A program made the position numbers and the translations under genes. A model generated the notes under the pieces. It was given only the letters and a program-made list of their open reading frames with translations, ran no database searches and was not told where the DNA came from. This document shows, piece by piece, positions 1 through 64,000 of a DNA stretch of 64,000 nt. The first letter of the stretch is position 1. The number at the start of each line of letters is the position of its first letter. The stretch comes from Streptosporangium sp. NBC_01495 (GTDB lineage: Bacteria; Actinomycetota; Actinomycetes; Streptosporangiales; Streptosporangiaceae): positions 3,410,001 through 3,474,000 of the forward strand of contig NZ_CP109430.1 of NCBI RefSeq assembly GCF_036250735.1, in the 5' to 3' direction.

Positions 1-204
1 ATGCCGGGCGGCGCGCTCGCCGGGAGTGTCGGGGAACTGATCGGGACGGGCCCCGGCAGGGGTATCGCCCTGATCTTCCTGATCGACGGGCTCCTGCTCG
101 TCGCCCTCGCGGTCACGACGTTCGTCCTTCCCCGGCTCCGCCGCCTGGAGCGCGAGATCCCCGACGCGCCCAGGACGGACGCCGCACCCGCCCCGGTCTC
201 CTGA
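1..204 (+). CDS. C-terminal end of a membrane transporter (MFS-like), partial
   Basis: Only the last 67 codons lie in the window, so base 1 is not a real start and coding continues to the left. What is visible is one long hydrophobic helix (about residues 21-42), then a short basic stretch (RLRRLER) and a Pro/Ala-rich tail. This is the usual end of a 12- or 14-TM major facilitator permease: last membrane helix, then a positively charged cytoplasmic tail. The family call rests on that pattern alone and the substrate cannot be told. The methyltransferase follows in the same direction after about 157 bp holding a short tandem repeat, so co-transcription is possible but unproven. Confidence 0.5.
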   Translation: MPGGALAGSVGELIGTGPGRGIALIFLIDGLLLVALAVTTFVLPRLRRLEREIPDAPRTDAAPAPVS

Positions 205-235
205 CCCCTACCGACTTCACGAACGGCGACCTCCG

Positions 236-299
236 CGACCCGCACCCCTTACGACCCGCACCCCTTACGACCCGCACCCTTTACGACCCGTACCCCTCA
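236..299. repeat. Four tandem copies of a 16-bp unit
   Basis: The unit CGACCCGCACCCCTTA occurs at 236-251 and 252-267 exactly, then with one or a few changes at 268-283 and 284-299. Decayed pieces (CGACCC, ACGAACC) continue to about 355, just before the methyltransferase start. It is a C-rich, non-palindromic array filling most of a 157-bp gap; a slippage-generated minisatellite is the simplest reading. Confidence 0.85.
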
Positions 300-361
300 C
301 GAATCCGCGACCCCGCGAACCGTACCCCCCCACGAACCGCGACCCTTACGAACGAGGTCCG

Positions 362-1393
362 ATGCCGCTGCACCTGACACCCGAGGACGCCCGCCGCTAC
401 CTGGAGAGCGGAGAGGCGCCCGGTCCCCATCTCGACGTGATCGGCGCCATGTCGGCGCACGCCGCCGCGGCCGGGGTCCGGCTCGGCCTGTTCGAGGCCC
501 TGGCGGACGGGCCCAGAGACCTGCCCGAGCTGGCCGCCGGGCTCGGTGCCGACCGGGACGGCCTGCGCGTCCTGCTCGGCGCGCTCGCCGCGACCGGATA
601 CGTGACGTCCGAGCCCGGCGGGTACGCGCTGACCGCCGTGTCCCGCCCGCTGCTCGGCGGGTACGGCAACACGCTGCTGTTCTGGCAGGAGGTCCTGGCC
701 GGGCTCTGGGGCGGGCTGGAGGAGTCGGTGCGCTCCGGCAGGCGCGGCGCGGACTTCTACACCTGGATGGCAGGGCGCCCCGAGGTGCTGGCCCGCTTCC
801 AGCGGTTGCTCCAGGACCAGGCGGGATGGCTGGCGGAGGAGATCGCCGCCGTCGTCCCCCTGCCGGACGGCTCCTCCCGGCTGCTCGACCTGGGCGGGGG
901 GCACGCCCGCTACAGCATCGCCTACTGCCGCGACCGCCCTGATCTGCGCGCCACCGTCGTCGACCTGCCCTCGGGGCTCGAGGCGGGCCGCTCGGCGGTG
1001 GACTCGGCGGGGATGGCCGGCCGCGTCACCCTCCTCGCCGGGGACATCCTGGGCGATCTCCCGTACCGGGACCAGGACGCCGTGCTGCTGTTCAACCTGC
1101 TGCACGGCTTCGGCGAGGAGCAGGCATCGGCCCTGCTGCGGGCGGCGGCGCGCACGCTGCGCCCCGGCGGGGTCGCGCTGGTGCTCGACCGGGATCCCGG
1201 CCATCCGGGGGACGCGGCGGCGCGGGCCTTCACCCCGCTCTTCGAGCTCAACCTGCACCACACCCAGGGCGGGCGCCTGTACTCCCCGGAGACGGTCACC
1301 CGATGGCTCGCCGAGGCCGGTTGTCATGAACCGAGGGAGTATGTCCTGACACGCTCCCCGGCCCACCTTCTGACAGTCGCCACCAGGGCGTGA
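362..1393 (+). CDS. SAM-dependent O-methyltransferase (acetylserotonin/hydroxyindole OMT type)
   Basis: A 343-residue protein with the two-part layout of small-molecule O-methyltransferases. An N-terminal winged-helix dimerisation domain (about residues 20-100) precedes a Rossmann SAM-binding domain with LLDLGGG near residues 174-180. The stretch LLHGFGEE (His near residue 248) sits where plant-type OMTs carry the catalytic His of the HDW motif. These enzymes methylate hydroxyls of aromatic or polyketide metabolites; the acceptor here is unknown. The ATG at 362 follows ACGAACGAGG. It lies behind a transporter end, a pairing common in specialised-metabolite export and tailoring, but no other biosynthetic gene is adjacent in the window. 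Confidence 0.87.
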   Translation: MPLHLTPEDARRYLESGEAPGPHLDVIGAMSAHAAAAGVRLGLFEALADGPRDLPELAAGLGADRDGLRVLLGALAATGYVTSEPGGYALTAVSRPLLGGYGNTLLFWQEVLAGLWGGLEESVRSGRRGADFYTWMAGRPEVLARFQRLLQDQAGWLAEEIAAVVPLPDGSSRLLDLGGGHARYSIAYCRDRPDLRATVVDLPSGLEAGRSAVDSAGMAGRVTLLAGDILGDLPYRDQDAVLLFNLLHGFGEEQASALLRAAARTLRPGGVALVLDRDPGHPGDAAARAFTPLFELNLHHTQGGRLYSPETVTRWLAEAGCHEPREYVLTRSPAHLLTVATRA

Positions 1394-1575
1394 TCCGCGC
1401 GGGCGGCGCCCCGGGACCCGGCCTCCTCGGCTCCGCGCGCGGCTCTCCCGGCTCGCGGAAGTGAAACGGATGTAACGGTCTGCTGTACGTCCGTCACTCC
1501 GACCGCTGAGGGAACCCCGGGTGTGCGAAGATCTGCGCTGACGTACCGGCGGTAACGGCGATGGAGCGTACCATT

Positions 1576-2841
1576 ATGAACTCGACGAGGCCGTTGGCCG
1601 CTCCCGTGGCGGGGGTTTTCATGGCGGGAAGCATGCTCGTCGCCGTGCCCGGAGCCACCGCGGCCACGGCGGGCACCGTCTACTACGTCGACTCCAGGTC
1701 CGGCGACGACTCCGCCGCCGGGACCTCGGCCGCGGTGGCCTGGCGCAGCCTGGACAACGTCAACGCCGCCACCCTGAGCCCGGGTGACACCGTGCGCCTC
1801 AAGCGCGGCGGCAGCTGGCCGGGCGCGCTGACGCTGTCGGGTCGGGGCACCGCCGCCAGCCCCATCTCGGTCGAGCCGTACGGCAAGGGCGCGGCCCCGA
1901 GGATCAGCGGCAGGGACGCGGCCTGCGTGGTGATCTCGGGCTCCTACGTGCGGATCGTGGGGATACGGGCCAGTAACTGCCAGTGGGCCGGCTTCGAGGT
2001 CGTCGGCAGCCGCAACGAGCTCGACCGCGTCATCGCCGACCGCAACATCGCCGGGGTCCTCTTCGACGGCGCGCGCAACGTCGTCAAGAACAGCGTCCTG
2101 AGCGACAACAACCGCATGAGCGTCAACGACGAGGGTGGTGACGACGACTCCGGCGCCTTCGGCGTGCTGCTCAACGGCGACGACAACCTCGTCACCGGAA
2201 ACACGATCACCGGCAGCTACGCGAGCAGCAAGGACTACGGCACCGACGGCGCCGCCGTCGAGGTGTTCAACGGCGACCGCAACCGGATCACCCACAACGT
2301 CGCCAGGAACAACGAGACCTTCGTCGAGCTCGGCGCGGAGAAGGGCAAGACCGCCGGGGACAACGTCTTCGCCCACAACGTGGTCACCTCCTCGCGCAGG
2401 GGCTCCTTCCTCATCACCCGCGGCCCCCGCCACGTGGTCGGGCCGGTGAAGGGCACCGTCGCGGTGCACAACTCGGTCTACCTGCCCGCCCGTAAGACCC
2501 TCGGCTGGGCCTGCCACGACGGCTGCTCCCCGGGAATCCTGAGGCTGCGCAACAACATCATCGTGGTCGGCGGCGAGGTGGGTTTCGAGGACGGCAAGGG
2601 GGCCGACGAGAACGCCGGCGTCTACAAGGGCCGCTCCCTCAAGTTCAAGCTCGGCCCCCGGTCGATCGTGGCCGACCCCCGCTTCAGGAGCCGGACGGAC
2701 CTGCGCCTGCGCCCCGGTTCCCCGGCGCTCGGCCGCGGCGTCAAACTCGGCCCCACCTGGTACGGAGGGGCGGGCCTCGCCCGGGACCTCTCCGGCGCCG
2801 CGCTGTCCGCGGCCCCCGCCGCCGGGGCCTACCAGTCCTGA
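1576..2841 (+). CDS. Secreted right-handed parallel beta-helix repeat protein
   Basis: About 421 residues. The ATG at 1576 is preferred because GGAG lies 9 bases upstream; an in-frame ATG at 1561 lacks a ribosome site. A Sec signal peptide (about residues 1-34, ending near ATAATA) is followed by YYVDSRSGDD, a typical opening of secreted pectate-lyase-like beta-helix proteins. The middle has repeated N-rich, V/I-spaced turns (for example RNVVKNSVLSDNN and DNLVTGNTITGS), the signature of parallel beta-helix coils. Relatives include polysaccharide lyases and hydrolases, but no catalytic residues can be assigned, so the carbohydrate role is inference. It appears monocistronic. Confidence 0.85.
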   Translation: MNSTRPLAAPVAGVFMAGSMLVAVPGATAATAGTVYYVDSRSGDDSAAGTSAAVAWRSLDNVNAATLSPGDTVRLKRGGSWPGALTLSGRGTAASPISVEPYGKGAAPRISGRDAACVVISGSYVRIVGIRASNCQWAGFEVVGSRNELDRVIADRNIAGVLFDGARNVVKNSVLSDNNRMSVNDEGGDDDSGAFGVLLNGDDNLVTGNTITGSYASSKDYGTDGAAVEVFNGDRNRITHNVARNNETFVELGAEKGKTAGDNVFAHNVVTSSRRGSFLITRGPRHVVGPVKGTVAVHNSVYLPARKTLGWACHDGCSPGILRLRNNIIVVGGEVGFEDGKGADENAGVYKGRSLKFKLGPRSIVADPRFRSRTDLRLRPGSPALGRGVKLGPTWYGGAGLARDLSGAALSAAPAAGAYQS

Positions 2842-2935
2842 TTTTTACGCATTTCGGGTCTTATTCTGGACATCTCCCCGGAACCTTCGTGAAACCTGGC
2901 TAGGACAGTCTGGTGCGCAGAGCGAGGTGATCGGC

Positions 2936-3574
2936 ATGATGTTGCGGCTACGTGTTTCCTTTCCCGACAGGCCCGGCGCCCTGGGCCAGGCGGCCCGGGT
3001 GCTCGGCACGCTGGGTGCGGACATCCTCCAGGTGACGGTCCTGGAACGTGAGGTCGGCAGGGCGGTGGACGACTTCACCGTCTCCTGGCCCGGCACCGTG
3101 GACGCGGAGACGGTCAGGGACCGGCTCTCGGGCGTCCCGGGGATGCGCGTCGAGGGGGTCTGGCCCACCCGCGAGATCCCCGGCGCCGCGCCCGACTACG
3201 ACCTGCTGAAGCACGTCGCCGCCGACCCGGGCAGGGCCCTCGCCACCCTCGTGGACGCCGTGCCCGACCTGGTGAGCGCCGAGTGGGCGGTGATCGTGTC
3301 GCCGGAGAGCGGAGAGCTCGTCCACCGCAGCTGGCAGGCCCCGGAGGTCCTCGACGAGACGGGTGGTCTCGTCGGTGTCAAGGCGGCCGATCTCGCCACG
3401 TTGCGGCCCGCCGTCCTCGGTTCCGGGCGGTACCAGTTGATGAGCCTCCCGGTGCCGGGGACGAGCCGGCACCTGGTCCTGGCCAGGACCGACGGTCCGC
3501 CCTTCCATCGTGCGGAGCTGGACCGTGCCATGCGCGTCCTGGAGGTCGTCTCCATCATGGGGCGTACCTCCTGA
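2936..3574 (+). CDS. ACT-domain regulatory protein with a GAF-like C-terminal half
   Basis: About 212 residues. The ATG at 2936 lies 8 bases after AGCGAGG; a GTG at 2927 is an in-frame alternative. Residues 1-75 form an ACT domain (LRLRVSFPDRPGALGQAARV, then a second strand LGADILQVTVLE), the fold that binds amino acids in metabolic enzymes and regulators. The rest (about 85-210) resembles a small GAF-like sensor half (AEWAVIVSPESGEL, YQLMSLPVPG). No enzyme or DNA-binding domain is present, so it probably senses an amino-acid-like ligand and acts on a partner. It is followed by a hairpin terminator and seems to be transcribed alone. Confidence 0.8.
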   Translation: MMLRLRVSFPDRPGALGQAARVLGTLGADILQVTVLEREVGRAVDDFTVSWPGTVDAETVRDRLSGVPGMRVEGVWPTREIPGAAPDYDLLKHVAADPGRALATLVDAVPDLVSAEWAVIVSPESGELVHRSWQAPEVLDETGGLVGVKAADLATLRPAVLGSGRYQLMSLPVPGTSRHLVLARTDGPPFHRAELDRAMRVLEVVSIMGRTS

Positions 3575-3617
3575 ATTCCAGCGTTTCCGATATGTCGGTT
3601 ATGGGGTAGGAAGGCTA

Positions 3618-3638
3618 GGAGTGGCTTGGCGCCACTCC
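3618..3638. terminator. Hairpin after the ACT-domain gene
   Basis: GGAGTGGC (3618-3625) and GCCACTCC (3631-3638) are perfect complements around the loop TTGGC, 44 bases after the stop codon at 3574. No U-tract follows, as is usual for high-GC actinobacterial terminators. Confidence 0.65.
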
Positions 3639-3807
3639 CGTGACCGTGCCTTCCCACCCGTCGTGCCCGGTCCCGCCCACCGCGGGCGGCCGGGGTCCGC
3701 CCGGCGGGACGGTGGCCGCCGCGCACACCCGCATCAGATCTCCCCCCGATAGACGCCGCAGGTCGTATCGGTACCGGGCCCCGCGGGTCCGCGAGGAGGG
3801 CAGCCTG

Positions 3808-4560
3808 ATGCCTAAGCGCCACCATGTCGTGACGATGAGCCTGCTGGGGCTCTTTCTGGGAGCGAGCACGGCCTGCGGGAGCGGGGGCCCGACCGTCACG
3901 GACGCCGCTCCCGCTGTCCCGGCGTGGGCCTCCGACCTCACGCGAAGCCCCGGTCCCGGGCAGAGCGCCGGGCCTGGCGCGAGCACCGCTCCCGGTACCG
4001 GTCCCGCGGGGAGCGCGGTACCCGTGCCCGACGGGTTCAAGCAGATCGGGGGTCCGGCCAACGGCGTCGTCGTCGCGGTCCCGAAGGACTGGGTCGCGCT
4101 CGACCTGACCAAGGACGACCTCGACAAGGGGCTGAGGAACAGCGGTCTGTCGGGCCCCACGCTGGAGCAGGCCAAGAAGAGCCTGCAGACCCTGGTCGAC
4201 AACAACGGCCTCTGGGCGTCGGACGCGGACTCGGCGAAGACCTCCATGAACGGATTTCCCACCAACCTCAACGCCTTCTGCCAGGCCGGGCGGCAGATCT
4301 CGACGGAACAGCTGCTCAGGGACACCAGAAAGCAGCTGGAACAGCTCAACGCCAAGGTCATCGAGGCGAGGAAGGTGCGGATCGGCTCCAGGGAGGCGGC
4401 GCGGATCGTCTACTCGTTCGCGACCAACGGCGTCGACGTCCGGGGCACCCAGTACTACGTGCCGGCCGGGAACAAGACCTGCATCGTCACGCTCAGCACC
4501 GACGCCGAGGGCAAGCAGGAACTGTTCGACCGGATCGGTGAGACGATCACGACGGTCTGA
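3808..4560 (+). CDS. Secreted lipoprotein of unknown function
   Basis: About 250 residues. ATG 3808 is chosen because GAGGAGGG ends 7 bases upstream and because it places a lipoprotein signal at the N-terminus: basic MPKRHH, a hydrophobic core, then the lipobox GASTAC. A low-complexity Ser/Pro/Gly/Ala linker (about residues 40-75) leads to a folded domain with alternating strands and helices. This is the organisation of actinobacterial surface lipoproteins anchored to the membrane outer face. Two cysteines in the mature domain (NAFCQAG and NKTCIV) could form a disulfide. I recognise no enzyme family. It converges on the sugar ABC ATPase gene. Confidence 0.8.
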   Translation: MPKRHHVVTMSLLGLFLGASTACGSGGPTVTDAAPAVPAWASDLTRSPGPGQSAGPGASTAPGTGPAGSAVPVPDGFKQIGGPANGVVVAVPKDWVALDLTKDDLDKGLRNSGLSGPTLEQAKKSLQTLVDNNGLWASDADSAKTSMNGFPTNLNAFCQAGRQISTEQLLRDTRKQLEQLNAKVIEARKVRIGSREAARIVYSFATNGVDVRGTQYYVPAGNKTCIVTLSTDAEGKQELFDRIGETITTV

Positions 4561-4638
4561 CCGGCGCCCGGGACCCCGCGCGACAGGCCCCCCGGCCCCG
4601 TACGGCCGCCGTCCCGCCATGTCGTTGGCGGTGTCGCG

Positions 4639-5928
4639 TCACCGCTGCGGCGGGTCGATGCGGGCGCCGTCCATGGTGAAGAGCATCAGGCGGGTGACGT
4701 CGACACCCACCCGGGCCGGCTCTCCGGCCCGCCAGACCGGGCGGGAGCCCAGGCGGACGATGAGGTCGGCCCGGCGGTGGTGGCCGCTGACCTGCTCCTG
4801 CTCCTGCTGCGGCTCGGCGTCCTCGTCGAACGAGGCGCTGGGCATCATCCGCCGCAGCACCGAGCGGATCCGCCCGCCGACGAGGGGGACGCCCAGGCCG
4901 CCTGCCTTCTGCCGGGGGTCGGGAGGCTCGGGAACGGCCACGGAGGCCAGCCCGCTCTCGACGTAGGCGAGCCACTCGTGGCCGTGGTACTCCAGGGCCC
5001 GGACGCGGCCGAGGAAGGTCGGCCCCTCGAAGCTGTCGGGGACCGGGGCCAGGCAGTCGGGGCGCAGGCCGACGATGATCTGGTGGCCCACGTGCTGGGA
5101 GATGACGTACGCCCTGGGATCGGTCCAGGGGATCATGATCTGGTGCGGGCCGAAGTCCAGCAAAATGAACTGGTTCTGCGGGGTGCGGACGGTGGCCGCG
5201 AGCAGGTTGATCTGCTGGGAGCTGAGGAAGGCCGCGGTGAAGGCGGTCGCGGGGTCGTTGTAGACCTGCCCGGGAGTGCCGAGGTCCTGTAGGACACCGC
5301 GGTTCATGATGGCGATCCGGTCGGCCAGGGTGAGGGCCTCGACCTGGTCGTGCGTCACGTAGATCGTGGTCACCCCGAGGGAACGGACCAGCGACGAGAT
5401 CTCCATCCGGAGCTCGGTGCGCATGCCCGCGTCCAGGTTGGAGAGCGGCTCGTCCATCAGGAAGAGCGAGGGCTGGCGGACGATCGCGCGGCCCATCGCC
5501 ACGCGCTGGCGCTGGCCACCGGAGAGCGTTCCAGGGCGCCGTTCGAGGGTGTCGTCGATGTGCAACGCCTTGGACAGCTCCGTCACACGCTCCCTGACCA
5601 GCGCGGGGTCGGCCTTGGCGATCTCCAGGGGGAAGGCGATGTTGCCGCGTACCGTCCGGTGCGGGTAGAGCGCGCCGTTCTGGAACACCATGGCCACGTC
5701 GCGGTCGCGGGGAGCGAGCTCGTTGGCGAGCGTGCCGCCCAGCCACAGGTCCCCGTCGGTGACCTCCTCCAGGCCCGCGATCATCCGGAGTAAGGTGGAC
5801 TTACCGCAGCCCGAGGGACCTAGCAGGACGAGAAACTCCCCGTTTTCCGCGCGCAGACTCATGCGGTCGACCGCGAGGTATCCACCCGGGTATACCTTGC
5901 TCACGTTGTCGAGGACGACGGTACTCAT
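4639..5928 (-). CDS. ABC transporter ATP-binding protein, MsiK/MalK/UgpC family
   Basis: 429 residues. Walker A GPSGCGKST (37-45), Q-loop VFQNGALYP, signature LSGGQ (135-139), Walker B LFLMDE (155-160), D-loop and switch His193 are all intact. The C-terminal half carries the TOBE/MOP regulatory region of carbohydrate-importer ATPases, with an unusual acidic Gln/Glu-rich insert (about residues 365-385, DEDAEPQQEQEQ). No permease or binding protein is adjacent, fitting actinobacterial MsiK-type ATPases that energise several sugar importers from an orphan locus; that sharing is inference. Divergence from a LacI-family gene suggests sugar-responsive control. Confidence 0.88.
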   Translation of the reverse strand: MSTVVLDNVSKVYPGGYLAVDRMSLRAENGEFLVLLGPSGCGKSTLLRMIAGLEEVTDGDLWLGGTLANELAPRDRDVAMVFQNGALYPHRTVRGNIAFPLEIAKADPALVRERVTELSKALHIDDTLERRPGTLSGGQRQRVAMGRAIVRQPSLFLMDEPLSNLDAGMRTELRMEISSLVRSLGVTTIYVTHDQVEALTLADRIAIMNRGVLQDLGTPGQVYNDPATAFTAAFLSSQQINLLAATVRTPQNQFILLDFGPHQIMIPWTDPRAYVISQHVGHQIIVGLRPDCLAPVPDSFEGPTFLGRVRALEYHGHEWLAYVESGLASVAVPEPPDPRQKAGGLGVPLVGGRIRSVLRRMMPSASFDEDAEPQQEQEQVSGHHRRADLIVRLGSRPVWRAGEPARVGVDVTRLMLFTMDGARIDPPQR

Positions 5929-6222
5929 GCGCGCTCGTTCCTCCCGGACGCCCCCGCCCGGATCCCAGCCGTGTGATTGATGAGGTAGTACATCGCGACA
6001 CTTGCCCGTGTGTCCATAGATGTCGTTAGAAATTGCTCATCTAATGGTTACTTCTCCGTTCCCGGGCGTAACGGTCAGTGTGACATCGGGCCTTTACCGG
6101 AGCGCCAGTACGAAGGTTGAAATGTTACAATTTGCGAAAAGTTGCAGAAACGAATTTCATAGAGAGTGCCGGATGCCGATCGGTTCGTGCCCGGTTCAGC
6201 CGCATGGTGGGGTGACTGCTTG
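5929..6222. promoter_or_regulatory. Divergent ABC-ATPase/LacI intergenic region with LacI-like half-sites
   Basis: This 290-bp stretch is clearly more AT-rich than its surroundings. It holds two tandem similar elements, TTGCGAAAA (6132-6140) and TTGCAGAAAC (6142-6151), which resemble half-sites bound by actinobacterial LacI-family sugar regulators, and a TTAGA...TCTAA inverted pair near 6026-6045. I could not fix -10/-35 boxes with confidence. Control by the adjacent LacI protein is inference. Confidence 0.5.
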
Positions 6223-7287
6223 ATGGACGGCGAGCTCGCGCAGACCTCCCGCTCCCGCTCCGACGGGACGACGATCCGGCTGGCCGACATCGCCGCGCAG
6301 GCCGGGGTGAGCGAGGCCACCGTCAGCCGGGTGCTCAACGGCAAGCCCAGCGTGTCGCAGTCGACCAGGCAGGCGGTGCTGACGGCTCTGGACCTGATGG
6401 GGTACGAGCGCCCGCAGCGGCTGCGCCAGCGCAGCAACGGGCTGATCGGCCTGGTCACCCCGGAGCTGGACAACCCCATCTTCCCGGTGTTCGCCCAGGC
6501 CATCGAGAAGGCGCTCACCCAGCACGGTTACACCCCGGTGCTGTGCACCCAGCTGCCCGGAGGCGCCCCCGAGGACGAGTTCACCGAACTCCTGATGGAC
6601 CGGGGGGTCAGCGGCATCGTCTTCGTCTCCGGGCTGCACGCCGACACCACGGCCAAGATGGACCGTTACACCCGCCTGATCGAACGCGGGCTGCCGATCG
6701 TCCTGCTCGACGGCTACAGCGAGCGGGTCGAGGCGCCGTTCATCTCCCCGGACGACCGGGCCGCGGCCCGGCTGGCCGTCCAGCACCTGGCCGACCTCGG
6801 CCACGAGCGCATCGGCCTGGCCGTGGGGCCGCGCCGGTTCGTGCCGGTGATCAGGAAGATCGAGGGCTACCGGCGGGCGATGTCCCAGCTGCTCGGTGTC
6901 ACGGACGTCGACGAGCTGATCTCGCACTCGCTGTTCTCCGTGGAGGGCGGCCAGGTCGCGACGGCGCAGTTGCTGGCGCGCGGCTGCACGGGGATCGTGT
7001 GCGCCTCGGACCTGATGGCGCTGGGCGCGATCAGGGCCTGCCGCGACCGCGGGCTGTCGGTGCCGGGAGACGTGTCGGTGGTGGGCTTCGACGACTCGCC
7101 GCTGATCGCGTTCACCGACCCGCCGCTGACCACCGTGCGCAAGCCCATCGGCGCGATGGCCTCGGCGGCGGTGGCGACCCTCCTGGAGGAGATCAACGGG
7201 GTCCGCGCCAAACACGTCGAGCTGATGTTCCAGCCCGAGCTCGTCGTCCGTCGCTCGACCGGCTCGGGCCCCCTGGTCAACCGTTAG
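6223..7287 (+). CDS. LacI-family transcriptional regulator
   Basis: About 354 residues from ATG 6223, where GGTGGGGTG lies upstream; an in-frame ATG at 6166 adds a poorly LacI-like extension. An N-terminal HTH (IRLADIAAQAGVSEATVSRV) with hinge motif VLNGKPSVS is followed by a periplasmic-binding-protein-like sensor domain (GLIGLVTPELDNPIFPVF, CASDLMALGAIRA, VVGFDDSPLI). Such proteins repress or activate sugar-uptake genes and release DNA on binding a sugar. Transcription diverges from the sugar ABC ATPase, its most likely target along with itself. The inducer is not deducible. Confidence 0.92.
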   Translation: MDGELAQTSRSRSDGTTIRLADIAAQAGVSEATVSRVLNGKPSVSQSTRQAVLTALDLMGYERPQRLRQRSNGLIGLVTPELDNPIFPVFAQAIEKALTQHGYTPVLCTQLPGGAPEDEFTELLMDRGVSGIVFVSGLHADTTAKMDRYTRLIERGLPIVLLDGYSERVEAPFISPDDRAAARLAVQHLADLGHERIGLAVGPRRFVPVIRKIEGYRRAMSQLLGVTDVDELISHSLFSVEGGQVATAQLLARGCTGIVCASDLMALGAIRACRDRGLSVPGDVSVVGFDDSPLIAFTDPPLTTVRKPIGAMASAAVATLLEEINGVRAKHVELMFQPELVVRRSTGSGPLVNR

Positions 7288-7303
7288 CCTCGGCGGGCTC
7301 GAA

Positions 7304-7324
7304 CCCCCGGTCGACCGCCGGGGG
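7304..7324. terminator. Bidirectional hairpin between convergent genes
   Basis: CCCCCGG (7304-7310) pairs with CCGGGGG (7318-7324) around TCGACCG. It lies between the LacI gene stop (7287) and the oxidoreductase stop (7364), which converge, so it could end both transcripts. Confidence 0.65.
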
Positions 7325-7363
7325 ACGCGGCCGGCCGGGTGCGAGCGTGGCCGGCGAGCGTCG

Positions 7364-10300
7364 TCAGCCCTCGCGCAGCCCGTCGAGAAGCGCGGCCACC
7401 CGCTCGCGGTAGGCGGCCACGTTGCGCAGCTTCACGTGCTCGTAGCCGCGGATCGCCTCGGGCAGCTCGGCCAGCTCGCGGACCCGCTCCCCGGTCTCCG
7501 GGCGCAGGTGGTCCAGCGCGCGGTGCACGTCGCGGGTGTACTCGGCGGCGAGCTCCCGCTCGGTCCCGCGCACCCCGCCCAGGCCGAACGGGTCCAGACG
7601 GGTGCCGCGCAGCACACGCATGCCGTACAGCAGGCGGAAGGCCGGGTCGAACCAGGCGCCGAGGCGGAGCTTGCGCCTCATGCCCAGGGCGCGCAGGAAC
7701 GGCGGGTGCAGGTTGTAGGAGACCCTCGCGCCGGGGCCGAACTCGGCGGCGATCCGCGCCCGCTCGGCCGGGTCGAGGTGCAGGCGCGCCACCTCGTACT
7801 CGTCCTTGTACGCCATCAGCCGGTGCAGCTGCCGGGCGTAGGCCTCGGTGACGGCGGAGGTGCCGGGCGAGACCTCCCGCTCCCTGGCGAGGACCGCGCG
7901 GACGGCGTCGGCGTACCGGGCGGCGTAGCGCGCGTTCTGGTACGCGGCGAGGTCGGGCACCCGGACCGTGAGGATCCGGTGCAGCTCGGTACCGGGCTCG
8001 GCGACCGTGCCGACCAGGCGTACCGCCTCCGGGGCGGGGAGCGGCGCGGCCGGGACGGCGGGCCGGGTCGCCGCCGCGACGGCCTCGGGGGCGGCGACCA
8101 CCGCGCGGCCCCAGTGGAAGGCGGCGACGGTCCGCTCGGCGGCCCGGCCGCCGCCCGCGCGGATGGCCCGCTCGATCGACTCCAGGCCGAGCGGGATGAG
8201 CCCGCGCTGCCAGGCGGCCCCGACGATGATCGTGTTGGCCGGCATGTGGTCGCCGAACAGCGCCTGGGCCATCTCCTCGGCGTCGAGGTAGACGTTCAGC
8301 TCGCGCCGGGTCCGCGACTCCAGCGCGCCGATCGGCGAGCCCACGTCGGTCAGGTGGGTGGACGGGTCGAGCACCATCGAACCGGTCGGCACCAGGCTGG
8401 TGGAGACCACCGCCACGGTCCGGTCGCGGTCGGCGGCGGCCAGGTGGGCGGGGTCGGTGGCGCCGATCAGGTCCAGCGCCAGGTAGGCGTCCACGCTGGC
8501 CGCGCCGCCCCGTGCCGAGCGGTCGCCGTCACCGTCGAAGATGAGGATGTCGGAGACGACCGTGCCGCCCTTCTGGGCCAGGCCGGTCTGGTCGAGTCCC
8601 CGCGACCGCCTGCCGTCGAGCATCGCGGCGGTGCCGAGGATCTGCGCGACCGACACCACGCCGGTGCCGCCGATGCCGACCAGCCTGATCGAGGTCTCCC
8701 CGGTGCGCGCCTCGGGGAGGGGCATGTCCGGCGGCGCGGGTACCGGTGCGCGCCTCTTGGAGGCGGCCTTCCCCCTGGCGGGCAGGACGGTCAGGAAGGA
8801 GGGGCAGTCGCCCTCCACGCACGAGTAGTCCTTGTTGCAGGACGACTGGTGGATCTCGGTCTTGCGGCCGAACTCGGTCTCCACCGGCAGCACGGACAGG
8901 CACTCGGACTTCTGCCCGCAGTCGCCGCAGCCCTCGCAGACCCGCTGGTTGATCACCACCCGTCTGGCGGGGTCGGGCAGGTCGCCCTTCTTGCGCAGCC
9001 GCCGCTTCTCGGCCGCGCACTGCTGGTCGTGGATGAGCACGGTCACGCCGGGGATCGCGGCCAGCTCGCGTTGGGCGTCCTCCAGCGCCGTCCTGTCGCG
9101 GACCTCGGCGATGCCCGCGAGCCTGACCCCCCGGTAGCGCTCGGGCTCGTCGGTGGTGACGACGATCCTGCGCACTCCCTCGGTCTCCAGCCAGCGGGTC
9201 AGGTCGGGCACCGACAGGGCCGGGGTGATCGTCTGGCCGCCGGTCATCGCGACCGCGCTGTTGTAGAGCAGCTTGTAGGTGATGTTGACGCCCGCCCCGA
9301 CCGCGGCCCTGACCGCGAGCGAGCCGCTGTGGTGGAAGGTGCCGTCGCCGAGGTTCTGGAAGATGTGCGGGGTGTCGGTGAACGGAGCCTGGCCGATCCA
9401 CTGCGCCCCCTCGCCGCCCATCTGGGTCAGGCCGGTGAGCGTGCCCTTGCCCTCGCGGTTGAGCACCACCATCGTGTGGCAGCCGATCCCGGCGCCGACG
9501 GGCGCGCCGTCGGGGACGGCGGTGGAACGGTTGTGCGGGCAGCCCGAGCAGAAGAAGGGGGTCCGCTTGGGGGTGAGCAGCGTCAGCGGCGCCGGACGCG
9601 AGATGATGGAGAGCCCCTTCGCCACCTGCTCGCCGAGGCCGGTCAGGCCCCGGCGGCGCAGCCGGAAGGCGATGGCCTTGGCGGCGAGGTCGGCGTCGAC
9701 GGCACCGTGCCGGGGGATGAGCCGCTCGCCGTTCTCGTCGAGCTTGCCCAGCACGCGGGGGGCGTCGGCGGTCCCGTACAGGATGTCCTTGACCGAGGTC
9801 TCCAGCAGCGGGGCCTTCTCCTCCACGACGAGGATCTCCGACAGCCCCCGGGCGAAGGTCCGGACGATCTCCGGGTCCAGCGGCCAGAGCATGCCGATCT
9901 TCAGGAGGCGGATCCCGGCCTCCTCCGGTGTGACGCCGAGCTTGCGGAAGCCCTCGCGGACGTCGTAGTAGGCGGTTCCCGAGGCGACGATGCCCAGCCA
10001 GGCGTCGCGGGGGTCGGCGGTGACGCGGTTGAGCCCGTTCTCGCGGGCGTAGGCGCGGGCCAGGTCCAGACGCGGGCCGACGAGCGTGCGCTCCATCTCC
10101 AGCGACCACGGGGTGAGCAGCGTCGCGTCCGGCACGTGCCGGTACGGCCTGCCCTCGTACTCGACGTCGGGCATGACCGGGACGACCCGGCCATGCCCGA
10201 CGTTCACGGTGCCGGTGCCGTCCACGACGTTGGAGACGGCCTTCACCGCGACCCACAGGCCGCTGGCCCGGGACGCCGCGATCGCGTGGCGTCCCAGGTC

Positions 10301-10852
10301 GAGCAGCTCCTGGACGCTGCCGGGGTGGACGATCGGCATGCCCAGCGTGGCGAGTGTGCCCTCGGTCGCCGAGGGGAGGGTGGAGGACTTGCAGGTCGGG
10401 TCGTCGCCGCAGAGCGCGATCAGGCCGCCCTCGGGGTGGGCGCCGACGAAGTTGCCGTGCCGGAACGCGTCGGCCGCGCGGTCGACGCCGGGCGCCTTGC
10501 CGTACCAGACGCCCAGCACGCCGGAGGTGCGCGGGCGGGGGAGCGCGGGCACGAGCTGGCTGCCCCAGACGGCGGTGGCGCCGAGTTCCTCGTTCTGCCC
10601 GGGGCGGTGCACCACGCCGAGCGGCTCGGTGTGGTGGCGCGAGCGGGCCAGCTCCTGGTCGAAGCCGCCCAGCGGGGAGCCGGGGTAACCGGACACCATC
10701 GTGCCGGTGCGAAGGCCCGCGACCCTGTCGGCGCGCATCTGGTCGATGATCACCCGCACCAGGGCCTGGGTGCCGGTCATGAAGACCTGGCCCTCGTCGA
10801 GCAGGTAGCGGTCGTCGGGGGAGATCTCACGGGCGTCTGCGAAGATCGTCAT
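7364..10852 (-). CDS. Indolepyruvate ferredoxin oxidoreductase, fused two-subunit form
   Basis: About 1162 residues from ATG 10852 (MTIFADAREI). It combines the alpha and beta/gamma parts of 2-ketoacid:ferredoxin oxidoreductases in one chain: a pyrimidine-type TPP half with TMVSGYPGSPLGG near residue 50, a TPP-binding half with CSGCPHN near 434, cysteine-rich Fe-S segments (CEGCGDC near 637 and CNKDYSCVEGDC near 670), then a gamma-type domain beginning RLVGIGGTGVV near 720. These enzymes oxidatively decarboxylate aryl- or branched-chain 2-oxoacids to acyl-CoA and reduce ferredoxin. Length and order match the fused bacterial form. An Lrp/AsnC gene diverges from it, as expected for amino-acid catabolism. 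No strong ribosome site lies upstream of the chosen start. Confidence 0.92.
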   Translation of the reverse strand: MTIFADAREISPDDRYLLDEGQVFMTGTQALVRVIIDQMRADRVAGLRTGTMVSGYPGSPLGGFDQELARSRHHTEPLGVVHRPGQNEELGATAVWGSQLVPALPRPRTSGVLGVWYGKAPGVDRAADAFRHGNFVGAHPEGGLIALCGDDPTCKSSTLPSATEGTLATLGMPIVHPGSVQELLDLGRHAIAASRASGLWVAVKAVSNVVDGTGTVNVGHGRVVPVMPDVEYEGRPYRHVPDATLLTPWSLEMERTLVGPRLDLARAYARENGLNRVTADPRDAWLGIVASGTAYYDVREGFRKLGVTPEEAGIRLLKIGMLWPLDPEIVRTFARGLSEILVVEEKAPLLETSVKDILYGTADAPRVLGKLDENGERLIPRHGAVDADLAAKAIAFRLRRRGLTGLGEQVAKGLSIISRPAPLTLLTPKRTPFFCSGCPHNRSTAVPDGAPVGAGIGCHTMVVLNREGKGTLTGLTQMGGEGAQWIGQAPFTDTPHIFQNLGDGTFHHSGSLAVRAAVGAGVNITYKLLYNSAVAMTGGQTITPALSVPDLTRWLETEGVRRIVVTTDEPERYRGVRLAGIAEVRDRTALEDAQRELAAIPGVTVLIHDQQCAAEKRRLRKKGDLPDPARRVVINQRVCEGCGDCGQKSECLSVLPVETEFGRKTEIHQSSCNKDYSCVEGDCPSFLTVLPARGKAASKRRAPVPAPPDMPLPEARTGETSIRLVGIGGTGVVSVAQILGTAAMLDGRRSRGLDQTGLAQKGGTVVSDILIFDGDGDRSARGGAASVDAYLALDLIGATDPAHLAAADRDRTVAVVSTSLVPTGSMVLDPSTHLTDVGSPIGALESRTRRELNVYLDAEEMAQALFGDHMPANTIIVGAAWQRGLIPLGLESIERAIRAGGGRAAERTVAAFHWGRAVVAAPEAVAAATRPAVPAAPLPAPEAVRLVGTVAEPGTELHRILTVRVPDLAAYQNARYAARYADAVRAVLAREREVSPGTSAVTEAYARQLHRLMAYKDEYEVARLHLDPAERARIAAEFGPGARVSYNLHPPFLRALGMRRKLRLGAWFDPAFRLLYGMRVLRGTRLDPFGLGGVRGTERELAAEYTRDVHRALDHLRPETGERVRELAELPEAIRGYEHVKLRNVAAYRERVAALLDGLREG

Positions 10853-10962
10853 GGTTCTGTCCCGTCGTCGGCGCTCCTGCGATGCCGCAAGGTTATGCCA
10901 GGTAGAACAAAATTCGATGTCAATCTTTCCAAGGATGAAGCGCCTCGTTAGCATCCGATGTC
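10853..10962. promoter_or_regulatory. Divergent oxidoreductase/Lrp promoter region
   Basis: The 110-bp gap is AT-richer than its flanks and contains a repeated octamer CGATGTCA (10915-10922 and 10956-10963, the second reaching the Lrp start). Lrp-type regulators usually bind degenerate repeated sites in such gaps; binding here is inference. Confidence 0.45.
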
Positions 10963-11415
10963 ATGGATGTGACAGATCGCGCAATTCTCGGTCTCCTGCA
11001 GGTGGAGGGGCGGTTGAGCAACCTGGAGCTGGCCGAGCGGGTGCGGCTGACCCCCTCGCCGTGCCTGCGCCGGGTCCGCAACCTGGAGGAGGCCGGAGTG
11101 ATCACCGGCTACCGCGCCGTGATCGACCCGGCGGCCGTGGGGCGGGGCTTCCAGGTCGTCGCCTACGTCGAGCTTGAGGGACAGGACGCCGAGACGGTCA
11201 CCGCCTTCGAGGCAGCCGTCATGGAGATCGACGACGTGGTGGAGTGCCTGCGCATGTTCGGCCGCCCCGACTACGTGCTGCGGGTGGCGGTGCCCGACAT
11301 GGACGCCTACAGCCAGCTCTGCCTGGAGAAGCTCGGTCGCCTGCCCGGTCTCGACAAGCTCACCTCCCAGATCGCGATGAAAGCCCTCAAACCCGGCGGC
11401 ATCCTGCCCCTGTGA
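10963..11415 (+). CDS. Lrp/AsnC-family transcriptional regulator
   Basis: 150 residues, the normal family length. N-terminal winged HTH (SNLELAERVRLTPSPCLRRV) and C-terminal RAM/ACT-like ligand domain (VVAYVELEGQDAETVTAFE through GRPDYVLRVAVPD). Lrp/AsnC proteins assemble into octamers and respond to amino acids. Divergence from the indolepyruvate oxidoreductase makes it the likely local regulator of aryl/branched 2-oxoacid oxidation. The ATG at 10963 is set by the start of the HTH domain; no good Shine-Dalgarno is visible. Confidence 0.92.
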   Translation: MDVTDRAILGLLQVEGRLSNLELAERVRLTPSPCLRRVRNLEEAGVITGYRAVIDPAAVGRGFQVVAYVELEGQDAETVTAFEAAVMEIDDVVECLRMFGRPDYVLRVAVPDMDAYSQLCLEKLGRLPGLDKLTSQIAMKALKPGGILPL

Positions 11416-11452
11416 ACCGGCGCCTCCGCTCCCGATGGTAGGCGCGGGCGCC

Positions 11453-11650
11453 TCAGGGGCGGCTGCCCTCCAGGCCGGCGACGATGAGGTCGACGGCGAC
11501 GACGATGAGGTCGACGGCGACCTCGAAGGTGCTGTCGGCGTCCAGCGCTTCGCCGGGCTCGGTGAGGGCCCCGCGGGTCTCGGCGGAGAGGAACCCGGAA
11601 ACGAAGGTGTACAGCGCCACGCGGGTGCCGTTGGAATCCCCCGCCTTCAA
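11453..11650 (-). pseudogene. C-terminal remnant of a TetR-family regulator
   Basis: The minus strand encodes about 60 residues resembling only the end of a TetR ligand domain: ALYTFVSGFLSAETRGAL followed by an E-rich patch and FEVAVDLIV...AGLEG, close to the usual FEFGLDLILDGLE ending. The N-terminal HTH and most of the core are missing; upstream lies the end of the PucR gene. A perfect 21-bp tandem duplication (11480-11521) doubles VAVDLIV in the last helix. I read it as a decayed fragment rather than a small gene; no ribosome site precedes its in-frame start. Confidence 0.65.
11480..11521. repeat. Perfect 21-bp tandem duplication
   Basis: Bases 11480-11500 and 11501-11521 are identical (GACGATGAGGTCGACGGCGAC is 21 bases; its core GATGAGGTCGACGGC appears twice). 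The length is a multiple of three, so the TetR-remnant frame is preserved while seven residues are duplicated. Confidence 0.95.
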
Positions 11651-11663
11651 GCGGAGGAGGATG

Positions 11664-13169
11664 TCAAGTTCCCGCGATCCGGTGGGCCGCCGTCGCGAGC
11701 AGCAGCGCGGCGTGCACGTCCGGATCCGTCACCGTGTAGCCCAGCAGCGCCTCGATGCGCTGCAACCGCTGGTAGAACGACTGGCGGCCGAGGTGCAGCA
11801 CGGCCGCCGCGCGGGTGGCACTGCACCCGTGCAGGAGGAAGACCTCCAGCGTGCCGACCAGGTTCGTCCGGTGCGCCACGTCCCAGTCCACCAGCGACGA
11901 GATCGTCCGCCGGACCAGGTCCGCCGCGTGGCCGCCGTCCCCGTGCCGGGTCAGCTCCAGGTCCAGGGCGAGGGCGCGGGTGCTGACCAGGCGCGCCGCC
12001 GGGCGCAGGCCGAGCGCGGCCCGCGCGTCGCGCAGCGAGCCGCCCAGCTCGCCGAGGTCGGCGGCCGGATACCCGACCGCGACCCGCAACTCCGGCGCGC
12101 TCACCCGCCGCAGGGCCTCGTCCAGCGCCTGCGACGCCGCGCCGACCGCGTCGGTCACCGCGCGCGGCACGGAGAGGGCGCCGAGCACCAGCCGGGACAG
12201 CCGCCCCCGCAGCGCGGGGGTGTGCAGGATGTGGGCCGCGCGGTCGATCACCGCCAGCGCCGCCGCCGTCTCCAGCGCGTCGGCCGCGACGCCGACGAGC
12301 ACGTGGTCGGGTGCCGGATGGAAGCCCGCCATCATCGCCCGTACGGAGGATCCGGCCTCGGCGCCGCCCTCGATGAGGTCCCGCAGCAGCGCCGAGACCT
12401 GACGGTCCCGCTCGCTCGGCGGGCTGCCGGTGCGGAGCATGGCCAGCGCCAGCGCCACCGCCGTCCGTTCCAGCGCGATGGACAGGTCCTCGGCGGGCAG
12501 TGCCGAGCCGGGGCCCGCGACGAGCCGCCCCCATGGCTGCCCGTGCAGGGTGACCGGGGCCTCGCAGGCGGTGTGCTCGACGGCCTGCCACGCCTCCCGG
12601 TCGCCGTCCACGCCGTGCGCGGACACGAGCGCGCCGCCCGCCGAGACCAGCACCAGCGGGGCGCCGATCACCTGCGCCCCGGTCGCGAGCACGCCCGCGA
12701 TGCCCGCTCCGGCGATGAGCGCCTCGTTGAGGGCGCGGGTGGCCGAGTCGCCGAGCCGTAGCCGCCTGCTCGCGTAGTCGACGATCAGGGTGTTGGCGTC
12801 CTCGGTGATCCGGATGAACGGCACCACCGAGCGCAGGACGATGAACGGCAGCTCCTGCCTGCGCGCCTCCTCCACCAGCTCGCGGGGCGTCTCGGGGAAG
12901 GTGCGGCCCAGCTCCAGGGCGATCCCGGCGACCCCGCGCGCGGCGATTTCCCGTAGGTAGTGCCGTCGCGCGCCCGCGTCGGTGCCCGCCAGCCCGAGCC
13001 CGGTCGTCAGCAGCAGCTCGCCGCCGGTCAGCAGCGGCCCGATCTCGTAGATCTCGCTGGAGTGGACCCAGCGCACCACGCGGTCGAGCGAGCCCTCCCC
13101 GGCGAGCACCTCGGGGCGGGCCTCGCGGAGCACCTCGAAGGAGAGCAGTTCGCGCAACGTCAGCGGCAT
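11664..13169 (-). CDS. PucR-family transcriptional regulator
   Basis: About 501 residues from ATG 13169 (MPLTLRELL), with AGGGA upstream; the reading frame runs further left without a better start. The N-terminal purine-catabolism (PucR) domain spans about 5-125 (LLTGGELLLTTG, GVAGIALELG). A middle GGDEF-like region precedes the C-terminal PucR helix-turn-helix (GTLEVFLLHGCSATRAAAVLHLGRQSFYQRL, in two pieces about 440-480). PucR proteins govern purine, pyrimidine or amine catabolism. It diverges from a deaminase-oxygenase-permease operon with two inverted repeats in the gap, so it is the likely local regulator. Confidence 0.9.
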   Translation of the reverse strand: MPLTLRELLSFEVLREARPEVLAGEGSLDRVVRWVHSSEIYEIGPLLTGGELLLTTGLGLAGTDAGARRHYLREIAARGVAGIALELGRTFPETPRELVEEARRQELPFIVLRSVVPFIRITEDANTLIVDYASRRLRLGDSATRALNEALIAGAGIAGVLATGAQVIGAPLVLVSAGGALVSAHGVDGDREAWQAVEHTACEAPVTLHGQPWGRLVAGPGSALPAEDLSIALERTAVALALAMLRTGSPPSERDRQVSALLRDLIEGGAEAGSSVRAMMAGFHPAPDHVLVGVAADALETAAALAVIDRAAHILHTPALRGRLSRLVLGALSVPRAVTDAVGAASQALDEALRRVSAPELRVAVGYPAADLGELGGSLRDARAALGLRPAARLVSTRALALDLELTRHGDGGHAADLVRRTISSLVDWDVAHRTNLVGTLEVFLLHGCSATRAAAVLHLGRQSFYQRLQRIEALLGYTVTDPDVHAALLLATAAHRIAGT

Positions 13170-13183
13170 TCGTGATCCCTTGA

Positions 13184-13230
13184 CGGATTGTCCGTTCCAG
13201 GCAGCCATAGTACGGACGGTCTGTCCGTTC
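13184..13230. promoter_or_regulatory. Two phased inverted repeats between PucR and the deaminase operon
   Basis: CGGA-TTG-TCCG (13184-13194) and CGGAC-GGTCT-GTCCG (13213-13227) are inverted repeats. The shared word TGTCCGTTC occurs at 13189-13197 and 13222-13230, 33 bp apart, about three helical turns, so both would face the same side of DNA. They look like a pair of operators for the divergent PucR protein. Confidence 0.6.
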
Positions 13231-13262
13231 TCGAACCTTGTCCCGAGGGGGATAGTGAGCTC

Positions 13263-13724
13263 ATGACCAGCGACGTTGTCAGTCCGGCCGCGATGCTCGG
13301 CGTGGCGTTCGAGGAGGCCGTGAAGGGATACGCCGAAGGGGGCATCCCCATCGGCGCCGCGCTGTTCGCGGCCGACGGCAGGCTGCTCGGCCGGGGCCGC
13401 AACCGTCGCGTCCAGGATGGCGACCCGTCCGTCCACGGCGAGACCGCCGCCTTCAGGAACGCGGGCCGCCAGCGGACCTACCGGGGAACCACGATGGTGA
13501 CGACCCTGTCGCCCTGCTGGTACTGCAGCGGCCTGATCCGCCAGTTCGGCATCACCGGGCTGATCGTCGGCGAGAGCAGGACCTTCACCGGCCAGCACGA
13601 ATGGCTCGCCGAGCACGGCGTGGACGTCCTCGTCCTCGACTCTCCGGAGTGCGCCGAGCTGATGACCGCCTTCATCGCGGCCAACCCCGCCCTGTGGAAC
13701 GAGGACATCGGAGAGGACCAATGA
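13263..13724 (+). CDS. Nucleoside/cytosine deaminase-like zinc hydrolase
   Basis: About 153 residues from ATG 13263, with GAGGGGGA some 10 bases upstream. The CDA-fold zinc site is complete: H58-G-E60 (His ligand and catalytic Glu) and P84-C85-x-x-C88. Length and motif spacing fit the cytosine/guanine/tRNA-adenosine deaminase family, closer to yeast-type cytosine deaminase than to cytidine deaminase. It would hydrolytically remove an exocyclic amine from a free base. Being coupled to an NCS1-type permease and under PucR supports a nucleobase substrate. The stop overlaps the next start (ATGA at 13721-13724). Confidence 0.88.
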   Translation: MTSDVVSPAAMLGVAFEEAVKGYAEGGIPIGAALFAADGRLLGRGRNRRVQDGDPSVHGETAAFRNAGRQRTYRGTTMVTTLSPCWYCSGLIRQFGITGLIVGESRTFTGQHEWLAEHGVDVLVLDSPECAELMTAFIAANPALWNEDIGEDQ

Positions 13725-14677
13725 AATCAGTCCCGATCATCGATCTCACCCCCTGGTTCCACGGCGACGCGGGCGACCGCGAGAAGGTGGCCGCCCAGGT
13801 CGACACCGCGTTGCGGGAGATCGGCTTCCTGCTCGTCACCGGGCACGGCGTCCCGGTTGAGCTCCGCGCCGAGGTCCGCGCGGCGGCGAAGCGCTTCTTC
13901 GCCCTGCCGTACGAGGTCAAGAACCGCTACGCGGCCACCGTCGGAGAGCGGGGGTGGCTGCCACCCGGGGTCGAGGCCAACGGGTACGCCGAGGGCACGC
14001 CCACGCCGCCCGACCTCAAGGAGACGTTCGCGGTCGGCGCCGACCGGCCGATCGGCGACCCCGCGATCGACGCGGAGTGGTTCCTGGAGAACGTGTGGCC
14101 CGAGGAGGTCCCCGAGCTGCGGGCGCTCGTCACCGGCTACCTGGACCGGATGCGGGCCCTCGCCGACGAGCTGCTGGTGATCTGCGCCGCCGCTCTCGGC
14201 CTCCCCGACGACTTCTTCACCTCCCGGGCGACGCATCCCACGTACACCATGAACGTCAACCGCTACCCGCCGCTGTCACAGGTGGGGGAGCCGGAGCCGG
14301 GGCAGTTCAGGATCGGCCCGCACACCGACTTCGGCACTGTCACCGTCCTGGAACGCCAGCCGGGCGTCGGCGGGCTGCAGGTGTTCACCCTGGAGGGGGA
14401 GTGGATCGACGCCCCCTTCGTGGCGGACTCCTTCACCGTCAACATCGGCGACCTGCTCGCCCGCTGGACGGGCGACCGATGGCGCTCCACCCGGCACCGC
14501 GTGCTCCCGCCCGACCCCTCGGCCCCCGACGAAGAGCTCGTCTCACTCATCTACTTCTACGAGTGCGACCCCCTCGCCGAGGTCGAGTCCCTCGGCCCGC
14601 CCATCGGCAGGGTCTCGTACGAGCCCGTCCGCGCGTCCGACTACCTCCTTGAGAAGCTGAAGGCGATAACCGTATGA
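13721..14677 (+). CDS. Fe(II)/2-oxoglutarate-type oxygenase of the isopenicillin N synthase family
   Basis: About 318 residues, start overlapping the deaminase stop. N-terminal DIOX_N region (VPIIDLTPWF, REIGFLLVTGHGVP) and C-terminal double-stranded beta-helix with iron ligands H201-T-D203 and H259. The RxS motif that holds the 2-oxoglutarate carboxylate in this family appears as LVS (DEELVSLIYFY), so the canonical Arg seems missing. In a nucleobase operon the closest known analogue is fungal thymine 7-hydroxylase of the same superfamily; an oxidation of a pyrimidine methyl group is a hypothesis only. The stop overlaps the permease start by four bases. Confidence 0.85.
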   Translation: MKSVPIIDLTPWFHGDAGDREKVAAQVDTALREIGFLLVTGHGVPVELRAEVRAAAKRFFALPYEVKNRYAATVGERGWLPPGVEANGYAEGTPTPPDLKETFAVGADRPIGDPAIDAEWFLENVWPEEVPELRALVTGYLDRMRALADELLVICAAALGLPDDFFTSRATHPTYTMNVNRYPPLSQVGEPEPGQFRIGPHTDFGTVTVLERQPGVGGLQVFTLEGEWIDAPFVADSFTVNIGDLLARWTGDRWRSTRHRVLPPDPSAPDEELVSLIYFYECDPLAEVESLGPPIGRVSYEPVRASDYLLEKLKAITV

Positions 14678-16050
14678 GAGTGATGGAGCCCCCCGGCGTC
14701 GCGGTGCGCGAAGGCGAGTACGGCGACAGGATCGCCGCCGTCGAGCCCGGCGGCGTCGAGTTCATCCCCCTGTCCGAGCGGCACGGCAGGCCGCGGCAGC
14801 TGCTGTGGACCTGGATGTCGCCCAACCTCGAGTTCGCCACGATCTTCCTCGGGGTGCTCGCGGTGGCCGCGTTCGGGCTGAGTTTCTGGCAGGCGGCCCT
14901 GGCCGTCGCCCTCGGCACCGGCCTGGGCGCGCTCTCGCACGGCGTGCTCTCGGCGCGGGGTCCCTCCGCGGGGGTGCCGCAGATGGTCCTCGGGCGGCTG
15001 TCCTTCGGCTACTGGGGCAATCTGATCCCCTCCGCGCTGAACACCGTGGCGGCCGGGATCGGCTGGTTCGCGGTCAACAGTGTCAGCGGCGCGCTCGCGC
15101 TCAACACCCTCACCGGCCTGCCGACCTGGCTCAGCCTGGTGATCGTGGTCGCGGTCATGGTGGTGCTCGGGTTCTTCGGGCACAACCTCGTGCAGGCCTT
15201 CGAGCGCTACGCGTTCCCGGTCCTCGCGATGATCTTCGCGGTGACTGCGGTCGTCATCCTGTCGAAGGCGCAACCGGGCTTCGCCGGCAGCGGCGGCGGG
15301 CTCGGCGGCTTCCTGCTCACCGTCGGCGCCACCTTCGGCTACGCGGCCGGCTGGAATCCCTATGCCGCCGACTACACCCGCTACCTCCCGCCGGACGCGA
15401 GCAGGCGGGCCGTGGGGCTGTACGCCGGGCTGGGGGTGTTCGTTCCCTGCGTGATCCTGGAGATCGTGGGCGCCGCGTCGGTGACCATCGGCGGCGACGC
15501 CCTCGGCCAGCCGACCACCGCGTTCACCGGGCACCTGCCGGGCCCGGTGGCCGCCCTGGCGCTGCTCGCGATCACCCTCGGCGCGATCTCGGCGAACGCG
15601 CTGAATGTCTACTCGGGCGCGATGTCCCTGCTCACCATGGGGGTACGGCTCCCGCTGACGCTCCGCAGGGCGCTCACGGCACTGGCCTGCGGGGTGATCG
15701 GGTTCCTGGTCGCGCTGGCCGGGCTGGAGGACGCGGGGCACAAGTACGAGTCGTTCCTGCTGGTGATCTCCTACTGGATCGGGCCGTGGCTGGGCATCGT
15801 CCTCGTCGACGCCTACCTGCGCCGGGGCCGGGAGTTCGGGCCGCTGCTGTACGACAGGCGGCACAGTAACCCGGCCGGTCCGATCGCGATGGTCACCGGC
15901 GTCGTGCTGTCGGTGTGGCTGTTCTCCAATCAGGAGCTGTACGTCGGGCTGGTTCCCGAACGGGTCCCGGCGGTCGGCGACGTCGCGTTCGCGGTCGGCT
16001 TCCTCATCTCGGCGGCCGTCTACCTGGGGCTCGTACCACTTCGCCGATAG
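14674..16050 (+). CDS. NCS1-family nucleobase permease (cytosine/purine/allantoin type)
   Basis: 458 residues with about 12 hydrophobic helices. The start region has the NCS1 signature: RQLLWTWMSPNLEFATIFLGV, then MVLGRLSFGYWGNLIPSALN and GYAAGWNPYAADYTRYLPP. NCS1 proteins import cytosine, purines, hydantoins, allantoin or thiamine with H+ or Na+. It is the last gene of the three-gene PucR-flanked operon, translationally coupled to the oxygenase (ATGA overlap), so its cargo is probably the deaminase/oxygenase substrate. Cytosine or a 5-substituted cytosine is plausible but not shown. Confidence 0.92.
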   Translation: MRVMEPPGVAVREGEYGDRIAAVEPGGVEFIPLSERHGRPRQLLWTWMSPNLEFATIFLGVLAVAAFGLSFWQAALAVALGTGLGALSHGVLSARGPSAGVPQMVLGRLSFGYWGNLIPSALNTVAAGIGWFAVNSVSGALALNTLTGLPTWLSLVIVVAVMVVLGFFGHNLVQAFERYAFPVLAMIFAVTAVVILSKAQPGFAGSGGGLGGFLLTVGATFGYAAGWNPYAADYTRYLPPDASRRAVGLYAGLGVFVPCVILEIVGAASVTIGGDALGQPTTAFTGHLPGPVAALALLAITLGAISANALNVYSGAMSLLTMGVRLPLTLRRALTALACGVIGFLVALAGLEDAGHKYESFLLVISYWIGPWLGIVLVDAYLRRGREFGPLLYDRRHSNPAGPIAMVTGVVLSVWLFSNQELYVGLVPERVPAVGDVAFAVGFLISAAVYLGLVPLRR

Positions 16051-16071
16051 TGGCTGGCCGTAAAGCCGGTT

Positions 16072-16111
16072 TTTGTCCGAAATTGGACAAAGCCTACTAT
16101 TTCTGTAGGGT
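16072..16111 (+). promoter_or_regulatory. Promoter with an operator over its -35 box, ahead of the Opp operon
   Basis: TTTGTCC-GAAATT-GGACAAA (16072-16091) is a perfect inverted repeat with 7-bp arms. Its right part contains a -35-like TTGGAC (16083-16088), followed after exactly 17 bases by a -10-like TAGGGT (16106-16111). The leader to the first gene would be about 190 nt. A repressor on the palindrome would block the -35. The TGTCC/GGACA core also occurs in the PucR-deaminase gap, suggesting one regulator for both operons. Confidence 0.6.
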
Positions 16112-16310
16112 TAGCTGAGAAGCCGCTGACGACGTGTTCCCAGCCTGTCGTCGGCGGCGTACCGCACGAAACCCTCCCGGCGAGCCCTCGCCGACCGCAA
16201 CGAAGTGAGCTGTCCGAAACCGCGTCCGCACCGGCCCCCGCGAGCATCGTCGATCATGCCCGTGTCTCCCGTGCGGTCCGGTGGCGCGGACGGCCAGCAG
16301 GAGAGACACA

Positions 16311-17858
16311 GTGAACAGGAAGACGACGCCGTTCATCGGAGCCGTGATCGCGGCCACGCTGGTCCTCGCCGGCTGTGGCTCGGGCCCCGGCCCTGACTCC
16401 GGCGCCGGTTCCGGTTCCGGCTCCGGCTCCGGGGGAAGCGCGGCGCCCGCCTTCGACCCGGCCGCGACGATCGAGGTCGGCTCGCTCTACGAGCCGCAGA
16501 ACCTCGACAACACCGGCGGCGGCGGGCAGGGCACGACGGAGGCCTTCAACGGCAACGTCTACGAGGGCCTGTTCAGGCTCACCGACGAGGGCAAGGTCGA
16601 GAACCTGCTCGCCGAGAGCCACGAGGTCAGCTCCGACGGCCTCACCTACACCTTCACCCTGCGCGACGGTGTCAAGTTCCACTCGGGCGACCCCCTCACC
16701 TCCGCCGACGTGAAGAACAGCATCGAGCGGGTCACCGCGAAGGAGTCGCAGTCGGCCCGCAAGAGCAGCTTCGCCGTCGTCAAGAGCATCGAGACGCCCG
16801 ACGACGGCACGGTCGTCGTGAAGCTGAAGGACAAGTCGATCTCCTTCGTCTACAACCTCAGCTATGTCTGGATCGTCAACGACGCGGCGAAGGACCTGGC
16901 GACGTCCGAGGACGGCACCGGCCCGTACCGGCTCGGCGAGTGGAAGCGCGGCTCCACGCTGAGCCTGACGCCGTTCGACGGCTACTGGGGCACCGCCCCG
17001 ACGAACAAGGGCGTGGTGTTCCACTACTTCACCTCGGCGACCGCGCTCAACAACGCGCTGCTGACCGACGCCGTCGACGTCGTGACCAGCGAGCAGAGCC
17101 CGGACGCGCTGGAGCAGTTCAAGAACAACCCGAACTACAAGGTCAACGACGGCCGGTCGACGACCAAGCTCCTGCTCGCCTTCAACGACAAGGTCAAGCC
17201 GTTCGACAACAAGCTCGTCCGCAAGGCCGTCAGCTCCGCCATCGACGACCGCAAGCTGCTCGACTCCGTCTGGGGCGGCTACGGGACGCCGATCGGCTCG
17301 ATGGTCCCGCCCACCGACCCGTGGTACGAGGACCTCACCTCGGTCGACCCCTACGACGTGGAGCTGGCCAAGAAGCAGCTCGCCGAGGCGGGCTTCGCGA
17401 ACGGGTTCGACTTCACGCTCGACACCCCGAACTACGACCCGCACCCCACCGCGGCCACGTTCATCAAGGGCGAGCTGGCCAAGATCGGCGTCAACGTGAC
17501 GATCAACGTCATCACCGCCGACGAGTGGTACACCAAGGTGTTCAAGAACCGCGACTTCACCGCCACGCTGCAGGAGCACGTCAACGACCGCGACGTCGTC
17601 TGGTACGGCAACCCCGACTTCTACTGGGGCTACGACAACCCCGAGGTGACCAAGCTGGTCGACGACGCGGAGAAGTCCGACACCGTCGAGAGGCAGGCCG
17701 AGCTGCTCAAGCAGGCCAACCGGCTGATCGCCGAGGACGCCGCCAGCGACTGGCTCTACCTCTACCCGCAGATCGTGGTGGCCTCGTCGTCGCTGTCGGG
17801 CTACCCGGTCAACGGCCTCAACTCGCAGTTCCACGCCTACGGCATCAAGAAGGGCTGA
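16311..17858 (+). CDS. ABC transporter substrate-binding lipoprotein, Opp/Dpp family (SBP family 5)
   Basis: About 515 residues from GTG 16311, with CAGGAG 7 bases upstream. Lipoprotein signal with lipobox LAGC (Cys22) and a Gly/Ser-rich tether. The family 5 core is evident: SLYEPQNLDNTGG, ESHEVSSDGLTYTFTLRDGVKFHSGDPL, GTGPYRLGEW, and the typical late motif ASDWLYLYPQ. These large two-lobed receptors deliver peptides, nickel chelates or other polar solutes to an Opp/Dpp permease, which follows immediately. The substrate is unclear; closeness to the nucleobase operon and a shared operator word hint at linked regulation. Confidence 0.93.
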   Translation: MNRKTTPFIGAVIAATLVLAGCGSGPGPDSGAGSGSGSGSGGSAAPAFDPAATIEVGSLYEPQNLDNTGGGGQGTTEAFNGNVYEGLFRLTDEGKVENLLAESHEVSSDGLTYTFTLRDGVKFHSGDPLTSADVKNSIERVTAKESQSARKSSFAVVKSIETPDDGTVVVKLKDKSISFVYNLSYVWIVNDAAKDLATSEDGTGPYRLGEWKRGSTLSLTPFDGYWGTAPTNKGVVFHYFTSATALNNALLTDAVDVVTSEQSPDALEQFKNNPNYKVNDGRSTTKLLLAFNDKVKPFDNKLVRKAVSSAIDDRKLLDSVWGGYGTPIGSMVPPTDPWYEDLTSVDPYDVELAKKQLAEAGFANGFDFTLDTPNYDPHPTAATFIKGELAKIGVNVTINVITADEWYTKVFKNRDFTATLQEHVNDRDVVWYGNPDFYWGYDNPEVTKLVDDAEKSDTVERQAELLKQANRLIAEDAASDWLYLYPQIVVASSSLSGYPVNGLNSQFHAYGIKKG

Positions 17859-17887
17859 TGCCCGGCACCGCCGCACCCCGCCGACCC

Positions 17888-17912
17888 GGCCCGCCGCCCC
17901 GCGCGGCGGGCC
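17888..17912. other. Strong hairpin between the binding-protein and permease genes
   Basis: GGCCCGCCGC (17888-17897) pairs perfectly with GCGGCGGGCC (17903-17912) around CCCGC. It lies 29 bases after the receptor stop and 22 before the permease start. Such hairpins often protect the receptor mRNA or attenuate downstream genes, raising receptor level relative to permease. Confidence 0.7.
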
Positions 17913-17934
17913 GGCCGGCGCCGAGTCCTCTCCC

Positions 17935-18900
17935 ATGATCACTTATCTGCTGCGGCGGGCGGCGTTCCTCGTCGTCTCGCTCCTGCTGGCCTGCGTCGTG
18001 CTGTTCCTGCTGCTGCGCCTGCTGCCCGGCGACCCCGCCAACGCGCTGCTGTCGGTCGGGGCCACCCCCGAGCAGATCGAGGCCGCCCGCCGGCAGATCG
18101 GCTCCGACCGCCCGCTGCCCGAGCAGTTCGCCACCTGGCTCGGCCAACTCGTCACCCTCGACCTGGGCGAGTCGTTCGTCAGCACTCTCCCGGTCGGCCC
18201 GGAGATCGCCTCCCGCCTGGTCGTCACCGTCCCGCTCACCCTGCTGTCCTTCCTCCTGGCCGTGGCCGTCGCCGTGCCGGTCGGCTTCGTCGCCGCCCAC
18301 CGCGCGGGCACCTGGTACGGGTCCCTGCTCAGCGGGCTGTCCCAGCTGGGCATCGCGGTCCCGGCCTTCTGGGTGGGGATGCTGCTGGTCACGGTGTTCG
18401 CGCTGCGGCTGAGGATGTTCCCGGCCGGCGGTTTCCCGAGGGACGACTGGGCCGACCCGGTCGCGGCCCTCACCTCGCTGGCACTGCCCGTCGTCACGAT
18501 CGCCCTCGTCATGTCGGCCTCGCTCATCCGCTACGTCCGCTCCGCCACCCTGGACGTGCTCGGCAGCGACCACCTGCGGACCTTCAGGGCGCTCGGCTCC
18601 TCCTTCACCGGGGCGATGTGGCGGCACGGCCTGCGCAACGCGGCGGTGCCCGTCGTCTCCATCCTCGGGATCGAGCTCGCCACGACCTTCCTCGGGGCCG
18701 TCGTCGTCGAGAGCGTGTTCGCCCTCCCCGGCCTCGGCGGCATGCTGGTCAAGGGGATCGCCCAGCACGACTACCCGGTGATCCAGGGCATCCTGTTCGT
18801 CAGCACCTTCGCGGTCCTGCTGATCGGCTTCGCCGCCGACCTCGCCCAGCGGCTCATCGACCCCCGGCTGCGCGGCACCGTCTCCGGAGGCCCCCGATGA
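17935..18900 (+). CDS. Opp/Dpp-type ABC permease, subunit B
   Basis: 321 residues. An N-terminal membrane helix (LLRRAAFLVVSLLLACVVLF) precedes the periplasmic segment LLPGDPANALL...GSDRPLPEQFATWLGQL characteristic of DppB/OppB, then five more helices. The EAA cytoplasmic loop (TFRALGSSFTGAMWRHGLRNA) that docks on the ATPase is intact. It forms the membrane channel with the following C subunit. No clear ribosome site lies before ATG 17935. The stop overlaps the next start. Confidence 0.93.
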   Translation: MITYLLRRAAFLVVSLLLACVVLFLLLRLLPGDPANALLSVGATPEQIEAARRQIGSDRPLPEQFATWLGQLVTLDLGESFVSTLPVGPEIASRLVVTVPLTLLSFLLAVAVAVPVGFVAAHRAGTWYGSLLSGLSQLGIAVPAFWVGMLLVTVFALRLRMFPAGGFPRDDWADPVAALTSLALPVVTIALVMSASLIRYVRSATLDVLGSDHLRTFRALGSSFTGAMWRHGLRNAAVPVVSILGIELATTFLGAVVVESVFALPGLGGMLVKGIAQHDYPVIQGILFVSTFAVLLIGFAADLAQRLIDPRLRGTVSGGPR

Positions 18901-19763
18901 ACACCGCGGCCTCCCCGTTGAAAGCCCCGGCGCCGCAAGCCCCCGCCCGGCCGAGGCGGTCCACGACGCTCGTGATCGGATGCGTGCTCGCCGGCCTGGT
19001 CGTCGCCGTCGCGGTCGTCTCCCTCCTCTGGCTCCCGTACGCCCCGGATGACACCTCCGGAGACCGGCTGATGCCCCCGGGGGCCGCCCACCCGCTGGGC
19101 ACCGACAAGCTCGGCCGGGACCTGCTCACCCAGCTGATGATCGGCGCGCGGATCGCGCTGACGGTCGGGGTGGGATCGGTCCTGCTCGGCGGCGTCCTCG
19201 GCCTGCTCGCCGGTCTCGCGGCCGGGTTCGCCACCCGGTGGCTCGACGACACGCTCTCGGCGCTGCTCGACATCCTCATCGCCTTCCCCATCCTGCTCCT
19301 GGCCATGCTCGTCGTCGCGGTGCGCTCGGCGTCGCTCGGCTCGGCGGTCCTGGCGATCGGGCTGGGCATGTCCGCGGTCGTGGCGAGGCTGACCCGGGTG
19401 CTCGTCAAGCGCGTGCTGGCCCAGGACTTCGTCACGGCCTCGCGCACCTCGGGAACCTCCTGGCCGCGCGTGGTGACCGAGCACGTCCTGCCGAACATCT
19501 GGCCGACGCTGCTGGTCAACCTCGCGCTCCAGCTCGGCCTCGCCGTGCTGGCCGAGGCGTCCCTGTCCTACCTGGGGCTCGGCCCGCCCCCGCCGAACGC
19601 CTCCTGGGGACGCATGCTGGAGGAGGCCCAGGCGACCGTGCTCACCGCGCCGGTCGGCGCCGTCGCCCCCGGCGTGCTGCTGGTCGTGCTCGTCGTCGGG
19701 GTGAACCTGATCGCCGACGGCCTGCGGGACGTGGCCGACCCGACCCGGCGGAGGACCCGATGA
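18897..19763 (+). CDS. Opp/Dpp-type ABC permease, subunit C
   Basis: About 288 residues from ATG 18897, overlapping the subunit B stop (ATGA). The DppC/OppC signature is clear: a Pro/Ala-rich N-terminus, a first helix, then PGAAHPLGTDKLGRDLLTQL and the EAA loop TASRTSGTSWPRVVTEHVLPN. The C-terminal membrane motif AEASLSYLGLGPPPPNASWG is diagnostic for the family. It pairs with subunit B as the importer's transmembrane heterodimer. Stop and next start overlap again at 19760-19763. Confidence 0.94.
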   Translation: MNTAASPLKAPAPQAPARPRRSTTLVIGCVLAGLVVAVAVVSLLWLPYAPDDTSGDRLMPPGAAHPLGTDKLGRDLLTQLMIGARIALTVGVGSVLLGGVLGLLAGLAAGFATRWLDDTLSALLDILIAFPILLLAMLVVAVRSASLGSAVLAIGLGMSAVVARLTRVLVKRVLAQDFVTASRTSGTSWPRVVTEHVLPNIWPTLLVNLALQLGLAVLAEASLSYLGLGPPPPNASWGRMLEEAQATVLTAPVGAVAPGVLLVVLVVGVNLIADGLRDVADPTRRRTR

Positions 19764-20572
19764 GCCTGCTCGACGTCACGGGACTGCGCGTGCGCTCCGC
19801 CGACGGCCGCGACCTCGTCAGGGACCTGTCCTTCACGATCGACCCGGGCGAGCGGCTCGGCCTGATCGGCGAGTCCGGGTCCGGCAAGTCCCTGACCGCC
19901 CTCGCGATCATGGGCCTGCTGCCGTCCGGCATGACCGTCTCCGGCAGCGTCGTGCTCGACCCGCCGGGAACGGGTCCGTCCGAGGTCGTCGGCGCTCCCG
20001 AGCGGCGCCTGAACGGGCTGCGCGGCCGGGCGGTTTCGGTTGTCTTCCAGGAGCCGCTGACGGCACTCGACCCGCTCATGAGGGTCGGCCGCCAGCTCGC
20101 CGAGCCCATCAGGCGCCGGCGAGGGCTGCGCGGCGCCGCCCTGCGCGCCGCCGTGGCCGCCGCGCTCCAGGAGGTCCGGATCGCCGAACCCGGCCGCGTC
20201 GCACGGGCGTACCCGCACGAGATCTCCGGCGGCCAGCGTCAGCGCGTCGCCATCGCGATGGCCCTGGCCTGCGAACCCGCGCTGCTCATCGCCGACGAGC
20301 CGACCACGGCTCTCGACGTGACGGTGCAGGCGGAGGTGCTCGCCCTGCTCGGCGGTCTGGTCACCGCCCGGGGCATGGCCCTGCTGTTCATCGGCCACGA
20401 CCTCGCGGTCGTCTCCGGGATCACCGACCGCGTCCTCGTCCTCAAGGACGGCGAGGCCGTCGAGTCGGGAACCGTCAGGGAGATCGTGAACGCGCCGCGC
20501 CACCCGTACACCCGGTCACTGGTGGCGGGCGCCCGGCACCTCGACAGCGCACTGGATTGGACGAACCGTTGA
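19760..20572 (+). CDS. Opp/Dpp-type ABC ATPase, subunit D
   Basis: About 270 residues. Walker A GESGSGKS, Q-loop VFQEPLTALDPLM, signature SGGQRQR, Walker B LLIADEP and switch His (IGHDLAVV) are all present. The C-terminus keeps the HPYTRSL motif but stops soon after and lacks the cysteine cluster some OppD/DppD proteins use for a 4Fe-4S site. It powers the adjacent importer as a heterodimer with the last gene of the operon. GAGGACCCG serves as ribosome site inside the preceding gene. Confidence 0.93.
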   Translation: MSLLDVTGLRVRSADGRDLVRDLSFTIDPGERLGLIGESGSGKSLTALAIMGLLPSGMTVSGSVVLDPPGTGPSEVVGAPERRLNGLRGRAVSVVFQEPLTALDPLMRVGRQLAEPIRRRRGLRGAALRAAVAAALQEVRIAEPGRVARAYPHEISGGQRQRVAIAMALACEPALLIADEPTTALDVTVQAEVLALLGGLVTARGMALLFIGHDLAVVSGITDRVLVLKDGEAVESGTVREIVNAPRHPYTRSLVAGARHLDSALDWTNR

Positions 20573-21513
20573 CCCGGCCCACCCCGGACCAGCCATCCGA
20601 GCCGTCCGAGCTCGCCGGGCCCCCCGAGTCCGCTGCCGGCACGACCGACGGGTCCTCCCCGGACGCCGCCGGGTCCGCCGGGTCCGCTCGGGCGGGGGCG
20701 GCGTCGGCCGGGCCCGTCCCCGACGCGGTGGTCCAGCCCATCCTGGAGGCGCGCCAGGTGGGCTTCGCCTACCGCGGGGCGGCGGCCCCCGTGCTCTCCG
20801 ACGTCTCCTTCCAGGTGCTGCCGGGGCGCAGCACGGCCCTGGTCGGAGAGTCGGGGGCGGGCAAGACGACGCTGCTGCGCCTGCTGCTCGGCCTGGCCGT
20901 ACCCACCGAGGGACGGATCCTCTTCGACGGGACGCCGCTCTCGCCGCGCGACCGCGGGCGGATGCGCGCGTTCCGCCGCGGCGTGCAGACCGTGTTCCAG
21001 GACCCGTACTCCTCGCTCGACCCGCGGCAGCGCGTGGGCAGGATCGTCGCCGAACCGCTCCGCTCGCTCGGTCTGGTACCGGCGTCGCGGTGGAACTCCT
21101 CGGCCGCGGACCTGCGCGTCGCCGCCGCGCTCGAAGCCGTCGGGCTGCCGGCCGACGCCGCGCGCCGTTACCCGCACGAGTTCTCCGGCGGGCAGCGCCA
21201 GCGCGTCGCCATCGCGCGGGCCATCGTGTGCGAGCCCCGGGTCCTGCTCGCCGACGAGCCCGTCAGCGCCCTGGACGTCTCCACGCGCGTACGCGTCATC
21301 GACCTGCTGGCCGAACTGCGCGAGAGCCACGGGCTCACCGTCGTGATGGTCTCCCACGACCTCGCCGTGGTCGCGATGCTCTGCGACCACACGGCGGTTC
21401 TCGAACGCGGCCGGATCGTGGAGCAGGGCGACACCGCCACCGTGCTCGGCTCTCCCCGCCACCCCTACACCCGGCGCCTGATCGACAGCGTGCCGAGGCT
21501 CCCCGCCACCTGA
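20569..21513 (+). CDS. Opp/Dpp-type ABC ATPase, subunit F
   Basis: About 314 residues if the TTG at 20569 is used; this overlaps the previous stop as TTGA and has GGAC upstream. An in-frame TTG at 20557 is the alternative. An unusual disordered N-terminus of about 60 residues (Pro/Ser/Ala/Gly) precedes the ATPase core: Walker A GESGAGKTT, Q-loop VFQDPYSSLDPRQ, SGGQRQR, Walker B LLADEP, and SHDLAV. The DppF-type ending HPYTRRLIDSVP is present. It completes the five-gene importer. Confidence 0.92.
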   Translation: MTRPTPDQPSEPSELAGPPESAAGTTDGSSPDAAGSAGSARAGAASAGPVPDAVVQPILEARQVGFAYRGAAAPVLSDVSFQVLPGRSTALVGESGAGKTTLLRLLLGLAVPTEGRILFDGTPLSPRDRGRMRAFRRGVQTVFQDPYSSLDPRQRVGRIVAEPLRSLGLVPASRWNSSAADLRVAAALEAVGLPADAARRYPHEFSGGQRQRVAIARAIVCEPRVLLADEPVSALDVSTRVRVIDLLAELRESHGLTVVMVSHDLAVVAMLCDHTAVLERGRIVEQGDTATVLGSPRHPYTRRLIDSVPRLPAT

Positions 21514-21633
21514 CCGGCCCGTCCCACCGTCCTGCCGAATCCGCCGCCCACTAACCCGTCAGAAGCCGGACCCGGGGAGCGCCAGGTACGGGAGGCGTGG
21601 AAACTTGGGGCCGCTGTCCTTAGCCGGCGTGTC

Positions 21634-22560
21634 TCATTCCTCTGTCAGCACTCCGGCGATCTCGTCGGCGAGCGTTGAGTCAGTGGCCGCGATGAACATC
21701 TGGCGTCGGTCCATCGCCTCGGCGATATCGCTCAAGGTATCGAGCCGATAGTTCAGTGAGATGGGCTTGCCCTGGAGGTCGATGACGGTCCCGCCGGCCG
21801 CGCTGAGGATGTAGTGGCCTGGGGCCAGGTCCCAGATCGCGAAGCCCTTCGAGAACTCGATCGTCGCGTCCGTGAAGCCGGCGGCGACATGGCACAAGCT
21901 GATGGAGCCGAAGTCCACACCGATGCGGCCACGGCTGTTCCCGTTGTCGGCAGGCCGGTTCAGTTCCCCGATCAGGCGGTTCTGCTGGGCCAGTGCCTGG
22001 AAGCGGTCGGGCTTCATCAGGAAGTTGGTGATGAGGGCTTCCTGTACGGGCACGGCTTGCCTCGGCCGGAGGGGATGAGCGGCGCCGCTCTGCTCGCGCA
22101 GGAACGCGTGATCCTGGCCGGCCTCGTCACGAGCCGCGGTGTAGATCTGAAGGTGATGGAAGATGTCGCCCACCACGGCGGCGATCGGACGTGCGAGGCT
22201 CCGCGAGTAGACCATGACGTGTGTGTAGCCGTAGAGGGAGCGGACAGCCATCTCGCTCGTGTCCAGCGGGTCCACGAGGACGCACAGGTCGGGGTCAGGG
22301 TCGTCGCCTATGACCTGCGGGTCGGCCTCTTCGCTGGCGTAGACGAAGGACGGGAAGATCTCTGAGAGCAGTTCCCGATAGCGGTCGTGGAGGAGCAGGT
22401 CGTAGTCGGACAGGAAGTTGTCCGTGTGCCGGGCGTTCGTGCGGTCGGCATGCTCGCCCGAGAGGGCGGCACTGATCAGTTGAGGGCGAATCTCACTGAT
22501 CAGCGTGGATACCAGAGCTGTGAGATCTTCGGCGACGCTCGGAAGCCGGGCCTCGGGCAC
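21634..22560 (-). CDS. Inositol-monophosphatase-family (FIG superfamily) phosphatase-like protein
   Basis: About 308 residues from GTG 22560, chosen because GGAGG sits 8 bases upstream. Metal-site motifs of the Mg2+-dependent, Li+-sensitive phosphatase fold are recognisable: acidic ASEEAD near 75-80, DPLDTSE near 97-103 (family DPIDGT), and WDLAPGHYILSAAGG. The usual Gly of DxDG is Thr-Ser here, so substrate or activity may differ from true inositol phosphatase. Third codon positions are much less GC-biased than in neighbours (ctt, gaa, gat, aca, gta, agt are frequent), a sign of recent acquisition. No functional partner is adjacent. Confidence 0.75.
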   Translation of the reverse strand: MPEARLPSVAEDLTALVSTLISEIRPQLISAALSGEHADRTNARHTDNFLSDYDLLLHDRYRELLSEIFPSFVYASEEADPQVIGDDPDPDLCVLVDPLDTSEMAVRSLYGYTHVMVYSRSLARPIAAVVGDIFHHLQIYTAARDEAGQDHAFLREQSGAAHPLRPRQAVPVQEALITNFLMKPDRFQALAQQNRLIGELNRPADNGNSRGRIGVDFGSISLCHVAAGFTDATIEFSKGFAIWDLAPGHYILSAAGGTVIDLQGKPISLNYRLDTLSDIAEAMDRRQMFIAATDSTLADEIAGVLTEE

Positions 22561-22694
22561 TGCGTGTACCTCCGTTGTCAGCGTAACTCCAAGGGTGGTT
22601 CGATCCCCGGAGGGGACATCGTCGCAGCGATGAACACCGCCGTCACCGCAGGACGACCCCTCAACCTCTACGCCCCGCCCTGACAAACCACCGG

Positions 22695-23165
22695 CTAGCG
22701 CAGCAACGGGAGTTTGCCCGTGAGGCGCTCCACGGTCTGGCGCGGGCCCAGCAGGCTCACCGCGTAGTAGGAGAGGTCCTCGCCGTCGGCGTGGGCCAGG
22801 CCGGCCAGATACTCGTCGTAGACATTGGTCCGCTGCGCGATGGCCGCCATGTCTGCGACGACCAGCTCCGGCTCCCCGGCGGCCTCGTTCCTGATCCGGC
22901 GGACGACGTCGGCGGGCGCGGCCAGCACCGTGCACCCGGTCCAGGGCAGCCCGGCGTGGGTGTGGCCCGAGGCGTCGGTGCCCGCCGACCCCAGGATCGC
23001 CGGAACGGCGCCGCCCACGGACGCGGCCAGGCAGGCGGCGGCGTTGGCCTGCAGGCCCCTGGGCAGGTCATGGTCGATCACGATCACCCATTTCACCGGA
23101 AGCCGCCGGGTGGGCAGGTCGGTCCGGCGGTCGAGGGTGTCGATCCAGTCGGCCGGCATGGTCAT
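22695..23165 (-). CDS. DUF2000 family protein
   Basis: 156 residues; AGAGG lies about 7 bases before ATG 23165. The recognisable family core is KWVIVIDHDLPRGLQANAAA near residue 25, followed by a Gly/Ala-rich segment and PADVVRRIRNEAAG. DUF2000 proteins are small soluble proteins of unknown biochemical role with a fold related to peptidyl-tRNA hydrolase 2. The gene diverges from an AsnC/Lrp regulator, a common neighbour, suggesting amino-acid-responsive expression. A role in aminoacyl or amino-acid metabolism would be speculation. Confidence 0.8.
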   Translation of the reverse strand: MTMPADWIDTLDRRTDLPTRRLPVKWVIVIDHDLPRGLQANAAACLAASVGGAVPAILGSAGTDASGHTHAGLPWTGCTVLAAPADVVRRIRNEAAGEPELVVADMAAIAQRTNVYDEYLAGLAHADGEDLSYYAVSLLGPRQTVERLTGKLPLLR

Positions 23166-23237
23166 CCGCGTTCCTCTCTCCGAACTTGTGAGAGGAGATT
23201 CGCAGCCTCTCCGTAGGCTTCACAAATCATCTGTGCT

Positions 23238-23260
23238 ATTTCCGAAGGAAGTTCGGAGAT
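23238..23260. promoter_or_regulatory. Inverted repeat, likely AsnC operator
   Basis: ATTTCCGAA (23238-23246) and TTCGGAGAT (23252-23260) are complementary in 8 of 9 positions around GGAAG; the inner 6 bp (TCCGAA/TTCGGA) are perfect. It lies in the 107-bp divergent gap, about 20 bp before the regulator start, as expected for an autoregulated AsnC/Lrp gene. Confidence 0.6.
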
Positions 23261-23278
23261 TTCTGGGAAGATGTGTCC

Positions 23279-23770
23279 GTGGACGAACTTGACACGGCCA
23301 TACTCGCCGAACTCCAGCGCGACGGCCGCCAGACCAACCGCGAGCTGGCCGAGCGGCTCGGCATCGCGCCCTCGACCTGCCTGGAGCGGGTGCGGTCCCT
23401 GCGGAACAGGGAGGTGATCGAGGGCTTCCACGCCGAGGTCAACTTCGCCGCCATCGGCCGTCCGGTCCAGGCGCTCATCAACGTCCGGCTGCATCCGAAG
23501 ATCAGGGAGGCGGTCGAGGGCTTCCGCGACCATGTCGCCGCGCTCCCCGAGACCATCGCGATCTTCGTGGTGTCCGGCGGCGACGACTTCATCATCCAGG
23601 TGGCCGTACGCGACACCGGCCACCTGCGCGACTTCGTCCTCGACCACGTCTCCCGGCACCGCAACATCGCCGACGTCCGCACCTCGCTGGTCTACGACCA
23701 CATCCGCAAGACCTCCGTCGAGGTCCTGCCCCCCGAGCGGCCCAGCCCGCCACGGACCGGCCGGCGCTGA
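23279..23770 (+). CDS. Lrp/AsnC-family transcriptional regulator
   Basis: About 163 residues from GTG 23279 (MDELDTAIL), where GGGAAG lies at proper distance; GTG 23273 is in frame but too close to it. HTH (QTNRELAERLGIAPSTCLERV) followed by the RAM ligand domain (PVQALINVRLHPKIREAV, IFVVSGGDDFIIQVAVRD). Distinct from the first Lrp gene in the window in sequence and neighbours. It diverges from the DUF2000 gene with a good palindrome between, so self- and neighbour-regulation are likely. The C-terminus has a short Pro/Arg extension. Confidence 0.93.
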   Translation: MDELDTAILAELQRDGRQTNRELAERLGIAPSTCLERVRSLRNREVIEGFHAEVNFAAIGRPVQALINVRLHPKIREAVEGFRDHVAALPETIAIFVVSGGDDFIIQVAVRDTGHLRDFVLDHVSRHRNIADVRTSLVYDHIRKTSVEVLPPERPSPPRTGRR

Positions 23771-23856
23771 GTGTGCGCGAGGTGATGGCTCTGGCGCCGG
23801 AGACGTTTCCCTGGCATCCGAGGCAACCTGGACGGCGGGTCGAGCATGGAAGAGAT

Positions 23857-24414
23857 ATGCAATCTCAGATTCGACGAGCGGTAGTGGAACCGCCACCGGC
23901 GGCGGAGCCACCGGTGGACACGGCTCCGGGGGACGCCGCCGTGGCCGAGTTGTTCCTGGCCCACAGGCTTGGCCTCGTCCGTTTGGCGTTCCTGCTGGTG
24001 GGGGACGAGGAAACGGCCGAGGACGTCGTTCAGGACGCCTTCGCGGCGCTTCAGCGCCGCTGGGGCCGGTTGACCGACCACGGCCGGATACTGCCCTACC
24101 TGCGGGCCGCCGTGGTGAACGGGTGCCGCATGGTTCACCGGCGGCGCGCGATCATCGGCAGGTTCACCGGTGACCGGGAAACACCGTTCTGGTCGGCGGA
24201 GGCCGCCACCCTGCTGGGCGAGACGCGTCGTGAGGTGTTTCTGGCCGTACGGGCGCTGCCGCGCCGCCAGCGCGAGGCCGTGGTGCTGCGCTACTACCTC
24301 GACCTGTCGGAGGCGGAGATCTCCGAGGCCATGGGGGTCAGCCGCGGAACGGTGAAGTCGACCATCTTTCGAGCCCTCAGGGCACTCGCCGTGAAACTGG
24401 AGGAGACCCGATGA
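23857..24414 (+). CDS. ECF-like RNA polymerase sigma factor (SigE-type)
   Basis: About 185 residues from ATG 23857 (MQSQIRRAVV) preceded by GGAAGAG; an in-frame GTG at 23773 would add a non-family extension. Region 2 (LFLAHRLGLVRLAFLLVGDEE, then DVVQDAFAALQRRW) and region 4 (LPRRQREAVVLRYYLDLSEAE...MGVSRGTVKSTIFRAL) are both present, without region 3, as in group 4 sigma factors. It redirects RNA polymerase to a stress or signal regulon. The stop overlaps the start of a membrane protein that is probably its signal-linked partner. Confidence 0.92.
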   Translation: MQSQIRRAVVEPPPAAEPPVDTAPGDAAVAELFLAHRLGLVRLAFLLVGDEETAEDVVQDAFAALQRRWGRLTDHGRILPYLRAAVVNGCRMVHRRRAIIGRFTGDRETPFWSAEAATLLGETRREVFLAVRALPRRQREAVVLRYYLDLSEAEISEAMGVSRGTVKSTIFRALRALAVKLEETR

Positions 24415-25580
24415 GCCCGCGGATCGAAGACCGGCTCCGCGACGCCTTCGCCGCCGGCGCGGACCTTGTCCGCGCCGAGGCCCTGCGTCCCGACGAGGAC
24501 GCCGTGCGGGTGGAAGCCGCCCCCCGCCGGCGCGGGCTCGCCCTGGCGGTCCCGCTGATGGCCGCCCTCGTCGTCGTGGCCGTGAGCGTGGCCGTCTCGG
24601 CGGGAATGCGAGGCCCGGCCCCGGTGGAGCCCGCGGTGACGGTCTCCTCCGGCCCGCGCTTCCTGCTGGTCGCCGACAACGACGGGGTGACGGTCCGCGA
24701 CGCGCGTACCGGAAAGATCATCGATCGGGTCGGGGTGCCGCGAACCCCGGAGGGGAGCTTCCGGGATCCCGGTGGGTACCTGCTCGCCGGAACCGGCGAA
24801 GGCGCGGCGTTCTACGTCGCCCGGAGCGTCACGTCCCGCCGGACGCAGGTGAGCACCACCCGCTTCCACCGGGTGCGGGTCGACGGGCAGGGGAAGGTGG
24901 CCGACCTGACCCACGATGTGATCCCCGCGGTGACCGGTACGGCCGCGAGTTCCCTCGCCGTCACCGGCGACGGCACCCGGCTGGCCTACAGCCTCGACGG
25001 CAAGGTGTGCGGTAAGGACAAAACGCTGCGCTTCTGCCCCGGGGCCCGGCTCGCGGTCGTCGATCTGTTCGCGGGGACGACACGCGCCTGGACGACGAAC
25101 GCCGCAGGACAGATCGAGCACCTCTCGTGGGCGGCCGATCGCCGCACGCTCGGTTTCGTGATGAAGTCCGAGGCTCGGGTCCTGGACACCGCCGTCGCCG
25201 GCACCACGCTCGCGGCCGGTCGCGTCGTGGCCGGCGGGCAGGAGGTCACGGCCGCGACGATCAGCCCGGACGGCCGCACCATGCTGATCGGCCGCACCCA
25301 GCCGCCCATGGGCCGGGTACAGCACTACCGCATCGACGAGTACCCCGTCACGGGCGGAGGCAGGATCCGCGGGCTGGTCACCGCGAGCCGTGGCGACGGG
25401 GTCGCCGCCCGGTGGAGCCTGATCCGCTACGACGCCACCGGGCAGCACGTGCTGTTCATGGGTGACGTCTTCCCGCTGAGCAGGTGGGACGACTGGCGAA
25501 TCACCGCCCTGGCCCACCACGGTCCCGCGGATCCACGACTCCGGGGCTCGCCGCGGCAGGCGATGGGGGCGGCCTGGTGA
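24411..25580 (+). CDS. Single-pass membrane protein coupled to the sigma factor (anti-sigma-like)
   Basis: 389 residues, ATGA overlap with the sigma gene. The first 45 residues are charged and cytoplasmic (IEDRLRDAFAAGADLVRAEA), then one membrane helix (about 45-65), then a long extracellular domain with beta-propeller-like repeats (RFLLVADNDGVTVRDARTG, LAVTGDGTRLAYSLDG, LSWAADRRTLGFV). No HxxxCxxC zinc anti-sigma motif is seen, so a ZAS-type mechanism is unlikely; the short cytosolic segment could still hold the sigma factor. Two Cys (KVCGKDKTLRFCPG) may form an external disulfide. Role as anti-sigma factor is inferred from coupling and topology. Confidence 0.75.
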   Translation: MSPRIEDRLRDAFAAGADLVRAEALRPDEDAVRVEAAPRRRGLALAVPLMAALVVVAVSVAVSAGMRGPAPVEPAVTVSSGPRFLLVADNDGVTVRDARTGKIIDRVGVPRTPEGSFRDPGGYLLAGTGEGAAFYVARSVTSRRTQVSTTRFHRVRVDGQGKVADLTHDVIPAVTGTAASSLAVTGDGTRLAYSLDGKVCGKDKTLRFCPGARLAVVDLFAGTTRAWTTNAAGQIEHLSWAADRRTLGFVMKSEARVLDTAVAGTTLAAGRVVAGGQEVTAATISPDGRTMLIGRTQPPMGRVQHYRIDEYPVTGGGRIRGLVTASRGDGVAARWSLIRYDATGQHVLFMGDVFPLSRWDDWRITALAHHGPADPRLRGSPRQAMGAAW

Positions 25581-25628
25581 TCACGGGGTCGTTCCGGCCC
25601 CGCGGGATCCCTCCCCCGGAAGAGCCGG

Positions 25629-27716
25629 TCAGACGAAGCGGAGGTAGCCGAGGACGTTGTTCAGGATCTCGGTGTTGTTCTCGGGAAAGCGGGCGACGAA
25701 GGTGCGGAGCCTGCCGGTGTCGTCGAGGGACGCCCAGAGATAGGCCACCTCGGCGTCGGGGAGGGTCAGCTGCCAGGCGGTGCCGGGAAAACCACCGAAG
25801 AACGCGTCGGCCGGGGGCCGGGCGCTCAGCGGACGGGCGGGGAGGGTGCGCTCCAGCTGTTCGCGGACCGTGCTCAGGGTCCGGGCGCGGGACGCGGCCG
25901 AGGTGGGCGGGGCGATGCGAAGGACCCTGACCGCCAGGTGGTGGAGCCTGTCCGGGGAGGTCAGGTCGGCGGTGCCGGCCTTCTCGTGGGAGAGGGCCCA
26001 GCCGTCGGGGCGGCAGAGCGTCAGGCCACCGGCCCAGTCCGAGTACCCGGTCAGGCCGACGCCGGTGCCGGTCGACCGGGTGGCACCCGCACTGGCCAGC
26101 AGGCGGCCCTCGGCGTAGAACTCGACACGATACTCGCCGGTCGCGGGGCAGGCGGCGTCGACGACCGTCCAGGACGTGGTGTCCGAGGGCTCTTCGAGTT
26201 GCCAGGGCTGGATGCTGACCAGGTCGGAGCGCTGGAGCCACTCGTCGCCCGGCTGTGCCCGGTAGTAGACGATCGAGGCCATCCTGGCGCCCTTGAACAT
26301 GCCCTCGTAGGAGAGGGTCGCCTGGATCACGGAACCCTGCGCGGTCACCTGGATCGCCGGGATCCGGGCCGACGGCGCGGGCCGCGCGTTCGGGGCGAGC
26401 TCCTCGCCCTGGACGCGCACCAGCTCACCCTTGATCTCCTGGGCGAGGGGCCGGGCGTGGTCGCGCTGGGCGGACACCAGGTCGAGGGTGGTACGGGTGG
26501 CGGCGTAGAGCTCGTTGCGTTCGGTGGGGTCGGGGCGGCTCCTGATCACCCGGAGCAGCTCGGCGGCCACCCGCCTGGCCTCGGCGGTCTTTTTCTGGCC
26601 GAGCAGGGCCAGCAGCAGGTTCATCCGGGGTATCGGCGGGCCGGGGTTGAGCGCGATGGCGGCCCGGCTGTGCTCCTCGGCCGCCTCGTAGTCGGCCAGG
26701 TGGATCTCGAAGCCGCCCAGGTTGACCAGGGCGGTGTACTTCTCGTCGCCGCCGTACTCCACCGCCTTGGCCATGTCCGCCACCGCGGCCTCGTACGCGC
26801 TGCGGGAGGCCGTGCTGAACACGAACGCCGACGTGGCACGCTCGGGGCTGGCCGCGATCACGCGGGAGCTCGCGCGATGCTCGTAGGCGACCGCGTAGTC
26901 GTCGCGCAGGGCGATCGCCCGGGTGTACTGGGCGATCGCGTCCTCGTGCTCGCGCAGCCCGGCGAGACGGTCGCCCTCGGCCACGGCCACGATGGCCGCG
27001 CGGGGCGTCGTGACGGGCGGTACGGCGAGGAGGACGAGGGTGCCCGCGGCGGTGACGGCCACTATCGCGGCGGCGGGCCGCACCAGATGGCGCCGGTTGG
27101 CCTCGCCGACGGTCAGGGACAGGCCGAACAGGGTCAGCGCGACCGCGAGGAGGGCGGTCCCCGCGGAGTAGGTGTTGCTCCTGTCGCCCCACGAGCTCGC
27201 GGTCTCCTGGGTCGCCTCCTGCAGGAGGCTCGCCACGGTCGCCTCCCTGTTGAGATCGGAGAGGTAGCGCTGGGCGGCGACCGCGTCGCCGCCCAGCAGC
27301 GGGGAGACGCCGTCCAGCTTGCCGTACGCCTGCCGGAGCCGGTCGGCGACGGCTTCGCGCTCCTGCTCGCCGAGCAGCGTGGCCCGGAGGGACTCGATGT
27401 CGTGACGGCGCTTGACGGTGGTGGCGGCGCCGAGGTTGGCGGTGCTCTCCATGGAGTCGGCCGTCGCCCCGGCCTGCGCGGCCAGCGCGGTGACGGAGGC
27501 GCGTTGTGCCTCGCGGGCGTTCCTGTCCTCCTGGGCGCCCGCCTGCCCGCCGAGGTAGGTGAGCACTCCGGCGAGCAGGCCCACCGCGGTCATCGTGAGC
27601 GCGAGCCTGCGCTTGAACGGGGTGTCGAACTCCTCCTCCGTCCCACCGGAGTCCTCTGTCCTACCGGAGTCCTCCGTCACGCCGGGGTTCTCCGTCACGC
27701 CGGGGTCCTCTGTCAT
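25629..27716 (-). CDS. Membrane protein with tetratricopeptide repeats
   Basis: About 695 residues from ATG 27716, which overlaps the stop of the upstream membrane gene (ATGA). Four 6-residue acidic repeats (TEDPGV, TENPGV, TEDSGR, TEDSGG) open the protein. Membrane helices follow near residues 37-56, 165-185 and 195-215 with a helical domain between. The middle holds TPR motifs (HEDAIAQYTRAIALRDDYAVAYEHRA, in parts; YEAAEEHSRAAIALNPGPP). The C-terminal third resembles no family I know but is beta-rich. It likely acts with the upstream gene product as a membrane scaffold. Function unknown. Confidence 0.75.
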   Translation of the reverse strand: MTEDPGVTENPGVTEDSGRTEDSGGTEEEFDTPFKRRLALTMTAVGLLAGVLTYLGGQAGAQEDRNAREAQRASVTALAAQAGATADSMESTANLGAATTVKRRHDIESLRATLLGEQEREAVADRLRQAYGKLDGVSPLLGGDAVAAQRYLSDLNREATVASLLQEATQETASSWGDRSNTYSAGTALLAVALTLFGLSLTVGEANRRHLVRPAAAIVAVTAAGTLVLLAVPPVTTPRAAIVAVAEGDRLAGLREHEDAIAQYTRAIALRDDYAVAYEHRASSRVIAASPERATSAFVFSTASRSAYEAAVADMAKAVEYGGDEKYTALVNLGGFEIHLADYEAAEEHSRAAIALNPGPPIPRMNLLLALLGQKKTAEARRVAAELLRVIRSRPDPTERNELYAATRTTLDLVSAQRDHARPLAQEIKGELVRVQGEELAPNARPAPSARIPAIQVTAQGSVIQATLSYEGMFKGARMASIVYYRAQPGDEWLQRSDLVSIQPWQLEEPSDTTSWTVVDAACPATGEYRVEFYAEGRLLASAGATRSTGTGVGLTGYSDWAGGLTLCRPDGWALSHEKAGTADLTSPDRLHHLAVRVLRIAPPTSAASRARTLSTVREQLERTLPARPLSARPPADAFFGGFPGTAWQLTLPDAEVAYLWASLDDTGRLRTFVARFPENNTEILNNVLGYLRFV
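27645..27716. repeat. Four in-frame 18-bp tandem repeats at the start of the TPR membrane gene
   Basis: Units at 27645-27662, 27663-27680, 27681-27698 and 27699-27716 share the pattern (A/G)CCGG(A/G)GT(C/T)CTC(C/T)GTCAC with few changes; the last unit ends exactly with the start codon complement. They encode the acidic hexapeptide repeats at the protein N-terminus. Confidence 0.9.
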
Positions 27717-28543
27717 ATCGGGGCCAGGGAGAGCCACAGGGCCAGGGCGGTGAGCAGCCCGTAGCCGCCGAGGGCGACCCGCAGGAGCCGATCGCGCCAC
27801 CGCGGCGCGACGAGGCGCGCGACCGTCAGCAGGAGCACGATCCCGAGGGTGCCGACGACGGTGAGGGTGAGATGGCCGACCCGGTCGTGCAGGGCGTCGG
27901 CGCGTCGCGCGGTCCGGACCGGCTGGTCGCCCGGCACCGTGAAGATCTCGTGGCCCCGGACCACCGCGGCCTCGCTCATCTCGTAGTCCCACTTGGCGGC
28001 GGCGCCCGCGCCCGGCAGGTAACGGCGGTCGATGTACTGGTCGATCAGGAGGCCGTCGGCGAGGTCGCGGAGGATCCTGGCCTCGTCGGGGTCGACGGCC
28101 TCGATCGCGTCGGCCTGGGCGTGGAGGGTCCGGTACTGCACGGCCTGGCCGCCCTTCGAGCGGCTGCTCATGTGCCCCACCACGCCCGCCGTCCGCACCT
28201 GTATGGTCTCCACCACGGCCTGCCGGTCGGCGTCGACGGCCTGCGAGTTCAGCCGTACCGCCGCGTACGAGGCGGACGCCCCGGTGATCGTGGACAGGCC
28301 GATCGCGATCGCGACGATCCGCTCGTACGGACGGCCCCCGCCCCGTTCCCCGCCGGTCCGCCTCGGGAACCGGAACCGCCGGGGCCGGAGCGGTCTCCTC
28401 GGTCCCGCCGCACCGGCCCTGCGGAGGGCCGCGATCCTCGACCGCAACGATCGGACGGCGGCGTTCCGGCCACGTGCCGGGACACCGCCGGGGCGCTCGG
28501 CACGGCCGGGATCGGGCGGGTTTCCCCTCGCCTCGACGGGCAT
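27713..28543 (-). CDS. Membrane protein with a double helix-sensor-helix topology
   Basis: About 276 residues from ATG 28543, with GGAGG 7 bases upstream. The first 75 residues are highly basic and Pro/Arg-rich (cytoplasmic, nucleic-acid-like charge). A membrane helix follows (RIVAIAIGLSTITGASASYA), then an extracellular helical segment with repeated charged heptads (about 100-210), then two C-terminal helices (LTVVGTLGIVLLLTVARLVA and VALGGYGLLTALALWLSLA). Its stop overlaps the start of the TPR membrane gene, so the two are translationally coupled. No family recognised; a sensor or scaffold pair is a guess. Confidence 0.7.
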   Translation of the reverse strand: MPVEARGNPPDPGRAERPGGVPARGRNAAVRSLRSRIAALRRAGAAGPRRPLRPRRFRFPRRTGGERGGGRPYERIVAIAIGLSTITGASASYAAVRLNSQAVDADRQAVVETIQVRTAGVVGHMSSRSKGGQAVQYRTLHAQADAIEAVDPDEARILRDLADGLLIDQYIDRRYLPGAGAAAKWDYEMSEAAVVRGHEIFTVPGDQPVRTARRADALHDRVGHLTLTVVGTLGIVLLLTVARLVAPRWRDRLLRVALGGYGLLTALALWLSLAPI

Positions 28544-28934
28544 CTGAGACCTCCGGCTCCGGGGGGCTGCAGGCGCGGTTCGCGCCTGTCCGTGGTCAGG
28601 TGATGACGATAACGGCATCGAACCACGGGAGCGACAGAGACGACAAAGACGACAATGGGCCGCGCGGTTTCCCCACGTTCGGCGTGCAAGGACCGTTCCA
28701 GGCGCGCGGATAAAAGTGCTGCCCCATGCCCCCACGTCCAGGGTGCGAAGGCCGTTTCTTTGATTCTCCCCGTTCGCGCAGATCGGCGCGAGGGTGCGTC
28801 TGACGCGTCGCGGGATGGGCGGCCCGGCCCGTCACACCGTTGTGCGGGTGCCGGGATCCGCCCGTGCGGGCCACGACGGGCCCCGCCCATGACCGTCCCG
28901 CCCGGCGAGGGGTGGGCCGGGTCCGTACGAGCCC
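28544..28934. other. 391-bp non-coding leader region with a perfect hairpin
   Basis: No convincing gene lies here. CAGGCGCG (28570-28577) pairs with CGCGCCTG (28581-28588) around GTT, 27 bases before the start codon of the leftward membrane gene, so it would fold in that gene's mRNA leader close to the ribosome site. The segment 28600-28720 is AT-richer (ACAGAGACGACAAAGACGACAA) and is the likely promoter zone, but no -10/-35 pair could be fixed. Confidence 0.5.
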
Positions 28935-29261
28935 TCAGCCGCCGATGTTGATGACGCTGGTGAGGATGACCACCGACTCCTCGTCGGCCTCCAGCGAGTG
29001 CCGCCGCCGCGGGATCGGGGCGCTCTGCCCCGCGCCGAGCTCGACGGTCCGCCCGTCGTCGACGAGCCGGACCCGTCCCAGCAGGACGTGCAGGCTCCCG
29101 GCCGGTGAGGCCTCGTGGTCGCCGAGGACCGTTCCCGCGGTCAGCGCGATGACCGCCTGCCGCAGGGTGCCCTCGTTGAGGTAGGTGTGGGCGCTGCGGC
29201 CGTGCGCGCTCGCCCTGGCGAGGGTGAGATGCTCCTCGGCGAGAGCCAGTACGTCGATCAT
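28935..29261 (-). CDS. Small single-domain cupin protein
   Basis: About 108 residues from ATG 29261, preceded by GGAGG at 6 bases. Cupin motif 1 is reduced (GTVLGDHEASPAGSLHVLLGRVRL) and motif 2 is PIPRRRHSLEADEESVVILTSV. Only one or two His remain where metal cupins carry HxH...H, so metal binding is uncertain. Such small cupins bind small molecules or metals and often sit in stress or antibiotic loci. It follows the P-loop gene in the same direction with a 67-bp gap and may be co-transcribed with it. Confidence 0.75.
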   Translation of the reverse strand: MIDVLALAEEHLTLARASAHGRSAHTYLNEGTLRQAVIALTAGTVLGDHEASPAGSLHVLLGRVRLVDDGRTVELGAGQSAPIPRRRHSLEADEESVVILTSVINIGG

Positions 29262-29328
29262 TGGGTTCCTCCCGGTCGCTCTGAACCTGCCCGGGGCGGG
29301 CGAGGCGCAGAGCCAGGCGAAGGTAAAG

Positions 29329-29949
29329 TCATCCGTCCCGCCGCGCTGAGGGCCGCTCGTCGAAGCGTATGGCCCTGAGCAGGTCCGCGGCCGGACGGTC
29401 GAGGATCGTGACACTCGCGGCCGGGGGGAGCGAGCCGGTGCGGGCCCGGTCGATGATCACTCGCCAGCGGCGGCAGTGCCGGGCGAAGGTCGCGCTCGTG
29501 ACGACCCGGCCGCGCGAGAGCTGCCCCTCGCGGGCGAGCCTCGGCTCCACGTCGAGCAGGATCAGGTGGACCTCGCTGCCGACCCTGCGGGCCAGCCAGG
29601 CGAACCCGTACAGGATGTGCGGCCACGTGCCGCGGGTGTGCGCGACGACGCCGTGACCCTTCAGCAGGGCGCGGGCGATCCGCACCACGTGGGTGGTGTG
29701 CACGAGCGGGATGCGGGCTCTCGGCGGGATCGGGCCCAGGTAGCGGGCCCACCAGTTGCGGGACTGGCGCGAGTCGATGACGCGGGCCTCACCGGCGCGC
29801 ACCGGCTTCCGCTCGTCGCCGCGCAGCCCGTACAGCCGGTCGAGCAGGGTGCTCTTGCCCGCGCCGGGTATCCCCGCGAGGAGCACCAGCGATCCCGCCG
29901 GATAGCGCAGATCCTCGACGGAGGACCGGCTGGCCGGTGTGGTCGCCAT
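29329..29949 (-). CDS. P-loop NTPase / small AAA-type kinase-like ATPase
   Basis: About 206 residues. ATG 29949 (MATTPASR) is preferred because GAGGTG lies 6 bases upstream; ATG 29985 is an in-frame alternative. Walker A is GIPGAGKST near residue 30, and a Walker B-like strand HLILLDVEP lies near 130. Arg-rich helices (QSRNWWARYLG, RHCRRWRVIIDRAR) form a possible lid, giving the outline of a small nucleotide- or metabolite-kinase fold (zeta-toxin/AAA_33-like). The substrate is unknown. It is encoded upstream of the cupin in the same direction. Confidence 0.75.
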   Translation of the reverse strand: MATTPASRSSVEDLRYPAGSLVLLAGIPGAGKSTLLDRLYGLRGDERKPVRAGEARVIDSRQSRNWWARYLGPIPPRARIPLVHTTHVVRIARALLKGHGVVAHTRGTWPHILYGFAWLARRVGSEVHLILLDVEPRLAREGQLSRGRVVTSATFARHCRRWRVIIDRARTGSLPPAASVTILDRPAADLLRAIRFDERPSARRDG

Positions 29950-30650
29950 CACGTGCACCTCGCTGGTATGGGGGACTTCTCTCATAGTGCGTCTCGCAGC
30001 CTTCCAGTGGCGGAATCGAGTTGGCCGTCGATCCGGCGGTCGCCGGAGGGGACGAATCTGGCGAAGGTCGGACCGAGGGCTACTCGTGAGGCGCGTCCGG
30101 AGATGGCGGTGTGCGACGGCCGGCACGGTACGGACCGGCGACGGCCCCGGGGCGTGTCGCGGTGGGGGTACGGCGAGGAGGGGCGTCGCGCCGGAGGACC
30201 AGGGAAAGCCGGAGGGGAGGGGGCACGCCGGTGAGGTGGTGTCCGGAGGGGGAGTGGGGTGTCAGGGGCATGTTCGCTCCTCGAATGCGCTCGGCCATTC
30301 GAGGTCTCCTTCACCCGCACCTCGCGGGCGACCGCCCGGGGACGCCACAGGGCGTCCGTATTGACCGGGCCGGCTCTTGGGAAGTACTCCCCTCGTTCGT
30401 TCAAGGTTAAAGGAAGCCGGGCGATCTCGCGTTCACCGAGGGGTGACTCTCCCGGACGCCGCGGCGCCGGGGCCCCGCGGAGGGGGCGGGAGGCCGGATC
30501 TCCGGTCATCGGCCCGGACGCGCCGCGGCGCCGGCACCCCTCCGGCGATCCGCGCGGGCCGGCCTGTCGGCTCGGCCTCGCGGTCCGCTGGTGTGGGGGG
30601 TGCCGGCGCCGCCGGAGAAACCCCGGGCACTGACGCCCGTCGGTGATCTG
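29950..30650. other. 700-bp stretch without a convincing gene
   Basis: Between two leftward genes. Open frames here have poor codon bias and no ribosome sites. It contains a long palindrome (30279-30304, listed separately), an AT-richer patch near 30385-30415 (TTCGTTCAAGGTTAAAGGAA) that may hold a promoter, and a short CGGGC/GCCCG hairpin (30624-30639) just past the TIGR03118 stop that may terminate that gene. Confidence 0.5.
30279..30304. promoter_or_regulatory. 26-bp palindrome with 9-bp perfect arms
   Basis: CCTCGAATG (30279-30287) and CATTCGAGG (30296-30304) are perfect complements separated by CGCTCGGC. Arm length and spacing fit a dimeric regulator's operator better than a terminator, since no coding region ends nearby. 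The nearest gene in a position to be controlled is the leftward P-loop gene, about 330 bp away. Confidence 0.6.
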
Positions 30651-31895
30651 TCAGTAGTTGTAACCGGAGTTGTTGGAGCTGTTGGAACCGGAGTTGTTCG
30701 AGTTGTGGGAACTCGAGTGCGAGGAGGAGGGGGAGGGGGACGCGTTGCCCGTGGGGGAGGTCGTCGGAGTGGCCGCTCCACCGGGCCTGATCAGGCCGAG
30801 CAGGCCGTGCGTGCCGCCGTCGCTGCCCGCGCTGAACCACAGGGCGTTCGTGCCGCCGACGGTCTCGGTACCGCGCTCCAGGTCCCACAGGCCGCTCAGG
30901 GTGATGGCCTTGCCGTCGGAGGAGCGCAGCGGGCCGAGCGGGCGGCCGTTGCGCGGGTTGTAGGCGTTGATCCGGCCGTCGCCGAAGTTGCCGACCAGCA
31001 GAGCCCCGGAGTGGGCGCCGAACCCCTTGGGGGCCAGCGTCATCGCCCAGGGCGCGTTGAGGGCTCCGCGCGCGGCGAAGCGGCCGACGAACCGGCCCGA
31101 GCCGTTGAACTGGCTGACGAACCCCTTGCCCTGCCCGGCCACCGACTTGCCGGTCGCGGGGTCGCGCTTGGCGTAGGCGACGAGGATGGAGTTGCCCACG
31201 ACCTCCACGTTGAACGGCGCGTAGTCCTCCGGCATGCCGGGGTCCTGGAACGCGCGGCGGCCCATCGAGATCCGGTCGAAGTCGCCGTCGAAGACGTGGA
31301 CCCGGTTGTGGGCGAAGTCGGCGGCCAGCAGCATCGCCCCCCGGTTCGTCTGGGCCAGGGCCAGGCCCTTGAAGTCGGCGCCCTTGACGAACGCGCTGAT
31401 GATCGCGTCGTCCGGGTCGGCCTCGGCGTTCCAGCCGGTGATCGCCCCGCTGGGGCTGGCGAAGATGAACGTGGCCGGTCCGGAACCACCGGGCCCCTTG
31501 ACGACGAACTCCTCGCCCATGTTGACGACCTGCCCGGTGGGCCTGCCGCCGGGGACGCGGACCTGCGTCTTCTCCTGCTTCACGGTGCCCGCGCCGCCGG
31601 AGTAGACCGTGGCCAGGCCGGTGCCCGCGGCCGAGACCCAGAGGGTCTTGCCCATGGCCAGTCCCCACGGGTTGACCAGCGTGGGGTCGGTGACCGCGGC
31701 CCGTCCGCTGACGTCCGAGACCAGGTTGGTGACCGAGAAATGGTTTTTGAGGGTCTGTTTGCCGGCGTTCTCCGGACCGCTTCCAGCCTTGGTCTGTTTC
31801 GCTCCGGCCTGCGCCTGATGGGTCCCGGCGGACGCCGTACCGGCGACGCCCATGACCAGAACCGTGGCGCAGATCGTGACGATGCGTACTCGCAT
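30651..31895 (-). CDS. Secreted TIGR03118 family beta-propeller protein
   Basis: 414 residues with a Sec signal peptide (about 1-23, TASAG). The TIGR03118 core starts LVSDVSGRAAVTDPTLVNPWGLAMG and continues with propeller-like blades (ATFIFASPSGAITGWN, LLAADFAHNRVHVFDGDF, SGALLVGNFGDGRINAYNP). The last 35 residues are a low-complexity Ser/Asn tail (SSSHNSNN, SGSNSSNN) ending SGYNY. The family is exported and of unknown function, possibly binding cell-wall or environmental ligands. It is transcribed alone; the tail resembles flexible surface linkers. Confidence 0.85.
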   Translation of the reverse strand: MRVRIVTICATVLVMGVAGTASAGTHQAQAGAKQTKAGSGPENAGKQTLKNHFSVTNLVSDVSGRAAVTDPTLVNPWGLAMGKTLWVSAAGTGLATVYSGGAGTVKQEKTQVRVPGGRPTGQVVNMGEEFVVKGPGGSGPATFIFASPSGAITGWNAEADPDDAIISAFVKGADFKGLALAQTNRGAMLLAADFAHNRVHVFDGDFDRISMGRRAFQDPGMPEDYAPFNVEVVGNSILVAYAKRDPATGKSVAGQGKGFVSQFNGSGRFVGRFAARGALNAPWAMTLAPKGFGAHSGALLVGNFGDGRINAYNPRNGRPLGPLRSSDGKAITLSGLWDLERGTETVGGTNALWFSAGSDGGTHGLLGLIRPGGAATPTTSPTGNASPSPSSSHSSSHNSNNSGSNSSNNSGYNY

Positions 31896-32189
31896 TCATG
31901 GCTCCTCTGTGAGGGAGTGCCTTTCGCCGCGAGATACGCGTGGGGTCCGTGCGCGGTTCAGTCCGTTTCCAAAAGGCCCGGACCTGGGAGGAGTCGGGGG
32001 AGCGGAAAAGGGCGGCCCGCGGCCGCCGGGAAGGGCGGTCGCGGGCCGGATTCCACGAGCGTCACACCGGGTCACGGCGCCTTGGGGCCGCGTGCGAGCC
32101 GGGGGAGGGGAAGGCGCGCGGGCGGGGTCGCACGAGACCCCGCCGGGCGGGGAGAATCAGTCTTGCGAGACCCCGCCGGGCGGGGAGGA
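31896..32189. other. Intergenic region with terminator-like duplicated hairpins
   Basis: About 290 bp between the eda stop and the TIGR03118 start, both leftward. It must contain the TIGR03118 promoter and the end of the Entner-Doudoroff transcript; the duplicated hairpins at its right end (32134-32193) are listed separately. No gene seen. Confidence 0.5.
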
Positions 32190-32193
32190 TCAG
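32134..32193. terminator. Duplicated GC hairpin at the end of the Entner-Doudoroff operon
   Basis: The same 27-base element occurs at 32134-32160 and 32167-32193 with one difference, 33 bp apart. Each holds CCCCGCC-G-GGCGGGG, a 7-bp stem. The right copy covers the eda stop codon itself, so a 33-bp block including the gene end appears to have been duplicated, giving two stems in series. Confidence 0.75.
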
Positions 32194-32801
32194 CGCAGGG
32201 CCGCCGCCTCGGCGGCCAGTTTCTCGATGCGCGGGTAGTCGCCGGTGGCGAGCGCGTCGGCCGGGGTGAGCCAGGTCCCGCCGACGCAGCCGACGTTCGG
32301 CAGCGCGAGGTAGTCGGGGGCCGTCGCGAGCTTGATGCCGCCCGTCGGGCAGAACCTGACCTGTGGCAGCGGGCCGCCGAGCGCCTTCAGGTACGGCAGG
32401 CCGCCGGCGGCCTCGGCGGGGAAGAACTTCATCTCGGTCACCCCGCGGTCGGCCAGGGCCATGACCTCCGACGCGGTCGCCACGCCGGGCAGGAACGGCA
32501 CCCCGCTCACCTCCATGGCGTCCACCAGACCCGGGGTGGTTCCCGGGCTGACCAGGAACTTCGAACCGGCCGCCACGGAGGCCGCCACGTCGGCCGGGGT
32601 GCGGACGGTGCCCGCGCCGATCACCGCCTCCGGCACCTCGGCGGCGATGCGCGCGATGGCGTCCAGGGCGGCGGCGGTGCGGAGGGTCACCTCGATGACC
32701 GGCAGGCCGCCCGCGACCAGGGCGCGGGCCAGGGGGACCGCGGTCTCCGGGTCGTCGATCACGACGACCGGGACGACCGGGGCGATGTCGAGCAGACTCA
32801 T
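32190..32801 (-). CDS. eda: 2-dehydro-3-deoxyphosphogluconate (KDPG) aldolase
   Basis: About 203 residues from ATG 32801, which overlaps the glk stop. It cleaves KDPG to pyruvate and glyceraldehyde-3-phosphate, the last step of the Entner-Doudoroff pathway. The class I aldolase site is intact: Glu37 in EVTLRT, GAGTVRT near 62-68, and Schiff-base Lys125 in TEMKFFPAE; the phosphate-binding FCPTGGI segment follows. Cytosolic trimer in known homologues. It is the last gene of the leftward zwf-edd-glk-eda block. Confidence 0.96.
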
Positions 32802-33754
32802 GCGAACTCCAGGGTGGACAGGCGCTGGTTCAGCCAGGCCGCCGCGCCGGTCAGGGCGGGCTGGGGGGCCACGATCAGCGCCGTGGCGATGCCGGAAAGG
32901 TAGTCGTTCATGGTCGGGGTGGCCTCGAAGCGACGGCGGAAGTCGCTGGAGCGGACCCGGTCCACGATACGCGGCAGCACGCCGCCGCCCAGGTAGACAC
33001 CGCCCCGCGCGCCGAGGGTGAGGGCGACGTTCCCGGCGAAGGTGCCGAGCATGGCGCAGAAGACCTCGATGGTCTCCGCGCACAGCGAGTCGTCCATCCG
33101 GGTCACGATGTCGGAGGCGGACAGCGCAGGCGCGTCCGTCCCGTGCACGAGCGCGAGTGCCCGGTGCAGGCGCGACAACCCCGGCCCGGACAGCAGGTGC
33201 TCGGCCACCACGTGCTCCAGGCCGTCCTCGCGCAGTGCCCGGACGATCTCGTGGTCCCGCCTGTCGAGGACGGGCGCGGTGACGTGCCCGCCCTCCCCGG
33301 GGATCGGCACCCAGCCCTCGGCGGCGGGCACCAGGCCGCCCACGCCGAGGCCCGTCCCGGGCCCGAGCACGGCCTTGACGCCGCGCGAGGGCTCGGGGCC
33401 GCCCAGGGAGACCAGGTCGTCGCCCCGCAGGTAGGGCAGGGACGCGGCCAGGGCCTCGAAGTCGTTGAGCAGCCAGGCGTTCGGGACGCCCAGGTCGCGT
33501 ACCGACCCTGTCCACCCGGCGTTGGTGAGCCGGTAGCGGTCGCCCTCCACGGGCCCCGCGATCGCGACGCACGCGGCTCCCGGCTGAACTCCGCCCGCAT
33601 GATCTGCGATATAGGCGGCTACGGCTTCGGGAAGGCCATCGTGTTCCGCGCCCGCGAGCACGGCCACCGCCTCGGGCTGTCCACCGGGCTCGGTGACCAG
33701 CCCGAACCGGGCGTTGGTGCCGCCGATGTCGGCGACGAGCCAGGGAAGGCTCAC
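32798..33754 (-). CDS. glk: Glucokinase (Glk family)
   Basis: About 318 residues from GTG 33754, with AAGGAGATCTC just upstream; an in-frame ATG at 33793 lacks this. N-terminal ATP motif [15 protein letters not shown], sugar-site NDFEALA, GPGTGLG and catalytic segment PGEGGHV define the bacterial Glk family rather than the ROK glucokinase that is usual in actinomycetes. It phosphorylates glucose to glucose-6-phosphate, the substrate of the zwf product in the same block. The stop overlaps the eda start. Confidence 0.93.
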
Positions 33755-33829
33755 GAGATCTCCTTCGCGGGCCGTGCGGCCGTGGCGGGCCACACGGGGT
33801 TCAGGGGGTTCACGGGCCGTACGACCGGC

Positions 33830-33889
33830 GGCCGTGCGGGTCTCGTGGACCGTGCGAAGGGCCGTGCGGGTTTCGTGGACCGTGCGAAG
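33830..33889. repeat. Two tandem 30-bp repeats between edd and glk
   Basis: 33830-33859 and 33860-33889 match in 29 of 30 positions (core GGCCGTGCGGGT(C/T)TCGTGG). They lie in the 151-bp gap between the edd stop and the glk start, in transcribed leader sequence. Further partial copies of GGCCGT(G/A)CG occur to the left. Confidence 0.9.
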
Positions 33890-33905
33890 GAGACGGTGTG
33901 CGCGT

Positions 33906-35801
<1,896 letters not shown>

Positions 35802-35875
35802 CCGGCCTCCTCGGTCGTGGTCGGCGTCGTCTCTGCTGGTGTGGTCGTTCCGGTCCGGGTGCTCCGCTCGCGCGC

Positions 35876-37351
35876 TCACGCCAGCCCCTCCTCGTGCCAG
35901 ACGCGACCGCTGCGGCCGACGAGCTCGTGGGCCGCGGCGGGTCCCGCGCTGCCCGCCGGGTACGGCTCGGGCACGGTGCCCCGGGACTCCCACTCGTCGA
36001 GGATCGGATCGATCCACCGCCAGGCGGCCTCGACCTCGTCGCGCCGCATGAACAGGGTCGGGTTGCCGGTGAGGACGTCCATGAGCAGCCGCTCGTAGGC
36101 CTCGGGCACCCGGCCGGTGAAGGTCTCGGCGAAGCTCAGGCCCAGCGGGACCGGCTTGAGCGCCACCTCGCCCGCGCCCGGCTCCTTGGCCATGATGTTC
36201 AGCTGGATGCCCTCGCTCGGCTGCAGCCGCAGCACCAGCCGGTTCGGCGTGCTGCCCGGGAAGATCGAGTGGGGCACGTCCTTGAACTGCACCACGATCT
36301 CCGAGCAGCGGTACGGCATGCGCTTGCCGGTACGCAGGTAGAACGGCACCCCTGCCCAGCGCCAGTTCTTCACCTCGGCGCGGATCGCGGCGAAGGTCTC
36401 CACCCGGTGGGAGTCCTCGGTGGGCGCGGTGTTGTCGGGCTCGTCGAGGTAGCCGGGCACCGCGACGCCGCCTGACTCGCCCGCCGTGTACTGGCCGCGT
36501 ACGGTGAAACGGTCCACCTCGCCGCCGGTGACGGCCCGCAGCGACTGCAGGACCTTGACCTTCTCGTCGCGGATCGACTCGCGGTCGTTGCGCGACGGCG
36601 GCTCCATCGCCACCAGGCACAGCAGCTGGAGCAGGTGGTTCTGCACCATGTCGCGCAGCGCGCCCGCGTGGTCGTAGTAGCCGCGGCGGCCGGGGGTGCC
36701 GACGGTCTCGGCGACGGTGATCTGTACGTGGTCGATCCAGAGCGAGTTCCAGATCGGCTCCAGGAACGCGTTGGCGAACCGGAGCACGAGGAGGTTCTGG
36801 ACCGTCTCCTTGCCCAGGTAGTGGTCGATGCGGTAGATCTGCCGCTCGTCGAAGATGGCGCCGACCTCGTCGTTGATGCGCAGCGCGCTGGCCAGGTCGC
36901 GCCCGAGGGGCTTCTCCAGCACCACCCGCGAGGCGGGGGTGACCAGCCCGGCGCGGTGCGCCTCCCGGCAGAACGGGCCGAACGTCATGGGCGGGCTGGC
37001 CAGGTAGAAGACCCGGTCGCGGTGCTCGTGCCCGCCGAGCATCCCGGCGAGCCTCGCCCACCCGGTGGGGTCCTGGCCGCTGATGTCGACGGTGACGTGG
37101 TGCAGGCGGCCGAGGAAGCGCTGCCAGGTGCCGAGGTCGTCCACCGGCACCGAGCCGCGCACCTCGGCGTCCACCTTGCCGCGGAAGTCGGCGTCGTCGA
37201 GCCCGCCGCGGGACATCGCGATCACGCGGGTCTCGGGGGAGAGGCGTCCGTCCCGGTCGGAGTGGTAGAGCGCCGGGAGGAGTTTCCGCATGGAGAGGTC
37301 GCCTGTGCCGCCGAAGACGATGAGGTCGGCGGGTTGCGGGGTCTCGGACAT
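35876..37351 (-). CDS. zwf: Glucose-6-phosphate 1-dehydrogenase
   Basis: 491 residues, the usual length. NADP-binding [16 protein letters not shown] (14-29) and active-site RIDHYLGKE (about 174-182, catalytic His on the substrate loop) are intact. Oxidises glucose-6-phosphate to 6-phosphogluconolactone, feeding edd through a lactonase that is not encoded here. First gene of the leftward block, starting from the AT-rich gap shared with the ROK regulator. Oxidative pentose-phosphate copies elsewhere in the genome are likely; this copy is clearly tied to the Entner-Doudoroff genes. Confidence 0.96.
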
Positions 37352-37497
37352 GGGTCGGCGCTCCGTGGTGATCTACCGAAATTAGGGATAGACCGGACAC
37401 TAGCCAGATCTTGCGCTCTACACAAGCGGAGTTTTGTAATTTGAGATGAGAAAGTTGGAAGTTTTCATTTCCTAAGTGGGTGTGATTCACTTGGCGG
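37352..37497. promoter_or_regulatory. Divergent zwf/ROK promoter region
   Basis: 146 bp that are strikingly AT-rich for this genome (for example GGAGTTTTGTAATTTGAGAT). An inverted pair AAGTG (37474-37478) and CACTT (37488-37492) lies just before the ROK start, and A/T runs (GAAAGTTGGAAGTTTTC, 37450-37466) lie beside it. ROK-family repressors typically bind such AT-rich imperfect palindromes. Confidence 0.55.
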
Positions 37498-38700
37498 ATG
37501 TCTCGACGTCCCGCTGCCGCGCTGGCCACCAGCGGTGAGGTGCTGCGCCTTATCCGCTCCGGTGAGGCTGTCACCCGCGCGGACATAGGGCGTGTCACCG
37601 GCCTGTCCAGACCGGCCGTGTCCCTGCGCGTCACCGAGCTGCTGGACCGGCGCCTCGTCGTGGAGGACAGCGAGGGCCCCTCCACCGGGGGCCGCCCGCC
37701 CACCCGCCTGGCCTTCAACGCCTCCGGCGGGGTCGTCCTGGTCGGCTCCCTGGGCGCGAGCCGCGCGCAGATCGCCGTCTGCGACCTCGCGGGCAAGGTG
37801 CTGGCCGGCACCGCCCTGTCGGTGGACGTGGAGGAGGGCCCGGACGTCGTCCTGCCCCTGGTCATGCAGACCTGGAGCGATCTGCTCGGCGACCGCCCCG
37901 CCTCGCTGATCCGCGGGGTCGGCCTGGGCGTCCCCGCCACGGTGGAGTTCGCGGCCGGCCGCACCGAGAGCGCCCGGATCATGGCCAGCTGGACCGGCGT
38001 GGCCATCCCGCCGATCATCGCCGAGCGCTTCCCCGTCCCGGTCTTCCTCGACAACGACGTGAACGTCATCGCGATCGGCGAGCACCGCGAGATCTACGCG
38101 GGCGAGGCCGACGACCTGCTGTTCATCAAGGTCTCCACCCGGATCGGCTCCGGGGTGATCGCCGGGGGCGAGATCCTGCGGGGGGCGCTGGGCGCCGCGG
38201 GGGAGATCGGGCACATCCCGGTCCGCGACGGCGGGGGAGTCCTCTGCCGCTGCGGCAACATCGACTGCGTCGACTCCATCGCCAGCGGCACCGCGATCCT
38301 GCGCCAGCTCCGCGCCAGGGGGTACGAGGTCAAGACCCTCGCCGACGTGGTGAGCCTGGTCAGGGCCGGGGACGCGGAGACCATGACCGTGGTCCGCAAC
38401 GCCGCCCGGATGCTCGGCGAGGTCGTCGCCAGCGCGGTCAACCTGCTCAACCCCTCGGTGGTCGTCCTCGGCGGCGACGTCGCGGAGACCTTCCAGCCGA
38501 TGGTCTCGGGGGTCCGCGAGGTCATCCACCGCCGCTCGACGGCCCTGGCCACCCGCAACCTGCGGATAGAGCGCAGCCGGCTCGGCCCGAGCGCCGGGAT
38601 CATCGGCTGCGCCCACATGGTCCTGGACCACATCCTGTCGCCCGAGGCCGTCGACTCCGCGGGCTGGCAGCCGCTGCGCTCCGTCCGCTCCCTCGTCTGA
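37498..38700 (+). CDS. ROK-family transcriptional regulator
   Basis: 400 residues. N-terminal winged HTH ([20 protein letters not shown], about 26-45) and C-terminal sugar-kinase-like ROK domain ([50 protein letters not shown]). The structural zinc motif CRCGNIDC (near 251-258) is present. ROK repressors bind sugars or sugar phosphates and release DNA. Its divergence from zwf-edd-glk-eda makes it the likely glucose/gluconate-responsive regulator of that block. Confidence 0.93.
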
Positions 38701-38701
38701 G

Positions 38702-38777
38702 CCGGTCCCGCGCCTGAGGTGTTCTCGCGCCCGAACCGGTCCCGCGCCTGAGCGTTCGAACCGGACCCGCGCCCGAG
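38702..38777. repeat. Three dispersed copies of a 17-bp unit
   Basis: CCGGTCCCGCGCCTGAG occurs at 38702-38718 and 38736-38752 exactly and as CCGGACCCGCGCCCGAG at 38761-38777, directly after the ROK stop codon. Not self-complementary. Confidence 0.85.
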
Positions 38778-39127
38778 CCGGGTCCCCGGCACGTCGCGGC
38801 GCGGGCCTCCCTCGCCTCCCGCGCCGCCATGTCTTCCGCGCCCGCTACCGGATTCGTCCGCAGTGCTCCGATGTTCACGCCGGAGGTGAAGCGAATCCTC
38901 TCGCATGGCGGGACAGGTGCCGATTCGCCGCCACGGCGGATTGGTGCCTGGTACGTTGCTCGAGTCAGGTACCGCCGGGCGTGCGGGAACGGAGTTCGTG
39001 AGGACTCGAAAGCCTGTGGAGACCCGATAAGACCATCTCGATGGCTCAGGTCGATGAAGCAGGAAGCCACAGAGGTGTCGCGCGAGTGACACGGGCTGAA
39101 TCCTCGGCATTCATGCCGAAGAGCACG
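38778..39127. other. 350-bp gene-free region with long-range complementary segments
   Basis: No gene seen between the convergent ROK and MFS genes. Several segments can pair: GCGAATC (38891-38897) with GATTCGC (38922-38928), CCGCC/GGCGG right after it, GGTAC (38950-38954) with GTACC (38969-38973), and CGAGTC (38961-38966) with GACTCG (39003-39008). It could be a structured RNA; I match it to no known class. Confidence 0.35.
39104..39119. terminator. Short hairpin downstream of the MFS gene
   Basis: TCGGCAT (39104-39110) and ATGCCGA (39113-39119) are perfect complements with only TC between, so in RNA the loop would open to four or more bases. It lies 8 bases past the stop of the leftward operon. 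Confidence 0.5.
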
Positions 39128-40435
39128 TCAAGCCTCCTGCGGGGTCTCCCTCCGGTCGGCCGTGCCCGTGGCCCTGGCGTTGAGAACCACCAGCGCCAGC
39201 AGGACGAGCAGCCCGGCGAACGTCAGGGCCAGGCCCACGAACTCGGCGAACCAGCCGACCAGAACGGGGCCCAGCAGCAGCCCCGAGTAGGTCAGCGTGG
39301 TGAACCTGGCCAGCGCCGCGGCGGCGCCGAGGCCCTCCGCGCCGCCGTGCCCCACCGCGCTGAAGATGAGGGGCAGCAGGACCGAGAGGCCCACTCCCAC
39401 CACCGCGAAGCCGGCGACCGCGACGACGATACCCGGGCTGAGCACGACCATCGCCAGGCCGCACAGGGCGATGCCGCCGCTCACCCTGACCAGGGCGGGC
39501 GCGCCGTACCGCTCGTGCAGGCGGTCTCCGACGAGGCGGCCGGCGGTCTGGCACAGGTTGAAGAACGTGTAGCCCAGCGAGGCCACGGCGAGGGTGGCAC
39601 CGCGATCCTCCAGGAGGAAGACACCGCTCCAGTTGCCGACCGCGCCCTCGACGATCAGGATGACCGCGCCCATCGCACCGAACATCAGCACCCGCGGGGT
39701 CCACCCGTCCCGCCACTTCACGCGGACCTTCTTCTCACCCTCCCGGCTCGGGTGCCGGTCGGCCGAGGCCGGCAGCATCCACAGCCCGGTGACCAGCGCG
39801 AGGAGGGCCACGGCCACGCCCAGCCACAAAAAGTGCGTCATGGGGGAGAGACCGGCCTGGATGGCGAGGCCGCCCAGCACGGAGGCGGCCATCGCGCCGA
39901 TGCTCCAGGCGGCGTGGCAGCGGTTCATCACGGGCCGTTTGTGGGCGCGCTCGACCGCGATGGCGTGGGCGTTCATGGAGACGTCGAGAAGCCCGTCGAT
40001 CAGACCGAAGACCACCAGCGCGACGGCGAGCTGGATCGGATCACCGGCCAGCGCGAGGCCGACCAGGGACAGCGGCAGCGCCACCCCGGTCACCCGGGCG
40101 ATCGGCGCGCTGCCGTACCGGGCCACCAGGCCGCCGGCGAGTTGCATGGCGATCAGCGCCGAGACGGAGGGGACGACGAGCAGGAGACCGAGCTGCCCGG
40201 CGGAGAGCTCGTGCTCCACCTTCAGCGAGGGGACCCTGATCAGGAAGCTGGCGTACGAGAGCCCCACGATCAGGAACGCGGACATCGCGGCCAGGCGGGT
40301 CCGGCCCGCGGCCCGCGACATCACCGCACCGGGAGGCGTCCCGGACGGCTCGTCCGCGGGGGAGTCCACGCCGGGCGTCTCCTCCGGGGGGCGTCCCCCC
40401 GACGCGGGCTCGGTGGTGTTCTCAGGCGCCGTCAT
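39128..40435 (-). CDS. MFS transporter (exporter-like), last gene of the leftward cluster operon
   Basis: 435 residues with about 12 membrane helices after a disordered acidic N-terminus of about 40 residues. The fold resembles FucP/YbjJ-type MFS proteins: LIVGLSYASFLIRVPSLKVE near the first helix, GLLLVVPSVSALIAMQLAGG, and DVSMNAHAIAVERAHKRPVM in the loop after helix 4. The start overlaps the PhyH stop by 14 bases, so translation is coupled. As final gene of a biosynthetic-looking operon it may export the product; direction and cargo are inference. Confidence 0.88.
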   Translation of the reverse strand: MTAPENTTEPASGGRPPEETPGVDSPADEPSGTPPGAVMSRAAGRTRLAAMSAFLIVGLSYASFLIRVPSLKVEHELSAGQLGLLLVVPSVSALIAMQLAGGLVARYGSAPIARVTGVALPLSLVGLALAGDPIQLAVALVVFGLIDGLLDVSMNAHAIAVERAHKRPVMNRCHAAWSIGAMAASVLGGLAIQAGLSPMTHFLWLGVAVALLALVTGLWMLPASADRHPSREGEKKVRVKWRDGWTPRVLMFGAMGAVILIVEGAVGNWSGVFLLEDRGATLAVASLGYTFFNLCQTAGRLVGDRLHERYGAPALVRVSGGIALCGLAMVVLSPGIVVAVAGFAVVGVGLSVLLPLIFSAVGHGGAEGLGAAAALARFTTLTYSGLLLGPVLVGWFAEFVGLALTFAGLLVLLALVVLNARATGTADRRETPQEA

Positions 40436-41291
40436 CGCCGGCCCACTCTCTCATCCACCGGGGGTCGATCCTGTCCTCCGCGCGGATGAACCGCACGTCG
40501 GCGGAGACACGCATGACGTCGGTCACGGTGTCGAGGGAGGCGTGCACCACGTGCGGGCTGTGCACGGTCAGGTCACCCGCCTCGTAGTCGTTCCACAGCC
40601 AGCGCCGGCCGACGACGCGGGCCGTCAGCTGGAGGTCGTGGCTGATCGGCCGGGAGTCGTGGGCCCGGTCGGTCGTGAGCCGCGCCGCGTCGAACCGTTC
40701 GGGGGACTCCCGGTGCGAGCCCTCCAGATAGACCAGGCCGCCGGTCTCCATCGGGCAGTCGCCGACGGGTATCCACATCGTCAGGACGCGGTCGCTGCCC
40801 TGGGACATGTAGGCGTGGTCGGTGTGGGCGCGGGAGGCCCGGAGCGAGCCCGCGTAGAAGTGGCGCAGGATGCCCCGGGGCAGGATCCGGACAGGACCGC
40901 CGAGCAGGGTCGCGGCCAGCTCCGTCAGGGCCGGTTGCCGGGCGAACGAGGTGAACCGCTCCGTACGCACGAAGTCGTAGGCCGGGTGGTCCTTCACCCC
41001 GTGCGAGGGCAGCCCCTCCGGCGGACGACCGGAGAAGACCCCCTCCTCGGGGGTGGAACCAGGCTTGAGCAGGCCTTCGGGAAACGCCGACAGGTACGCG
41101 CCGCGCAGCGAGAGGACCGTTTCGCGGTCGAGGAACCCCCGCAGCAGCACCAGCCCGTCGTCGTGGAACCGCCGTCTGAGCGCCTCGGGATCGCCGAGCA
41201 GCGCGCCGCTGTCGGGAAGCGGGGCGAACAGGTCGTCGGTGAACGGGATGGGCACGCCGTTGGAGGAGACGGCTCGCCGGTCTCCGGGCAT
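40422..41291 (-). CDS. Phytanoyl-CoA dioxygenase (PhyH) family oxygenase
   Basis: About 289 residues from ATG 41291 (MPGDRRAVSS), overlapping the stop of the adenylating enzyme gene. The iron ligands are visible as H-x-D in RAHTDHAYM and a distal His in HSPHVVHASLD; VSADVRF supplies the Arg that usually binds 2-oxoglutarate. The N-terminus has RRRFHDDGLVLLRGFLDRETV. PhyH enzymes hydroxylate fatty-acyl, amino-acid or natural-product substrates. Within this operon it probably tailors the molecule handled by the LuxC/LuxE/aminotransferase enzymes. Confidence 0.9.
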   Translation of the reverse strand: MPGDRRAVSSNGVPIPFTDDLFAPLPDSGALLGDPEALRRRFHDDGLVLLRGFLDRETVLSLRGAYLSAFPEGLLKPGSTPEEGVFSGRPPEGLPSHGVKDHPAYDFVRTERFTSFARQPALTELAATLLGGPVRILPRGILRHFYAGSLRASRAHTDHAYMSQGSDRVLTMWIPVGDCPMETGGLVYLEGSHRESPERFDAARLTTDRAHDSRPISHDLQLTARVVGRRWLWNDYEAGDLTVHSPHVVHASLDTVTDVMRVSADVRFIRAEDRIDPRWMREWAGDDGA

Positions 41292-42373
41292 CAGTAGACC
41301 CCCTCGGTGATCTGGTCGGTGTCCTCCGCCTCGTAGGGCCCCACCCGCGCCACCCCGGGCCACGGGAACCAGGGGTGCGGCGGGGCGGAGACCGCGCTGT
41401 CCCGCTCCAGGAGGTTGGGCAGGAAGAGGTCCTCCAGGAGGGTCACCACCCTGATCCGGCCCCGCTCGCCCTCGGCGACCTCCCGCCACACGTCATCGGG
41501 CCGGACGACGTGCATCACCGCGAAGGGCGGCGGCAGATGGTAGCTGTGCGGCCCGGCGGGGGAGGGGGCGTCACCCTGGAGGGCGTGTCCGGCGAGGGTG
41601 TTGCCGTAGGTGTCGATCCACTGGACCCCGTCCAGATACTCCTCGCGGAGATAGCGCGCCTCCTCGGGGGAGCAGGAGGTGCCACCGGTGCACACCGCGC
41701 GGACGCCGTACTCCGCGAGGGGCTTGTCCAGCGCGGGGGCGAGCGACATGAGCAGCCTGGCGGTCGTGAAGAGCAGGCTGACCCGCTCGTCCCGCAGGAT
41801 GTCCGCCGTCTGCGCGACGAGGTGGTCGACGTAGGCGTCGGCACCGGAGGCACCGCCCGCGCCCGCGTTGGGGGCGCGCAGCAGGTGCTTGACCCAGCGC
41901 GGGTCGAAGTCCACGGAGAAGACGGCCGCCCCCCAGCTGTCGCCGAGCAGCTTGACGAAGTGCCCGTAGGCGTGCGGGCCGCTGGGCGTCATGGCCAGGA
42001 CGTCGCCGCCGAGCAGGCCGCGGGCCTCCAGCATGACGCGGTACATCCGCACGTCGTAGATGGCGCGGGTCACGTCGACGACCCGGTACGGCGCTCCGGA
42101 CGTCCCGCCGGTCTCCACGACGCGGAACGGCCGCCCGGCGAAGCCCCGGGGCACGAGGTCGCGCGCGCTCACCCCCCGCAGGTCGGTCTTGTCGAACAGG
42201 CCGAACAGGCGCAGGGAGGCGTAGTCGGTGACGTCGCGGATCGGGTCGAAGGGCAGGCGGCTCCTGCGCGCCAGCCAGAACGGTGAGCCGCTCTCCTCGC
42301 CGAAGTGCCAGCTCATCATGCGTACCGTCCACTCGTCGAGGGATTCGCGCATGGGGGGGATCTGCTCTCGCAT
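41291..42373 (-). CDS. LuxE/PaaK-like adenylate-forming enzyme
   Basis: 360 residues, shorter than phenylacetate-CoA ligases and close to LuxE acyl-protein synthetases. The ANL phosphate loop is VVETGGTSGAPYRV (about 83-96); a second motif AVCTGGTSCSPEEARYL and WIDTYGNTLAGHA match the adenine-binding region. The C-terminal lid domain is short. It would activate a carboxylic acid as acyl-AMP and pass the acyl group on. Its neighbour is a LuxC-like reductase, the same partnership as in fatty-aldehyde synthesis by luminous bacteria. The stop overlaps the PhyH start. Confidence 0.82.
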   Translation of the reverse strand: MREQIPPMRESLDEWTVRMMSWHFGEESGSPFWLARRSRLPFDPIRDVTDYASLRLFGLFDKTDLRGVSARDLVPRGFAGRPFRVVETGGTSGAPYRVVDVTRAIYDVRMYRVMLEARGLLGGDVLAMTPSGPHAYGHFVKLLGDSWGAAVFSVDFDPRWVKHLLRAPNAGAGGASGADAYVDHLVAQTADILRDERVSLLFTTARLLMSLAPALDKPLAEYGVRAVCTGGTSCSPEEARYLREEYLDGVQWIDTYGNTLAGHALQGDAPSPAGPHSYHLPPPFAVMHVVRPDDVWREVAEGERGRIRVVTLLEDLFLPNLLERDSAVSAPPHPWFPWPGVARVGPYEAEDTDQITEGVY

Positions 42374-42417
42374 GGCGTCCAGCAGGGAGCCGACAGGCGG
42401 GAGGTGAGTGCTCGGGT

Positions 42418-43611
42418 TCAGGACGACGCTCCTTCAGGGACGGTCGCGAAGCAGGCCGGGTGCACGAAGCGGGACCCGGCGGCGACGCCGCGCGCTCCCG
42501 CCTCGTCCGTGGAGACGACGACGGCGAGGGGGAAGGGCAGCTCGCAGCCGACGAGGGGGTGGCCGACGTCGTCGACGTGGACGAGGGTGGGCGCCAGGAA
42601 CGTCATCCCGCCCGACCTGACCACGAGCGGCCGCCGGGTGAGCACGCGCCCGCCGGGAGCGAGCCGGTCGGAGACGAACGCGGCCATCCGCGCGGCGTCG
42701 GCCTCGGCCCACGACGCCTGCGGCCGGCGCGGGTCCGGCGGGTCGAGGGAGATGCCGTCGAGCACCGCCGCGACCTCCCGGGCGTCGGCCTCGGCCGCCC
42801 GCAGGCAGACCACCGTGGACGTGCTGGTGCAGAAGCGGCCCGCGTCCCGCGCGATCCTGTCGGCGAGGTCCTCGGGGTCCACCGGCTCCCGCGCGCCCAC
42901 GATCACGCAGGCCCGGCCGGGCCCGCGCAGGTCGAGGGACGGTGTGTCCAGGGCCGGTTCGGCGGCGAGGCCGTCGCCGCCGTAGACGATCTGCCGGTCG
43001 GTCGCCCGGATCATCGCGGGCAGGGTCTTGGGCGCGCTCGGGTAGTAGCCCAGCGTCTCGGGCGGCCAGCCCACGCTCAGCAGGGCCCCGACCAGGCGGG
43101 CCGACGACAGCGGCTCGCGCCTGCTGGGGCGGATCCAGACCGCCGCGCCGGACAGCGCCGCCTCCAGCACCCCCTCCAGGCAGGTGAAGGTGTTGGCGGG
43201 CAGGGAGACCAGGGTGAGACCGCCGGTGTCGTGCTCGTCCGCGTGCTCGTCCGCCGCGAGCTCCTCCAGCCGCTCGCCGAGCATCGCCGACCAGCGCCGC
43301 ACGAGGGCGGGGGGAAGGCCGGCCGTGGCGCGCATCGCCTCCTCGAACCCCCCGGCGTCCTGGACGCCCAGGGCCTCGACGGGTACGCGGCCGTGCCGGA
43401 ACAGCGCGACGGCCTCGCGGAGCAGCTCCAGGCGCCGGGCGCGCGGCGGCACGGTCGTCGCGGCACGGCGTGCCCGCAGGCGCGCGCCGTCGTCGCGGAC
43501 GAGGATCTCCGGGGCCAGGGAGAGCAGCGGGCCTCCGGGGACGGGCACGGTGTCCATCGACCGGTACCACCGTCCCGCGCGCAGTAAGGGCAGGACCGTC
43601 TCGCCGGTCAC
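42418..43611 (-). CDS. LuxC-like acyl reductase (ALDH superfamily)
   Basis: About 397 residues from GTG 43611, overlapping the fusion-gene stop (GTGA). It has the layout of the LuxC acyl-CoA/acyl-protein reductase family: SLPANTFTCLEGVLEAALSG with VWIRPSRREPLSSARLV for the nicotinamide-nucleotide site, and a candidate catalytic Cys261 in GRFCTSTST. Such enzymes reduce activated acyl groups to aldehydes with NADPH. Lying between the LuxE-like gene and a PLP aminotransferase, it would make an aldehyde suited to transamination. The ORF continues upstream in frame through neighbouring genes only by chance. Confidence 0.82.
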   Translation of the reverse strand: MTGETVLPLLRAGRWYRSMDTVPVPGGPLLSLAPEILVRDDGARLRARRAATTVPPRARRLELLREAVALFRHGRVPVEALGVQDAGGFEEAMRATAGLPPALVRRWSAMLGERLEELAADEHADEHDTGGLTLVSLPANTFTCLEGVLEAALSGAAVWIRPSRREPLSSARLVGALLSVGWPPETLGYYPSAPKTLPAMIRATDRQIVYGGDGLAAEPALDTPSLDLRGPGRACVIVGAREPVDPEDLADRIARDAGRFCTSTSTVVCLRAAEADAREVAAVLDGISLDPPDPRRPQASWAEADAARMAAFVSDRLAPGGRVLTRRPLVVRSGGMTFLAPTLVHVDDVGHPLVGCELPFPLAVVVSTDEAGARGVAAGSRFVHPACFATVPEGASS

Positions 43612-45689
43612 GACAGCGCGTCCCGCAGCGCGCGGACGACCCGCTCCTGCTGGGCGCCCGTCATGCCGGGGAAGAGCGGCAGGCAGATGTGGCGGGAGGT
43701 GAACGCCTCGGCGTGCGGGAAGGACCGCTCCCCGAAGCGCCGGGCGAAGTAGGGCTGGCGATGGAGCGGGACGTCGTACACCTCGCCCGCCAGCCGTACC
43801 CCCTCGGCGCGCAGCCTCTGTTTGAGTGCCGCGCGGTCGACGCCCTCCGGGAGCAGGGCGAGGTATTTGTAGTGGTTCGTCGCGCACCCCGCCGGCACGG
43901 CGGGACGGGTCAGGGAGGGCACGCCGGCCAGGCCGTCGTCGTACCGGGCGGCCAGCGCCGTGCGCTCGGCCAGCACCTCCGCCAGCCGGGCCAGATGGGT
44001 CAGGCCCACCGCCGCGTGCAGCTCGCTCATGCGCCAGTTGCTGCCGAGGTCGTCGTGGAGGTTCTCCTCGAAGGACCGCTTGCCGTGGTCGCGCAGATGC
44101 GTGATCCGCTTCAGGTCGGCCCCGTCCGCGCTGAGCAGGCCGCCCTCGCCACTGGTGATGATCTTGGTGGGGTAGAGGGAGAAGGCGGCCAGCCGGCCGA
44201 AGGTGCCCGCCTGGCGCCCGTGCAGCGAGGAGCCGAGGGCGTGGGCGGCGTCCTCGACGACGGCGACGCCCTGCCTGTCGCACTCGGCCAGCACCTCGGC
44301 CAGCGAGTCGGCGACGACCCCGGCGATGTGCACGGGCACGACCGCGGCCACGTCCTCGTGGGCGGCCAGGGCGGCGCGCAGCCCCGCGGGGTCCATGCCG
44401 AGACCGTCCGGCTCCATGTCGACGAAGTCGACCCGGGCACCGGCGCGGACGGCGCTGGCCGCGGTCGCGAAGAAGGTGTTGGCCGGGACCAGGACGGTGC
44501 GCCCCTCGACCCCGACGATCCGCAGGGCGATCTCCAGGGCCGAGGAGCCCGAGCTCACCGCCGCGGTGCCGCGCCCGATCTCCCGGCTCGCGAGCGCCTC
44601 CAGCCGGGCGCCGCGCGGTCCGAGGGTCAGCGACCCGGTGGCCAGGGCGTCGTCGACCAGGTCCAGGATGTCCAGGCGGGCCCGGACGTCGAAACCCACC
44701 CTGGCCGCGGGCACGTCCGACGCACCGATGGCGGGCTCGGCCAGGGAGCGGGTGAAGAAGTCGGCCGCCTCGGCCAGGCCGGTGCCGTGGCCCATGGGCA
44801 GCGGCAGGATCTCGGCCGTGTCGTGGGCGCTCACGATCCGCTCGCCGGCGGTCTTGGCGTCGCCGGGATCGAGGCGTCCGTCGGCCGTGCCGTACTGGAT
44901 CTGCAGGGGAGCCGGGGCCAGCGCCGCGTACAGGTCGGGGAGGTCGGCGTGGCGGAGGATGGACGGCAGGGCGACGTACTGGTTCCAGGCCAGCGACCGG
45001 CCGATCATCGTCTCGTACGTGCCCAGGTGGCTGGCGGCGCACAGCGGGAGCGGCTCCTCCCACAGCAGCGCGGCGTGCAGCGCCACCGCCGCGCCCATGC
45101 TGTGCCCGAACAGGCCGACCCGTCCGGGGGCCACGTCCGGATGCGCGCGGAGCCAGTCGAGCGCGGCTCCCGCGTCCTCCGCCATCGCGCCGAGGAGACT
45201 CCCGCCGCGCAGCCGCAACGTGCCGTCCAGCACGTCGCCCGGGTCGCGTCCGCCCAGCGTGGCGGGCTCGGCCCACCGGTCGAGGCCGTGATCGAGGGTG
45301 AGCGTGAGGAATCCGGCCCCGGTCAGGTGGGCGGCGACGTCGCGGCCGGGGTGGTCGGGGGGCAGGAGCCCGGTGACCCGTTCCAGGGTCGCGTTGCGTC
45401 CCGCGCAGACCAGTACGGCGGGCCACGGCCCCGGGCCCGGCGGGGTCAGCATGACCGCGCGCAGCTCGCGACGCCCTTCGTGCTCGAAGAGGTAGTGGTC
45501 CACCCGCGGCTCCGCGCCCTCCTGCCTGCGGGTGGAGCGCACGCGAAGGGAGACCCGCCGGGTGGCGGCCAGCCGGGCCACCGCTCTGCGCACCTGGCCG
45601 TTGCGGACGGCCTGGTCCGGCGCGGGAGAGCCGGGGACGGGATCGACCGGGGAGTGGCCGAGATGGTGGAACCGGTCGATCGACGTCAA
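43608..45689 (-). CDS. Alpha/beta-hydrolase fused to a DegT/DnrJ/EryC1-type aminotransferase
   Basis: 693 residues in one uninterrupted frame. Residues about 60-320 are an alpha/beta hydrolase: nucleophile elbow GHSMG (195-199, Ser197), Asp270 or Asp274 in YGTADGRLD, and His301 in MGHGT, a full triad. Residues about 335-690 are a DegT-family PLP enzyme: SSGSSALEIAL, VPANTFFATA, VVEDAAHALGSS (Asp480 for the pyridine nitrogen, His483), and SLYPTKIITSGEGG with Lys509 for PLP. Both catalytic sets look intact, so this is a bifunctional enzyme. I know of no characterised protein with this pairing. The short ALA-rich join near 320-335 shows no sign of frameshift. Confidence 0.9.
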   Translation of the reverse strand: MTSIDRFHHLGHSPVDPVPGSPAPDQAVRNGQVRRAVARLAATRRVSLRVRSTRRQEGAEPRVDHYLFEHEGRRELRAVMLTPPGPGPWPAVLVCAGRNATLERVTGLLPPDHPGRDVAAHLTGAGFLTLTLDHGLDRWAEPATLGGRDPGDVLDGTLRLRGGSLLGAMAEDAGAALDWLRAHPDVAPGRVGLFGHSMGAAVALHAALLWEEPLPLCAASHLGTYETMIGRSLAWNQYVALPSILRHADLPDLYAALAPAPLQIQYGTADGRLDPGDAKTAGERIVSAHDTAEILPLPMGHGTGLAEAADFFTRSLAEPAIGASDVPAARVGFDVRARLDILDLVDDALATGSLTLGPRGARLEALASREIGRGTAAVSSGSSALEIALRIVGVEGRTVLVPANTFFATAASAVRAGARVDFVDMEPDGLGMDPAGLRAALAAHEDVAAVVPVHIAGVVADSLAEVLAECDRQGVAVVEDAAHALGSSLHGRQAGTFGRLAAFSLYPTKIITSGEGGLLSADGADLKRITHLRDHGKRSFEENLHDDLGSNWRMSELHAAVGLTHLARLAEVLAERTALAARYDDGLAGVPSLTRPAVPAGCATNHYKYLALLPEGVDRAALKQRLRAEGVRLAGEVYDVPLHRQPYFARRFGERSFPHAEAFTSRHICLPLFPGMTGAQQERVVRALRDALS

Positions 45690-45704
45690 CGCGAGCCTCG
45701 GATC

Positions 45705-46898
45705 TCAGACGAAGTCGGCGTGGAGCGCCTGCGGAACCTCGACGCGGTACGTGTTGAGCGCGTCGTCCAGCTTGATCCGCCCCTTGCGCAGCCATTCGAG
45801 CAGCTCGTTCTGCGGCCGGTAGAAGCAGGATTTGCACAGGTCGGTCCTGAGCGGATTGCTCGCCTCCCACTCGGCCCTGGGACCGCCCTCCAGGACGGAG
45901 AGGTAGCCGTCCTCGAGCACGTTGCCGATACGATAGCGACTGTTCAGGTGCACCTGGGGGCAGGGGTAGAGATGACCGTCCGCGCCGACGGCCGTGACGA
46001 AACGGCTGTAGTGGCAGTGGTCGAAGTCGCCCTCGACGGACTCCACCTGGTCCATCGGCCCCCGGTCGAGCTTGGGCACGGAGACCTCGAACTCCTCCGA
46101 CGACAGCGCGGAGACGTCGTCGAGCGAGGCGGAGACCTCCGCCATGACCTGCTCGATCGTCTCGTGACCCATCGAGCTGTAGAACTCCGGCTCGAACCGG
46201 ACGTAGTGGGCCCCCGAGTCGCGCGCTATCCGGGCGGCCTGCGAGATCTCCCGGTAGTTCTGCATGGTGATCACGAAGTTGAACCCGATACGGAACTCCG
46301 GATCGACGGCGTTGTCGCGCAACCTGCGGACGGAGCCGAGGAAGGACTTGAACGTCTGCTCGCGGTCCCGGGTGATGTCGTTGAAGGTCGCCTCGGTGCC
46401 CGCGTTGAGGCCGATGCGCACCCAGGTGTGGGTGTTGACCACGCAGTCGGCGATGTCGTCCCGATGCAGGCGGGAGCCGTTGGTGATCAGGCCGATGCGC
46501 AGCCCGGCCGCGTGCCCGGAATTGCAGATCTCCGTGTAGCCGCGATGAATCGTGCATTCCCCGCTGCCGCAGAACGTGACTGCCCGGCCGCCGGATTCGG
46601 CGAACTCCCGCATGAGCTTGACGCTCTTGTCGGTGGGAATGGCGTCCTTGAAGGAGAAGAGATCATAGAAATTCTCCTCGTTCGGCGAGTGAAAGTTGCA
46701 GAAATTGCAGCGCATATTGCAGGCGCCCATGATGCCGATGCGCATATGGACGGGCCGGAAGCTCTCCCCGTTGACGAACTTCCTGAGCAGGTCCTCGTGG
46801 GCCAGGACCTTGTCGGGGGCGTGTGCCTGGTCAAGAGTGACCTCCGCCAGACCGTCGCCGTTGGTGGGTCTCGCCGACCTGTAGCTCTCGTCCGACAT
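45705..46898 (-). CDS. Radical SAM protein with a SPASM-like C-terminal domain
   Basis: About 397 residues from ATG 46898 (MSDESYRS), with GGGGG at 8 bases upstream; an in-frame ATG at 46955 lacks a site. The 4Fe-4S/SAM motif C60-NMR-C64-NF-C67 is perfect and is followed by CGSGECTIHRGY and LITNGSRL strands of the TIM-barrel. Extra cysteines (DHCHYS near 293, YPCPQ near 313, CKSC near 354-357) fit a SPASM/twitch auxiliary cluster. Such enzymes modify peptides, sugars or amines by radical chemistry. No precursor peptide gene was found nearby, so a small-molecule or sugar substrate is more likely. First gene of the leftward operon. Confidence 0.92.
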   Translation of the reverse strand: MSDESYRSARPTNGDGLAEVTLDQAHAPDKVLAHEDLLRKFVNGESFRPVHMRIGIMGACNMRCNFCNFHSPNEENFYDLFSFKDAIPTDKSVKLMREFAESGGRAVTFCGSGECTIHRGYTEICNSGHAAGLRIGLITNGSRLHRDDIADCVVNTHTWVRIGLNAGTEATFNDITRDREQTFKSFLGSVRRLRDNAVDPEFRIGFNFVITMQNYREISQAARIARDSGAHYVRFEPEFYSSMGHETIEQVMAEVSASLDDVSALSSEEFEVSVPKLDRGPMDQVESVEGDFDHCHYSRFVTAVGADGHLYPCPQVHLNSRYRIGNVLEDGYLSVLEGGPRAEWEASNPLRTDLCKSCFYRPQNELLEWLRKGRIKLDDALNTYRVEVPQALHADFV

Positions 46899-47053
46899 TT
46901 CCGTCCCCCGTTCGACCAGGTGAGGATTTCGATTAACCCGGTCCTTGTGTGCCAAAGCCGGCGCGCTGGTGGACGCCGTTTCGATACGTGTTCGGGTAAG
47001 CCGAGCTCAGGCCGAAGGGCGTGGCATTCCGGCCGTGGGAGCGCTCTCCGGGG
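46899..47053 (-). other. Long untranslated leader of the leftward cluster operon
   Basis: If the minus-strand promoter at 47054-47082 is used, the radical SAM mRNA would carry about 150 untranslated bases. The stretch is GC-rich with a short AT-rich end near 46930 (GGATTTCGATTAACC). I recognise no riboswitch in it. Confidence 0.4.
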
Positions 47054-47082
47054 AGATTAAAACATATCCTAAAGCGGGTCAA
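47054..47082 (-). promoter_or_regulatory. Leftward promoter of the cluster
   Basis: On the minus strand: -35 TTGACC (47082-47077), exactly 17 bases, -10 TAATCT (47059-47054). Close to the actinobacterial housekeeping consensus. It drives radical SAM and downstream genes. Confidence 0.65.
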
Positions 47083-47088
47083 GTCCCC

Positions 47089-47117
47089 TTGTGAGGCATT
47101 TTTGGGCACGGTACGGT
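47089..47117 (+). promoter_or_regulatory. Rightward promoter of the cluster
   Basis: -35 TTGTGA (47089-47094), 17 bases, -10 TACGGT (47112-47117), about 58 bases before the glycosyltransferase start at 47176. The two -35 boxes of the divergent promoters are only 6 bp apart, so a single bound regulator could control both operons. Confidence 0.6.
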
Positions 47118-47175
47118 ACATCCGGTTCGACAATCGCGCGGCCGAAGGGAATTCGTGCAGGTGGAGGGAAACGGC

Positions 47176-48396
47176 ATGACAGAAACCCCAATAGCGTCAC
47201 CCCAAATGCCGGACTCCTTACCGGACACACGGACGCTCGGGTCCAGGCTGGCCGCCTACGCCTTCCTCGCCAACGATCCGTCGGTTCCCATGGTGGCCGC
47301 CGACTGGTGGGAGATCAGCGGCCCGCACTACAACGCGGTGGCCGGCGCCCTCGCCCACTTCGTGGCCGGGGAGCCCGCCGCGGAGGACCTGCGCCGTTTC
47401 GCAGCCTCCCCCGGGGACCGTGAGCTGGAGACCGCCCTGGCCGGCGCGCTCGTCCCCCTGCTGGAGCGTTCACCCGCCGACCGCGCGCGCTTCGCGGAGC
47501 TGATCGCCGCGGCCGACGCGCACGTGCTGGTGGACTACCACAACGGCCCGCTGGCCGACCGCTCCGCCGCCGAGGTGTCGGTGGCCGACGTCTCCGCCTG
47601 GACGCGGCCGAGAACGCCGCAGACACGACCGGCGGGAACGCGGGCCGTGATCGTGATCCCCTTCCGGGACCGTGTCGGCGGCGCCCGTACCCGCAACCTG
47701 CTGGCCTGCCTGGCCGCCCTGCGAGACCAGGACGGTCACGGCGGCGAGGTGAGCGTCACCGTGGTCGAGTCCGACTCGGCGCCCACCTGGCGCGACACCG
47801 TCGAACCGCTGGTGGACCACTACGTGTTCGCGCGGCACGACGGGCGTTTCAACAAGTCCTGGGCGGTCAACGTCGGGGTTCGCGCCACCCCGGGCGAGCC
47901 CGGGGTGATCTGCGTGCTGGACACCGACATCCTGGTGGACCGCCGGTTCCTGAGCCGGAACCTGGACCGGATGGCGCGCGAGCCCGAGCTCTCGGCCTTC
48001 CTGCCCTACCGCCGCATGTTCTGCCTCGACCCCGAGTCCTCCACCGCCGCCATCCGCCGCCGCTGCGAGCGGGACGAGGCCGACGTGCCGCTCGACGCCG
48101 TGCGCTCGCTGGTGCTGAAGGAGCCGCCCGGGGCCTGCCTCTGGGCCAGAACCACGACCTTCGACGCGATCGGCGGGTTCGACGAGCGGTACCAGGGCTG
48201 GGGCGGCGAGGACGACGACGTCGTGGCGCGGCTGAGCCTGGCCGGGCGGTTCACCCGGTTCGACGACCCGCTGCTGCACCTGGCCCACCCGCGTCCGGAG
48301 ATGACCCTGGACGGGGTGCCGTTCAACGCCCACATCGACCCGCTGAGCTGGACCGTCGCCGGTGGGTACGGCGACCTGCGAGGTCCCAGGGGATGA
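47176..48396 (+). CDS. GT-A glycosyltransferase (galactosyltransferase-type C-terminal domain)
   Basis: About 406 residues from ATG 47176, preceded by GGAGGG; ATG-like starts further up lack a site. Residues 1-150 form an unrecognised helical N-terminal domain. The GT-A fold then begins AVIVIPFRDRVGGARTRNLL, with metal-binding DTD (249-251) in ICVLDTDILVD and the acceptor/catalytic motif GWGGEDDDVV (341-350). It would transfer a sugar from a nucleotide-sugar donor. It starts the rightward operon, and its stop overlaps the next gene (ATGA). Confidence 0.88.
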   Translation: MTETPIASPQMPDSLPDTRTLGSRLAAYAFLANDPSVPMVAADWWEISGPHYNAVAGALAHFVAGEPAAEDLRRFAASPGDRELETALAGALVPLLERSPADRARFAELIAAADAHVLVDYHNGPLADRSAAEVSVADVSAWTRPRTPQTRPAGTRAVIVIPFRDRVGGARTRNLLACLAALRDQDGHGGEVSVTVVESDSAPTWRDTVEPLVDHYVFARHDGRFNKSWAVNVGVRATPGEPGVICVLDTDILVDRRFLSRNLDRMAREPELSAFLPYRRMFCLDPESSTAAIRRRCERDEADVPLDAVRSLVLKEPPGACLWARTTTFDAIGGFDERYQGWGGEDDDVVARLSLAGRFTRFDDPLLHLAHPRPEMTLDGVPFNAHIDPLSWTVAGGYGDLRGPRG

Positions 48397-50372
48397 CCTT
48401 GGCCGTTCGCGCCTACGCGGCGCGCACGTCGGTGCCGCAGGGCGGATCGTTACGCTTCCGCCTGGCGACCGATGACCTGATGACCGATCCGACCGATCCG
48501 ACCGATGACCCGGCCGCCGGCGACCCGGTGGCCGACGGCGAGCGCGGGGCGGTCGGCTGCCGCGCCCGGGTGCGCGACGCCGTGACCGGCGAGGTCAGGG
48601 CCGAGCTGGACGCCTCCGGGCCCTGGTGGACCCTGGACGTCCCCGGCGGCTGGCCCAGCTCGCTCTACGCCGTGGCGTTCACTTCCGACATTCCCGGCAC
48701 CCCCGACGGCCCGGACAGCCCGGACGGCCCGGACGAGGAGACCTACTTCGTCGTCAGGCCCCGCGAACCGCGGACCGGCGGGGCGATCCTGGTGTCGGTG
48801 CCCTTCCTCACCTGGCAGGCGTACAACGGGGCTGGAGTGCCCGGGGAGGGCCTGTATCCCACCGAGAGCCCCGAACGGGCCGGCCGGGTCACCTTCGACC
48901 GCCCCGGCGGCGGACCGGCGGGCAACTGGGAGGACCACTTCTACCGGTGGCTGAGCCGCAGCGGTATCCGGGCCGACTACTGCTCCAACCTGGACCTGCA
49001 CGAGGATCCGGACACGCTGCTGCGCGACCGCCGCCTGCTCGTGATCCCCGGGCACGACGAGTACTGGACCCGGCGGATGCGTGACGCCGCGGAGTCCTTC
49101 GTGGCGGCCGGGGGGAACATCGCCTTCTTCGGCGGCAACACGTGCTGGTGGCAGGTCCGGCTGGAGGACGACGGCCGGACCATGGTGTGCCACCGCGACG
49201 CCCTGCTCGACCCGATGGCCGCGATCGATCCGAGCCTGGTCACCGTGGAGTGGTCGGGATCCCCGGTCTGCCGGCCGGAGAACAGCCTGACCGGCGTGAG
49301 CTTCCGGCGCGGCGCGGGCTGCTGGGAGGACATGGACGCCATGAAGTCCGAGGCGTACACGGTGCGCTTCGCCGAGCACTGGGTGTTCGAGGGCACGGGG
49401 CTGCGCGACGGCGACACGTTCGGCAGGGGCGCGGTCGGCTACGAGACCGACGCCGCGGAGTACGCGGAGGTCGACGGCGTCCCGCTGGCCACCGGCGCCG
49501 ACGGCACACCCGCCGACTTCGCCATCCTGGCCACCGCCGACCTGCGCCACTGGCGGCACCTGGGCCAGGGCGGCCACGCCACCATGGGCATCATGCGCCG
49601 CGGGGCGGGCACCGTCTTCAACGCGGCCACGATCGGCTGGGGTGACGCCCTCGACGACCCGGTCGTCGACCGCGTCACCCGCAACGTGCTCGCCAGGCTC
49701 GCCGGCGCACCCGGCTGGTGGGAGCCGATGGGCGGTGGAGCGGCCGCGCTCGCGCTCGCCGCCTGCGAGCGACAGCTCTTCGCCGCCGGTGCCGACGGCG
49801 ATCTCTGGGTGCGGCCGTACCGCACCCAGAACCTGAGGTGGCGGCGGATCGAGCCCGCGCCGGGCCTGGTGGCGCTGACCGCGCCGCGCGAGGCGACGCC
49901 CGGCTCACCCGTTCTCCTGTACGGCCTGCACGCCGACGGGCGCGTCGTCGCCCGCGAGCCGGTGACCGGGCGGGCGCCCTGGAGGGACCTGTACGACGCC
50001 CCGCCGGGGGCGGTCGGGATCGCCCCCGTCGACCAGACCATGTTCGCCGCCGGTGCCGACGGCGAGCTGTGGTGGCGCCCGCTCGCCGCCGGACGGTCCG
50101 GGCCGTGGACCCGCGCGGGCGACGCCGGGCCGGCGCTCGTCGCGCTCGCCCACGTGGGGGGACGGCTGATCGGGCTGACCCGCGACGGGGAACTGCGGGT
50201 CAGGACGCCGGGCGGCGACGGATGGACCCCCTGGGGCGCCACCCCGGGGCTGGTCACGCTGACCGGCACCGCGGGCAGGCTCGTCGGCGCCACGCCGGGC
50301 GGCGACCTGTTCTGGCGCGAACTGGTCCACGGCGGGACCACGGGACATCCGCAGACCGGAAACGAGGAGTGA
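48393..50372 (+). CDS. N,N-dimethylformamidase beta-subunit-like protein with C-terminal lectin-like repeats
   Basis: 659 residues. The N-terminal domain (1-95) is beta-sandwich-like. The central part (about 105-440) matches the DMFase large-subunit family: VSVPFLTWQAYNGAGVPGEG, GNWEDHFYRWLSRSG, LLVIPGHDEYWTRRMRDA and AAGGNIAFFGGNTCWWQVR. The C-terminal 215 residues carry about four repeats of the tectonin/PLL type (ERQLFAAGADGDLWVRPY, DQTMFAAGADGELWWRPL, TRDGELRVRTPGGDGW). A signal peptide is not evident. The family hydrolyses formamides, but most members are untested. Coupled to the glycosyltransferase, so a sugar-linked amide substrate is conceivable. Confidence 0.85.
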   Translation: MTLAVRAYAARTSVPQGGSLRFRLATDDLMTDPTDPTDDPAAGDPVADGERGAVGCRARVRDAVTGEVRAELDASGPWWTLDVPGGWPSSLYAVAFTSDIPGTPDGPDSPDGPDEETYFVVRPREPRTGGAILVSVPFLTWQAYNGAGVPGEGLYPTESPERAGRVTFDRPGGGPAGNWEDHFYRWLSRSGIRADYCSNLDLHEDPDTLLRDRRLLVIPGHDEYWTRRMRDAAESFVAAGGNIAFFGGNTCWWQVRLEDDGRTMVCHRDALLDPMAAIDPSLVTVEWSGSPVCRPENSLTGVSFRRGAGCWEDMDAMKSEAYTVRFAEHWVFEGTGLRDGDTFGRGAVGYETDAAEYAEVDGVPLATGADGTPADFAILATADLRHWRHLGQGGHATMGIMRRGAGTVFNAATIGWGDALDDPVVDRVTRNVLARLAGAPGWWEPMGGGAAALALAACERQLFAAGADGDLWVRPYRTQNLRWRRIEPAPGLVALTAPREATPGSPVLLYGLHADGRVVAREPVTGRAPWRDLYDAPPGAVGIAPVDQTMFAAGADGELWWRPLAAGRSGPWTRAGDAGPALVALAHVGGRLIGLTRDGELRVRTPGGDGWTPWGATPGLVTLTGTAGRLVGATPGGDLFWRELVHGGTTGHPQTGNEE

Positions 50373-50373
50373 C

Positions 50374-51384
50374 GTGCGCCGGATCGAACTCGTCGGCCGA
50401 CACCGCATCCGGCTGGACGGCGACGCGCCGATCCCGCCCATCGGACCGGGCGACGTGCTCGTCCGGGTGGGGGCCTGCACCGTCTGCAACCGCAGCGACC
50501 TGGCCTACTATCACTACTTCGGCCTGCGCGACCACTGTGCGACCGGCTGCTTCGGCCACGAGGTCGCCGGCACCGTCGAGGCGGTGGGAGAGCGGGTGAC
50601 CCGCGTCGCGCCGGGGCGGCGGGTGTTCGTCCGCACCCCGCTCACCTCGGGGTTCGCCGAGTACGCGGCGGCGAGGGAGGTCAGCGTGGGCGTCCTCCCC
50701 GACGACGTGCCCTTCGAGCAGGGCGCGATCCTGCAACTGCTGCCCCTGGCCGTGCACGCGACCCGGGGGGTGCGGCTCGGCGACCGGGTGGCCATCCTGG
50801 GGCAGGGGCCGGTCGGGCTGATGGCCCTGCAGGTCGCACGGCTGCGTGGCGCGGCCGAGATCGCCGTCGCCGACCTGGACCCCTGGCGTCTGGAGCGCGC
50901 GACGCTCCTCGGCGCGGACCGGACCTCGCTGGTGAAGTCGCCGCAGGCCGTACCGGAGGAGCTGGGGACGGAGTTCGACGTCGCCATCGAGGCGGTCGGC
51001 ACCCCGCACACCGCCAACGCCTGCGTCGACCTGGTCCGGCAGAACGGTCTCGTCGTCTTCCTCGGCACCCACCACATCGACACCCACGTCACCTTCGACA
51101 TGGTCAAGTGGGAGAAGAAGGGGCTGCGGGTGCACAGCTCCGCCGAACCGACCGACACCGCGAGGGCCGAGGCGATGCGGGTGGCCGAGCGGCTGGCCGC
51201 CACCTTCACCGGGCGCCTGCGCCTCGACGCGATCCTCACCGCCGTCTACCCGCTGGAACGGCTCCAGGACGCCCTCGACCGGCTTTCCGAGAGCCCCACC
51301 CTGCACCCGGCCGGAAGCGCCGCGCCGTTCCAGACCCCGCCCCCGGAAACCCTGAAGATCGCTATACGTCCGGACCTGGAGTGA
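50374..51384 (+). CDS. MDR-family dehydrogenase (zinc alcohol/sorbitol dehydrogenase-like)
   Basis: 336 residues from GTG 50374, one base after the previous stop. GroES-like domain with catalytic-zinc residues C38 (CTVCNRSD) and H62-E63 (GCFGHEVAG), then a Rossmann domain with GQGPVGLMALQVA. The four-cysteine structural zinc lobe of classical members is absent (the segment runs GRRVFVRTPLTSGFAEYA). It would oxidise or reduce a polyol or sugar with NAD(P). Next to an Idh/MocA oxidoreductase it suggests sugar or cyclitol modification in the rightward operon. Confidence 0.88.
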   Translation: MRRIELVGRHRIRLDGDAPIPPIGPGDVLVRVGACTVCNRSDLAYYHYFGLRDHCATGCFGHEVAGTVEAVGERVTRVAPGRRVFVRTPLTSGFAEYAAAREVSVGVLPDDVPFEQGAILQLLPLAVHATRGVRLGDRVAILGQGPVGLMALQVARLRGAAEIAVADLDPWRLERATLLGADRTSLVKSPQAVPEELGTEFDVAIEAVGTPHTANACVDLVRQNGLVVFLGTHHIDTHVTFDMVKWEKKGLRVHSSAEPTDTARAEAMRVAERLAATFTGRLRLDAILTAVYPLERLQDALDRLSESPTLHPAGSAAPFQTPPPETLKIAIRPDLE

Positions 51385-52373
51385 AATGGGGGATCGCCGG
51401 ATACGGCGACATCGTCCGTAGGAAGGCCCTGCCCGCCCTGCTCTCCCTGGGGGAGACCGTCGCCTGCGTGTGGGGCAGGGACGCCGCGCGGGCCCGGACG
51501 ACCTGCGAGGAGTTCGGGGGTTTCCCCGGCGCCTTCGGCACGTCCGACTACACCGATCTGCTCGACGTGGCCGAGGTCGTCTACGTCGCCACGCCGGTCG
51601 CGGCCCATCTGCCCCTCGCGGTCGCGGCGGCGCGGGCGGGCCTGCCGGTCCTGGTGGAGAAGCCGCTCGGCGGGACGGCGCCCGAGCCGGCCACCGCCCA
51701 CGCGGGAGGCGCCCGCCACCGCGAGACGGTTTCCGAGCTGGCCGCCGCCCACGTGGGCGTCGCCTACTACCGCAGGCTCGCGCCCGCGCTCGGGCGGGTG
51801 CGCGAGATCCTGCGCGGGCGTGCCGTGCACCACGCGGTCGTGGAGTTCCGGAGCCACTTCGACCCGGGGCCGGACGACCCCAGGCTCTGGCGTACCGACC
51901 CCGCGATCTCCGGCGGGGGAGTGCTCGCCGACGTGGGCAGTCACCGCCTCGACCTGCTCTGCTGGCTGCTGGGGGAGCCGGTCGTGACCGGCGCGCGGAC
52001 GGGCCTGCCCTTCGACCTGGGCGGGGAGCGCCTCGCCCGGGTGGGGCTGGCCTGGCCGTCGGGAGGCGTGGCCGACCTGGAGGCGGCGTGGGTGCCCGGC
52101 GCCCGCCACGACCGGTTTCACCTGTCCTTCGACGGCGGCCACCTGGAGCTCGACCCCCTCGACTCGGGGACCGTGCGCGGGATCGTCGACGGGGTCGCCG
52201 TCGACGAGTTCCTTCCCCCGCCGGAGAACCCGCATCTCCCCCTCATGGCCGACTTCGCCCGTAGCGTCAGGGACGGGACCGACCCGGTCTGCACCGTCCG
52301 CGACGCCGACACCGTCGACCGTCTCATCGCGACCGCCTACGCGCTCGCAACCCCTCTGGAGGAACAGCCGTGA
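51381..52373 (+). CDS. Gfo/Idh/MocA-family oxidoreductase
   Basis: About 330 residues from GTG 51381, overlapping the MDR stop (GTGA). Rossmann start KWGIAGYGDIVRRKALPAL (2-20), the family EKP motif (VEKPLGG, 92-98), and the second domain motif GGGVLADVGSHRLDLLCWLLG with the usual catalytic-region His. These enzymes interconvert hydroxyl and keto groups on sugars or inositols with NAD(P). The MDR enzyme before it and the glycosyltransferase upstream suggest sugar tailoring. The stop overlaps the DUF1349 start. Confidence 0.9.
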   Translation: MKWGIAGYGDIVRRKALPALLSLGETVACVWGRDAARARTTCEEFGGFPGAFGTSDYTDLLDVAEVVYVATPVAAHLPLAVAAARAGLPVLVEKPLGGTAPEPATAHAGGARHRETVSELAAAHVGVAYYRRLAPALGRVREILRGRAVHHAVVEFRSHFDPGPDDPRLWRTDPAISGGGVLADVGSHRLDLLCWLLGEPVVTGARTGLPFDLGGERLARVGLAWPSGGVADLEAAWVPGARHDRFHLSFDGGHLELDPLDSGTVRGIVDGVAVDEFLPPPENPHLPLMADFARSVRDGTDPVCTVRDADTVDRLIATAYALATPLEEQP

Positions 52374-52966
52374 ACGAGCCCGTCTCCCTGCCCGCCTTTC
52401 CCACGCCGCTGCGCTGGCTGAACCGGCCCGAGGACTGGAGCGCCGACGGCGACGCGCTCTCCATCAGCGCGGGGGCGGGCACCGACCTCTTCTCCGACCC
52501 CGGGGAGCCGAACCGCTACGCCAACGCCCCCGCTCTCGTCGGCCGCCTGGACGGCGACTTCACCCTCAGCGCGCGGGTCAGGCTCGACCTGCTGTCCACC
52601 TACGACGCGGCCGTCCTGCTGCTGTACGCCGACGACGACCGGTGGGCCAAGTTCTGCCTGGAGCTCTCCCCGCAGGGCAGGCCCACGATCGTCTCGGTGG
52701 TCACCCGCGGGGTGTCCGACGACTGCAACTCCGTGACCATGGACAGCCGGGACATCCGGCTGCGGATCTCCCGCATCGGCTCCGCCTTCGCCTTCCACGT
52801 CGCCGACGAGTCCGGTTTCTGGAACCTCATCAGATACTTCGCGCTCGACGGTGACCCCGAGGTCGGCTTCCTCGCCCAAAGCCCCACCGGCGACGGCTGC
52901 ACCGTGCGCTTCGAGGACATCGAGTACTCGCCCAAGCGCCTGTCCGAACTGCGCGGCGGCGAGTAG
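52370..52966 (+). CDS. DUF1349 family protein (concanavalin A-like fold)
   Basis: 198 residues from GTG 52370, with GGAGGAAC at proper distance. The family core is present: DLFSDPGEPNRYANAPALVG, GDFTLSARVRLDLLSTYDAAVLLLY, WAKFCLELSPQGRPTIVSVVT and a late VGFLAQSPTGDGCTVRFEDI. DUF1349 is a beta-sandwich thought to bind carbohydrate and is found near sugar enzymes; no catalytic role is proven. It ends the rightward operon. A binding or assisting role for the sugar product is inference. Confidence 0.87.
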   Translation: MNEPVSLPAFPTPLRWLNRPEDWSADGDALSISAGAGTDLFSDPGEPNRYANAPALVGRLDGDFTLSARVRLDLLSTYDAAVLLLYADDDRWAKFCLELSPQGRPTIVSVVTRGVSDDCNSVTMDSRDIRLRISRIGSAFAFHVADESGFWNLIRYFALDGDPEVGFLAQSPTGDGCTVRFEDIEYSPKRLSELRGGE

Positions 52967-53097
52967 CCCGCCTCCCCGTTGGGCCGCGATCCGGGTCGCC
53001 GCGCCGGGACGGTTTCCGGCCACCCCTCCCCTCAGCGGCTGGAGCGGGACCGTCACCGGCCGGCCCGGCCTGCCGCCGTCTCGCCGGACACCCGAGG

Positions 53098-53997
53098 TCA
53101 CGGGTCCGGCGATTCTGAGAGTTCCGCCGCCGGAATACCGAGGACGGACAGGAACGCCGCGGCGGCGGGGGACGGCGGGAAGCGACTCCAGATGAGGTGC
53201 TCCATCCGGGCGGGAGCGTCGCGAAGCTGGAGGACGGGCAGATCGGGGAGTTCGGGCACGAAGGCGGCGGGCAGCATCCCGACGCCCAGGCCCTGCCGGA
53301 TCAGGCGAGCCATGAAGTCCATGTTCGTCACTTCGAAGGCGACCTCGCGCCGGACTCCGGCCGCCGCGAACGCGCCGTCCGACTGGGCCCGCGCGGCGGT
53401 GCCCGGCGGGAAGTCGACGAACGGTTCGTCCGACAGCTGATGCAGGTCCACGCGTTCCCTGCCCGCCAGCGGGTGGCCGGGCGCCACCACGGCGACGAGG
53501 TCACCGCGCGCCAGTTCACGGCCACGGACGCCCTTGGGGCGTACGCCCACCGGCAGCCCCAGGAACGCGGCGTCCAGGGTGCCCTGCCGCACCCGTTCGA
53601 TCAGCTCCTCGCTCGCGCCCGAGCGGAGGCTGATCCGCACCTGCCGATGCCGCAGGTGGAAACGCTGCAGCGCGGTCGGGAGATCGACCGCCGCGACGGT
53701 GGGAATGGCGCCGACGGCGAGCCGGCCCCGGATCTCGCCGGCGGCGGCCGCCACCTCGGCGCGGGCTCGTTCGGCGGCGTCGAGAGCCTGGCGGGCCGCG
53801 GGGAGGAAAGCCTCGCCGGCGGGGGTGAGCCGGACGCGACGGCTGGTGCGCTCGAACAGCTTGGCACCCAGCTCACGTTCCAGGCGGGCGATCTGGTGGC
53901 TCAGCGCGGACTGGACGACCAGGCACTGCTCGGCGGCGCGGGTGAAGTTGCTCGTCTCCGCGACGGCGACGACGTAGCGCATTTGCTGAAGCTCCAT
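53098..53997 (-). CDS. LysR-family transcriptional regulator
   Basis: 299 residues. N-terminal HTH (MRYVVAVAETSNFTRAAEQC, VQSALSHQIARLERELGAKLFER) and effector domain with a PBP-like fold (LAVGAIPTVAAVDLPTAL, EPFVDFPPGTAARAQ, GVGMLPAAFVPEL). Diverges from the MFS transporter over an 80-bp gap holding a palindrome with LysR geometry. Such pairs usually control efflux or uptake in response to the transporter's substrate. Confidence 0.93.
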   Translation of the reverse strand: MELQQMRYVVAVAETSNFTRAAEQCLVVQSALSHQIARLERELGAKLFERTSRRVRLTPAGEAFLPAARQALDAAERARAEVAAAAGEIRGRLAVGAIPTVAAVDLPTALQRFHLRHRQVRISLRSGASEELIERVRQGTLDAAFLGLPVGVRPKGVRGRELARGDLVAVVAPGHPLAGRERVDLHQLSDEPFVDFPPGTAARAQSDGAFAAAGVRREVAFEVTNMDFMARLIRQGLGVGMLPAAFVPELPDLPVLQLRDAPARMEHLIWSRFPPSPAAAAFLSVLGIPAAELSESPDP

Positions 53998-54003
53998 TGA
54001 TCA

Positions 54004-54018
54004 ATCGTGATACACGAT
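54004..54018. promoter_or_regulatory. LysR-type operator
   Basis: ATCGTG-ATA-CACGAT is a perfect inverted repeat of the T-N11-A kind, 6 bases upstream of the LysR start and in the divergent gap to the MFS gene. Confidence 0.7.
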
Positions 54019-54076
54019 CGGTTCGATGACAAACATGTGTTGGACTCATTGATCGTCTGTCGTCGAGGCTGGGGGC

Positions 54077-55339
54077 ATGACGGCGACGAGACCTCACACG
54101 AACGGCGGCCTGTCGCGCGGGCTGCTCCTGCTCATGTCGGTGGCGACCGGGTTGGCGGTCGCGGGAAACTACTTCGCGCAGCCGCTGCTCGACCTGATCA
54201 GCCGGGAGCTGGGGGTCGGGCCATCACTGGCGGCGCTGGTGGTGACGGCCGCGCAGGGCGGGTACGCGCTGGGGCTGATCCTGCTGGTGCCGCTCGGCGA
54301 CCTGGTGGAGCGGCGGCGGCTGGCGGTGTCGCTCTACGCGGTGACCGCGGTGTTCCTGCTGGTGTCGGCCACCGCCCCCAACGGCACGGTGCTCCTGGTC
54401 GGTACGGCCCTGACCGCGCTGACCTCGGTCGGAGCGCAGGTGGTTTTGCCGTTCGCGGCGACGTTGGCGGACCCGGCCGAGCGCGGCCGGGTGGTCGGTA
54501 CGGTGATGACCGGCCTGATGCTCGGCCTGTTGCTGGCGCGGACCGCGTCCGGGGCGTTGTCGGAGCTGGGCGGATGGCGGACGGTCTACTGGGTGAACGC
54601 GGTCCTGATGGTGCTGATGGCCGTGCTGCTGCGTGTCTTCCTGCCCCGGCTCGGCGGGGACGACGGGCGCCTGTCCTATCTGGGGCTGCTGCGCTCGACG
54701 GTCGCGATGTTCCGGTACGAGCCGTTGCTGCGGTGGCGGGCGGGCATCGGCGCGTTGAGCCTCGCCTCGTTCAGCGTGCTGTGGACGGCGCTGACCTTCC
54801 TGCTGGTGCGGTCGCCGTACAACTGGTCGGAGTCGGCCATCGGCATGTTCGCCCTGGTCGGTGTCGTGGGCGCGCTGACCGCCACGGTGGCGGGGCGGCT
54901 GGCCGACCGCGGGCACGTCCAGATCGTGACCGGTGCCGGAACGGTCCTGCTGCTGGTGTCCTGGCCGGTGATCGCGGCGGGGGAGCACTGGCTGGTCTGG
55001 CTGCTCGCCGGTGTGATCGTGCTGGACCTGGCGCACCAGGCGGTGCTCAACAGCAGCCAGAACGTCCTCTACGCGCTCCGGCCCGAGGCCCGCAACCGGA
55101 TCAACTCCGCCTTCATGACCTCCTTGTTCCTCGGCGGCGCGGTGGGCTCCGCGCTGACCTCGGTGGTCTGGGTGAACGGCGGCTGGACCGGCGTGTGCGT
55201 CCTGGGCGCCACCCTCTCGGCCGGGACCGTCGCGCTCTGGGTCCTGGAGCGCGTCACCGTCCGCCGGGCGGCGGGCAGGCCCCCGGAAACCCCGGTTCAC
55301 CGGGGCGACGACCCGGCACGGGCCGCCTCGACCACCTGA
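54077..55339 (+). CDS. MFS transporter (YnfM/AraJ-like)
   Basis: 420 residues, 12 predicted helices. The helix 1-2 region (GLAVAGNYFAQPLLDLISREL) and loop 2-3 motif GDLVERRRLAVSLYAV are typical of the proton-driven exporters of the YnfM group. LADRGHVQIVTGAG marks the central loop repeat. The substrate is unknown, but the divergent LysR gene and its operator suggest induced efflux. Confidence 0.9.
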   Translation: MTATRPHTNGGLSRGLLLLMSVATGLAVAGNYFAQPLLDLISRELGVGPSLAALVVTAAQGGYALGLILLVPLGDLVERRRLAVSLYAVTAVFLLVSATAPNGTVLLVGTALTALTSVGAQVVLPFAATLADPAERGRVVGTVMTGLMLGLLLARTASGALSELGGWRTVYWVNAVLMVLMAVLLRVFLPRLGGDDGRLSYLGLLRSTVAMFRYEPLLRWRAGIGALSLASFSVLWTALTFLLVRSPYNWSESAIGMFALVGVVGALTATVAGRLADRGHVQIVTGAGTVLLLVSWPVIAAGEHWLVWLLAGVIVLDLAHQAVLNSSQNVLYALRPEARNRINSAFMTSLFLGGAVGSALTSVVWVNGGWTGVCVLGATLSAGTVALWVLERVTVRRAAGRPPETPVHRGDDPARAASTT

Positions 55340-55358
55340 TCCAGGGAGTCGGACCACG

Positions 55359-55473
55359 CGCGTCGCCGCGTTCGGAGCGGCGGGGAACGCGGGAGGCCGC
55401 GCGGTGGCCGAGACGTTCGCCCGCGGCCACCGGGTCACCGCCGTGCCACGCGACCTGGTCCGTACCCCCACAA
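55359..55473 (+). pseudogene. Decayed N-terminus of an NAD(P)-binding oxidoreductase
   Basis: About 38 codons read RVAAFGAAGNAGGRAVAETF then ARGHRVTAVPRDLVRTP, the start of an NmrA/atypical-SDR Rossmann fold (beta1, GxxGxxG glycine loop, helix, beta2 with Arg). There is no start codon or ribosome site, and the match ends after beta2. It is in the same frame as the intact NmrA-like gene that begins at 55500 with its own Rossmann start, so this is a leftover of a neighbouring or duplicated paralogue. Confidence 0.6.
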
Positions 55474-55499
55474 CCCCACAACCCCAAGGGAGAATGAGC

Positions 55500-56435
55500 G
55501 TGTCACGCACCGTACTGATCACCGGAGCCACCGGAACCGTGTCCACCGCACTGATGAGGGCGCTGGAAGGGGCCGAGGTGGACCTTCGCGCTCTCGTCCG
55601 CGAAGAGTCGAAAGCGGACGGCCCGTACGAGCTGGGCGCCGAGGTCTTCGTCGGTGACCTCGACGACGCCCGGTCTCTGCCGCCCGCCTTCGAGGGCGTG
55701 CAGGACCTGTGGCTGCTCACCCCGAACGGTCCGCGCGCTCCGGAGAACAGCATGAACGCCGTATGGGCCGCGCGTCAGGCCGGTGTGGAGCGCATCGTGC
55801 GCCTGTCCGTCGTCGGCGCGGCCCACGACGCGCCGAACCGCAGCGGCAGGCTGCACGCACTGTCCGACCGGGAGATCGAACGGTGCGGCATGCGCTGGAC
55901 GATCCTGCGCCCACACTGGTTCATGCAGAATCTGCTGAACGATGCGGGCGACATCTCCGCCACCGGCACGTTCTCGCTGAACATGGCCTCGGCGCGGATC
56001 GGCATGATCGACGTACGCGACATCGCCGAGTGCGCCGCCCGCGTGCTCCTCGACGACCCCGATCGCCACCACGGCGAGACCTACACCCTCACCGGCCCGC
56101 GCTCCCTGACGTTCGACGAGGTCGCCGACCGGCTGAGTCTCGCTCTCGGCAGGTCCGTCACGTACCTGCCGGTCGGCGACGACGCCAAGCGCGGGACACT
56201 GCTCGGCTACGGCGTTCCGAAATGGATCGTCGACATGCTCGAGGAGTACGCGCGGGCGTATGCCTCCGGCTGGGGAGACTTCACCACCGATACGCTCGCC
56301 GGCCTTCTCGGCCACCCCCCGCGCGACATCGCCGACTTCGTCCGCGACCACGCCGCGGCGTTCACCTCGCCCCTTGGCGTCGCCGCCCGGTCCGGTCGAG
56401 AGGGTGACGGCGGGGCGGAAGATCCGGCTCAGTGA
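55500..56435 (+). CDS. NmrA-like NAD(P)-binding oxidoreductase
   Basis: About 311 residues. GTG 55500 sits 7 bases after AAGGGAG and gives MSRTVLITGATGTVS; ATG 55494 is too close to that site. Rossmann loop GATGTVS, second strand LRALVREES, and the typical NmrA sequence LTPNGPRAPENSMNAVWAARQAGVERIVRLS. The catalytic YxxxK of classical SDRs is not evident, as in NmrA-type redox sensors and quinone reductase 2-like enzymes. A later motif RIGMIDVRDIAECAARVLLD is also standard. Function may be NAD(P)H-dependent reduction or redox sensing. Confidence 0.87.
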   Translation: MSRTVLITGATGTVSTALMRALEGAEVDLRALVREESKADGPYELGAEVFVGDLDDARSLPPAFEGVQDLWLLTPNGPRAPENSMNAVWAARQAGVERIVRLSVVGAAHDAPNRSGRLHALSDREIERCGMRWTILRPHWFMQNLLNDAGDISATGTFSLNMASARIGMIDVRDIAECAARVLLDDPDRHHGETYTLTGPRSLTFDEVADRLSLALGRSVTYLPVGDDAKRGTLLGYGVPKWIVDMLEEYARAYASGWGDFTTDTLAGLLGHPPRDIADFVRDHAAAFTSPLGVAARSGREGDGGAEDPAQ

Positions 56436-56677
56436 ATGAGGTTCAGCCCGGTCAGGCCAGCCGGGAGCGCCCAGGGACGGGCCGCCTCATCGCTGTCCGC
56501 CGGGCTGCCCACGGTGGTGCGGCAGTCGGCACGGTAGCCGCCGCCGTGCGCGTCGAGCCGGGCTGAGGTGGCGGTCCGGACCCGGGTCGCCGCGCCCTGC
56601 CCGGGGGTCCCGAACAGACCCGGCGCCGGCGTACCTTCGGTATCGATCAGGAGACGTGGAGGAGGCTCTGTCCGACT
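56429..56677 (-). other. Possible gene fragment on the minus strand
   Basis: The minus frame from 56677 to the stop at 56429 stays open for about 82 codons with high third-position GC, ending RPWALPAGLTGLNLIH. It has no start codon or ribosome site near its upstream stop and I match it to no family. It may be the tail of a lost gene; it overlaps the NmrA gene end tail-to-tail by 7 bases. Confidence 0.3.
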
Positions 56678-56778
56678 TCAGTGCACTCTGTAGAGCCGGT
56701 TGGCATATGCGGTGATTCTAAGATCGCTGAGAGGCCACCCCTCACCCGATCGCCGACCTGGTATCCGGAGGATCCGCC

Positions 56779-57189
56779 ATGCGACTCCCGCGTTCCCTCT
56801 CTGGCTGGACGATGGCCGTCTTCGGCCTCCTCGCCGTGGTACTCGGCGTCGTCGGCCTGGTGTCGCCGGACACCATGCTCGCCCTCCTCGGCTTCGAGGT
56901 GCCGCGGACGCGTGGCTCCGGCGACTACACGAAGGTGTACCTCGCCGCCTCCTCGATGGCCGCGGTGAACATGGGCGTCTACTACCTCCTGGCCGCCGCC
57001 GCCGACTACCGGCCCTTCTTCCTGTGGACGGTGCCGTTCCGCCTGCTGACGTTCGCGGTCTTCACCCTCCTGGTGGTGACCGGCGCCGCCCCCGCCAGGT
57101 TCATCGGCGTCGGAATCTGGGAGGGGGTCGGCGCGGTGGTCACCGGGGCCGCTCTCTGGTGGGAGCGCAGGCGCCCGAGCGCCGTCTGA
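56779..57189 (+). CDS. Small membrane protein with four helices
   Basis: 136 residues, ATG 56779 with GGAGG 7 bases upstream. Four hydrophobic segments (about 10-32, 55-72, 78-98, 103-125) linked by short loops, with a periplasmic-type loop carrying VPRTRGSGDYTKVY. Ends in a basic ERRRPS tail. It resembles small DoxX- or DUF4345-like integral membrane proteins in size only; no family can be assigned. It appears to be monocistronic. Confidence 0.75.
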   Translation: MRLPRSLSGWTMAVFGLLAVVLGVVGLVSPDTMLALLGFEVPRTRGSGDYTKVYLAASSMAAVNMGVYYLLAAAADYRPFFLWTVPFRLLTFAVFTLLVVTGAAPARFIGVGIWEGVGAVVTGAALWWERRRPSAV

Positions 57190-57324
57190 CGACCCGGGCG
57201 CGGCGCGGGCGCCCATCGTGTCCGCTCCCGCCCGCTGCCAGGGCCGTCCCGCTCCGGCCGGGCCGTCCCGCTCTGGCCGGGGCGGGACGCGGAGGAACCG
57301 GCGCTTTTCGTCGGCGCGGGGAGG

Positions 57325-58860
57325 GTGTTGGATGAGTGCATGGGTGAAGTGGACGGGGAACGCGAGCCGGTGCGGGCGGCGGATTCGGAGAGCCCGTCCA
57401 CCTCACCGTGGAGCGCGCCGTCACGTCCGCCCCTCGCCCGCGACGCGGGGTGGCGTCCCACCCGTGGCGCGCCGGGCGGGGCGCCCGCTCCCGGCGTGAG
57501 CGGTCCGGGTGCGCGGCAGCCCCTCGGAGGCGGTCCCGAGCGCCGCTCGCGGGCCGGGCGCCCGGCCCAGGCCGAGCCGCTGCTGGGCCGACGGGAGGGT
57601 GGGGGAGGCCGGTTCGGGCCGCAGACCGGGGCACGCCCGGCGCCTCGTGCCTTCAACCAGCTCGCCCTCGGCTCCTACAACGAGAAGCTGGTGATCGAGA
57701 GCATCCGGCAGGCCGTGTCCACGAGCAGGGTGGAGATCGCCGAGCGCACCGGCCTCACGCCGCAGGCGGTGTCGCGGATCACCCGTAATCTGCTGACCTC
57801 GGGCCTGCTGACCGAGGACGCCCGCCGGCTGGGGGGCGCGGGCAAGCCGCGGGTGCCACTGCGGCTGCGTCCCGACGCGGGTTCGGCCATCGGCGTCCAC
57901 CTCGACCCGAAGATGATCACCGTGGTCGCCGTCGACCTGTGCGGCGACCTGCTCGACCAGCGGCACCTGCTCCTGCCCGAACAGCCCGACCCGCAGTGGT
58001 GCCTGGCGCAGATGACCCGCCTGGCACTGGAGTCGGCCGAGGCCGCCCGCCCCGCCTCCGAGGCCCTGCTGGGGGTGGGGGTCGCCGTGCCGGGCCCGCT
58101 CGACAGCCGCGCCGGGCTGCTGCTCGATCCGCCGCTGTTCCGGGACTGGAAGCACGTGGAGCTCAAGGCCGAGCTGGCCACCCGGCTGGACGTCACCGTC
58201 GTCGTCGAGAAGGACTCCACGGCGGCGGCGATCGGCGAGCGCTGGCTGGGCGCGGCCGACCGCGCCGACGACTTCGTCTACCTCTACCTGGGCGCCGGTG
58301 TCGGCAGCGGCGCCTTCCTCAACGGCGACGTCTACCGGGGACGCACGGGCAACGCGGGCGAGGTCGGCCAGCTGTGCGCGATCGCGACCGGCTGGCTCAC
58401 CCCGGAGGGCGGCCCCAAACTCGTCCCCGAGTGCGCCCCGACCTCCACGGTGGTGGAGCGTGCCAGGGCCGCGGGCATGGTGATCCCACCGGGTGACGCC
58501 GCCTACGAGTGGGTCTGCGCGGCCGCGGCGGGCGGCGACCTGCGGGCGGTCACGGTGATCGAGGAGGTGGCCCGCGTGATCGGCCTGGGCGCCGCCGGGC
58601 TCATCGACCTGCTGGACGTCGAGCTGCTCATCATCGGCGGGCCCGCCGTCCTGCCCACCGTGGCCGACATCTACCACCGGCAGATCGCCGCCGCCGTCAA
58701 CGGGTTCCCGATGGCCAGGCACCTGCGCGAGGTGGAGGTCGCCCAGTCGCACCTCAACCGGGCCGCGGCGGCGGTGGGGGCCGCGTCCAGCGTGTTCCAC
58801 GAGGTGTTCACGCCCAGCCTGGGCTCACGGACGCGAACGGCGCACCCGGACGCCGTGTGA
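57325..58860 (+). CDS. ROK-family transcriptional regulator with a disordered N-terminal extension
   Basis: 511 residues if the TTG at 57325 is the start; ATG 57340 and GTG 57349 are in-frame alternatives and the true start is uncertain. The first about 105 residues are Pro/Arg/Gly-rich and disordered. The ROK part begins FNQLALGSYNEKLVIESIRQ, with HTH SRVEIAERTGLTPQAVSRI. The kinase-like domain follows (LLGVGVAVPGPLDS, LYLGAGVGSGAFLNGDVYRG, NAGEVGQL). The zinc motif CxCGxxGC is missing. It precedes a secreted glycosidase in the same direction, with palindromic operators between, so it likely regulates that gene. Confidence 0.85.
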   Translation: MLDECMGEVDGEREPVRAADSESPSTSPWSAPSRPPLARDAGWRPTRGAPGGAPAPGVSGPGARQPLGGGPERRSRAGRPAQAEPLLGRREGGGGRFGPQTGARPAPRAFNQLALGSYNEKLVIESIRQAVSTSRVEIAERTGLTPQAVSRITRNLLTSGLLTEDARRLGGAGKPRVPLRLRPDAGSAIGVHLDPKMITVVAVDLCGDLLDQRHLLLPEQPDPQWCLAQMTRLALESAEAARPASEALLGVGVAVPGPLDSRAGLLLDPPLFRDWKHVELKAELATRLDVTVVVEKDSTAAAIGERWLGAADRADDFVYLYLGAGVGSGAFLNGDVYRGRTGNAGEVGQLCAIATGWLTPEGGPKLVPECAPTSTVVERARAAGMVIPPGDAAYEWVCAAAAGGDLRAVTVIEEVARVIGLGAAGLIDLLDVELLIIGGPAVLPTVADIYHRQIAAAVNGFPMARHLREVEVAQSHLNRAAAAVGAASSVFHEVFTPSLGSRTRTAHPDAV

Positions 58861-58916
58861 CCGTACCCGCCGGCGACGCGGGAACTTTACTGGGGACGAT
58901 GACGGGGTTTCGCCGT

Positions 58917-58952
58917 GGATTGACATAGTCAATCCAATGGATTTACATATCC
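58917..58952 (+). promoter_or_regulatory. Promoter with palindromic ROK-type operator ahead of the glycosidase
   Basis: GGATTGAC-ATA-GTCAATCC (58917-58935) is a perfect inverted repeat with 8-bp arms. It contains a consensus -35 TTGACA (58920-58925). A second weaker palindrome GGAT-TTACAT-ATCC (58939-58952) overlaps the expected -10 position. Binding of the upstream ROK regulator here would shut off the glycosidase gene. Confidence 0.7.
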
Positions 58953-58985
58953 GTAACCTACCTCACCCCCCATCAAAGGCCAATC

Positions 58986-60791
58986 GTGAACAATCGTCAC
59001 AAACCCCTACTGAGAGCGGCGCTGGCCGTCTCCCTCCTCGCGACCGCCCTGAGCTGGTCGGCCACGACCCCGGCCCTCGGCGCCCAGGCCGCCGCACCCC
59101 CCACCGTGAAGAACAAGGTCTACGCGGGCTACCAGGGGTGGTTCAACGCCGCGGGCGACGGCTCGCCGCTCAACAACTGGCGGCACTGGTCCCGCGGGAC
59201 ACAGCCGTCACCGGGCAACCAGACCTTCGAGCTCTACCCGGACATGAGCAAGTACCCCGCCTCGGCCAGGTACCAGACCGGGTACGCGGCGCTCGGCAAC
59301 GGCCAGCCCGCGACGCTCTTCTCCTCCTATCCGACGGCCGTGGTCGACCAGCACTTCCAGTGGATGAGCCAGCACGGCATCGACGGCGCCGCGATCCAGC
59401 GCTTCGGCAGCGACGTCGCCACCCCCGGCTCGGCCAACGCCCAGGTCCGCAACACGATCACCTCCAGGGCCAGGGACGCCGCCGAGAGGAACGGCCGGGG
59501 ATTCTACGTCGAGTACGACGTCAGCGGCCTGACCGACGCCAACGTGGAGCAGGTCCTCACCCGGGACTGGACCGACGTGGTCACAGGTCAGCTCCACCTC
59601 ACCGATTCTCCGGCGTACGCCAGGGAGAACGGCAAGCCCGTGGTCGAGATCTGGGGCTTCGGCTTCCCCGACCGGCCCGGCACGGCCGCCCAGGCCGAGC
59701 GCATCGTGCGCTGGTTCAAGGACCGCGGCCTGTACGTCATCGGCGGCGTGCCGCGTGAGTGGCGCACGGGCGGGGGCAGCAAGCCCGGGTTCGCCCCGGT
59801 GTACCGGGCGTTCGACATGATCTCGCCGTGGATGGTGGGGTACGTCGGCGACACGAACGGCCTGCTCACCGGCGACCGTGACGCGCTGAACGCGACCGGC
59901 CAGGCGTACCAGCCGGTCATCTACCCGGGCTTCGCCTGGTCCAACTGGAACGGCGGCGCGCGCAACATGATCCCGCGCCGGTCCGGCGACTTCATGTGGG
60001 AGCAGGCCACCAGCGTGCGCCGGGCGGGGGTGCCGCAGGCGTTCATCGCGATGTTCGACGAGTACGACGAGGGCACGGCCCTCGCGCCGGGCGCCGAGGA
60101 CTCCTCGCAGGTGCCGACCAACCAGTACTTCCTGACCAACAGCGCCGACGGCAAGTACGTGTCGTCGGACTTCTACCTGCGCCTGGCGGGCCGGGCCACC
60201 CGCATGATCACCGGTCTCGACCCGCTGGTGACCACGGTGCCCATCCCGCTCAGCGCCGGTCCGGTCTTCTTCCGCACCAGCGTGGAGCAGGGGACCGACG
60301 CCCAGCCGACGTGGACGAACACACCGGGCGGCGGCGGCACCACCAACGTCACCGGCCAGTCGCTCGCGATCGCGACCGGCGAGGACAACCAGATCGGCTC
60401 GTCCGCCCTGCGCATCCGGGGCAGCGCCGCCTCCACCGCGGCCTCGCACGCCTACTTCCAGGTGTTCGACGTGAACATCCCGGTGACCGCCGCGACCAAG
60501 CTGCAGTACTCCTTCCTGCCGAAGGACGCGGGCGGCCGCAACGTCGCGGTGGACTTCGCGATGACGGACGGCACCACGCTCCGCGACAGTTCCGCCACCA
60601 CGACCACCGGCGCCGACATGCACCCGGGCACGGCCAAGGGCACGGTCGGCTCGTGGACGCGGATCCAGAGCGACTTCGGCTCCGCGCTGAACGGCAAGAC
60701 CATCGACAAGATCCTCGTCGGCTACGACCGCAGCGGCACCGCCGGCGCCTTCACCGCCTACATCGACGACCTCACCGTCACCAACTCCTGA
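58986..60791 (+). CDS. Secreted GH99/GH71-like glycoside hydrolase with C-terminal binding domain
   Basis: 601 residues from GTG 58986; AAAGG lies 7 bases upstream. Sec signal peptide about 1-35 (cleavage near LGAQA). The catalytic barrel (about 40-410) starts NKVYAGYQGWFNAAGDGSPL with NNWRHWSRG, then VEYDVSG, VVEIWGFGF and IAMFDEYDEGTAL, the acid-rich strand ends typical of GH99-like endo-glycosidases. Residues about 440-600 form a beta-sandwich carbohydrate-binding domain (FQVFDVNIPVTAATKLQYSF, FTAYIDDLTVTN). It would cleave mannan-, arabinan- or xylan-type polymers outside the cell; the exact linkage is unknown. Controlled by the ROK operator just upstream. Confidence 0.85.
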   Translation: MNNRHKPLLRAALAVSLLATALSWSATTPALGAQAAAPPTVKNKVYAGYQGWFNAAGDGSPLNNWRHWSRGTQPSPGNQTFELYPDMSKYPASARYQTGYAALGNGQPATLFSSYPTAVVDQHFQWMSQHGIDGAAIQRFGSDVATPGSANAQVRNTITSRARDAAERNGRGFYVEYDVSGLTDANVEQVLTRDWTDVVTGQLHLTDSPAYARENGKPVVEIWGFGFPDRPGTAAQAERIVRWFKDRGLYVIGGVPREWRTGGGSKPGFAPVYRAFDMISPWMVGYVGDTNGLLTGDRDALNATGQAYQPVIYPGFAWSNWNGGARNMIPRRSGDFMWEQATSVRRAGVPQAFIAMFDEYDEGTALAPGAEDSSQVPTNQYFLTNSADGKYVSSDFYLRLAGRATRMITGLDPLVTTVPIPLSAGPVFFRTSVEQGTDAQPTWTNTPGGGGTTNVTGQSLAIATGEDNQIGSSALRIRGSAASTAASHAYFQVFDVNIPVTAATKLQYSFLPKDAGGRNVAVDFAMTDGTTLRDSSATTTTGADMHPGTAKGTVGSWTRIQSDFGSALNGKTIDKILVGYDRSGTAGAFTAYIDDLTVTNS

Positions 60792-60804
60792 TCCCCGACC
60801 CCGG

Positions 60805-60840
60805 CCGGGGTACGGCGCCCGCCACGGCGCCGTACCCCGG
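60805..60840. terminator. Perfect 15-bp stem terminator after the glycosidase
   Basis: CCGGGGTACGGCGCC (60805-60819) pairs with GGCGCCGTACCCCGG (60826-60840) around CGCCAC, 14 bases past the stop. It lies between convergent genes and could end transcription from both sides. Confidence 0.85.
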
Positions 60841-60959
60841 CAGGACCATGTCACCGGCCGGGCGCCGTGCGCCAGGCGGCGTCGCGGTGGGCGCCACCGG
60901 ACACCCGGCCCGGCGCGGTGGAGGGAGGCGAAGAGGCGGGGAGATGGAGTGAGATCGGG

Positions 60960-62459
60960 TTACGGTGACTTGTACCCCAGTTTGTAGGAACTGGAGCCGT
61001 TTGAGGAGACCACCTGGAAGCGGTAGAAACCGGCTGGGCCGATGTAGTCGATCCTCTCGTCCGGATTCGGGCCCTCGGAGGTCATGACGGTGGTCCAGGT
61101 TCGGTTCTCCCACCTTTGGAGGTGGAGGTCGAAGTCGACGCCGTCGTCGGCGTCCAGGCAGCCGATGTGAGAGCCGGCGACGGTCGTTCGGTAGTAGCGG
61201 CCGTTCGGCTGGTAGGCCTTCTGACCGGCGGCGAGGGTGCCGATGACCTGCTTCGGCTGGGCGGCGCAGACGCCGGGCTCCGGCGGGATGGCGCCGTTGT
61301 CGGTCACCAGGGTCAGATCATAGGTGGTGAGGATCTCGCCGATCGGCTGGAAGTAGGTGACACCGCCGGCGTCGCAGTCGCCCGAACCGCCGGAGGTGAC
61401 GCCCTGCGCCTGGTCCACGGCGATGAAGGACCCGCCCGAGTCGCCCGGTTCGGCGCAGACGCTGGTACGCGTCAGTTCGAAGACCGTGCCCCGGGCATAG
61501 GTGACGCTGGCGTTGCGCTGCCGGATGACGCCGCAGTGCCAGTCGGTGGTGGAGCCGGACCGGCAGACCGAGGCACCCTCGATGGCCTCCCTGGAGCCCG
61601 CGACACTCACGGTTCCGCCACTGGCGTTGTTCACCACCGGCTTGAGCGTCCAGTCCGCGCTCACCGCGACCCAGGAGTAGTCGTTGAGCGGAAAGCTCGC
61701 CCCCTGGAAAACGCCCTGATCGGCCCGGTTGGCGCCGGTCGTGGCGTCACCCGCCTTTCCGCAGTGACCGGCACTGACAAAACCCTGCTGAGTCCCGCTG
61801 GTCACTGAGAAACCGACCGAACAACGACTCGTGGGACCGACGTAGTAGGCGTCACCACCTCGTATGTCGCCGAGGAGCCGAGGTCGCTCGGCGGACTCCA
61901 CCGCGCGCACGGCGCTGGCGTCTAAATCCGAGGCCTGGATGAGATCCTCGGTCTGCAGGGGAACGGGTGTGAGGACGACGACCCTGTTGTTCCTGACGTC
62001 GATGAAGCGCACGTTCCCCCCGTGCACATGGTTGGGCAGCTTGATGTCGGTACGGTTCATGATCGTGTCGAGCTCGGAGAACGACCGCTTGACGAGCTCG
62101 CCCTGGGCGCCCGCGGCGATGATCTGAGGAATGTCGGAGGGGTCGGTGGTGGCCACCACCAGGGTCTGCGCGACGGTTCCGGTGAACCAGGAGCCGCCGA
62201 AATCCCCGCCGAGCTGGCTGCGGAGTCTCGCCTCGATCGGTGCCAGGCGGGCCTCGTTGAGCAGGCGGATCTGGGCCTGCTCGCTGGTGAGTTGGAGGTC
62301 GCGCTGGAGTGCGGAGAGCATGTCGGGCGGCGGTTTCCAGCCGGACGGAGCGGCTTGGGGGATCTGCACCTGCGGCTTGGCGGCGACCGTGGTGGCTGTC
62401 AGGGTGATGGCGGTGACCGCCAGGATGCATCCCGTGGTAACGGCACGTCTGTAGGACAT
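60960..62459 (-). CDS. Secreted S1-family (streptogrisin-type) serine protease with prodomain and C-terminal domain
   Basis: About 499 residues from ATG 62459, with AGGAGA 8 bases upstream. Signal peptide about 1-27 (TTVAA), then an alpha-lytic-type prodomain (about 40-180). The catalytic domain has His in SAGHCG (near 229), Asp in NDYSWVAV (near 258), and Ser in EPGDSGGS (near 340). Cys pairs match streptogrisins (CSVGF...GHC, CRSGS...HCG). A C-terminal pre-peptidase-like beta domain (about 410-499, RYYRTTVAGSHIGCLDA, YRFQVVSSNG) follows. It is an exported, self-processing protease, paralogous to the next gene. Confidence 0.92.
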   Translation of the reverse strand: MSYRRAVTTGCILAVTAITLTATTVAAKPQVQIPQAAPSGWKPPPDMLSALQRDLQLTSEQAQIRLLNEARLAPIEARLRSQLGGDFGGSWFTGTVAQTLVVATTDPSDIPQIIAAGAQGELVKRSFSELDTIMNRTDIKLPNHVHGGNVRFIDVRNNRVVVLTPVPLQTEDLIQASDLDASAVRAVESAERPRLLGDIRGGDAYYVGPTSRCSVGFSVTSGTQQGFVSAGHCGKAGDATTGANRADQGVFQGASFPLNDYSWVAVSADWTLKPVVNNASGGTVSVAGSREAIEGASVCRSGSTTDWHCGVIRQRNASVTYARGTVFELTRTSVCAEPGDSGGSFIAVDQAQGVTSGGSGDCDAGGVTYFQPIGEILTTYDLTLVTDNGAIPPEPGVCAAQPKQVIGTLAAGQKAYQPNGRYYRTTVAGSHIGCLDADDGVDFDLHLQRWENRTWTTVMTSEGPNPDERIDYIGPAGFYRFQVVSSNGSSSYKLGYKSP

Positions 62460-62822
62460 GGATCTTTCTCCTCGACCTCGGCTTCCCAGGCGTGAGGGGA
62501 GGACGCCACGCATCACAGGTTGATCATGCGATGTGGGTAACGCCACCACCTTAATTCAGCGGTTGCCGTTCAAGGCCGCGAAAACCACACGCCGCGCGGT
62601 AGGGATTTCGAGACGGATCCGTGTCCCGGCGGCGGGACCCCTGGCGGGTGAGACGACATCCGGACCTTCGGCGGACATGACGATCTCGGGGGGATCCGGG
62701 GTCGGTGGAGGTTCCCGATCCGTGGCTTCGCCGCCTTCGTCGCGGCCCACCCGGCCGGGTGGTTCGGACGGGTCTCGGTGACCGTGCGTACCGCACGCCC
62801 ACGAAGCTCGGGAGGGCGAGGG
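62460..62822. other. Intergenic region between two protease paralogues
   Basis: 363 bp between two leftward protease genes. Its right end (62600-62760) is GC-rich without palindromes of note; the part nearest the first protease start (62500-62560) is AT-richer (CACCACCTTAATTCAGCG) and is the likely promoter. Short open frames here lack ribosome sites and codon bias. Confidence 0.45.
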
Positions 62823-64000
62823 TCAAGGGGGCGAGCCGCCACCGGACCCGGACTGCTTCACCTCCGTGTAGCCCAGGGTGTAGGGGCCGGTCCCGCTGAA
62901 AGCGAGCACCAGGTAACGGTAGTCGCCGGGTGTGCCCTTGTATCTGAGCTCTTCGAAGGGGTTGGAGCTTTCGGCGGAGGCGACGGTGACCCAGTCGGAA
63001 CCGCTCTGCTTTTGCAGGTAGAGGTCGAAGTCACTGCCGGGGTTGCTTTCCAGGCAGCCGTAGTGGTCGGCGTTGACGGCCGTATGGTAGTACCGGTTGC
63101 GGGGCTGGTAGGCGAACTGGGGGCTTTTCAGCGTGCCGTTGATGATGGTGCGGTAAGCCTGGCAGGTGCCCGCGGTCGCGATGGGTTCCACGTCATTGAC
63201 CATCAGGGTCAGGTCGTAGGCGGACAGGATCTCGCGGATCGGCTGGATGTAGGTGAATCCGGCCAGGGCGCAGTCACCGGAACCTCCGGAGATGACTCCC
63301 TGGGCCTGGTTGATGGAGATGAGGGAGCCGCCGGAGTTGCCGGGGATGCCGCAGGCGCTGGTGCGGATCAGATGCTTGACGACGCCCTGGGGGTAGGTGA
63401 TGTCGGCGTCGTGCTGCTGGATGGTGCCACAGCGCCAGTTGATGACGGCGCCGGATCCGGACAGGCAGGCCGAAGCGCCTGGGATGGCCTTTTTGGCTCC
63501 GTAGACGTGCACGGTGCTGCCGGTGTTGTTGCCCACCAGTGGCCGGGGGTTCCAGTCGTCGTTGACCTTGACCCAGGAGAAGTCCTGGCCGGGGAAGGTC
63601 GAGGCTTGGACGGTGCCCTGGGGGCGTCGGTTGTAGCCGACGGTGGCGCTGCCGGGTGTGCCGCAGTGCCCGGCGCTGATGAATCCTTTCTGGGTGTCTT
63701 TGGTCACTGAGAATCCGACCGAGCAGCGGGTCGTGGCGCCGACGTAGTAGGCCTGGCCGCCCACCAGGTCGGTCTCCGTGGGGGCTTTCCGGTGGGCGCG
63801 CAGCAGCCGGGGGCGCTCGGTCGAGGCGATCACCTGCACCGCGTCCGGGTCGACCTTGGCGGTCTTGACGGCCTCCTGAGCCGCCTTGGGATTCTCCGTC
63901 AGGATGACGACCTTGTTGACCCGCACGCCGACGTAGCGCACGCTGCTCAGTTTCGCCAAGATGGGTAGGTTCTGGCCGAGTTTCTCCTTCACCTCCTTCA
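62823..64000 (-). CDS. S1-family protease paralogue with GNSGG active-site variant, partial
   Basis: The coding frame runs past the right edge of the window, so the signal peptide and most of the prodomain are missing. Visible: the end of the prodomain (VRVNKVVILTENPKAAQEAV), then CSVGFSV...KGFISAGHCG (His), GQDFSWVKV (Asp), and SACGIPGNSGGSLI where Ser is kept but the usual Asp of GDSGG is Asn. The C-terminal beta domain (RYYHTAVNADHYGCLES) parallels that of the neighbour. The Asp-to-Asn change removes the residue that pairs with the mature N-terminus in chymotrypsin-like enzymes. It ends with a Gly/Ser/Pro tail. Confidence 0.9.
   Translation of the reverse strand, partial: KEVKEKLGQNLPILAKLSSVRYVGVRVNKVVILTENPKAAQEAVKTAKVDPDAVQVIASTERPRLLRAHRKAPTETDLVGGQAYYVGATTRCSVGFSVTKDTQKGFISAGHCGTPGSATVGYNRRPQGTVQASTFPGQDFSWVKVNDDWNPRPLVGNNTGSTVHVYGAKKAIPGASACLSGSGAVINWRCGTIQQHDADITYPQGVVKHLIRTSACGIPGNSGGSLISINQAQGVISGGSGDCALAGFTYIQPIREILSAYDLTLMVNDVEPIATAGTCQAYRTIINGTLKSPQFAYQPRNRYYHTAVNADHYGCLESNPGSDFDLYLQKQSGSDWVTVASAESSNPFEELRYKGTPGDYRYLVLAFSGTGPYTLGYTEVKQSGSGGGSPP

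Follow-up and report, generated by a model that had tools for sequence, protein, structure and literature searches.

Gene Content of the Locus

The window, a 64,000-nucleotide stretch of the Streptosporangium sp. NBC_01495 genome, holds 11 cluster genes, read from two divergent operons (Table 1). The minus-strand operon begins with a radical SAM/SPASM gene, ends with an MFS transporter gene and includes a single 693-codon gene that joins an alpha/beta-hydrolase-like domain to a DegT-family aminotransferase. DasR/GlcNAc control, prompted as a candidate by GH3 genes near some of the orthologous loci, was rejected: a search of the window with what we take to be the DasR core sequence (up to 2 mismatches) gave 3 matches vs. 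1.06 expected, none of them inside the cluster.

Table 1. Features of the fusion gene and surrounding cluster, with positions in the window.
Feature	Position	Strand	Basis
MFS transporter, last gene of operon	39128..40435	minus	Pfam
PhyH-type oxygenase	40422..41291	minus	Pfam, orthologous loci
EhpF-like acyl-adenylating enzyme	41291..42373	minus	PDB matches, motifs
LuxC/aldehyde-dehydrogenase-superfamily reductase (EhpG-like)	42418..43611	minus	Pfam, orthologous loci
Fused alpha/beta hydrolase-DegT aminotransferase, 693 aa, TTG start	43608..45689	minus	Open frame, Pfam, nine fused orthologues
DegT/DnrJ/EryC1/StrS aminotransferase domain, residues 341-689	43623..44669	minus	Pfam, orthologue alignment
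Lys509 codon	44163-44165	minus	Orthologue alignment
Asp480 codon	44250-44252	minus	Orthologue alignment
Junction, residues 317-340, linker ~10 residues, variable	44670..44741	minus	Alignment of orthologues
Alpha/beta-hydrolase-like domain, residues ~61-316	44742..45509	minus	Orthologue alignment, PDB profile match
His301 codon	44787-44789	minus	Orthologue alignment
Asp270 codon	44880-44882	minus	Orthologue alignment
Ser197 codon	45099-45101	minus	Orthologue alignment
Radical SAM/SPASM protein, first gene of operon	45705..46898	minus	Pfam, orthologous loci
Family-2-type glycosyltransferase with Glyco_transf_7C motif, divergent	47206..48396	plus	Pfam
DMFA2_C (N,N-dimethylformamidase beta-subunit-like) protein	48393..50372	plus	Pfam
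Zinc-type alcohol dehydrogenase	50374..51384	plus	Pfam, orthologous loci
Gfo/Idh/MocA oxidoreductase, adjoins alcohol dehydrogenase	51381..52373	plus	Pfam
DUF1349 protein, last in divergent operon	52370..52966	plus	Pfam

A Conserved Fusion Gene

The original prediction described one frame with two complete domains and no frameshift at their junction but named no strand; the frame is open throughout and reads on the minus strand, from 45689 to 43608. Its TTG start codon has GAGG six bases 5′ of it, and the gene overlaps the following LuxC-like gene by 4 bases and is probably co-translated with its operon. Nine orthologues were found in other species representing three families; they are 50–80% identical and all are fused across a short linker of ~10 residues. 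With the junction in frame in 10/10 orthologues, a local sequencing error is excluded, and no unfused orthologue was seen among the ten species, which disposes of the suspicion that homologues might always be two genes and the join unique to one assembly. In four orthologue pairs dN/dS was 0.28–0.36 for the hydrolase half and 0.25–0.35 for the DegT half; purifying selection acts on each of them. All fused DegT domains fall together to the same side of a branch (99/99), and the protein is probably a bifunctional enzyme of single origin. A plasmid collection searched at E up to 1e-40 returned two records, matching the DegT half only. An artefact, whether frameshift, misassembly or two genes read through, was rejected on the strength of the ten fused orthologues; their single grouping and the selection on both halves also count against it, nothing in its support was found, and we rate its probability as close to nil. 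Among the titles listed from the open-access literature, outside which lie most subscription journals and all bioRxiv preprints, none deals with this fusion.

In the first half, Ser197 (within GHSMG), Asp270, and His301 are invariant in all ten orthologues, and each sequence has the GxSxG nucleophile elbow (GHSMG or GHSLG) and the Ser-Asp-His order of the alpha/beta hydrolase superfamily. Asp274, offered in the original prediction as an alternative to Asp270, is not invariant (D in five orthologues, E in four, S in one), so Asp270 is likely to be the triad acid. The first half of the window protein scored below the curated cut-off of every Pfam alpha/beta hydrolase model, the closest being Peptidase_S15 (22.9 of 23 bits), and the AlphaFold model (mean pLDDT 34, with eligible input limited to the proteins of the window and of N. 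glycinis) was too poor for the fold to be read. A profile built from the ten orthologous first halves did match alpha/beta hydrolases of the PDB, acetyl xylan esterases among them, with a best E-value of 8.2e-8 over profile positions 47–213 and the Ser in place, a likeness to acetyl xylan esterase/cephalosporin C deacetylase (CE7) and dienelactone-hydrolase-like folds. CE7 enzymes are marked by RGQ, GxSQGG, and His-Glu motifs. The hydrolase half instead has HGL and GHSMGA opposite the first two (alignment to 2xlb) and, by eye, a Gly after His301, and CE7 membership was rejected. LuxD membership was rejected as well: a Pfam search of the ten hydrolase halves (E up to 0.01) matched 13 families, among which LuxD's, under what we take to be its Pfam name, was absent.

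The second half is, by profile and residues, a PF01041 (DegT_DnrJ_EryC1) aminotransferase, matched over residues 341–689 with an E-value of 8.7e-86 and 288.8 bits against a cut-off of 19.8. Asp480, presumably the Asp that binds the pyridine nitrogen, and Lys509, presumably the PLP lysine, are invariant in 10/10 orthologues. The two domains, their intact active-site residues, and the unbroken frame all hold as predicted, and conservation extends far past a single assembly.

The Conserved Neighborhood and the Putative Reductase Pair

Common to all ten genomes are the radical-SAM gene, the fusion, the PhyH gene, and the EhpF-like/LuxC-like reductase pair. The radical-SAM gene adjoins the fusion in 10/10 loci and is 73–87% identical to the window copy in the other nine; its product keeps the motif CNMRCNFC (with D for the second N in one case) as well as four C-terminal cysteines. 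PhyH lies near the fusion in all loci, with HxD and the distal His conserved in 10/10, and at two loci, those of N. glycinis and G024, MFS homologues occupy the same position. The reductase pair adjoins the fusion in nine of the ten loci. In the tenth genome, G616, it sits at the end of another contig, with the LuxC-like gene cut by the contig end and one stop in the EhpF-like match; these features of G616 count against the pathway proposed below.

The EhpF-like protein resembles EhpF over nearly its full length (PDB 3hgu, E 2.6e-41, residues 15–360 aligned to 26–369; 3l2k, E 2.5e-41) and carries the motifs ETGG(T/S)(S/T)G and TYGNT. Its gene lies beside an aldehyde-dehydrogenase-like reductase gene in all nine loci that hold it and in the separate G616 locus. 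In the reductase the Cys of GRFC is invariant in 9/9 aligned sequences; the window protein scores 20.4 bits with the LuxC model (PF05893), just under the cut-off of 21, and one of two homologues from other contexts scores 25.9 bits. Of 11 further contexts examined, 10 also have the two genes side by side, so they look like a working couple. When the fused protein was used as a BLAST query (E up to 1e-3, on gene calls made within this analysis), no DegT-like gene occurred within six genes in those 11 EhpF-like contexts, so amination is not generally coupled to the pair, a point against the pathway proposed below.

In one report, ehpG, of the aldehyde dehydrogenase family, neighbors the AMP-binding ehpF in a phenazine operon (PMC11278526). 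Another has the EhpF-O steps start from phenazine-1,6-dicarboxylic acid and end in D-alanylgriseoluteic acid, with the hydroxymethyl-bearing griseoluteic acid as the most likely intermediate (PMC3175449); this route fits reduction of a carboxyl group, a step that the description consulted does not assign to EhpF or EhpG. The window cluster shares with that pathway the pairing of an EhpF-like enzyme with an aldehyde-dehydrogenase-superfamily gene but adds the hydrolase-DegT fusion and has no phenazine core gene among its cluster genes. Likeness of the window reductase to EhpG here means superfamily and pairing. The LuxC-LuxD-LuxE fatty acid reductase offers a functional analogy only: a hydrolase, an acyl-activating enzyme, and an acyl reductase are likewise encoded together, whereas here the hydrolase halves have no LuxD-type Pfam match, the LuxC-like protein falls below its cut-off, and the activating enzyme is EhpF-like.

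Proposed Pathway and Alternatives

The fusion probably sits in an uncharacterized actinomycete specialized-metabolite cassette that makes a small molecule. A transaminase cannot directly aminate a free acid or alcohol, so the amination of a released acid or alcohol by the same protein, as originally suggested, needs an intermediate step, and the EhpF-like/LuxC-like pair is a candidate for carrying acid to aldehyde between the hydrolase and DegT halves. Our tentative reading, to which we give somewhat less than an even chance, is of a cassette in which the hydrolase would free an acid or remove an acyl group, the pair would form an aldehyde, and the DegT half would aminate. The N-terminal serine hydrolase would act on a pathway intermediate, cutting a (thio)ester or acyl group to give a free carboxylate; it would thereby take the role that LuxD has next to LuxC and LuxE, though it is no member of the LuxD family. 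The EhpF-like enzyme would adenylate a carboxylate; the LuxC/EhpG-like enzyme would take the acyl group onto its Cys and reduce it to an aldehyde; and the DegT half would transaminate this aldehyde, or a ketone derived from it, to give an amine. Tailoring of the skeleton would fall to the radical-SAM, PhyH, and dehydrogenase genes, and export of the product to the MFS protein. The substrate, the order of steps, and each reaction, amination of the released acid or alcohol included, we infer from sequence. We consider it doubtful that the four activities (release, activation, reduction, and amination) form one set that takes a carboxylate held as an ester or thioester to a primary amine, the opening and closing steps both falling to the fused chain, which may shield the free aldehyde.

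The DegT half itself points toward sugars, because its nearest matches are PseC and ArnB and its nearest stand-alone relatives adjoin epimerase-like and glycosyltransferase-like genes, both observations that run against an acid-to-amine route. In a PDB search ArnB came first (E 2.8e-39), and the top-scoring NCBIfam models were for sugar-nucleotide transaminases, although every NCBIfam transaminase model matched stayed under its curated cut-off, including PseC (232.3 of 423.5 bits) and PRK11658, UDP-4-amino-4-deoxy-L-arabinose aminotransferase (154.2 of 631). A serious rival, if on balance a somewhat unlikely one, is an amino-sugar or aminocyclitol pathway in which the Gfo/Idh and alcohol dehydrogenases make a ketone by oxidizing a hydroxyl of a sugar or cyclitol, DegT aminates it, the hydrolase deacylates, the glycosyltransferase uses the sugar, and the EhpF/LuxC-like pair works elsewhere in the product. 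Gfo/Idh and DegT pairs make amino sugars in WlbA/WlbC and NtdC/NtdA. Here Gfo/Idh and alcohol dehydrogenase genes are in the cluster at 8/10 loci (an alcohol dehydrogenase orthologue is present in 9/10 genomes), a glycosyltransferase gene lies beside the cluster in 5/10 (on another contig in G209, probably ~20 kb away in G868), and the hydrolase profile is nearest acetyl xylan esterase. LuxE-, LuxC-, and DegT-type genes are also found in flagellin glycosylation islands (PMC4875605), so such enzymes can serve a glycan. The window protein shares with ArnB- and PseC-like enzymes the whole domain at 289 bits and both catalytic residues but differs in that its DegT domain sits behind a hydrolase-like one. 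Against an amino-sugar route, by Pfam none of the 11 cluster genes encodes a sugar-nucleotide dehydratase or epimerase. Moreover, G616 (88% complete) has the fusion, radical-SAM, and PhyH genes with no match to the alcohol dehydrogenase (1e-20) or the glycosyltransferase (1e-10), and the set common to all ten genomes includes the reductase pair but neither of these.

Alternatively, the hydrolase might come in once amination is done, or work on a different molecule, in which case the fusion would do no more than fix the ratio of two enzymes at separate pathway steps, for example amination early on and, at the end, deacylation of an inactive, protected product. The linker is short and variable, there is no sign of channeling, and probable co-translation with the operon agrees with such an arrangement, which we regard as unlikely: retention of the fusion in 10/10 orthologues across three families suggests more than loose co-expression, without proving channeling.

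Were the acid-to-amine reading true, the cassette would provide a genetically linked route from carboxylic acid to amine, of interest for biocatalysis, and would mark a family of specialized-metabolite clusters that can be found by the highly conserved radical-SAM gene. Even if the chemistry is different, a fusion kept across three actinomycete families implies that its two steps are functionally tied.

Domain Architecture and Conservation of the Fusion Protein

The original prediction of a single 693-codon frame was borne out, with the N-terminal hydrolase and C-terminal DegT halves encoded by one gene that starts at a TTG codon preceded by GAGG; a simple gene caller placed a TTG start at the corresponding position in the Nonomuraea glycinis orthologue. 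Assignment of the C-terminal half to DegT is unambiguous at the sequence level (PF01041, 288.8 bits in a Pfam profile search). For the window protein, the hydrolase half scored slightly below Pfam cut-offs, and a ten-sequence profile of hydrolase halves searched against the PDB retrieved alpha/beta hydrolases, acetyl xylan esterases among them (best E-value 8.2e-8).

Orthologues share 47–77% (hydrolase) and 56–84% (DegT) identity with the window protein. Most of the catalytic residues proposed earlier, namely Ser197, Asp270, His301, Asp480, and Lys509, were invariant in the ten-sequence alignment, as were Asp277 and His483, but Asp274 was not: this position is Asp in five orthologues, Glu in four, and Ser in one. 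Nei-Gojobori dN/dS ratios for four pairs of orthologues were 0.28–0.36 for the hydrolase and 0.25–0.35 for DegT, indicating selective constraint on both domains; values were 0.30–0.53 for the junction and 0.61–1.02 for the first 60 residues. When the ten fused DegT domains were placed in a tree with 18 others, all ten fell on one side of a branch with 99/99 support, which fits a single origin. Six stand-alone DegT domains, one on a long branch, adjoin this group (support 86/86), and the five closest are 44–48% identical to that of the window. At one such locus, L045, the stand-alone gene is flanked by epimerase-family and MGDG-synthase/GT28-like genes (Pfam-tested), and L044, L046, and L047 resemble it, judged by opening residues.

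Distribution of the Fusion

Across overlapping genome sets, the larger of which are samples, the hydrolase half matched 133 of the 341 genomes searched in the window's family (E up to 1e-3), only four of them closely (59–100% identity, E 1.8e-95 or better) before E-values dropped to 2.4e-10, and five of 394 class-wide at 1e-12; the radical-SAM query matched six of 394 genomes in the family of G665, one of 35 in that of G616, one of 70 from G868's genus, and one of 198 phylum-wide, the window's own. The close class-wide hydrolase matches were in the window's genome, G209, G616, and G665, and the G511 match was weak (31% over 131 residues) and to a stand-alone hydrolase. A separate contig search yielded the N. 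glycinis orthologue (79% identity), which is counted once with G229, apparently the same record given its equally long contig and mirrored gene calls.

In total, the gene is present in ten genomes and fused in all ten, so that the architecture is not peculiar to one assembly. Three families are represented. Judged by N. glycinis, the window's is Streptosporangiaceae in the broad sense; the family of G665 is probably Streptomycetaceae, from gene content, and G616 belongs to the third. Both domain types are familiar, and searches of the open-access literature yielded no description of the two combined in a conserved cassette.

An eleventh genome, G1013, has a radical-SAM match restricted to residues 84–397 (56%), diverged and incomplete, with no partner genes in 19.9 kb. 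Transport and regulator genes beside it resemble, by opening residues, those flanking the intact L054 cassette of G665, and the match seems to be a degraded relic in the corresponding position.

Gene Neighborhood

Radical-SAM and PhyH oxygenase genes lie close to the fusion in all ten loci, and the LuxC/EhpF-like pair adjoins it in nine. In G616 the pair is at the end of a separate contig (L095), which truncates the LuxC-like gene, and the EhpF-like match contains one stop. The zinc-type alcohol dehydrogenase (ADH) and Gfo/Idh oxidoreductase genes occur in 8/10 loci; the ADH of G665 lies ∼15 kb further on the same contig, and G616 gave no ADH match. A glycosyltransferase was found in five of ten loci, a count that covers G980 and G882 by their locus stretches only; it is on a separate contig in G209, probably ∼20 kb away in G868 (Pfam family and inspection by eye), and without a match in G616. 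DMFA2_C and DUF1349 genes were seen in three loci (window, N. glycinis, and G024). Beyond its domain match, the window DMFA2_C protein carries ∼240 C-terminal residues that look repeat-like by eye.

Near the G868 cassette, one protein combines an ATP-grasp-type match with a sub-cut-off PGM1_C match, accompanied by a PLP decarboxylase, a second PhyH, a window-like glycosyltransferase, and a DUF6271 protein, a family for which an open-access literature search returned nothing. Several loci of the G665 family have a family 3 glycosyl hydrolase gene near the cassette, which may merely reflect a shared insertion site.

Coordinates and composition of the features discussed
Feature	Locus	Positions	Details
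Hydrolase-DegT fusion	window	45689 to 43608	minus strand
Operon of fusion	window		radical-SAM/SPASM, fusion, LuxC-like, EhpF-like, PhyH, MFS, in order
Divergent operon	window		glycosyltransferase, DMFA2_C, alcohol dehydrogenase, Gfo/Idh, DUF1349
DMFA2_C protein	window	48393-50372	
Genes near G868 cassette	L071	71-6392	
Glycosyl hydrolase family 3	L064	1830-3344	Pfam-tested
Glycosyl hydrolase family 3	L065	10303-11904	similar opening residues
Glycosyl hydrolase family 3	L054	3184-4668	similar opening residues
Glycosyl hydrolase family 3	L071	8050-9573	similar opening residues
Radical-SAM match (G1013)	L068	10789-11631	

Reductase Pair and Candidate Pathway

The EhpF-like partner, first labeled LuxE-like, is an EhpF homologue over almost its full length (E 2.6e-41). 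Its query matched 33 of 246 sampled genomes, closely in the window's genome and G209 and more distantly in 31 (up to 41% identity). Among 11 distant contexts opened, a LuxC-like gene adjoined the EhpF-like gene in ten, and none had a DegT-like gene within six genes. Such pairs (L096–L105) are spread over many different actinomycete contexts, and the pair is possibly a general carboxylate-reduction module. The LuxC-like protein has an invariant Cys (GRFC; 9/9). In the PDB it matches best to NADP-type glyceraldehyde-3-phosphate dehydrogenases (501 residues, E 2.6e-6), members of the aldehyde dehydrogenase superfamily, followed by aldehyde dehydrogenases (E 0.004). In the D-alanylgriseoluteic acid (phenazine) pathway, carboxyl reduction is probably carried out by EhpF and EhpG themselves. 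Published work describes ehpF (AMP-binding) and ehpG (aldehyde-dehydrogenase-family) as neighbors (PMC11278526) and the EhpF-O steps as leading from phenazine dicarboxylic acid toward a hydroxymethyl-bearing compound (PMC3175449). For the radical-SAM protein, the nearest solved relatives, BlsE (E 8.7e-8) and SkfB (E 7.7e-6), are by sequence too distant to name its reaction.

PLP transaminases act on aldehydes or ketones, and a carboxylate needs prior conversion. Because the adjacent pair could turn a carboxylate into an aldehyde or ketone, and the hydrolase half could release the free acid, the order would be release, activation, reduction, and amination, a route that we put forward tentatively. 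Three observations count against it: the DegT half leans to sugar-type enzymes, the ADH and Gfo/Idh oxidoreductases would be at home in a keto-sugar or cyclitol route, and LuxE, LuxC, and DegT genes are reported in flagellin glycosylation islands (PMC4875605). We regard the keto-sugar or cyclitol route as somewhat less likely, and two unlinked steps by the hydrolase and DegT halves as less likely again. Non-ribosomal peptide synthetase genes on the flanks of the G868 cassette support a place for it in specialized metabolism.
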